Virus record (IMG/VR): IMGVR_UViG_3300032046_000172
Coordinates: 1 to 27,707 of that record
Reading direction: 5' to 3' (one strand)
DNA: 27,707 bases
Source: a virus
The notes below the pieces were generated by a model. That model had not been told where the DNA came from and ran no database searches. It saw only the letters and a list, made by a program, of their open reading frames with translations. Positions 1 through 27,707 of this stretch are shown one piece after another. Position 1 is the first letter of the stretch. Each line of letters begins with the position of its first letter. The translations under genes and the position numbers were made by a program.

Positions 1-48
1 GGAAATGGCTGGGAAGGCGAGAAAGCTTACATAGGAAAGGAACCGCGA

Positions 49-312
49 ATGATTCCGTTAGGATGCATTGCGAAGGACACGATCACCGGCTTCCAGGGTG
101 TCGTTGTGGGCCACACAGAATGGCTGTGGGGCTGCGTCTTGCTGGGCCTTCTATCCCCAACCCTCCAGGAGGGCAAGCCTACGGACGTCCAATGGTTCGA
201 CCAAGCACGGGTCGAAGTGGTGGAAGCAGAATCAGGTAAGGCCAGAGTCGAAACCAAAGACCCGTCCGGTGGCCCGCAGGCCGGTCCGCAACCGCCGTCT
301 ATCAGGCCGTGA
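49..312 (+). CDS. Small conserved phage protein, SH3/KOW-like barrel type
   Basis: An 87-residue protein. Its first ~60 residues follow a pattern I know from many small phage proteins of unknown function: a start like IPLG, then KDTITGFQGVVVGHTEWL, a Gly-Cys, a Gly-Lys-Pro stretch and WFDQARVEVV. The pattern suggests a small beta-barrel, but the role is not known. The last ~25 residues are Pro/Gly-rich and probably disordered. The start at 49 has an AGGAAAGG Shine-Dalgarno-like stretch about 7 bases upstream. The same frame is open back to base 1, so a longer protein entering from outside the window cannot be excluded. In a second frame a short open stretch ends with TAG at 32-34 and could be the tail of an upstream gene. 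The family resemblance is from memory. Confidence 0.7.
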   Translation: MIPLGCIAKDTITGFQGVVVGHTEWLWGCVLLGLLSPTLQEGKPTDVQWFDQARVEVVEAESGKARVETKDPSGGPQAGPQPPSIRP

Positions 313-471
313 TGCCGGGGCTAGCCAAAGCCGGGAGAACATGGCCTGACGCCAAAGAGGAGAACAAAGTCGGCGAGTGGCAACCGGGTCGAGCCCCAGA
401 AAACAGAACTCGCCTACGGTGAGGTGTGCCCAGGTTGGAGCACGAAGCACTGGTTGGAGGAATTGGAGCGC

Positions 472-591
472 ATGGCGGAGCGGTGTGCGGCCGTGCGGCC
501 CGACATGGCGGAGTTCTACCTTGGCTGGGCGGACGAGGTCCGCAAGCGACAGAGCGAACAGGCTTCGAAGGCGGCGGTGGCCCATGAATGA
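472..591 (+). CDS. Possible small protein, start uncertain
   Basis: A short frame ends with TGA at 589-591. From ATG 472 it gives 39 residues, a charged, probably helical peptide with Trp, Tyr and many Glu/Arg (for example AEFYLGWADEVRKRQSEQ). The frame is open upstream to the TAG at 322-324, and that upstream part also looks protein-like (ELAYGEVCPGWSTKHWLEEL), but it has no ATG and only weak alternatives (GTG 424, TTG 454 or 463). A good AGAGGAG at 355-361 precedes a different frame. Either the start is non-standard, or a frameshift has separated this frame from its start. I do not recognise the family. Confidence 0.35.
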   Translation: MAERCAAVRPDMAEFYLGWADEVRKRQSEQASKAAVAHE

Positions 592-599
592 CAGCCAAC

Positions 600-620
600 G
601 GCCCGGTTTGGTGCCGGGCC
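600..620 (+). terminator. Terminator-like hairpin without T tract
   Basis: A perfect 7-bp stem, GGCCCGG (600-606) with CCGGGCC (614-620), and a 7-base loop TTTGGTG. It lies 8 bases after the stop of the small frame ending at 591. No T run follows, so Rho-independent termination is not assured. Confidence 0.35.
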
Positions 621-722
621 ACGCCGCCGCCAGGTCGGTGAACAACGAGTAAATCAGGTCGAGGGCGGCGACCAGAGAAACGGCCAGTAGGCCGGGATCA
701 GCGACCACCGCCCAATATAAAT

Positions 723-883
723 CGTGCTGTTTTGCACGAAAAGGGGCCCCGCGGGCCATCCGCGTCGCCGCGGGGCCCCGATGCGGAATCTCGGCGGCGG
801 TGTCCGGGCTCTGCGGCCGCCGCGTCGCCGCAGAGCGGGCGCACGTTGGGCGCGGATGGCCGCGAGCATGCCGCCTCGCGGCC
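723..883 (+). other. Hairpin-rich structured non-coding stretch before the tRNA
   Basis: No convincing gene lies between 592 and 886. This stretch holds four successive inverted repeats: CGTGC/GCACG (723-727/734-738), a perfect 12-bp stem GGGGCCCCGCGG/CCGCGGGGCCCC (743-754/768-779), a 10-bp stem GCTCTGCGGC/GCCGCAGAGC (808-817/827-836) and a 9-bp stem GGCCGCGAG/CTCGCGGCC (858-866/875-883). The 12-mer CCGCGTCGCCGC occurs in both the second and third elements (760-771 and 820-831). The loop of the 12-bp hairpin (754-764) is perfectly complementary over 11 bases to 851-861, which would allow a pseudoknot or an alternative fold. It ends 3 bases before the tRNA. It may be a structured RNA, a terminator cluster or processing structures. 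Confidence 0.5.
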
Positions 884-886
884 GAT

Positions 887-960
887 GGCGGGATGGAGCA
901 GTTGGCTAGCTCGGATGGCTCATAACCATCAGGTCCCAGGTTCGAGTCCTGGTCCCGCTA
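887..960 (+). tRNA. tRNA-Met (anticodon CAT)
   Basis: A complete cloverleaf can be drawn. The acceptor arm is GGCGGGA (887-893) with TCCCGCT (953-959), the first pair being G-U, and the discriminator is A960. The D stem is GAGC/GCTC (896-899/909-912). The anticodon stem is GATGG/CCATC with loop CTCATAA, putting anticodon CAT at 921-923. The T stem is CCAGG/CCTGG with loop TTCGAGT. CCA is not encoded. The anticodon stem lacks the three G-C pairs of an initiator, so an elongator Met tRNA is the better call; a lysidine-modified Ile tRNA is possible. It is 5.7 kb from the integrase gene, so it is probably cargo and not the attachment site. Confidence 0.93.
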
Positions 961-997
961 ATGGTTCCAGTGCACGTCATCAAGAAGGAGTCATTAC

Positions 998-1369
998 ATG
1001 GCGCGGAGAATGCTGTCGCTCGCCGAGTTGAAAAACCTCGACCTGGGCAAGGTGGAGGCGGCCTTTAGGGTCGAGCTGGGCAAGATCGTCGCGGACCTCT
1101 GCGATCGGCCCGAGGACCCCACGAAACGGACGCTGAGCTTGAAGCTCAGCCTGTGGCCGGAAGATGTCGTTGCCGGCGCGACCGAGACGGTCTCGGTCGT
1201 GTTCACCCTCGAATCGCGCATCCCCAAGCGCACGACCCGCGTGCACAACATGCGTGTCTCCGGCGACAAGTGCCTGGTGTTCAACTCCGAGAGCCCCGAC
1301 AACCCCGACCAGCGGACGCTGGATGAATTGGTGGAACCGCCGGAGTCGCCCGGCGCCGAGAAGTCTTAA
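998..1369 (+). CDS. Conserved phage protein preceding the DUF2303-like gene
   Basis: A 123-residue soluble protein with no membrane segment. An AAGGAG site lies 7 bases before the ATG. The middle holds beta-type stretches (KRTLSLKLSLWPE, ETVSVVFTLESRIPKRTTR) and ends in an acidic tail. I recall similar small proteins of unknown function sitting just upstream of DUF2303 genes in other phages (patterns like 'KR.SRTYNM...F' and 'NxxSPDxxxQ'), which fits the neighbour here. The gene starts 37 bases after the tRNA and is separated by 36 bases from the next gene, so the two are probably co-transcribed. The function is unknown. Confidence 0.75.
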   Translation: MARRMLSLAELKNLDLGKVEAAFRVELGKIVADLCDRPEDPTKRTLSLKLSLWPEDVVAGATETVSVVFTLESRIPKRTTRVHNMRVSGDKCLVFNSESPDNPDQRTLDELVEPPESPGAEKS

Positions 1370-1405
1370 GACGGGCCAGGGTGCCCGAGAAAAGGAGCAT
1401 CGCTC

Positions 1406-2209
1406 ATGATCGCTGAGGCTATTGATCGGCTGCAGAAATTGTTCCAGGAATCCCAAGTCGCCAGTACGTTTCACCCGCCGGCCGAGCCGGAGCATGTCTA
1501 CTACCTGGTCCAGAACGGCCAGGCCGACCGGCGGGTAGCCGAGCCGCCGCCCCGGGCCAACGTGATGTTTTCCCCGCTTGACCTGGTCAAGTACCTGGGC
1601 TTCGTGCTCGGCCAGTACAAGACCGACGCAGCGATCTTCGTCGGGCGGGGGTTGGTGACGGCCGTGCTGAACGAACGCGGCGATCGCCGTGACCAGATCA
1701 TCCAGAATTTGGCCCTGGGTCATGCGTTTATTGCTCTGCGCGGGCGAGAGCTGCAGCGCACGGGCATGACCCATCGCGCCTTCCTCCAGTTGCTGCGGAT
1801 CGACCTGGCTGGCTGCATTGACGGCGATTCGGTCGAGTTGTTCCGCTCGCTCAAACTGAGCACGTCGGGCAACACCGAGTCCAGCATCCGGTCGGGCAAA
1901 GAGTCGCTGGGCAAGGCGGTCGCCAGCGAGGCCCTACTGAGTGGCAAGCCTATTCCCGAGGAACTACCTGTCGCTCTGTGCGTGTATGAGGACCTGCCCG
2001 ATCGCCGCCAGGTGGTCAAGTGCGCCGTGGTCAGCGACCTTCAGGAGATGACCTTTGCCCTGATTCCCCTGGCTGGCGAATTGGATCGTGCTCAGCGAGA
2101 GACCGACACGGAGATCGCCGAGGGGCTCCGGCAGTTGCTGATGGCCTTTACCGGGACAGACCTCGTGAAGGCCCTGGCCGGCGTTCAGGTCTTTTGTGGA
2201 CAGCCGTGA
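1406..2209 (+). CDS. DUF2303 (YfdQ-like) family phage protein
   Basis: A 267-residue protein whose layout fits the DUF2303 family (E. coli YfdQ is of similar length). After an N-terminal helix there is a central beta-rich block with the order seen in the family: a segment that begins FSPLDLVKYLGFVLGQYK, then DAAIFV and VTAVLNERGD, a HAFIALRGRELQRTGMTHR stretch, then a SIRSG/SLG strand pair and IPEELPVALCVYEDLPDR near residue 190. The family is common in early regions of temperate phages but has no settled function. The gene has an AAGGAG site about 13 bases upstream of the ATG. Its TGA overlaps the GTG start of the next gene (GTGA at 2206-2209), so the two are translationally coupled. Confidence 0.75.
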   Translation: MIAEAIDRLQKLFQESQVASTFHPPAEPEHVYYLVQNGQADRRVAEPPPRANVMFSPLDLVKYLGFVLGQYKTDAAIFVGRGLVTAVLNERGDRRDQIIQNLALGHAFIALRGRELQRTGMTHRAFLQLLRIDLAGCIDGDSVELFRSLKLSTSGNTESSIRSGKESLGKAVASEALLSGKPIPEELPVALCVYEDLPDRRQVVKCAVVSDLQEMTFALIPLAGELDRAQRETDTEIAEGLRQLLMAFTGTDLVKALAGVQVFCGQP

Positions 2210-3414
2210 ACCTCTGCACCAGCCAAACCGAGCAGCTCGTCAACCAACTACCAGGTTGGATCCTGGCGCATCCGCTGTACTTTCAACTCAAGGCCCCCAT
2301 CCGCCACACGCTTTCGACGATCGCAGCTCACTGCGGTCCACCGTCCTCAGACGGCTCATTGATCGGAGCGCGCGGGGGGCGAGCGCTGTGCGATGCCATC
2401 GGCCTCAGCCGCTGGGCATTACGGCGCCACGCGCGGATCCTTGAGGCGGCCGGCTTCCTGGTCCTGCTGGAGCCCGGCGGCTGGTTTGCCGAGAAGAACT
2501 ACTCCGCCGCCTACGGCCTCCCGGGCTCACCCGGGCTGCTGGACGAGTTGCGCTACCGACGCCCGCTGATCTTCTACCAGACCGACGCCCAGGGCCGTCG
2601 CCAAATCCAGATCGTCCGGCCCGGTGGCCAAGCGGTTTTCTGGCCCGAGGAACAGCGGCCGCCGAGCGATTGCACCGTCGGTGTAAAATGCACCCCCGGT
2701 GCAAAATGCACCGACGGTCGTAGCAAAATGCACCCATGTAGCAAAAACCAATCCGCGTTTTCGGCCCCGGCAGGGCCGGTCGGGAACCCCCTTCCCCCCA
2801 CACCCCCCTTCCCCTGTGGTTCAACTCTGTTAAGAGACCACTCACACCACACCACATCACACCAGAGGGGAGGTCTGGAGGGGAGTGGTCGTGGTGGTGG
2901 TGTCTTGCGACATGGAAGTGGTGTGGTTCGGCAGCGGTTCGCCCAGATCGAGTTGGCCGAACTGACCGAGACCCGCCGCCTGCTCGAGCTCTTGGCCCAA
3001 GCCGTCGTCGCCGGACTACTGACCGGCAGTGAGCACGATGAGCTTCGTTTCGTCGCCGCGGCCGAACATGCCCTGCGGGTGGGCGAGGAACCCTGCCGGC
3101 TCTTCGCCTCGATCGTCCGCCGCGGGCACTGGCTGTACCTGACGCTCGCTGACGAGGAGGCCGCACGGCAGCGCCTGGCGGCATATCGGGGTGAACGGCC
3201 CGCTGCTCCGGTGCCCGCGGGAGTCCGTACTGCGGCCCGGCCTCCGCTTTCGCGCGATGCCCAGTTGGTCCGTTCTGCCCTCAACTGGGCGAAAGAACGG
3301 GGCTATGCCGGGGACATGCGCGAGCGGGTCTTACGCGAACGACCAGACTGGACGGCGGAACGTTGGGATGCCGCCCTGCGGGAACTGTGGGGGGCCAATG
3401 GCAACGTCGCCTGA
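2206..3414 (+). CDS. Winged-helix replication initiator candidate
   Basis: I chose the GTG at 2206, overlapping the upstream stop by four bases, which gives 402 residues; the frame is open further upstream, but that part lies inside the previous gene. Residues ~25-100 look like a winged helix: a helix (PIRHTLSTIAAHC), a turn, a recognition-type helix (CDAIGLSRWALRRHARILEA) and a wing (GFLVLLEPGGWF). Residues ~155-250 are a low-complexity linker that also carries the repeated DNA described separately. The C-terminal ~150 residues are helical and charged. The arrangement resembles phage replisome organisers such as lambda O: an N-terminal DNA-binding part, an origin inside the gene and a C-terminal partner-binding part. 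A transcription regulator is the main alternative. I did not see a helicase or primase motif. Confidence 0.55.
   Translation: MNLCTSQTEQLVNQLPGWILAHPLYFQLKAPIRHTLSTIAAHCGPPSSDGSLIGARGGRALCDAIGLSRWALRRHARILEAAGFLVLLEPGGWFAEKNYSAAYGLPGSPGLLDELRYRRPLIFYQTDAQGRRQIQIVRPGGQAVFWPEEQRPPSDCTVGVKCTPGAKCTDGRSKMHPCSKNQSAFSAPAGPVGNPLPPTPPFPCGSTLLRDHSHHTTSHQRGGLEGSGRGGGVLRHGSGVVRQRFAQIELAELTETRRLLELLAQAVVAGLLTGSEHDELRFVAAAEHALRVGEEPCRLFASIVRRGHWLYLTLADEEAARQRLAAYRGERPAAPVPAGVRTAARPPLSRDAQLVRSALNWAKERGYAGDMRERVLRERPDWTAERWDAALRELWGANGNVA
2671..2890 (+). repeat. Iteron-like repeats inside the initiator gene (candidate origin)
   Basis: AAAATGCACC occurs exactly at 2685-2694, 2703-2712 and 2725-2734, with a partial fourth copy (GCAAAAACC) at 2741-2749. 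The start-to-start spacings are 18, 22 and 18 bases. The second copy is the core of the near-palindrome GGTGCAAAATGCACC (2698-2712) and the first of GGTGTAAAATGCACC (2680-2694). Downstream lie a C-rich tract (2789-2815) and an inverted repeat GACCACTC/GAGTGGTC (2836-2843/2883-2890). In lambda the origin iterons sit inside gene O; by analogy this may be the replication origin. An autoregulatory operator is the alternative. Confidence 0.5.
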
Positions 3415-4291
3415 CATCTGCCGGGGCCGGCACCAGGGGAACGAGTGCAGCGAGGCCGCTCATGAGCGCAACCAGGCCACCAGCGACGCCCAGCGGCGTT
3501 GGATCCTGCGTCAGGTCCAGTTGGCCGGCCCGGCGGGCCTTACGACTGATGAGCTGGCCCAGGCCGCCAGTCGAGATCGCGGTTACGAGGTACCCCCTAA
3601 TCGGATCAGCGGCCGAGTGAGTGAGTTGGTCGGCCTGGGCCAGTTGATCCGCACCCGCGCCCGGCGGCCCACCCGGACCGGATCATTGGCCGCCGTGCAC
3701 ATCCTGCCGGCGTTCGGGCAGAGGATCAGCAACATAGCCACCATAGGACCGGCAGCGCACGCGCGGCTGCCATTGGCAGCGGGACAGGTCATCGCCCAGG
3801 CGCTGGTCAGTGAACTGCGGCGAGGCTGCTTGCGGATCGAAGTGGCCGGCAGCCTCCGGCGCGAGGCTAAGACGGTCGGGGACATCGAGATCGTTTGCAT
3901 TCCGCGCCCGGTCGAGGACTTATTCGGTCAGACGTGCGGTTCGGCCCTCGATCCGATCTTGGCTGAGCTCCAGCGCTTTGGGCGCCTGCGGTTCATCAAG
4001 AACGGCCCCCGCTACAAGCGGTTCGAGGTACCCGGCCGCCAGCCTACTTGCCTCGACCTGTTCTTGGTGACTACGGACACGTGGGGCGTCCAGTTGGCCA
4101 TCAGAACTGGCCCGGCGGTGTTTTCCCGAGCGCTGGTTACATCGGTCAGTCTGGGTGGGTTGCTCCGCGAGGGGCACCGCGTGCGCGATGGCCGGGTGTG
4201 GGGGCCCGATGGGCGAGCCATAGCCACGCCAGAGGAGCGGGACTTCCTCGAGCTGAGCGGCGGCTGGCGGGAGCCCCGCGAGCGACGATAA
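3398..4291 (+). CDS. Winged-helix domain fused to a PolX-type nucleotidyltransferase
   Basis: ATG 3398 gives 297 residues. The frame is open upstream but overlaps the previous gene; this start overlaps it by 17 bases and follows a GGGG-rich stretch. Residues ~30-110 read as a winged helix (QRRWILRQVQLAGPAGLTTDE, then a helix ending SELVGLGQLIR). Residues ~125-297 match the palm of DNA polymerase X/beta: GSLRRE at 151-156, GDIEI at 161-165 with metal-ligand candidates D162 and E164 (E replaces the usual second Asp), a third acid D220 in CLDLFLV, then WGVQLAIRTGP. The end (TPEERDFLEL...EPRERR) resembles the family's closing segment. The helix-hairpin-helix and PHP parts of full-length PolX are absent. 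It may act in DNA end repair or nucleotide transfer; activity is not shown. Confidence 0.72.
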   Translation: MATSPDICRGRHQGNECSEAAHERNQATSDAQRRWILRQVQLAGPAGLTTDELAQAASRDRGYEVPPNRISGRVSELVGLGQLIRTRARRPTRTGSLAAVHILPAFGQRISNIATIGPAAHARLPLAAGQVIAQALVSELRRGCLRIEVAGSLRREAKTVGDIEIVCIPRPVEDLFGQTCGSALDPILAELQRFGRLRFIKNGPRYKRFEVPGRQPTCLDLFLVTTDTWGVQLAIRTGPAVFSRALVTSVSLGGLLREGHRVRDGRVWGPDGRAIATPEERDFLELSGGWREPRERR

Positions 4292-4300
4292 GGGAGGCCA

Positions 4301-4570
4301 ATGCGGCGCATGAGTTTTCTGCACACCGTGGAGGCCCTGCTGGCTGGCCGAAAAACCGTAACCCGCCGGCTGGGTTGGCAAAAGCTGAAGGCGGGCGACC
4401 GGTTCTTGGCCGTCCGGCAGTGCCGGGGAATCCCCAAGGGCCAGCGCCAGCAGGTCCTGGGCGAATGCGAGGCCGTATCGGTCAGCGAAGAGCCCCTGGC
4501 GCTGATCACCGCCAGCGAGGTGGCCGCCGAGGGGTTCCCGGACTGGACCGCGTCGCGGTTCATCATCTGA
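4301..4570 (+). CDS. ASCH-like phage protein, cut short by an in-frame TGA
   Basis: The product is 89 residues, starting MRRMSFLHTVEALLAG, followed by KTVTRRLGWQKLKAGDRFLAV, EPLALI and GFPDWTASRF. This is the pattern of small phage proteins I associate with ASCH-type (RNA- or nucleotide-binding barrel) domains. Family members run ~20-25 residues further, with FC then a Cys and VTRIEF. That ending is found here directly after the TGA (4568-4570) in the same frame: FCSAMKCTPYTPVTRIEF at 4571-4624, open until TAA 4730-4732. The gene therefore looks interrupted by one nonsense codon. An AGGGAGG stretch (4291-4297) precedes the ATG closely. Whether the truncated form works is unknown. Confidence 0.65.
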   Translation: MRRMSFLHTVEALLAGRKTVTRRLGWQKLKAGDRFLAVRQCRGIPKGQRQQVLGECEAVSVSEEPLALITASEVAAEGFPDWTASRFII

Positions 4571-4654
4571 TTTTGCTCTGCGATGAAATGTACCCCGTAC
4601 ACGCCCGTAACCCGGATCGAATTCCGGCGGGTGGGAGACTGGCCAGTCCAGGCC

Positions 4655-5510
4655 AAGCTCAACGAAACGGAGCGGCGAGACATTACGCGACGAGGCGCCA
4701 CGAAGCGGCGAGACAAGGCCTCGGTTCACTAAACGCGACTGAGCGGCGTTATTTGACCCGACGGAACGGGATGAAGCGGCGAGACATTACGCGACGAGGC
4801 GCCCCAAAGCGGCGTGACAAGGCTAGGCGTGACAAGGCTGGCTTCACCGCACGCGACCTAGCGGCAATACCTCACGCGGCCCGATCGGATGAAACGCAAC
4901 GACGCGCGAGGCGACCGAGTGGCGACGCGTAACCCGACAAGGCATGACCGAGCGGCTCAACAAAACGGAGCGGCTGGACGAAACTCGGCACGATAAAGCG
5001 CTACGAAACGGAACAGAACTGAGCGGCGAGACAAGACATGAGGGTACGTCACCAAACGCAGCGGCCACACAAGGCTCGACCACGCCTGGCCTGGCCTGGC
5101 GCGGCCGGACCGCATGTGATGACGCGCGACGCAACCGAGCGGCGGGACGCAACGGAACGCTGCGAGACGACACGAAGCGGCGACGCATTGCGAAACGCAG
5201 CGGCGTCACAGGGCCGGACGTCACGCCACCGGACTGAGCGGCATCACAGGAGATGACATGACGTGACCTGACGGAGCGGCACGACGTGGCGCGATGAAAC
5301 CCGACCACGCCGAACAAAACCGAGCGGCGGAACATTACGGAACAAAACAGAGCGGCTCTACTAAACGCTGCATGATGGGACCTGACCCCGCCGAACAAAA
5401 CAGAGCGGCCCGACCGGACGCTGCATGATGAGACCTGACCCAGCCGAACAAAACAGAGCGGCTGGACGGAACTGAACGGGACTTAACTTAACGCAGCGGC
5501 AAGACCGAAC
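4655..5510 (+). repeat. Degenerate repeat field: AGCGGC anchors with 5-base phased AC units
   Basis: About 850 bases without a credible gene. AGCGGC occurs 20 times: 4671, 4704, 4742, 4775, 4808, 4860, 4951, 4969, 5022, 5060, 5138, 5176, 5199, 5237, 5275, 5323, 5351, 5404, 5457 and 5495, plus AGTGGC at 4918. Of the 20 intervals between these sites, 19 leave remainder 3 on division by 5 (the exception is 52). Between anchors, AC dinucleotides recur every 5 bases (for example 5256, 5261, 5266, 5271; then 5299, 5304, 5314, 5319; then 5332, 5337, 5342, 5347), and each anchor shifts the phase by 3. The layout is thus ACNNN pentamers punctuated by 8-base anchors. Longer near-copies occur at 4671-4719/4775-4823. 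A 5-base period argues against coding. I do not recognise the family. Confidence 0.85.
5366..5462 (+). repeat. Tandem 53-base near-identical repeat within the array
   Basis: The 44-base segment 5366-5409 recurs at 5419-5462 with two differences, a period of 53 bases. Each copy starts CGCTGCATGATG and ends CCGAACAAAACAGAGCGGC (first copy) or the same with one change upstream. The low divergence shows that this part of the array duplicated recently compared with the rest. Confidence 0.85.
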
Positions 5511-5557
5511 CGTATAGGACTTCTCTTTAGGGCCTCGAGCCCAGAATGGAGACCAAG

Positions 5558-6295
5558 ATGAGCGAGTACACGGCGCAAATCCTGCGGGACACATATGAGG
5601 AGATGACTGCGCAGGCCATCGCTGAGCTGACCTTCACCACTGACCTGATCGGCGGCCAGCCGGCCGATCGGGCGGGGATTGAGGCCTTCTGTCAGCATCA
5701 GCTCAAACTGGCTGGTGACGAACTACAAAAGGCCGTCGCCCGGATTCTCCAGGAGGAGATTGGTGAGCGCGAGGTGGCGGCTGCCGAAGGCGCGGAACTC
5801 AAGGAAAGGGAATCCTATGGCGTCAATGCATTGCGCCGGGACCCGGATGCTTGTGCCTGGCTCGGCGATTGGCAGATTAAGGCCTGCCTTAAATGTGCCG
5901 CCAGTCGGATCGGCCTATTCGTCAAGACGAAGGGCAGCAAGGGAGACCTGGCGGAGTTGGGCCAAGTCCGGGCCTATGGTATCTCCAAGGGACTCTTTCC
6001 CAACCACATTCGCCTGATCACAGAGGACGGCAAGCCTTACCTTGCGCGGGCGTTTCGCCGGTTCATGGGGCGGGTGAACACTCCACAGGGGGCCAAGTCG
6101 ATCGTGCACGATAGCGAGTTTGCCCCGCCTGGATGCCGGCTGGCGTTCGAGTTCCGGTTTCCGCCGGGCAAGCTGACCGAGGAAAACATCGTGGCGATCA
6201 TGGCCTGCGCCCAGCAGGTGGGCCTGGGCTCCGCCAAGAGCCTCGAGTGCGGGAAGTTCCGCATTGATCGCCTGGTAGTAAACATGAACAAGTGA
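5558..6295 (+). CDS. Unknown phage protein with RAMP-like (Cas7-like) features
   Basis: ATG 5558 is preferred over ATG 5546 because GGAG at 5548-5551 lies 6 bases upstream of it; it gives 245 residues. Residues 1-85 are helical and acidic, possibly coiled coil. From residue ~88 on the protein is mixed alpha/beta. Three segments resemble the RAMP (Cas5/6/7) superfamily: LGDWQIKACLKCAASRIG (102-119), like the 'GSSIKGALR' helix; an APPGCRLAFEFRF strand (199-211); and GLGSAKSLECGKFRI (222-236), shaped like the glycine-rich loop that ends RAMP domains. I have not matched it to a named family, and this fold guess is inference. It begins ~50 bases after the repeat field and is followed by the excisionase-like gene. 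No other CRISPR-type gene is present. Confidence 0.6.
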   Translation: MSEYTAQILRDTYEEMTAQAIAELTFTTDLIGGQPADRAGIEAFCQHQLKLAGDELQKAVARILQEEIGEREVAAAEGAELKERESYGVNALRRDPDACAWLGDWQIKACLKCAASRIGLFVKTKGSKGDLAELGQVRAYGISKGLFPNHIRLITEDGKPYLARAFRRFMGRVNTPQGAKSIVHDSEFAPPGCRLAFEFRFPPGKLTEENIVAIMACAQQVGLGSAKSLECGKFRIDRLVVNMNK

Positions 6296-6331
6296 ACTGT
6301 TTGTCCCTTGCCGGTGAGGAGCGGCCTGGAG

Positions 6332-6610
6332 ATGTGGCTGATGCAGACCCCAATAGCTGAACACCAACCGCCCTCGACAACCGCCGGCCTGTTGCTTATG
6401 ACCTACCGACAAGCCGCCCAGCGGCTGCAGGTGTCGGAACGCACCGTGTGGACCCTGGTCAACACCGGCCGGCTCCGGGCCGTCCGGTTCGGCCACACGG
6501 TGCGGATCGACCTGGCCGACCTGGAAGCCTTCGCTGAGCGAGCCAAGGGTGGGCAGGCAGGCCAGGCAGGTCAGGTAGGGCAGGCAGGCACCCCGGGCGA
6601 AGGAGCGTAG
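6332..6610 (+). CDS. Excisionase-like HTH DNA-binding protein
   Basis: A MerR/excisionase-type helix-turn-helix domain occupies the middle: MTYRQAAQRLQVSERTVWTL followed by VNTGRLRAVRFGHTVRI and a closing helix DLADLEAFAERAK. This is the standard 'HTH_17' layout. It sits directly upstream of the integrase gene (29 bases between), so it probably sets the direction of integration versus excision; a regulator is also possible. ATG 6332 has AGGAG 10 bases upstream; ATG 6341 with GGAG 9 bases upstream and TTG 6308 are alternatives. From 6332 the product is 92 residues. The C-terminus ends in a Gly-Gln-Ala repeat, which is unusual for this family. Confidence 0.8.
   Translation: MWLMQTPIAEHQPPSTTAGLLLMTYRQAAQRLQVSERTVWTLVNTGRLRAVRFGHTVRIDLADLEAFAERAKGGQAGQAGQVGQAGTPGEGA
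6551..6586 (+). repeat. Four 9-base tandem repeats encoding Gly-Gln-Ala
   Basis: The units GGGCAGGCA, GGCCAGGCA, GGTCAGGTA and GGGCAGGCA lie in frame at the 3' end of the excisionase-like gene and encode GQA-GQA-GQV-GQA. The copy number may vary by slippage. Confidence 0.85.
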
Positions 6611-6639
6611 GGTGCTGCCGAACAGAGGGTGGGCAGATC

Positions 6640-8043
6640 ATGGCCAGCATCACCACGCGCCAGAGCGGGCAGCGGTTCATCACCTTCACCGACAGACAGG
6701 GCCAGCGTCGGATGATCTACCTGGGCAAGATCGCCCGGCGCTACGCGGAGCGGTTGCGGGTTGCGGTGGAAGACCTGCTGGCCGCCGCTTTCACTGGCCA
6801 TGTGCCCAGCGAGGAGACCACGCGCTGGCTGGTGGGGCTGGATGACCGCATGGCCGGCAAGTTGGCTCGGGTCGGCCTGGTGGGCCCGCGGCAGATGGTT
6901 ACGCTCGGAGAATGGCTGGCTCAGTACCTGGACCAACGGAGCAGCGACTTGAAGGCTGGGTCGCATCGGAAACTGGCCCAGACGCGGGACAAGCTATTGG
7001 CCTACTTCGATCCCGAGATTCCTCTGCGGCTGATCAGCACCGGCCAGGCCGCCGATTGGCGACAAGCCCTACGCGGGTCGGAGCTCAGTGAGGCCTCCGC
7101 GAAGGGGCACAGCGGCAACGCCAAGGCGATCCTGCAGGAAGCTGTCCGGCGAAAGATGATTGCCGAGAACCCCTTCCGGTACCTGAAATCGGGCCCGACC
7201 CCGAGCCGATACACGCGGTACATCACGCCCGACGAAATCGAGCGGATACTGGAGGCCTGCCCCGACGCGGAATGGAGGCTGCTCTTCGGCTTCGCCCGCT
7301 ATGCCGGACTGCGCATCCCCTCGGAATCTCACTTGGTGACCTGGGGTGACGTGGATCTTGGTGGCGGCCGCCTTACCGTGCACAGCCCCAAGACTGAACG
7401 GCACACGGGTCATGAACAACGGGTGGTCCCGATCGTGCCGAAGTTGATGACGCTGCTGATGGCTCGGTTCGAGGAGTGCGGACCAGGCGAGCTGCCCCTG
7501 GTGGCGATCCACGGCGCGGGGTCGATTGCCCGGCAGGTCGAGGCGATCTGCGCCAGGGCTGGAGTGGAACCCTGGAAGCGCTTATGGCAGACCCTGCGGC
7601 AGTCCTGCGAGAAAGAGTGGGCCATGACCTTCCCGCAGTACGCGGTCAGCAAGTGGCTCGGGCACAGCATCACCGTGAGCGGCAGGCACTACGCTAACGA
7701 CGTGCCCGATGAGTTGGTCGAGCGAGCGGTTGGTCAGCAAGCGCAGCGCAATGCGCAGCAGCAAGCGCACGCAACGCCGCGAAACAAGCCGAAGGAGCCA
7801 AGGGGCAATGGCGGGCTTAGAGACTGTATGTCCTTAACCTGCGGCAACTTGCGAGATAATGCGGCAAAACCCGCCAGGACCTCTAAAGAGAGGGCGGGGA
7901 ATAACGACCCCCGTCCACTCGCCGAACTCCAGAGGATTCCCGCCGATTCTGAACAGGGCGCAGCGCAATGCGCAGCGCGGGTTGCAAGCAAGACCCGGCC
8001 ATGCACGAGCTTGTCCCAGACCCCCCAAGCCCCCAAACCCTAG
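6640..8043 (+). CDS. Tyrosine recombinase (phage integrase)
   Basis: 467 residues. The N-terminal part (~1-80) has an arm-type beta stretch (RFITFTDRQGQRRMIYLGK). Residues ~85-185 are the core-binding SAM-like domain, and ~192-365 the catalytic domain. Candidate catalytic residues: R225 (AGLRIPSE), K251 (SPKT), R320 (TLRQS, with Gln317 where His is usual), H342 (WLGHS) and the nucleophile Y351 (GRHYAND). The changed His is what I recall for planctomycete-type integrases. Residues ~370-467 form a low-complexity tail rich in Ala, Gln and Arg, also typical of that group. The enzyme would insert and excise the phage genome at an attachment site not seen here. Start ATG 6640 follows GAGGGTGGG; the upstream excisionase-like gene supports the call. 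Confidence 0.93.
   Translation: MASITTRQSGQRFITFTDRQGQRRMIYLGKIARRYAERLRVAVEDLLAAAFTGHVPSEETTRWLVGLDDRMAGKLARVGLVGPRQMVTLGEWLAQYLDQRSSDLKAGSHRKLAQTRDKLLAYFDPEIPLRLISTGQAADWRQALRGSELSEASAKGHSGNAKAILQEAVRRKMIAENPFRYLKSGPTPSRYTRYITPDEIERILEACPDAEWRLLFGFARYAGLRIPSESHLVTWGDVDLGGGRLTVHSPKTERHTGHEQRVVPIVPKLMTLLMARFEECGPGELPLVAIHGAGSIARQVEAICARAGVEPWKRLWQTLRQSCEKEWAMTFPQYAVSKWLGHSITVSGRHYANDVPDELVERAVGQQAQRNAQQQAHATPRNKPKEPRGNGGLRDCMSLTCGNLRDNAAKPARTSKERAGNNDPRPLAELQRIPADSEQGAAQCAARVASKTRPCTSLSQTPQAPKP
7741..7976 (+). repeat. Pair of 19-base direct repeats in the 3' end of the integrase gene
   Basis: GCGCAGCGCAATGCGCAGC occurs exactly at 7741-7759 and 7958-7976. Each copy contains the near-palindrome GCGCAATGCGC. 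The two encode the AQRNAQQ and AQCAAR stretches of the integrase tail. They could be arm-type binding sites for the recombinase near an attachment site, or simply a peptide-level repeat. Confidence 0.6.
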
Positions 8044-8165
8044 ACCCCCCAGCTTACGGGTCCTTCCAGTGGGGGTGGCCGAGGGCGGTTACCGCCGGTG
8101 ATTGAGGCGCTTTTTCGCGCGCGGAGATCGGAAAACTGCGGTAAGTAAGCCAAGGAGCTCAAGAG

Positions 8166-8648
8166 ATGAACCAGCGAACCGCCTTGCGTATATGGAACCA
8201 GCTAGCCGGGACCGGGACCTGGCAAGATCACTTGACCCTGTTCGGGCTATTTGTCATGAGTCGAGGGGCCAATCCCTCCCTGCAGTACACCGGGGTTGCG
8301 TTGAAAATAGCCCAAAAGGAAAGGGACGTGGCGGCGGAGGTAGTAGAGGAGTGGGCCGCGGCGGCGGAGGTACTAGAGGAGTGGGCCGCAGTTCTGTGTG
8401 GCCATAAGATTGTCTCGATGCTCACCCTGGAACAAGCGTGCTACATCTGGAGCGCGGCGGCGCATGATGGGCTGGGCACTCCCACTGAATTCGGTCAGTT
8501 TGTTCGGTTCGGGGGGCTGCCGTTGCTGCTGAGCGGAGATAAGGCCCATGACCGAGAGAACCAGAAACGGGCGGGCGAGATGCTCGGCAACTGGGCCCGG
8601 GCCCTGCGGACCGAGAACGAAGGCCGACCGCCGCCCTTCTCCGCTTGA
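8166..8648 (+). CDS. Unknown protein with an internal 10-residue duplication
   Basis: 160 residues, with AAGGAG 9 bases before the ATG. It looks soluble and mostly helical (LRIWNQLAGTGTWQDHLTLF, LEQACYIWSAAAHDGLG, ENQKRAGEMLGNWARAL). In the middle the peptide AAEVVEEWAA is followed at once by AAEVLEEWAA, encoded by an exact 30-base tandem duplication with two differences (8331-8360, 8361-8390). Acidic heptad-like spacing there suggests a helical hairpin or coiled coil. It stands alone between the integrase and the fibre gene, with non-coding gaps of 122 and 360 bases, so it may be an independently expressed accessory gene. I do not recognise the family. Confidence 0.65.
   Translation: MNQRTALRIWNQLAGTGTWQDHLTLFGLFVMSRGANPSLQYTGVALKIAQKERDVAAEVVEEWAAAAEVLEEWAAVLCGHKIVSMLTLEQACYIWSAAAHDGLGTPTEFGQFVRFGGLPLLLSGDKAHDRENQKRAGEMLGNWARALRTENEGRPPPFSA
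8331..8390 (+). repeat. 30-base tandem duplication
   Basis: Two adjacent 30-base copies, each GCGGCGGAGGTA(G/C)TAGAGG then AGTGGGCCGC and one last base (G or A). They differ at 2 positions and keep the reading frame of the unknown gene. Confidence 0.9.
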
Positions 8649-9008
8649 CTGGGGCCAATAGCCAGATAGACTGGACCGGTCGCTGATCCGCGGAGACGGA
8701 CCGTGGAGCGGCGCGCACGTCGAAAGAAGGCTACAGGTTCTAGGCCGTTGGTCTTGGCCTGGGAGAAGCACTCCGGCGCCTCCGGGCCGACTACTGAAAT
8801 CCCCACCCCCGCAAACCGAAATACTTTTTTCGATGCCGGCGGCGCGGCGGGTCGGGCGAGCGACCCGGCCACGACCACCCTGGCGGGCCGCGTCCGCCAA
8901 AGTGGTCCCCTCTCTGGGCGAACGAGGTCTCAACAATCGGCCGCGCCGGCCAGAGGACAGGTGCCGGCGCTCTTGTGGGGAAACCAATAGGCTAGTCGGA
9001 GCATCATC
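8649..9008 (+). other. Non-coding gap before the fibre gene
   Basis: No frame here has protein-like composition; the longest + strand frame (8703-8990) is rich in Arg, Ser and Pro and has no ribosome binding site. Visible items are a 7-bp hairpin CGGGTCG/CGACCCG (8848-8854/8861-8867, loop GGCGAG), a T6 run at 8825-8830 inside a weak 5-bp stem, and the GGAG (8998-9001) of the next gene. A promoter for the late genes may lie here, but I cannot point to -35/-10 boxes. Confidence 0.4.
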
Positions 9009-12000
9009 ATGAGCAATCTGCAAGACGGAGCCATACTCAGGCCGTGGCAGATTGGCGTATTCGCCGTAGGGGCATGGACGGAGTTCGCTCTAGGCACGGC
9101 GCCGTTGGTCTGGAGCGACACACCGGCTAGCCGTAGCGGCCAAGCCATCGCCTGGCGATTTGTCGCTCCGGCCACGACCACGACCGTGCGCGTGGCCGTT
9201 TATGTATCTGGCTACGCCGGGACGCCCGGTGCCCTGACCATGCGGCTGTGTGCCTACGGAACCGGAGTGGCCATACCGGGCAATCTAATATCCAACGGAT
9301 CGGTTACGGCAGTTCCGGCGGGTGCGGGCACCTGGCTGCTCTTCACCTTCGCCATTCCGCCGGCCAACACCCTGGGCAACGTGTACTGGCTCGTGCTCGG
9401 CGACGGGGGTTGGACTACGGGGAATACGGCCAGCATCCTCGCGCGCAGTGGGGGCCTCTACGCCTTGGACGGCATGGGTCCTTCTCTGCTCTCGGCCTAT
9501 ACATCAACGGTTGGTTTTTCGGTAGCAGGGACAGCCGTTGCAACGCCGCCCGTGATCGCGATAGAGTTCGGCAACGGTGCGTTTCTCGGCCAGAGCCACA
9601 CTAACGTGGCGAATTATACCAGCAACACGCTGGAGCGCGGTCTGAAGATCGTCGGCCTGACCGAAACCCTGTTGGTTTCAGGGATGGCGGCCTATATTGG
9701 GACCAACGTCAACAGTCTGAAGTGCTACGCCGGAGCAACTTTGCCTGGAGGGACCATCTATTCCGGCTTTAACGGCGGCGCGGCTATGTCCCTCACCGGC
9801 GGACAAGCAGCCATTGGCGCGGCCGCTTTCGGCCCGTGTACGTTGGTCAACGATACGCTCTACCGGTTCGCGCTGGGTGCCTCCGCAGCGCACACAGGAC
9901 CACAGTACTCAGTGATCGAAGGTTACGCCGCGGCCGTCGCCGCGGGATTTGGCCCGATGCTGCTCGGCTGCGCCCCCTTTGGCGGTCGCGTTTGTGGTTG
10001 CATCTCTGACGGCGGGACCCCGGCCGCCTGGGTGGATTCGCCCCAACAGTTGCCGCGGATGGCCCTGATCGTCCGCGACCAGGTGCCGATCACGCGGCCG
10101 GCAGAAGCCGATGTCTGGTTTGGCAGCGGGCAGTACGGCGCAGATGGCATAGAGAAGACGCCAGCGAAACGGGCCTCGTCGATTGCGAACTGCGAAGCTG
10201 CCAAGGTGAAGAAGGATGTGGTCATCGACAACGTAACCGGCTCCCTCGAAAGCACCGACCCGGGCCAAGACAACGTGCTCAAGGACCTGCCCTACAAGAT
10301 CGAGTCCAGCAGTCACGTGGGCACCTTTAATGAGGCTGGTCGCAATACTGATCCGGGCGTGGCCCATGTAGAGGCTGGAATCGCATACAAGATCGGCAAC
10401 GACAGCAAGGAGGGCATCTACGATCCGACGGCCCCTATAGTCGACGTCCTAGCCAGCGGCGTTTTCACCAGGGCCAGCGAGGCTTTCAGAACTGAGCGAA
10501 CTGGCTTTACGGCACTGGCCGTGAACGAACCGCGAACCGCACAAGTGCTGTCCGTGGGCATCCCCGCGGTGGCCAATCGCGCCGCAGAGGGCGGAGCCGA
10601 CGGCCACCTCAAGGTGATGTGCTCGAACAATAACTACCTCTTCGCCGTACCCTCCGCGAATGCCAACTATATCTGGAGGTCCGCAGATGGGACCACAGGT
10701 TGGGCGAGGGCAAACACTGTAGCCCTCAGCACTGCCGCCGCGTCCCTTTTTGCCACTTCGACGGGCAGATTAGTGGCTACCGGCTCGGCGAAGGTTTGGT
10801 ATTCGGACGATAACGGAGAAACCTGGACACAGTGTAAGGATTCATTGGGGGCAGATGTCGCGTTGAGTAACCGCCCATATCCGTGGAGCTGGGCAGAGCA
10901 TCACGGGGTCATCTTGATGGCCACCTATGGGTTAGCAACGGAGGCGGCTCAGATCTGGCGATCGGCGGATGATGGAGTGACCTGGGACAAGATGTTCGAG
11001 CTGCCGGCGGGTTACGTGGACCACTTCCACGCGGTGGGGTACCAGGCGACTGCCCAGAAGTGGATCGCGGACTCAGGTGACGGGGGGGCCAACTGGCTTG
11101 ACGCCAACTCATATTTCACGGTGACGGTTGGCCAGAGTCTGATAACCATCAGCGGGCACTCGGTCAACACGGGTGCACGGGTCTACTTTCGAACGACCGG
11201 CACCCTGCCCGCGCCCCTGGCTCTGAATACGAAGTATTACCTGTCCGCGCCGAGCAGCAGCACCCTCCGAGTGCACACGACTTACGCGGATGCGCTAGCC
11301 CAGACGAACCCGATAGTTTTCACCGATGCCGGCACCGGCACGCATTGTATGTTTGCCACCCAGACACTGACCTGGGTTTCGGCGGACCCGGAGGCAGACC
11401 TGGGAAGTTGGGCCATCTATGCCACCACGCCTGGACCCGAGGGGTTCGATGTCAAATCGATCATGACCCAGAAGGTGAAGTTCCTGGACTACGGGCACGG
11501 CTCCAATCTGCTCTTCGGCAGCGATGGTTGGGCCCGAATGGGCTGGCTGGACGTGATCAACTGGCGGGGCGGCTCGCTGATGACCAGGCAGATCGCCCCG
11601 ACCGGTACCCCTCTCACGTTCTGTATTTTCAGGCACGGTGGTCTGTACTACGCGTCGATGGGGTACAACTCTGCGATGGAGGTGTTTTTCGTGGTGGCCT
11701 CCGCCAACTTGCAGAAACAGGCGGTGTTTGCACGGTTCATCGACGCCCTCGTGTACACACCGTGCCACATGGCCGGGTACAAAGGCGGTAACCTCCACCT
11801 GCTGTCGATGACCTCAACCGGCTGGTGCCACACGGTTATGGCGCCGGCAAAGTCGGCAGTCCGCTCGGGTTACTTTCTCGCTCCCCCAACGACAAACACC
11901 CTTACGTTGGCACAATCCCAGGCTGAGATTACAGGAATAACGAAATACCCCGCTGGGCTGACCATTGCCAATTCGTCCGACTCGGTTCGCCCTGGTGGCC

Positions 12001-12950
12001 AAAGTATTCACATTACGGGCACACCAGGCATCAACGCGGTTTGCTACATCTGGTTCGATTACATCACGGTTGTGCCCGGCGACGTGATCCAGGGCCACAT
12101 ATGGGTTAAGGGCAGTGGCAAGCATGACTTCAACATGAGGATCTGCGGGCTGCTCAACACGACCGAACTGAGCTACCTCTCCACCCAAGGTTCAGTCAGG
12201 CCAGATGGCGAATGGGAGGAGTTCTGGACTTGCCGGTACGTTGTGCCCGCCACCGGGAATCGGGGCCGCTTCTATCTCGTGCTGTACGGCAGCGCCCATG
12301 ATGGGACGGTGGACTTGTACATAGATGCACCCGAGCTGCTCAAGAACGAGAGGTGCATCGGCCGGTGGAACCTCGGCCAGGTGGCGACCGCCGGGGACAA
12401 ACTCTCCTACGTGACAACCTTGCCCTCCGAGTGGACGCATCTGTTTTCGATACAGACTCTGCTGGCCACGAACGTTGCCGCGGTGCAGAATACAGAATTA
12501 CTGGAGATGACCAAGTTCCACCTGGCAAGCTACGTTAAGGATGCCAATAACTATGTCACCGTCTATTATGACACCAACGAAAACGAGATCGCCATAGAGA
12601 GCGTGGTGGCCGGCGTTCCTAGTTACAAGAGCCTGGCCATCTGGATGCACCGGGAGGAGATCATTAAGTTCGCTGTGCGTTATTCCTCAGGTGTCGTGAC
12701 ACTGTCGGTCGGGGCATCGTACACACCCACCCACCTGGAAAGCATTGATCGCGGTGTGGATGATCTTGCGGGCGCGGGTCGGACCATCCAAGCCGGCGAC
12801 GTTGCCGGGGCCAACCTATTGCCCCACACTCTGTTCGATAGCCACTTGTACCCCGTGGTCATGACGGATGGTGAAGTCGAGTCCCGCTTTGCTGATGCCT
12901 ACACCAGCGAACAAGATGAAGCTGGCGGCATCATTGTGGTGGAGGATTAA
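9009..12950 (+). CDS. Large receptor-binding / tail fibre protein with Asp-box repeats
   Basis: 1313 residues, with GGAG 7 bases before the ATG. Residues ~1-350 hold two jelly-roll-like beta segments. Residues ~390-490 are a repetitive linker with DVVIDNVTGSLES and (I/L)xYKI-type units (DLPYKI, GIAYKIGNDSKEGIYD). Three sialidase-type Asp-box motifs follow: IWRSADGTTGW (~555), VWYSDDNGETW (~597) and IWRSADDGVTW (~648), implying a beta-propeller-like part. Residues ~705-780 match a linker domain I know from tail proteins (TGTLPAPLALNTKYYLS, then TDAGTGTH). Residues ~975-1110 look like a carbohydrate-binding jelly roll, and ~1115-1300 like a LamG-type domain. It probably binds or cleaves host-surface glycans. 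The catalytic residues of a true sialidase were not identified. Its place upstream of the packaging genes is unusual. Confidence 0.75.
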   Translation: MSNLQDGAILRPWQIGVFAVGAWTEFALGTAPLVWSDTPASRSGQAIAWRFVAPATTTTVRVAVYVSGYAGTPGALTMRLCAYGTGVAIPGNLISNGSVTAVPAGAGTWLLFTFAIPPANTLGNVYWLVLGDGGWTTGNTASILARSGGLYALDGMGPSLLSAYTSTVGFSVAGTAVATPPVIAIEFGNGAFLGQSHTNVANYTSNTLERGLKIVGLTETLLVSGMAAYIGTNVNSLKCYAGATLPGGTIYSGFNGGAAMSLTGGQAAIGAAAFGPCTLVNDTLYRFALGASAAHTGPQYSVIEGYAAAVAAGFGPMLLGCAPFGGRVCGCISDGGTPAAWVDSPQQLPRMALIVRDQVPITRPAEADVWFGSGQYGADGIEKTPAKRASSIANCEAAKVKKDVVIDNVTGSLESTDPGQDNVLKDLPYKIESSSHVGTFNEAGRNTDPGVAHVEAGIAYKIGNDSKEGIYDPTAPIVDVLASGVFTRASEAFRTERTGFTALAVNEPRTAQVLSVGIPAVANRAAEGGADGHLKVMCSNNNYLFAVPSANANYIWRSADGTTGWARANTVALSTAAASLFATSTGRLVATGSAKVWYSDDNGETWTQCKDSLGADVALSNRPYPWSWAEHHGVILMATYGLATEAAQIWRSADDGVTWDKMFELPAGYVDHFHAVGYQATAQKWIADSGDGGANWLDANSYFTVTVGQSLITISGHSVNTGARVYFRTTGTLPAPLALNTKYYLSAPSSSTLRVHTTYADALAQTNPIVFTDAGTGTHCMFATQTLTWVSADPEADLGSWAIYATTPGPEGFDVKSIMTQKVKFLDYGHGSNLLFGSDGWARMGWLDVINWRGGSLMTRQIAPTGTPLTFCIFRHGGLYYASMGYNSAMEVFFVVASANLQKQAVFARFIDALVYTPCHMAGYKGGNLHLLSMTSTGWCHTVMAPAKSAVRSGYFLAPPTTNTLTLAQSQAEITGITKYPAGLTIANSSDSVRPGGQSIHITGTPGINAVCYIWFDYITVVPGDVIQGHIWVKGSGKHDFNMRICGLLNTTELSYLSTQGSVRPDGEWEEFWTCRYVVPATGNRGRFYLVLYGSAHDGTVDLYIDAPELLKNERCIGRWNLGQVATAGDKLSYVTTLPSEWTHLFSIQTLLATNVAAVQNTELLEMTKFHLASYVKDANNYVTVYYDTNENEIAIESVVAGVPSYKSLAIWMHREEIIKFAVRYSSGVVTLSVGASYTPTHLESIDRGVDDLAGAGRTIQAGDVAGANLLPHTLFDSHLYPVVMTDGEVESRFADAYTSEQDEAGGIIVVED

Positions 12951-12953
12951 CCG

Positions 12954-13952
12954 ATGGCTGCGGAAAGGATCGTAACAGCGGGCGCTACCGAGGTGTTCCT
13001 CTCGGTCATCATGCGCGACAGCAGCACCGGTGCGTTCAAGCCGTCGATCACTTACGACGAGGCGATGGTGAGCTACCAACGGGACGGCGCGGCCACGAAT
13101 GTGGCCCCCAGCATGAGCGAGGGAATCCTGGGAATTCACGCGGCCAATACGTGGAAGGAAACCGAGAGTGCCGGAGTCTACCAACTCTGCCTGGCGGATG
13201 CGGCCTTTGCGGCGGGGGCTCGCGGCGTCGTGGTTACCGTAACCGCCAGCGGGGCCATTGACGCGAAACTCTCGGTGGCTCTAGTTGAGGTGGACCTGCA
13301 GGTCGCCGGAGGCAAGCTACCGGTTACGCTCGCCGCCGCCGATGCCGCAGAGTTGGCGACCGCGGCCGCCCAGACCACGATGCTCAACCGGCTCGGCGCC
13401 TGGGCCGGAACCGGTCTCAACACGGTCCTGGGCGCTCTCCGTGCGCTCGCGAGCAAAGCGGCCGGCCTCACCCCGAGTGACCTTTCATCCGGGACCACCT
13501 TCAGCAACTTGACCGACTCGGTGGAGGCGCTCCGCGACCGTGGGGGCGTCGGGGCCATCACCCTGGGGGCGGTGCAACTGCTTAACCTCGCCGAAAACCG
13601 GCTGGCTTCGCCGCGTACCCTGGAGATGCACATGGGCGAAGAGAAAGTCTTTGTCCTGAGCTTCCTGGACGCGGCCGGCCAGCCGATTGACCTATCGGAG
13701 CGGGAACTACGCTTTGTAGTCCATGACGAGAATGACCCGCCCACGGTCCAGTTCACCGTCGAAAGTGATGGGATCACCCTCTCGGGCGAGCATAACGAGG
13801 TGGCCAGCGTGCTCGTGCCGGCCGAAGAGGTGGATTTCGCCAGCAGCAACCTGGACTGGGCGTTCTGGGATGTCGGCAACAAGGGGGTTCTCGGCTACGG
13901 CCGGTTCGGGATCCGGGCAACGGGCAAAGACCCGCCGGAACCGCCACCCTGA
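12954..13952 (+). CDS. Baseplate/tail protein with BppU-like domain
   Basis: 332 residues, starting 3 bases after the fibre gene's stop, so almost certainly co-translated with it. The N-terminal ~110 residues are an Ig-like beta domain (VFLSVIMRDSSTGAFKPSIT, ending LSVALVEVDLQV) that I know from other phage structural proteins. Residues ~115-215 are an Ala/Leu-rich helical middle with a LTDSVEALRDRG segment, typical of adaptor proteins. The C-terminal ~110 residues (EEKVFVLSFLDAAGQPIDLS, then RELRFVVHDE) resemble the BppU N-terminal domain that anchors receptor-binding proteins to the tail. It probably links the fibre to the virion. The end is Pro-rich. Confidence 0.65.
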   Translation: MAAERIVTAGATEVFLSVIMRDSSTGAFKPSITYDEAMVSYQRDGAATNVAPSMSEGILGIHAANTWKETESAGVYQLCLADAAFAAGARGVVVTVTASGAIDAKLSVALVEVDLQVAGGKLPVTLAAADAAELATAAAQTTMLNRLGAWAGTGLNTVLGALRALASKAAGLTPSDLSSGTTFSNLTDSVEALRDRGGVGAITLGAVQLLNLAENRLASPRTLEMHMGEEKVFVLSFLDAAGQPIDLSERELRFVVHDENDPPTVQFTVESDGITLSGEHNEVASVLVPAEEVDFASSNLDWAFWDVGNKGVLGYGRFGIRATGKDPPEPPP

Positions 13953-13983
13953 CCGGCTCAGAGCTTAATCAAGGTGAACATGA

Positions 13984-14562
13984 GTGGGCCAAGGCAGTCA
14001 GCGGGCGCCGCTAAAGAGCCTGCCCAAGGCGGGGAAGAAAAGCAAGCGCACCGCCAGCCGGTGCACGCATTGCCGGGCGGTCAAGCAGAAGCATTTCCGC
14101 GAACTGGCCGGCCGGCCCGGCCATCCCCGGCAGACCAAGCAACTCCAGGACTTCGAGCGGCGCTACCTGATTCCGAGCGCGGGCAAGACCATCGACCTCT
14201 ACGCCTGGGTCGCTGGTGTCTGGGACCTGATCGCGGCCAATACTCGGCGGATCGTCGTCACGGGGACCACCGAGCAGGCCGATTCCCTCGAATACTGGCG
14301 GAAGGAACACGAGCGAACCAAGACAGAGCGGGGCCGCTTATCGCTGGAACGCGACCAGGGCCGGCTTATCGGACGGCCGGAGCACGATCGCGAACTGGAC
14401 CGCCTCTGTGTAGCTTTCTCCGCGATCCTGGCGCGGCTGCCCCAGGAAGTGGGCATGCGAGTGGTGGGCAAACCACTGGCGGAGGTCAGGGCTGAACTGA
14501 CCCGGTGGGCGAACGAGGTGGCCGACCAGTGCTTTGGGCCGCCGGAGGGAAGTGAAAAGTGA
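13984..14562 (+). CDS. Terminase small subunit (Nu1-like)
   Basis: 192 residues from GTG 13984, with AAGGTG 7 bases upstream. The N-terminus is basic and contains CTHC and FRELAGRPGHPRQTKQLQDF, followed by an HTH-type stretch (IPSAGKTIDLYAWVAGVWDL). The C-terminal half is a long charged helix and then LCVAFSAILARLPQEVGMRV, close to the pattern of Nu1/gp1-type small terminases (a helical region, then 'LPxxLAxxLxGxxxxEVxxxL'). It would recognise the packaging site and recruit the large subunit encoded just downstream. A different frame starting at 13974 is a shadow with poor composition. The alternative is a DNA-binding head protein, but the position next to the large terminase favours this call. 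Confidence 0.7.
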   Translation: MGQGSQRAPLKSLPKAGKKSKRTASRCTHCRAVKQKHFRELAGRPGHPRQTKQLQDFERRYLIPSAGKTIDLYAWVAGVWDLIAANTRRIVVTGTTEQADSLEYWRKEHERTKTERGRLSLERDQGRLIGRPEHDRELDRLCVAFSAILARLPQEVGMRVVGKPLAEVRAELTRWANEVADQCFGPPEGSEK

Positions 14563-14572
14563 GAAGTTGGAA

Positions 14573-14886
14573 GTGAGCAACGACCAGGCAATCAGCGCGA
14601 CCAGCCTCCGCGCGCCCTTCCCCTGGTTCGGCGGCAAGCGGCGCATTGCCCCCGCGATCTGGCCGGCCCTGGGAGCGGTTGATAACTACGTCGAGCCGTT
14701 CGCCGGTTCGCTGGCCACATGCCGGACGATTGGAGAATGCTGAGTTGGTTGGGCAATAAATCCTATGGCACCAGCGCGGCGGTCGGAAAGAAGAGCGGCA
14801 ACGATACCAACCGGCACAACGAAAGGCTGTGGTTTAGCCCCGGTTGCCTAAATGCGGAACCGGAACGCAGGCTCTGGACTGAATAA
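14573..14886 (+). pseudogene. Internally deleted Dam-type adenine methylase relic
   Basis: Two ends of a D12-class DNA adenine methylase are joined out of frame. The N-terminal piece starts at GTG 14573 (one frame) with LRAPFPWFGGKRRIAPAIW and YVEPFAGSLA, the family's opening FGGK and SAM-binding EPFxGS motifs, and ends at about 14716. From 14719, in another frame, MPDDWRMLSW, then NRHNERLWFSPGCL and TAA at 14884-14886 match the family's C-terminal end ('MPDDW...W', 'REVIWxSPHCL'). The middle with the catalytic DPPY motif, roughly 150-190 residues in an intact enzyme, is missing, so the relic cannot methylate DNA. It lies between the two terminase genes. An assembly error is possible. Confidence 0.82.
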
Positions 14887-14914
14887 CCGGCGAGGGGTCA
14901 AAACTGAGTCGATC

Positions 14915-16981
14915 ATGTCTATCGCATTTGGCCTAGAATCACTCGCCGCCTTGGAGCTTCCGGCGGAGATCCGGCGGCGGCATCGCCGGCGGGCGGACTT
15001 GACCCCATCGCAGTGGGCCGAGCGGTTTCGGTTGGTCACCGAGGGGCCGCTGGTCGCCCAGGGGCAGGCCGTGCCCTGGAACAACCGCCTGTTTCCGCCG
15101 GCGGTGAGCATCATGGAGGCGGCCGGCAGCGGGCGCTGGCGGCGGGTGGTCATGCTGGCCGGACCCCAGACGTCAGGGAAGACCGCCCTGGCCATCAACG
15201 TCCTGCTCTGGGGGCTGCACTGGAAGCAGCGTGATGTGATGTACGTCCACGCCAACGCGGCCAAGGCGGAGGCCCAATATGCCAAGAAGATCGGCCCGGC
15301 GATCGCCGGCCAGCCCACGTTGGCCCAACTGATCCCGCCGAACCGCGACGACGTGGGCACTAAAGAGGCCCGGCGGTTCACCAATGGGACCATGTTCCTG
15401 GTGACTGGCTCGGAATCGGAGGCCGACCTGTCCGGGCCGACCGTGCCGGTGCTTTTCTTCGACGACGTGCACGCCATGCCCAAGACCTTGGGGGCGCACG
15501 GGCATCCGGTCGAGTTCGCCGAAAAGCGGGCGGCGGCCTTTCCGGTCGAGGAGCGGGTCTGCATCGTTGCCGGCCAGGCCAGTGACACCGACAACTGGCT
15601 CTGGTCGGCCCTGCTGGGCTCGGCCTTCTATGTGCTCTACGTGCCCTGCCCGAGCTGTGGCAGGTATCAACTCCTCGATTGGAACCGAATGCAGTTCGAC
15701 CATAGCAGCCCGGAGGCCGCGGCGGCGGATTGCTGGCTCAAGTGCGCGGACCCCGAGTGCGACCACCACATCCGGCACGAGGAGCTGCCGGCCATGCTCG
15801 AACGTTATGCCTGGGTTTCGACGCCGGTGGGACTCAACCCGGTGCTGGATCCCGCCGAACGCTCCGGCCTGGCCGACCTGGCCCAGGAGCGGGTCTTTCC
15901 GAATTGGGCCCGGCCAACGCAAGACGCGGGCTTCTGGTGGAACGCGCTCTACTGGCCGCTGGTGCCCTGGACGAAGCACGCCGCCGACTGGGTCAGCGCC
16001 CAGGGGCAGGAATCAGCCATACTGACGTTCCGGCAGCAGGTCCAGGTCATCCCCTTCGAGCCGCCCAAGCTGGACGAGGATGCCCTGGAACTGTCCGACG
16101 TGTACGCCCACGCGCTCAAGAGCCACCACTGGGGCACGGTGCCGAAAGAGGCTGGCGTACAAGAACAGCAGGGGGCCTTGATCGTGACTGCCGACGTGCA
16201 GGCCGGCTATCTGTGGTATCTGGTCTGCGCCTGGCACCGGCCGACCGGCACGAGCTGGCTGGTCGAGTGCGGCCGGTTCGGTAAACGGCTCACCCCGCAG
16301 GAGATCGCCAACGACCGGGAACGGCACCTGGCCTGGCGGACGGGCATTGGGCTGGCCCTGGAGAAACTGTGGAAGAAGGAGGCCCAGGGGTGGCCGATCC
16401 TCAAGGACGATGGTGAGTTACTCGGGACGGCCCAGGCGGCCTGTTGCCTGATCGACTGCAGTTTCGAGCGAGAAGTAGTGCAGCGGTCGTGTAAACAATT
16501 CAACGCGGGGGCCTGGGTGGGCAAGTGGCTGCCGGCCGAGGGCTCACAAGCCCTGGCCCGGAGCCCGGTGCCCGTGTGGCCGGGTCTGCGCCGGGGGACC
16601 ATCGAACGCAAGACCCGCCGGCGCTACTGGGAGATCAACACCAACCGGGCCAAGCTTTACCTACGGGAGATGCTGGCCATCCCGCCCGGAAGCCCGGGGG
16701 CGCTGAACCTACCGGCGGATATGCCCGACCAGCCGCGGGAGTGGTTCGCCAAGCACCTTTGCGCTGAGGAATGGGACGATGGCCGCGGGCGCTGGGTGAA
16801 GGTATCCGGCGAGAACCACTTGCTGGACTGCGCCGCTGAGCAAATCGCCGGAGCGATGGCTCAGGAGGTCGCCGCCCCCTGGCTCGGTCAGCAAGCGGGA
16901 CAAGAGCAGCTGCAACGGCCGGTGGCCGTGGTTAAGGATTGGTTCAAGAGGCAAAAGGAAGCCGTAACCGCCAAGGCGTAG
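14915..16981 (+). CDS. Terminase large subunit, GpA family
   Basis: 688 residues from ATG 14915; the frame is open upstream (ATG 14852), but that part overlaps the methylase relic. The N-terminal ATPase has Walker A GPQTSGKT (83-90) and Walker B VLFFDDVH (179-186, D183/D184). A zinc-ribbon insert follows: CPSC (245-248) with C273, C277 and C282, as in lambda gpA. The C-terminal part (~425-640) carries the nuclease domain, with acidic candidates in VTADVQAGY, CLIDCSF and HLLDCAAEQI. The protein cuts concatemeric DNA and pumps it into the prohead together with the small subunit at 13984. Length and order fit lambda-type packaging. Confidence 0.93.
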   Translation: MSIAFGLESLAALELPAEIRRRHRRRADLTPSQWAERFRLVTEGPLVAQGQAVPWNNRLFPPAVSIMEAAGSGRWRRVVMLAGPQTSGKTALAINVLLWGLHWKQRDVMYVHANAAKAEAQYAKKIGPAIAGQPTLAQLIPPNRDDVGTKEARRFTNGTMFLVTGSESEADLSGPTVPVLFFDDVHAMPKTLGAHGHPVEFAEKRAAAFPVEERVCIVAGQASDTDNWLWSALLGSAFYVLYVPCPSCGRYQLLDWNRMQFDHSSPEAAAADCWLKCADPECDHHIRHEELPAMLERYAWVSTPVGLNPVLDPAERSGLADLAQERVFPNWARPTQDAGFWWNALYWPLVPWTKHAADWVSAQGQESAILTFRQQVQVIPFEPPKLDEDALELSDVYAHALKSHHWGTVPKEAGVQEQQGALIVTADVQAGYLWYLVCAWHRPTGTSWLVECGRFGKRLTPQEIANDRERHLAWRTGIGLALEKLWKKEAQGWPILKDDGELLGTAQAACCLIDCSFEREVVQRSCKQFNAGAWVGKWLPAEGSQALARSPVPVWPGLRRGTIERKTRRRYWEINTNRAKLYLREMLAIPPGSPGALNLPADMPDQPREWFAKHLCAEEWDDGRGRWVKVSGENHLLDCAAEQIAGAMAQEVAAPWLGQQAGQEQLQRPVAVVKDWFKRQKEAVTAKA

Positions 16982-16991
16982 AGTCGTAACG

Positions 16992-17333
16992 ATGACCGTC
17001 ATTCTCAAACCCGTATCTGGACCAGCCTGTCCCCAGTGCGGCTGCCAGCACTCGGAGCTGGTGGGCCAGACGAAGCACTGGGGGCAGGTGCTCCAGCAGC
17101 GCCGCTGTCGATTCTGCGGGCGGGTGTTCCGCGCAGAGCCCGGCCAACCGCCCGAGCCACAGGGCCCGATCAAAGAGAAGCCGCTGGCCTATCCGTCATT
17201 GTGCTGCCCGAGCTGTAACTCCTCTGAGACCTTCGTGACCAGTACGCGCCGGCCCATCCGCCATCACCAGTGCCGGCAATGCGGCCGGCGCTTCAAGAGC
17301 TACGAGAACCGAGAATCGGGTCGCAAGCCTTAG
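16992..17333 (+). CDS. Double zinc-ribbon protein
   Basis: 113 residues with two C4 zinc ribbons in tandem: C13-x2-C16 with C39-x2-C42, and C72-x2-C75 with C94-x2-C97. Both end in a CRxCGRxF signature (CRFCGRVF, CRQCGRRF). This is the ribbon style of NrdR N-termini, transposase ribbons and the phage Ogr/Delta activators. It probably binds nucleic acid; a late-gene activator or packaging accessory is plausible, but the place between large terminase and gpW-position gene is not the usual one for Ogr. The linker between ribbons is Pro-rich. It starts 10 bases after the terminase stop, without a strong ribosome binding site. Confidence 0.7.
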   Translation: MTVILKPVSGPACPQCGCQHSELVGQTKHWGQVLQQRRCRFCGRVFRAEPGQPPEPQGPIKEKPLAYPSLCCPSCNSSETFVTSTRRPIRHHQCRQCGRRFKSYENRESGRKP

Positions 17334-17334
17334 A

Positions 17335-17428
17335 TGGGCACCCTGCCAGCCATCTTCCAAGGATTCTTTTGGAAAGGTTACAGAATCTGTACCGCAGGGG
17401 CTTGAGGGCGGTACAAGGTGGGTGCCAT
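17335..17428 (+). other. Structured intergenic RNA candidate (three-way junction)
   Basis: An outer stem GGCACCC/GGGTGCC (17337-17343/17420-17426) encloses a hairpin TTCCAA/TTGGAA (17355-17360/17369-17374) and a perfect 8-bp hairpin TGTACCGC/GCGGTACA (17388-17395/17408-17415). A competing hairpin TACAG/CTGTA (17379-17383/17387-17391) shares bases 17388-17391 with the 8-bp hairpin, so the two exclude one another. No U tract follows. It sits 13 bases before the next gene and could control its translation. Confidence 0.5.
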
Positions 17429-17440
17429 ACTTAACTGAGC

Positions 17441-17716
17441 ATGGCCATCTCGATTGACCAACTACAGCAGCATCTGGACGCCGCCCGGACCGCGATCGGC
17501 TCGGCGGACTATGTGACCGCCGAACGCGAGGCGTTACAGGCTCAGACCTGTCTAGCCGGACTGCCGAACGGGGCCGTCGAGAACGCCGCCAGCCTGGAAT
17601 GGCGTGAAACCATCGACCGCCTGGTGGAAAACATCCGCACCGCCCGGCGGCAACAGCAAATTGCCGCAACCAGCGGCTTGCAGCGCACGCGGATCACCTA
17701 TGTGGCCCCGACCTGA
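17441..17716 (+). CDS. Small head-tail joining candidate (gpW position)
   Basis: 91 residues, mostly helical, with a coiled-coil-like middle (SLEWRETIDRLVENIRTARR). It occupies the place of lambda gpW, between large terminase and portal. gpW-like proteins are small and helical with an 'ALxxL' start and a final beta/basic part, which fits loosely (QLQQHLDAARTAIGSADY at the front). The assignment depends on position more than on sequence. There is no clear ribosome binding site directly upstream, but the hairpin-rich leader described separately precedes it. Confidence 0.5.
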   Translation: MAISIDQLQQHLDAARTAIGSADYVTAEREALQAQTCLAGLPNGAVENAASLEWRETIDRLVENIRTARRQQQIAATSGLQRTRITYVAPT

Positions 17717-17832
17717 GCAGGTGGGTATTGAGCCGACGAAGCAACCGAGCACCGAGCCGACGCGCTGAAGGACCGAAGCGGGCCGTTGCCGGCAAACCTC
17801 GTGCGCCCGCTGCCAGCACCAGGAACAAGGAC

Positions 17833-19560
17833 ATGGCGCCGATGGGCCGACGGCGGCCGGTCGACCGGGCCCGGAGCTTCGAGGCGGCCCAGACTGACCG
17901 GCTCAATTCGTTGCATTGGTCCCAGGCTCAAGACACCCCGGTTAACACCCTCCTGGCCACTTATCTGGGCATTCTGCGGGCCCGGGCGGCCCACGAGGCC
18001 CTGAACAATCCCAACGTCGAAGGAGTGATCAAGACTCACGCGGACGATGTGATTGGCGAAGAGGGTCCAACCCTGCAGGTGCAGAGCAACAACGAAGCCT
18101 ACAACCGCGAACTGGAGGGGTTATGGGCCGAATGGTGGGCCGAGCCGGACATCGCCGGGCAACTGTCCGGGCCCGACCTGCTCAAGCTCCATATCCGGCT
18201 CGACTGGGTCTGCGGAGAGGATCTCACCCAGATCGTCACCGACCCGGACGCCGCGGGGCCGGTCCAGATGCGCCTGCGGCTCATCCATCCGCGCCGGATG
18301 TATACGCCGCTGAACCAGATCGCCGAGGAGAGCATTGCCTTGGGTGTACGCCGGAACCGGATCGGTCGGCCGCTGGGCTATTTCGTCGAGACGGCACTCG
18401 AGGGGCAGAGCCTGCGCAGTCTGGCGTTAGTGCCGGCGGAGATCCCCGCGGCCAACATCCTGCACGATTTCCACGTCATCGAGCCTGACCAGGCCCGCGG
18501 CGTGCCGTGGTTGACCTCGTCGCTTTCGTCGATCGCCGACTTGCGCGACTACGATGCCGAGGTGATGGATGCCGCCCGGGCGGCGGCGGACCTGGCCGTG
18601 CTGTTGTACACGCGGAATCCCGATGCCCAGTTTGTGCAGGTGGAGGAGAGCGCCGAGATCGAACGGAGGATGATCACCACCTGCCCGCCAGGCTACGAGG
18701 CCATGCAAGTGACGCCACAGCAGCCGGCCAGCACCTATCGGGACTTCCGCGCCGAGCGATTGCGCGAGTTGGGCCGCCCGGTAGGGATGCCGCTGATGGC
18801 CGTGCAACTGGATAGCCGCCAGCACAACTATTCCTCCGCCCGGTTCGACAGCCAGGTTTATCAGCGCGGGGTGCGGTCATTGCAGCGCCACAAAGCCCGC
18901 AAGGTCCTGCGCCGGCTCTTGGACCTATTGGCCCGGGAAGGCGAACTGGCCCAAGTACTGCCGCGGCGCCCCCAGCGCGTGACTTACCGCTGGACCTGGG
19001 CGCCCTTCCCGCACGTCGATCCGGCCAAAGAGGCCGACGCGGTCGGCACGCGGCTGAAGATCGGAATCTCGACATTGCGCGATGAATGCGCGGCGGATAA
19101 TAAGGACTGGGAAGAAGTGCTGGCCCAGCAGGCTCGCGAACGAGAGCGCATGAAAGGGTTGGGCCTGAACGGCGGCCAGGGCCAGGGCGACGCCGGCCGG
19201 ATGATGGAGAGTCTGGCCCGCGCGGTCCGCTCGGGTATGCGGATTACCGAAGCAGAGGCCCGGACCTGTCTGGGCCTCAGTAGCGAACCGACCGCTGGCC
19301 AAAACACCCTGCGGTTCAGCGATGAGAACGTGCTGGCCTACCACATCGAATCGGGCGTGCTGACCATCAATGAGGTCCGGGCCCGCTTGAAACTGCCCGC
19401 GGTGGACTGGGGCGACGCCCCAGTGCGACGGCAGGGGTTCAGCGTGGTAACACCGGCGGGGCCGCGTGGGGAAGAGAACCAACCGCCAGCAGAGGTATCC
19501 GCGGGCACAGCGCCCGGCGAGGAGGTTGACGACGATGCGCAGCAGACGGAAACCCCATAA
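17833..19560 (+). CDS. Portal protein, lambda family
   Basis: From ATG 17833 the product is 575 residues. AGGA about 8 bases upstream supports this start. TTG 17728, 11 bases after the previous stop, would add a basic 35-residue tail. The start RARSFEAAQTDRLNSLHW, then VIKTHADDVIGEEGPTLQV and RLIHPRRM, VIEPDQARGVPWLTS and QHNYSSARFDSQVYQ are hallmarks of lambda-type (gpB) portals. The dodecameric ring forms the DNA entry vertex, binds the terminase and starts prohead assembly. The C-terminus is disordered and Pro/acidic-rich and overlaps the next gene by 26 bases. Confidence 0.92.
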   Translation: MAPMGRRRPVDRARSFEAAQTDRLNSLHWSQAQDTPVNTLLATYLGILRARAAHEALNNPNVEGVIKTHADDVIGEEGPTLQVQSNNEAYNRELEGLWAEWWAEPDIAGQLSGPDLLKLHIRLDWVCGEDLTQIVTDPDAAGPVQMRLRLIHPRRMYTPLNQIAEESIALGVRRNRIGRPLGYFVETALEGQSLRSLALVPAEIPAANILHDFHVIEPDQARGVPWLTSSLSSIADLRDYDAEVMDAARAAADLAVLLYTRNPDAQFVQVEESAEIERRMITTCPPGYEAMQVTPQQPASTYRDFRAERLRELGRPVGMPLMAVQLDSRQHNYSSARFDSQVYQRGVRSLQRHKARKVLRRLLDLLAREGELAQVLPRRPQRVTYRWTWAPFPHVDPAKEADAVGTRLKIGISTLRDECAADNKDWEEVLAQQARERERMKGLGLNGGQGQGDAGRMMESLARAVRSGMRITEAEARTCLGLSSEPTAGQNTLRFSDENVLAYHIESGVLTINEVRARLKLPAVDWGDAPVRRQGFSVVTPAGPRGEENQPPAEVSAGTAPGEEVDDDAQQTETP

Positions 19561-21655
19561 TGCGCGGCGGGAGGCCGCCCCGACGGAACAACTGACCTTC
19601 CGGGCCTACCAGATGCGGGCCAATACGGTCAACCGCGCTGACCGGAGTGTCGAGGCAGTTTTGGCCACCGATGAACCGGTCGAGGTCTTTGACTCGGATC
19701 GCTGGGACATCATCGAAGAGATGATCCTTATGAGCGGCCTGCGCATGCCGGCCAAGGGCCAGGTCGTATTGCTGGACTCGCATGACCGGACTTCGGTGCA
19801 GCGGGTCTTGGGGTCTACGCGCGGCCTGCGGATCGAAGGCGGCCTGCTGATCGGCCGGCGTTTCTTCTCTTCGGTGCAAGAGGCCCGCGACACCTTCACG
19901 AAGATCGAGGAGGGGCACCTGACCGACGGGTCCATCGGCTATCGGGTCTGGGATTACCACGACATCGAGCCGAAAGCCACCTGGACCGCGCCGGATGGAC
20001 GGACGTTTACCGCCGGGCCGGAGAGGGCGCGGCGAATCACATTGGACTGGGAACTACGTGAGGACTCAGTGGTACCCATCGGGGCCGACAAGCTGGCCAA
20101 GATGCGCCGGAGTCCAGACGGGCCCACCGGGCCCAAGGAGCGAACCATGTTCGAGAAGTGGTTGAAGAAACGGGGCATCGACCCGGCCAGCCTGACCGAG
20201 GAGCGGCGGGCGGAGTTGCAGGCCGAGTTTGATGTCGAACAGAAACGGGCCGCCGCCCCCGCGGAACTTGCGCCGCAGGCAGCGGCAACTACGCCGGAAA
20301 GCCCGGCCCCAGCGGCCAATGCCGACTCGGCCAGGGCTGAAGGGGTGCGATTGGAACGCGAACGGCAGACCGCCCTGCGGGAGCTGGCCGGCCAAGACGT
20401 GCCGGCGGAGTTGCTCCAGCGGGCGATCACCGAGGGCTGGGACACGGCCCGGGCGGCGCCTGAGTTTCTGCGGGCGGTCCGCGGGGCGCGGCCCGGCTCG
20501 GTCGCCGTCGGACCGGACCGCGGCGAGAATCTGCGCACGGCCCTGGCGGATGCGCTCTGTCTGAGTCGTGGAATCCAACCGGTCGGGAGCGAAGCCCAGC
20601 GTAATGCCGAGCAATTCTGGGGCATCGGGCTCCACGCCCTGGCCCGGATCGTGCTTGGCCATGAACGGCAGCAGATTCCGCATGACGTCAAGGTGCTGTT
20701 CCAACGGGCCATCTCCACGGGCAGCTTCGCCGAGATCCTCGGGAGCGCAGCAGCCAAGAGCCTGCAGGCGGCCTATGAGTCTTTCCCCAGCACCTTTTTG
20801 GCCTGGGCGGGCCAGCGCGAGGTGGCCGATTTCAAGGTCTACAATGACATCAAGCTGGGGGCCTTCGGGTCGCTGGCGGAAGTGGGCGATGCTGGCGAGA
20901 TCGAGCATGGGACCCTGACGGAATCCAAAGAGACGCACCAGGCCAAGACCTACGGCCGGCGTTTCGCGGTCACGCGGAAGATGTGGATCAACGATGATAT
21001 GGGCGCGTTTTTGCGAGTCCCTGGCGAGTTGGGGATGGCCGCCGCCCGGAACATCGATGACATCGCCTACACCGCGCTGATCAGCGCCAGCGGGCTGGGT
21101 CCCACCATGAACGAGGACTCGCACGTTCTGTTCTACATCAGCCGGACCACGCCCAACTGCCAGGTCGGCGCGACCAGTTCGCTGCTGAGCGACGACGGCC
21201 TGATCACCGGCAAGGCCCTGATGCGCAAGATGAAGGGGCTGGGGGGCGAGAACATCAACGTCATCCCGCGCTTCCTGCTGGTCCCGCCGGAACTGGAGCA
21301 CACGGCGCTGAAACTCGTCTCGGCTAGCGAGCTAATGCTGGTCAAGACCACGCCGACCACGGGCGCGGCCGAAACGACCGTGTTCCCCACCAAGAACATT
21401 CACCAGGGGACCTTGCTCCCGATCGTCGAGCCGCGGCTGAGCGCGGGGACGAATGGGACCACCGCCTGGTACCTGATCGCCGACCCGAACCAGGTGCCCA
21501 GCCTGGTGGTGGTGTACCTCCGTGGCCAGCGGGCCCCGGTGGTCGAACGCAAGGACCCGGTGGACGTGCTGGGCATCGGCTGGTGGATATACCACGACGT
21601 GGGTGTCGCCGCGATCGACTGGCGCGGGATCATGCGGAGCAAGGGTGCCGCGTAA
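19535..21655 (+). CDS. Fused prohead protease - scaffold - major capsid protein
   Basis: ATG 19535 has GGAGG 10 bases upstream and gives 706 residues. Residues ~15-190 are an HK97-type (S78) prohead protease: candidate catalytic H83 in LLDSHDR and S133 in DGSIGYRV. Residues ~205-340 are a charged, helical, Ala/Pro-rich linker that probably serves as scaffold. Residues ~345-706 are the HK97-fold major capsid protein (AYESFPSTFLAWAG, YGRRFAVTRKMWINDDMGAF, IPRFLLVPPELE, end GIGWWIYHDVGVAAIDW). Fusions of this kind are known in databases as 'prohead protease/major capsid protein fusion'. The protease would cut itself and the scaffold away during maturation. No separate scaffold or protease gene is nearby, which fits. 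Confidence 0.9.
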   Translation: MRSRRKPHNARREAAPTEQLTFRAYQMRANTVNRADRSVEAVLATDEPVEVFDSDRWDIIEEMILMSGLRMPAKGQVVLLDSHDRTSVQRVLGSTRGLRIEGGLLIGRRFFSSVQEARDTFTKIEEGHLTDGSIGYRVWDYHDIEPKATWTAPDGRTFTAGPERARRITLDWELREDSVVPIGADKLAKMRRSPDGPTGPKERTMFEKWLKKRGIDPASLTEERRAELQAEFDVEQKRAAAPAELAPQAAATTPESPAPAANADSARAEGVRLERERQTALRELAGQDVPAELLQRAITEGWDTARAAPEFLRAVRGARPGSVAVGPDRGENLRTALADALCLSRGIQPVGSEAQRNAEQFWGIGLHALARIVLGHERQQIPHDVKVLFQRAISTGSFAEILGSAAAKSLQAAYESFPSTFLAWAGQREVADFKVYNDIKLGAFGSLAEVGDAGEIEHGTLTESKETHQAKTYGRRFAVTRKMWINDDMGAFLRVPGELGMAAARNIDDIAYTALISASGLGPTMNEDSHVLFYISRTTPNCQVGATSSLLSDDGLITGKALMRKMKGLGGENINVIPRFLLVPPELEHTALKLVSASELMLVKTTPTTGAAETTVFPTKNIHQGTLLPIVEPRLSAGTNGTTAWYLIADPNQVPSLVVVYLRGQRAPVVERKDPVDVLGIGWWIYHDVGVAAIDWRGIMRSKGAA

Positions 21656-21728
21656 GCGGTTCAAGATGGGAATGCTTCTGGCTGGTAGCTTGCAGGTTAC
21701 GGCCTAAAGCTTTTCAGGAGATTCAATC

Positions 21729-22496
21729 ATGAGCGAAGCGATTTATCGGCAAAACGGCGGCCAGCAGGACTACACGCCGAGCAGTGCCGCAACTGCGGGG
21801 CAAGTCCTCCAGTTGAACGACGGGCGGGCCGCGGTCGTGAAAACCGACCTGGCGGCCAGCGCCAAGGGCGCGGTCTACACTGCGGGGATCTTCGATGTCC
21901 TCTCGGCCAGCTCGACCGCGTTCAGCGTCGGCGACCGGGTCTACTGGGACTACTCGGCCGATCTGGCCATCACGGAGGCCGAGGCCATCGGGGAGGATTT
22001 CTACATCGGCACGGCGGTGGTGGCCAAGGTTGCCTATGAGCTGGCGGTCCGCACGGATCTGAATGCGAGCCCGGTGGTGACCGGCCGCGCGTTGCAGTCG
22101 CGGGTCTACGAGTTCGATTGCCAGACGGGCGAGGACTCGGCCGTGCACGTCCTGATTCCGCCGGCCTGGAACAAGACCGGCCTGCTGATCCTGGACACCA
22201 TCGGCATCGTCACCGAAGTGTTCGCTGGCGCGACCCAGGATCAAGGCATCGTGACCATCAAGGACACCGCCGGTACCCCGAACACGATCGGCACGGTGAC
22301 CGCGGCCGACGCCAGTGCGGATGCGCTCAACGATGTGCTGGTCGGCACGGGCGGAGCCTCGCGGGCCACCTCCGGTGATGCCGGCAAACTGGTCGCCGCC
22401 GGATTGGGCGTGACCGGGGCCGTGACGCAGCCCACCTCCGGCACCAGTGCCGCCGGCAAGATGAAGGTGCGGGTGCTGGCCGCGCCGGTAACGTGA
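21729..22496 (+). CDS. Capsid decoration-type protein (DUF2190-like)
   Basis: 255 residues, with CAGGAG 8 bases before the ATG. The N-terminal ~110 residues follow the DUF2190 pattern: DYTPSSAATAGQVLQLNDGRAAVVKTDLAA, then KGAVYTAGIFDV and SVGDRVYWDY, ending IGTAVVAK; such proteins cement or decorate capsids. A second beta domain follows (RVYEFDCQTGEDSAVHVLI, VTIKDTAGTPNTIGTVTAAD), perhaps a trimeric head or spike part. It lies just after the capsid gene, as decoration genes usually do. A terminator-like hairpin follows the stop. Confidence 0.75.
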   Translation: MSEAIYRQNGGQQDYTPSSAATAGQVLQLNDGRAAVVKTDLAASAKGAVYTAGIFDVLSASSTAFSVGDRVYWDYSADLAITEAEAIGEDFYIGTAVVAKVAYELAVRTDLNASPVVTGRALQSRVYEFDCQTGEDSAVHVLIPPAWNKTGLLILDTIGIVTEVFAGATQDQGIVTIKDTAGTPNTIGTVTAADASADALNDVLVGTGGASRATSGDAGKLVAAGLGVTGAVTQPTSGTSAAGKMKVRVLAAPVT

Positions 22497-22512
22497 TGCC
22501 GTCCCTGGAAGG

Positions 22513-22544
22513 GGCAGGCCGCTTTCTACCCCAGCCGGCCTGCC
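22513..22544 (+). terminator. Hairpin after the decoration gene
   Basis: A perfect 9-bp stem GGCAGGCCG/CGGCCTGCC (22513-22521/22536-22544) with a 14-base loop, 16 bases after the decoration gene stop. There is no U tract; it may be a partial terminator or an RNA-stabilising hairpin that sets apart the highly expressed capsid genes. Confidence 0.45.
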
Positions 22545-22585
22545 TCATGCCGGGATAGAGTCGGGGGCGAATCTGCCTTCCTGCG

Positions 22586-22619
22586 GCGGGCGGGTCGGAG
22601 CGGGTGCCGGCCCGCCCGC
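22586..22619 (+). promoter_or_regulatory. Hairpin abutting a ribosome binding site
   Basis: A perfect 9-bp stem GCGGGCGGG/CCCGCCCGC (22586-22594/22611-22619) with a 16-base loop ends one base before the GAGG Shine-Dalgarno (22620-22623) of the next gene (ATG 22631). It could limit ribosome access to the connector gene, which is needed in few copies. Confidence 0.45.
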
Positions 22620-22630
22620 GAGGATTGCTC

Positions 22631-22987
22631 ATGGCGCTGCTCACCGATGGTTTCGGGCTCTTGGCCGCCGAGCTGCAGAGCTGTGTCGGCCAGACGGTGA
22701 TCCTCCGCGGGCCGGACCGCGACGAGCTGCTCGTCACTGCGGTAGCCATCGCCCCCGGGCAGACCGAGCAAAAGACCGATGACGGCGGTAGCGACGCCCG
22801 CCGGCTCTGCCGGGTGGTGCTAGTCGGAGAGGAAATCGGTGACCCGGGCACGTGGCGGGAGATCGAGATCGACGGGACCATCTGGCACCTGCAGCAGCCG
22901 CCGGAACGCGAGGGGCAGGGGTTGGTTTTCTTCCAGGCGGTACGCGTGGCCTCCAAGGAACGCACCGGCCGCCAATATCGAGGATAG
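22631..22987 (+). CDS. Head-tail connector / head completion candidate
   Basis: 118 residues from ATG 22631 (GAGG 7 bases upstream). A beta-rich protein: QTVILRGPDRDELLVTAVAI, RRLCRVVLVGEEIGD, WREIEIDGTIWHLQQPPERE and FFQAVRVASKE. The size, the barrel-like strand pattern and the place after the decoration gene and before tail completion genes fit lambda FII-like stopper or neck proteins. A name cannot be fixed from sequence alone. Confidence 0.55.
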   Translation: MALLTDGFGLLAAELQSCVGQTVILRGPDRDELLVTAVAIAPGQTEQKTDDGGSDARRLCRVVLVGEEIGDPGTWREIEIDGTIWHLQQPPEREGQGLVFFQAVRVASKERTGRQYRG

Positions 22988-22992
22988 ACATA

Positions 22993-23262
22993 ATGGGAAC
23001 ACAACTACAGATTCTCAGTCCGATCATTCAGTATGGCTTCGCCGGGCTCTCGGTGGTGCTCCTGGGGATCATCGTCTGGCTGATCAGCCGCCTGCTGGGC
23101 ATCCTGGCGGAGACGAACACGGTCATCAAGGCGAACACGGCCGCAATCCAGACCCTGGATCAACGCACTGGCGAAACCCTGGCCCTGACCAGACGCACCT
23201 TCGAGCGCTTGCTGTGCAAGGCCCACAATCCCAGAGCCAATGAGGGAGGGGCTGGCGAATGA
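22993..23262 (+). CDS. Small one-TM protein with coiled coil
   Basis: 89 residues from ATG 22993 (GAGG 10 bases upstream), 5 bases after the connector gene. One strong membrane helix (YGFAGLSVVLLGIIVWLISR, residues ~14-33) is followed by a helix with regular spacing (ILAETNTVIKANTAAIQTLD) that may form a coiled coil, then a basic tail. No virion role is known to me for such a protein at this point of a lambda-type operon; a holin-type or entry-related protein is possible. Its stop overlaps the next start (ATGA at 23259-23262). Confidence 0.65.
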   Translation: MGTQLQILSPIIQYGFAGLSVVLLGIIVWLISRLLGILAETNTVIKANTAAIQTLDQRTGETLALTRRTFERLLCKAHNPRANEGGAGE

Positions 23263-23795
23263 CCGCGCCGGCAGGACCAATCAGTCTGGCCCAGGAACGA
23301 CTGCGGGTGATGCTCGCGGATTGTACGACGTTCCGCGCACTGGTCGGGGCGACCACGCAGGAGCAGGCCCTGTCGCGCCTTTTCCACGACGCCCTGCCTC
23401 CGCCGGCCAGGGGAGTCGAGCACACCCTGGACGAACTGCGGAGCTATCGCCCGTTCGGCCTGGTCAGCACCTATCCCCAGGATGGGCATACCTTGGTGCG
23501 GGACACGGCGGATCGCAACGCCGGCGCGGAAGAGGCGGGCCGCCTGGTCATCGAAATCGAGTGGGACGTGCCTGAGACGATCGCCAATGATCCGGCCGAA
23601 GCCGGCCTGCGCTTCAACAACGCCGTGGGCCAGATCAAACAGGAACTGTTCGCCCTGGCCGGGGTCCATCCCTACCTGGCCATCAGCGAGATCGGCCAGG
23701 CGGGGTACTTTCGCGGGCCTGAAGAGCAGCAGCAGACCAAAGGGGACTACCTGGTTTACCAGTTGTTCATCGAGTGGGGCCAGCAGCGCAGATGA
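23259..23795 (+). CDS. Tail completion / terminator candidate
   Basis: 178 residues. The start overlaps the previous stop by 4 bases. The layout is an N-terminal helix (ISLAQERLRVMLADCTTFRAL), then beta strands and, at the end, LVYQLFIEWGQQ. It contains RLVIEIEWDVPE, and NNAVGQIKQELFALAG as a central helix. Size and place before the next gene fit gpU/gpZ-type or tail-terminator proteins, which close the tail tube and join it to the head. Sequence alone is not decisive. Confidence 0.55.
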   Translation: MTAPAGPISLAQERLRVMLADCTTFRALVGATTQEQALSRLFHDALPPPARGVEHTLDELRSYRPFGLVSTYPQDGHTLVRDTADRNAGAEEAGRLVIEIEWDVPETIANDPAEAGLRFNNAVGQIKQELFALAGVHPYLAISEIGQAGYFRGPEEQQQTKGDYLVYQLFIEWGQQRR

Positions 23796-23811
23796 CCGAG
23801 GTGGAGTTCGC

Positions 23812-24345
23812 ATGATCCTGGTCAGTTCGATCAAGTTTCACGGCTTTGTGCCGGGCGTGAACAACAGCCAGGTCAACATCGTCATCAGGGAAACCCTGGG
23901 CGACCTGGCCGCCTACTGGCACGAGCACATGCGGGCCAAGCACTTCACCGTGGCTGGGGCCCGGGAATACGGCTACCTGCCACGCCGGGGCGAACGCGGC
24001 AACATGCCCCGGATCGGCTTCAAGCGGAGCTACACCGGCCGCAAGCTGAAGGCGATGGGGCATACCCGGCCGCTGGTGTACACCGGCGAATCCGAAGAGA
24101 TGACCCGAATTCGCGACATCCGCGTGCACGGCAAGACCGCGACCGTCGTCTTGCACGCACCCAAGCTCAACTGGCGAAACCGCTATAGCCAGATCCACAT
24201 GTGGGAGGAGATGACCACGGTGTCCGAGCCTGAACTGCAGGAACTTTCCAGGCTATTTGGGCGAGTCATGGAGATGCGCCTGCGGGCCATCCCCAACGAT
24301 CTTACAAGGAAAATCGAACAACTAGGGCGATGGGGCGTGGCGTAG
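23812..24345 (+). CDS. Phage virion morphogenesis / tail completion protein
   Basis: 177 residues from ATG 23812, with GGAG 7 bases upstream; an open frame further upstream lies inside the previous gene. Basic and mixed alpha/beta. It contains RPLVYTGESEEMTRIRDIRV followed by TATVVLHAPKLNWR, the 'RPLxxTGxL...V...V' pattern of virion-morphogenesis tail-completion proteins (gpG/minor tail Z type), then IHMWEEMTTVSEPELQELSR. It sits directly upstream of the tail tube gene. Confidence 0.6.
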   Translation: MILVSSIKFHGFVPGVNNSQVNIVIRETLGDLAAYWHEHMRAKHFTVAGAREYGYLPRRGERGNMPRIGFKRSYTGRKLKAMGHTRPLVYTGESEEMTRIRDIRVHGKTATVVLHAPKLNWRNRYSQIHMWEEMTTVSEPELQELSRLFGRVMEMRLRAIPNDLTRKIEQLGRWGVA

Positions 24346-24371
24346 GGGCAAGAAAAAAAAGGAGAGCGATC

Positions 24372-25325
24372 ATGGACCGCTACGATCTTTACGGTGTGCA
24401 ATACGGTACTGTCCTGATCGGCGGCATCACCGCCCAGAATTTGGTCACGGGCACTACCGCGGAGGGCGTGCCCAGCAGCGGCTCAGTCTTCCCCTCGGTG
24501 ATGTCCATCACCGCCCAAAACCCGACCGGCGGCTTTACCACCTACAACCTGGCCGCGGCCCTGACGGCGTTAAGCGATGCGGTCCAGGGGATCTTCTCTG
24601 CTCCGATTGATGGGGCCGCGGAGGTACTCAAGCCGCTCAACTTCTATCTCCAGAAATATGCCGAGGGCGGTGGCCGAGCTGCTGGCTCCGTGCATCGCAA
24701 ACTGGGCATCCAGCGAGGCCTGGTCTATCCCCAGATGCTCACCTGCGACCACCAGAAATCCGCCACGCTCAGTTATAACCTCCTCGTCGGCTACGACGGC
24801 ACCAACGACCCGATCGTGCCAAGCGATACCGAGACCCTGCCCACCCCACTCACCGATGCGGAGCGCTTCACCCTCGGCCCGATCAAGATCGGGCCCCTCA
24901 TCTTGACCGCTTTCAAGCGGTTGCAGATCGACTTCGGTGTGCGGGCGGCCGCCGAGGGGGCGGAGTCGGCCCTCTGGCCCACCCACACCAGCGTCGTCCA
25001 AATTGCCCCGCGGATCACCATCGACGGGATCGACCCGAAGTGGTTTGCGGCCAGTGGGGCGGTGGCCCTGGCCGGCCTGGCCGCCGCCCATGCCGATACG
25101 ATCATCTACCTGCGCAAGCTGGCGATCGGCGGGACCTTCGTCGCCGACGACGTGGCGGAGCACATTTCGTTCACTCTGGCAGGATTGGCCCACATGGACA
25201 AGGTGGCCGACGTCAGCACCGGCCCGGCGGGCGTGTCCCTGAGCATCCCGCTGTATCACGATGGGAATAATCTGCCACTGCTAGTGAGCACCACCGCGGA
25301 GATTGAATCCTTCGAGGAGGAATGA
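24372..25325 (+). CDS. Tail tube (major tail) protein candidate
   Basis: 317 residues from ATG 24372; GGAG (24361-24364) 7 bases upstream, preceded by an A-rich run. Beta-rich with an early DLYGVQYGTVLIGGITAQNL strand pair, then KSATLSYNLLVGYDGTND and FGVRAAAEGAESALWPTHTS, and a Gly/Ala-rich C-terminal half ending SIPLYHDGNNLPLLVSTTAEI. Position after tail completion genes and before the tail chaperone and tape measure is the tail tube slot. At 317 residues it is longer than lambda gpV (246). No specific motif is conclusive. Confidence 0.6.
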   Translation: MDRYDLYGVQYGTVLIGGITAQNLVTGTTAEGVPSSGSVFPSVMSITAQNPTGGFTTYNLAAALTALSDAVQGIFSAPIDGAAEVLKPLNFYLQKYAEGGGRAAGSVHRKLGIQRGLVYPQMLTCDHQKSATLSYNLLVGYDGTNDPIVPSDTETLPTPLTDAERFTLGPIKIGPLILTAFKRLQIDFGVRAAAEGAESALWPTHTSVVQIAPRITIDGIDPKWFAASGAVALAGLAAAHADTIIYLRKLAIGGTFVADDVAEHISFTLAGLAHMDKVADVSTGPAGVSLSIPLYHDGNNLPLLVSTTAEIESFEEE

Positions 25326-25379
25326 AACTCAGAAGTGCGAAAAGGTAAAGGCCGAGTGGACTACATGAGGAGACCAAGC

Positions 25380-25925
25380 ATGCAAAAGTGGTCGTTGATC
25401 GGGTTAGGACTGTTCGCCGCTGGGCTGGCCCCGACCGTTGGTTGCGCCTGGGCCGACCCGGGTGGACAGGTGGCGCGAGGCCTCGGCCAGTCCAAGACGT
25501 ACCAGTGGGGGGCGGACGGCAATTTCTCGGCCGTCGGCCAGGGCACGCAGACCGAGAGCTTCTGCATGATGGAGGGCGACATCGCCTTCCAGCGCAAGGA
25601 CGGCAAGCTGCTGCTCGACAAGGGTGGCAACCCCGTCCCGGACATGAACAAGACCAAGGTCCGCTACTACCTGCGCGCCGACCCCAAGGCGGACGACGCG
25701 GCGAACGCTATGGGCCAGGCCCTGGCGGCGAGCACGGCGCAGGCGGCGATACTCGGACAGACGATCACGGGGATGTTCAATGCCGTGATCCCGCTGCTGA
25801 CCCGGCCCGCGGCGGCTACGGCGGCGGATACGGGCACAGCCGGCGGGAACTCGGCGGCCATGCTGCAGCGGCTTGACCGGCTGCTGAGCCTGCTGGAGGC
25901 CAGCCGTGGCCTGGGCCCTCCGTAG
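25380..25925 (+). CDS. Phage-encoded lipoprotein candidate
   Basis: 181 residues from ATG 25380 (GAGGAG 8 bases upstream); ATG 25365 is an alternative. The N-terminus is a lipoprotein signal: a short basic start, a hydrophobic stretch LIGLGLFAAGLAP, then TVGC with the lipid-linked Cys at position 22. The mature part has no TM helix. It contains GQGTQTESFCMMEGDIAFQR and an Ala/Thr-rich stretch, and ends in a helix (MLQRLDRLLSLLEASRGLG). A membrane-anchored protein could serve in lysis (spanin-like) or superinfection exclusion. Its place between tail tube and tail chaperone is odd for either. Confidence 0.6.
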   Translation: MQKWSLIGLGLFAAGLAPTVGCAWADPGGQVARGLGQSKTYQWGADGNFSAVGQGTQTESFCMMEGDIAFQRKDGKLLLDKGGNPVPDMNKTKVRYYLRADPKADDAANAMGQALAASTAQAAILGQTITGMFNAVIPLLTRPAAATAADTGTAGGNSAAMLQRLDRLLSLLEASRGLGPP

Positions 25926-25950
25926 ACGGCCGCCGCCGACCCTCCAGGAA

Positions 25951-25984
25951 TTGCCGGAGCCCGCCTGCGCGGCTCCCTGGGCAA
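25951..25984 (+). terminator. Terminator-like hairpin after the lipoprotein gene
   Basis: A stem of 11 bp with a 3-base bulge: TTGCC-GGAGCC (25951-25961) pairs with GGCTCC (25971-25976) and GGCAA (25980-25984); loop CGCCTGCGC; bulge CTG. It is followed by TCTTAT, a weak T-rich stretch. It lies 26 bases after the stop and could partly end transcription of the tail tube-lipoprotein section. Confidence 0.5.
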
Positions 25985-26075
25985 TCTTATCGGGCCAGGT
26001 GGCCTTTGGGATGGGGGAAACGTGTCCTGTGTATCCTGGGCCAATTCGGCCCGTTGGAGAATAGGAGATCAAGTC

Positions 26076-26279
26076 ATGACTTGGAAGACGGCATTCGGAC
26101 CTCTGGGAAGTCGCAAGGTGCAGGTCGCCCTGGCCACCGTGCTCGCCGCCTGGGCCGCTCAGGCCGGCCTCGGTCTGAGCGAGGACGTGATCCTTACCAT
26201 CCTGGGCGTCGGCGCAGCGTTGATTTTGGGGATTGCCCACGAGGATGCCGGGGCCAAGAGCGCCGGCCCGCTGGGCTAG
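26076..26279 (+). CDS. Holin-like small protein with two TM segments
   Basis: 67 residues from ATG 26076 (AGGAG 8 bases upstream). Two hydrophobic stretches, VQVALATVLAAWAAQAGLGL and VILTILGVGAALILGIA, are separated by an acidic turn (SEDV). The end reads HEDAGAKSAG, like the 'G(I/L)A.EDAGAKSA' close I recall from small phage holins or TM proteins. Size and topology fit a class II-type holin, which would open the inner membrane at lysis. No endolysin gene is seen nearby in this window, so this stays tentative. Confidence 0.6.
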   Translation: MTWKTAFGPLGSRKVQVALATVLAAWAAQAGLGLSEDVILTILGVGAALILGIAHEDAGAKSAGPLG

Positions 26280-26317
26280 AACCTCCGGTCTGCAGCTTAT
26301 AGGAGAGCGGTGCTTTC

Positions 26318-27127
26318 ATGGCTGGTTTCCTCTACTACCTGCCGGGAACGAAACGCAACGAGGTCAACGCCGAACTGCTGCGTAAGCTGGGGCTCGGGCA
26401 CCTGCTCGACGATCCAGCGGGAACAACCTTCCGCCTGACCATGACCGAAGTCGCCCGCGGGCCAGGCGAGGGCCGCGCCGGACTCGTAGCCGGCGATCCA
26501 CGCCGCGTGACCGGTGGCCGGATCGGCTTCTACCCACAGGAGCAAGCCTGGCGAGCAGTGTTGGGATCGGCCGGGCGAGCCTGGGTGGGTTACTACCTGG
26601 AGCAGCAGCCGCGGCCGGAGGAACTGGCCCGGGCGGGCGCGCTCGATGGGCACAGCCTGCTGCTGAATGACGGCCAACGCTGGGTCATCCCGGTTATCCG
26701 TGGGGTTTCGGAAGAGGAGGACCAACTGGTCGGCTACTGCGCGGCCCCCCGGCTGGTGGATTGGGACGAAAAAGGCGAGCGGGTCGCCGGCGAGGTGGTA
26801 CCCCGGTACCGCAAGTTCTGGGAGTTGGCCTGCTTGTGGTTCGATCTGGCCAGGGGCCGGGCGCTGGGTGAGATGATTCCCGAAACGTTGGAAGCACTCG
26901 ACGATCTCCCCGTCCTGGCCCTGGCCACCAATTACGCGGTCTCCAAGACGGAGATCGGCATGTTGGGCCTGTTGACCACCGACCTGGAGCGCCGCGTCTG
27001 CCAGGTGGTGATCGACTGGCCGACCTGGCTGGAGCATCTGCGAAAAAAAGCGGGAGCCGCTGGCTCGTCTACCTGCGATGGGCCCGCGGCCGCCACCGGG
27101 GGTACCGGCCGACCTTCGCCGACCTGA
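26318..27127 (+). CDS. Tail assembly chaperone candidate (zero-frame product)
   Basis: 269 residues, with AGGAG 12 bases upstream of ATG 26318. Starts MAGFLYYLPGTKRNEVNAEL. The C-terminal part (LALATNYAVSKTEIGMLGLL, then ICQVVIDWPTWLEHLRKK-like, actual residues RVCQVVIDWPTW) has the look of tail chaperone ends. The gene ends just before the tape measure gene, the usual place of lambda G. It carries an A AAA AAA slippery site near its 3' end (27043-27049), and a -1 frame continues beyond. At 269 residues it is larger than gpG (140), and its N-terminal ~170 residues resemble no family I know. A single non-frameshifted protein with a sequencing error is the alternative. Confidence 0.6.
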   Translation: MAGFLYYLPGTKRNEVNAELLRKLGLGHLLDDPAGTTFRLTMTEVARGPGEGRAGLVAGDPRRVTGGRIGFYPQEQAWRAVLGSAGRAWVGYYLEQQPRPEELARAGALDGHSLLLNDGQRWVIPVIRGVSEEEDQLVGYCAAPRLVDWDEKGERVAGEVVPRYRKFWELACLWFDLARGRALGEMIPETLEALDDLPVLALATNYAVSKTEIGMLGLLTTDLERRVCQVVIDWPTWLEHLRKKAGAAGSSTCDGPAAATGGTGRPSPT

Positions 27128-27213
27128 TGGCCCTGGACGAAGGGCTGGGCGAACCCGAGCCGCTGGTGATCCAGAACTACCCGGTGGCCATGCACGTGGT
27201 CCGTTGGCGGTGA
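27043..27213 (+). other. Slippery site and -1 frame extension
   Basis: Bases 27043-27049 are seven A's, in the phase A AAA AAA needed for a -1 slip (zero-frame codons AAA 27044-27046 and AAA 27047-27049). A small stem GAGCC/GGCTC (27054-27058/27062-27066) starts 4 bases after it. After the slip, the -1 frame reads on from 27049 as SGSRWLVYLRWARGRHRGYR, continues through LMALDEGLGEPEPLVIQNYP, and ends with TGA 27211-27213, giving a 298-residue fusion. The extension stops 4 bases before the tape measure start. Confidence 0.65.
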
Positions 27214-27217
27214 GAAC

Positions 27218-27707
27218 ATGCCTGGAACTGGAAACGTTCATCTCGACCTGACGGCTGAGGACAAAGCCGTCGTCGCCGCGCTGAATCGCGCTCAGCGGAA
27301 ACTCGATGATCTACAAGGTAAGCTTAGTGAGCTCGGCAAGGCTGGCCGGTTTGCGGGCAAAAACCTCGAGGATGCCGGCCAGAGTGCCGGGAAGGCGTTC
27401 GACCCCAGCCGGCTGACTTCGATGGTTACGCAATTCGTGAGCTTCAGCGCGGCCGTCGAATCCGCCAAGAAGCTTATGGACTCGATGGCGGCTGAACGGG
27501 CCGCCGGCGGGGCCGGGCTGGAGCGGACGGCCGCCGCCGGGATGAAACTGACTCAGTATGCCGGCGGTGACCCCGCCAAGTTGGCCGCCTACCAGAAAGC
27601 GATTCGGGAATCGCGTACCGAAGAGGGGCTCAGCGCCGAGGCGGCGGGCGGGCTCCAGACTTCCTTGGAAGCCAAGGGCTGGGGCCGGCATCGGCAACTG
27701 TTCGCTG
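27218..27707 (+). CDS. Tape measure protein (5' part, cut by window end)
   Basis: ATG 27218 opens a frame that runs without a stop to the window end (at least 163 residues). It starts MPGTGNVHLDLTAEDKAVVA, followed by a long helical stretch with heptad-like spacing (LNRAQRKLDDLQGKLSELGKAG), Ala/Gly-rich helices and QYAGGDPAKLAAYQKAIRES. This is the usual opening of a tape measure protein, which sets tail length and is ejected with the DNA. The start lies 4 bases after the -1 extension stop. A weak GGTGAG precedes it. Confidence 0.75.
   Translation, partial: MPGTGNVHLDLTAEDKAVVAALNRAQRKLDDLQGKLSELGKAGRFAGKNLEDAGQSAGKAFDPSRLTSMVTQFVSFSAAVESAKKLMDSMAAERAAGGAGLERTAAAGMKLTQYAGGDPAKLAAYQKAIRESRTEEGLSAEAAGGLQTSLEAKGWGRHRQLFA

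Follow-up and report, generated by a model that had tools for sequence, protein, structure and literature searches.

What is a block of DNA doing in the genome of a virus when it is made up of five-base units and broken at intervals by the same six bases? The question is raised by a segment of IMG/VR record IMGVR_UViG_3300032046_000172, of which the whole 27,707-nt stretch analysed here is called the window. The carrier of the window is a tailed phage with an integrase, and the carriers of such arrays are IMG/VR viral records with terminase, portal and integrase. The following features, named after the VIPR (Viral Interference Programmable Repeat) systems with which they are compared below, make up the locus:

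About 4651..5522, + strand: putative VIPR-like guide array of gAYNN pentamers in some two dozen segments, its outer limits set by eye from the pentamer register.
4671..5500, + strand: the anchors, 20 AGCGGC plus AGTGGC at 4918, each an AGC delimiter with the GGC that opens the next segment.
5351..5456, + strand: two neighbouring, nearly duplicate 10-unit guides, their NN read in register.
5546..6295, + strand: vipr-like gene, encoding a 249-aa protein (P0001) of RAMP/Cas7 fold according to its predicted structure and a fold search.
6308..6610, + strand: gene for an HTH_17/excisionase-like DNA-binding protein, directly downstream of the vipr-like gene.

A sequence-only reading of the same DNA had counted these 21 anchors and reported 19 of the 20 intervals between them to be 3 modulo 5. 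A recount gave the same figures, the sole interval off the rule being the 52 nt from 4808 to 4860; with exact AGCGGC alone, 17 of 19 intervals obey it (binomial P=1.5e-10). The dinucleotide shuffles named there as a possible refutation fell far below the observed spacing: in 1000 of them AGCGGC occurred 0.7 times on average and at most 4 times, against the 20 found, and AC pairs 5 nt apart numbered 12.0 +/- 3.0 (maximum 23), against 49. Nor is the array an assembly artefact, the other concern voiced at that stage, because the identical grammar occurs in independent viral contigs from different samples. That reading rightly said that this is no simple microsatellite and that it does not code for protein; no reading frame accords with a period of 5 nt, and the ORFs laid across the array are mechanical. 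It was equally right that this is not a CRISPR array, there being only 6-nt anchors with a period of 5 between them, no identical repeats with unique spacers in the window array, and no cas family among the part of the window's ORFs that was scanned. A search for a sigma-70-like promoter near the array found none.

The grammar of the unit becomes clear when pentamers are pooled. In 578 of them, taken from the genomes of 10 viruses, the consensus is G(0.47) A(0.82) Y(0.98) N N, with mostly G where the second position is not A, and with an NN that is hypervariable (~0.01 bit per letter). The nearly invariant letter is thus the pyrimidine after the A, and the AC reported every five bases, while well above the shuffled expectation, is really AY. 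The punctuation of eight bases among units of five, as the first reading described it, resolves in register into a 3-nt AGC delimiter followed by a first pentamer whose fixed part is GGC, so that GGCNN opens a segment and AGC closes it. The 5n+3 spacing arises because each full segment has that delimiter besides its pentamers. The commonest full-segment lengths are 38, 33 and 43 nt, and the guides run to about 3-12 pentamers, mostly 5-10.

Segments have been copied and have grown or shrunk by whole pentamers, as seen in the window (5351/5404), where the NN of the first guide reads TC TA GC AT GG CT CC CG AA AG and that of the second CC CG GC AT GA CT CC CG AA AG, and in the copies in contig G002. 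In the G002 array (L058, about 2600-2770) four guides in a row are near copies that differ by point changes and by whole-pentamer gains and losses; this is array growth through duplication. Such behaviour would suit a selfish or neutral expanding repeat with no function, but the NN are random while A, Y and GGC are conserved across divergent viruses. A pattern scan of cellular genomes gave 41 matches, of which those inspected appear to be repeats of other kinds or chance hits, and a tight linkage to one gene family, described below, already disfavours a functionless repeat, to which we accord very little probability.

The decisive clue, missed in the earlier reading, is the RAMP gene that lies immediately downstream of the array (an alternative start is the ATG at 5558, behind a GGAG motif). 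The AlphaFold model of its product, built from a 10-member alignment, has a pLDDT of 79.6 and a pTM of 0.72, and Foldseek finds 108 PDB matches to it at E<=1e-3, the best 50 of which are all chains of class 1 CRISPR complexes (Cmr, Csm, type VII, III-D and Csf). Among viral models, the top match that has a name is a 'Cas system-associated RAMP superfamily protein'. In PADLOC, single members of the family match Csm4 and Csf2 weakly, and neither Pfam nor NCBIfam names a family for the protein. It shares both the RAMP fold and a C-terminal glycine-rich loop with the class 1 CRISPR-Cas RAMPs (Csm3, Cmr4, Csf2 and type VII Cas7), here in a protein encoded beside a non-coding array, and by analogy it would form a protein backbone along a guide RNA. 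Unlike class 1 CRISPR-Cas, there is no repeat-spacer array and no adaptation genes were seen here, the unit is 5 rather than 6 nt, and the guide is gapped rather than continuous. The product of 6308..6610 is possibly an accessory component of the system, or simply a phage excisionase.

Whether such an array always lies beside the same genes, as had been asked of it, can be answered largely in the affirmative. A pattern scan of IMG/VR found five other contigs with the same grammar and several signs of a true array; the array directly precedes the homologue of 5546-6295 in the window and in three of these five, and directly follows it in another. A protein search found vipr-like homologues in 10 other viral records, and a same-strand array touches the gene in 10 of the 11 records, window included, lying upstream of it in most loci and downstream in two. 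The exceptions are a gene and an array that each stand alone. The homologue at L155 6001-6708 (IMGVR_UViG_3300031576_000004, a 163-kb contig), which is followed by tRNA-like genes, has no array that we could see beside it, and the strict pattern is absent there; the 256-kb viral contig G004 carries an array of the same grammar (L107, G004:119291-119631, minus strand) with no recognisable vipr homologue, and that array is either an orphan or served by a more distant protein. Four of the 11 loci (L009 5841-6068, G001, G012 and G013) have a small gene immediately before the array, a candidate accessory gene whose copy in G001 has a zinc ribbon-like stretch at its end. By tblastn, no vipr-like homologues were found in 50,697 phage records (INPHARED) or 72,556 plasmids (PLSDB). 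Planctomycete genomes, which had been named as a place to look, gave none in 392 Planctomycetota genomes, and an origin there was dropped.

The same linkage bears on the proposal that the array acts as DNA, as a set of sites to which a protein for partition, packaging or silencing binds. Five nucleotides do correspond to half a helical turn, and the array is placed near integrase and excisionase genes. Against this, the grammar is strand-asymmetric and in every case shares its strand with the neighbouring RAMP gene, the NN are hypervariable, and a lone 3-nt delimiter breaks the helical phasing, all of which makes DNA-level sites highly improbable. The packaging, partition and selfish-repeat roles entertained from the letters alone find no support.

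A gene and an array so coupled recall VIPR, described in April-June 2026 and proposed as a CRISPR ancestor. According to the main text of the 2026 preprint (PMC13142463), Vipr is a phage RAMP with guide RNAs built of GGY/NN pentamers, whose NN pairs are matched to DNA in such a way that each unit passes over one base, as a rule in a wobble position; its seven types (I-VII) have GGY/NN 'or a related consensus' in common, and phage SUSP1 and a P. fulva prophage exemplify type II. As in type II so described, we find a single phage-encoded RAMP whose gene is flanked by non-coding arrays, units of 5 nt that combine a fixed part and a hypervariable NN, and, for one guide, a fit to reading with a 1-nt skip at wobble positions. 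The two differ in their fixed motif, gAY/NN here (GGC in the first unit only) and GGY/NN there; in the AGC delimiters found here, unlike in the main-text description; in the units per guide (mostly 5-10 versus 9-16) and guides per array (some 20 or more versus four); in the structured 3' tail, none being seen here; and in the size of Vipr (about 220-290 aa versus 195). Nor was any gene conserved across the 11 vipr-like loci that could match the vap of type II. By that main-text description, then, this would be a variant distinct from the characterised type II, set apart by motif, delimiters, guide number and length, tail and protein size. The preprint also speaks of VIPR with 'staggered arrays' or a 'related consensus' (figs S17 and S18), and, compared by wording alone, these terms would fit our array.

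The proteins themselves give hints of a remote homology. A profile of SUSP1 Vipr, which we take to be L076:28474-29061 from its size, its neighbours and the flanking GGYNN runs, matches the vipr-like family weakly (hhalign P about 0.0015). The sole PHROG matched by two members of the family is phrog_4652 (E=0.0083 over residues 76-215, and E=0.042), the same one that SUSP1 Vipr matches at 1.4e-96.

The guides were decoded as NN series and searched, with skips of 0-3, against 0.9 Mb of system-carrying contigs. An AGC-delimited 9-unit guide of contig G001, situated immediately before vipr (G001b-672; NN = GC TG TT AT CA GC TG AC AT) matches that contig's own vipr gene at 18/18 under skip 1. The match has E=3e-6 within its own contig (105 guides and 4 rules tested) and E=2.5e-7 in the set of vipr genes, against which the full set of guides, shuffled 20 times, never scored below 1e-3; skips 0, 2 and 3 gave no comparable match, those of skip 3 being mostly the arrays themselves. 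The target is 27 nt long, exactly nine codons (MVQACIKQA) read antisense, and the skipped base is the third codon position in 9/9 of them. By eye, the match stops at the delimiters, the units beyond being unmatched, and therefore one segment looks like one guide. A second apparent target, of guide G001c-429 (13/14, with the skip at codon position 2), was within chance and was dropped, which leaves a single convincingly decoded guide.

A scan of IMG/VR with 16 of the 18 nt of G001b-672 returned 21 further contigs. These include a metallophosphatase-like viral family (L134, L136, L138, L143 and L151-L154) whose conserved motif, IVQAWIKQA, also matches the guide at 18/18 with the skips at wobble positions. 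This may be a coincidence in a large collection or a true target; coincidence is possible because the scans with the window guides and with one 12-unit guide gave 5-10 contigs each by chance, their flanking units disagreeing. The vipr match would be much harder to obtain by chance, since the space searched was so small. No target was found in IMG/VR for the window's own guides.

It is on this match that another account of the RNA turns, in which the array transcript is a scaffold or decoy coated by the RAMP, as in autoregulation of the vipr mRNA, and the NN hold no targeting information. An array directly upstream of vipr in most loci could be a leader, and most guides have no known target. 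However, one guide gives an 18/18 match under an independently published skip rule, in frame and between delimiters, and two loci have the array after the gene; we therefore regard a scaffold or decoy as unlikely, if less so than the DNA-level sites or the functionless repeat. Our reading, held with high confidence, is that this segment holds the guides of a VIPR-type system in a tailed phage with an integrase, and array and gene very probably work like VIPR and belong to it.

On this guide-array reading, the + strand of the array would be transcribed, probably together with vipr or just ahead of it, and split at each AGC|GGC to yield guides some 3-12 pentamers long; the one decoded target backs this delimitation, and cutting at these points is presumed. 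Copies of the RAMP would then line up, one per pentamer as the 5-nt period suggests, each holding g-A-Y and presenting NN. The NN pairs would be read on DNA as xNN, with one base skipped per unit, as published for SUSP1 VIPR and as the 18/18 match suggests here. Binding of such a guide would be expected to repress genes that belong to competing phages or prophages; one relative at least may also have its own vipr as a target. Two earlier suggestions, a binding array for a repeat protein and a transcribed structured RNA, each retain something, in that the evidence points to a transcribed RNA covered by protein every 5 nt; that RNA would be a string of guides and not a structured one, an Rfam scan of the window having given only a tRNA and the array fold a z of -0.59.

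We tentatively propose, further, that this is a VIPR type apart from the others, which uses gAY/NN as its code and carries many short guides in CRISPR fashion between AGC|GGC, some of them aimed at vipr genes, be it their own or a rival's, for autoregulation or for VIPR-against-VIPR warfare. That a lineage discovered independently has a different fixed motif suggests separate evolution of the code's fixed letters and of those that are read. Such a lineage also provides natural arrays in which a 3-nt delimiter parts many guides, and G001, with a guide matching its own vipr gene, is a directly testable case.

Elsewhere in the window, there is a tRNA-Met (CAT) gene at 886-961, near the contig start; a small ORF contains a 30-bp tandem repeat at 8323-8389 (2.2 copies, 91% alike); and 9009-12950 encodes a 1313-aa protein with a weak Sortilin-Vps10 or tail-like match.
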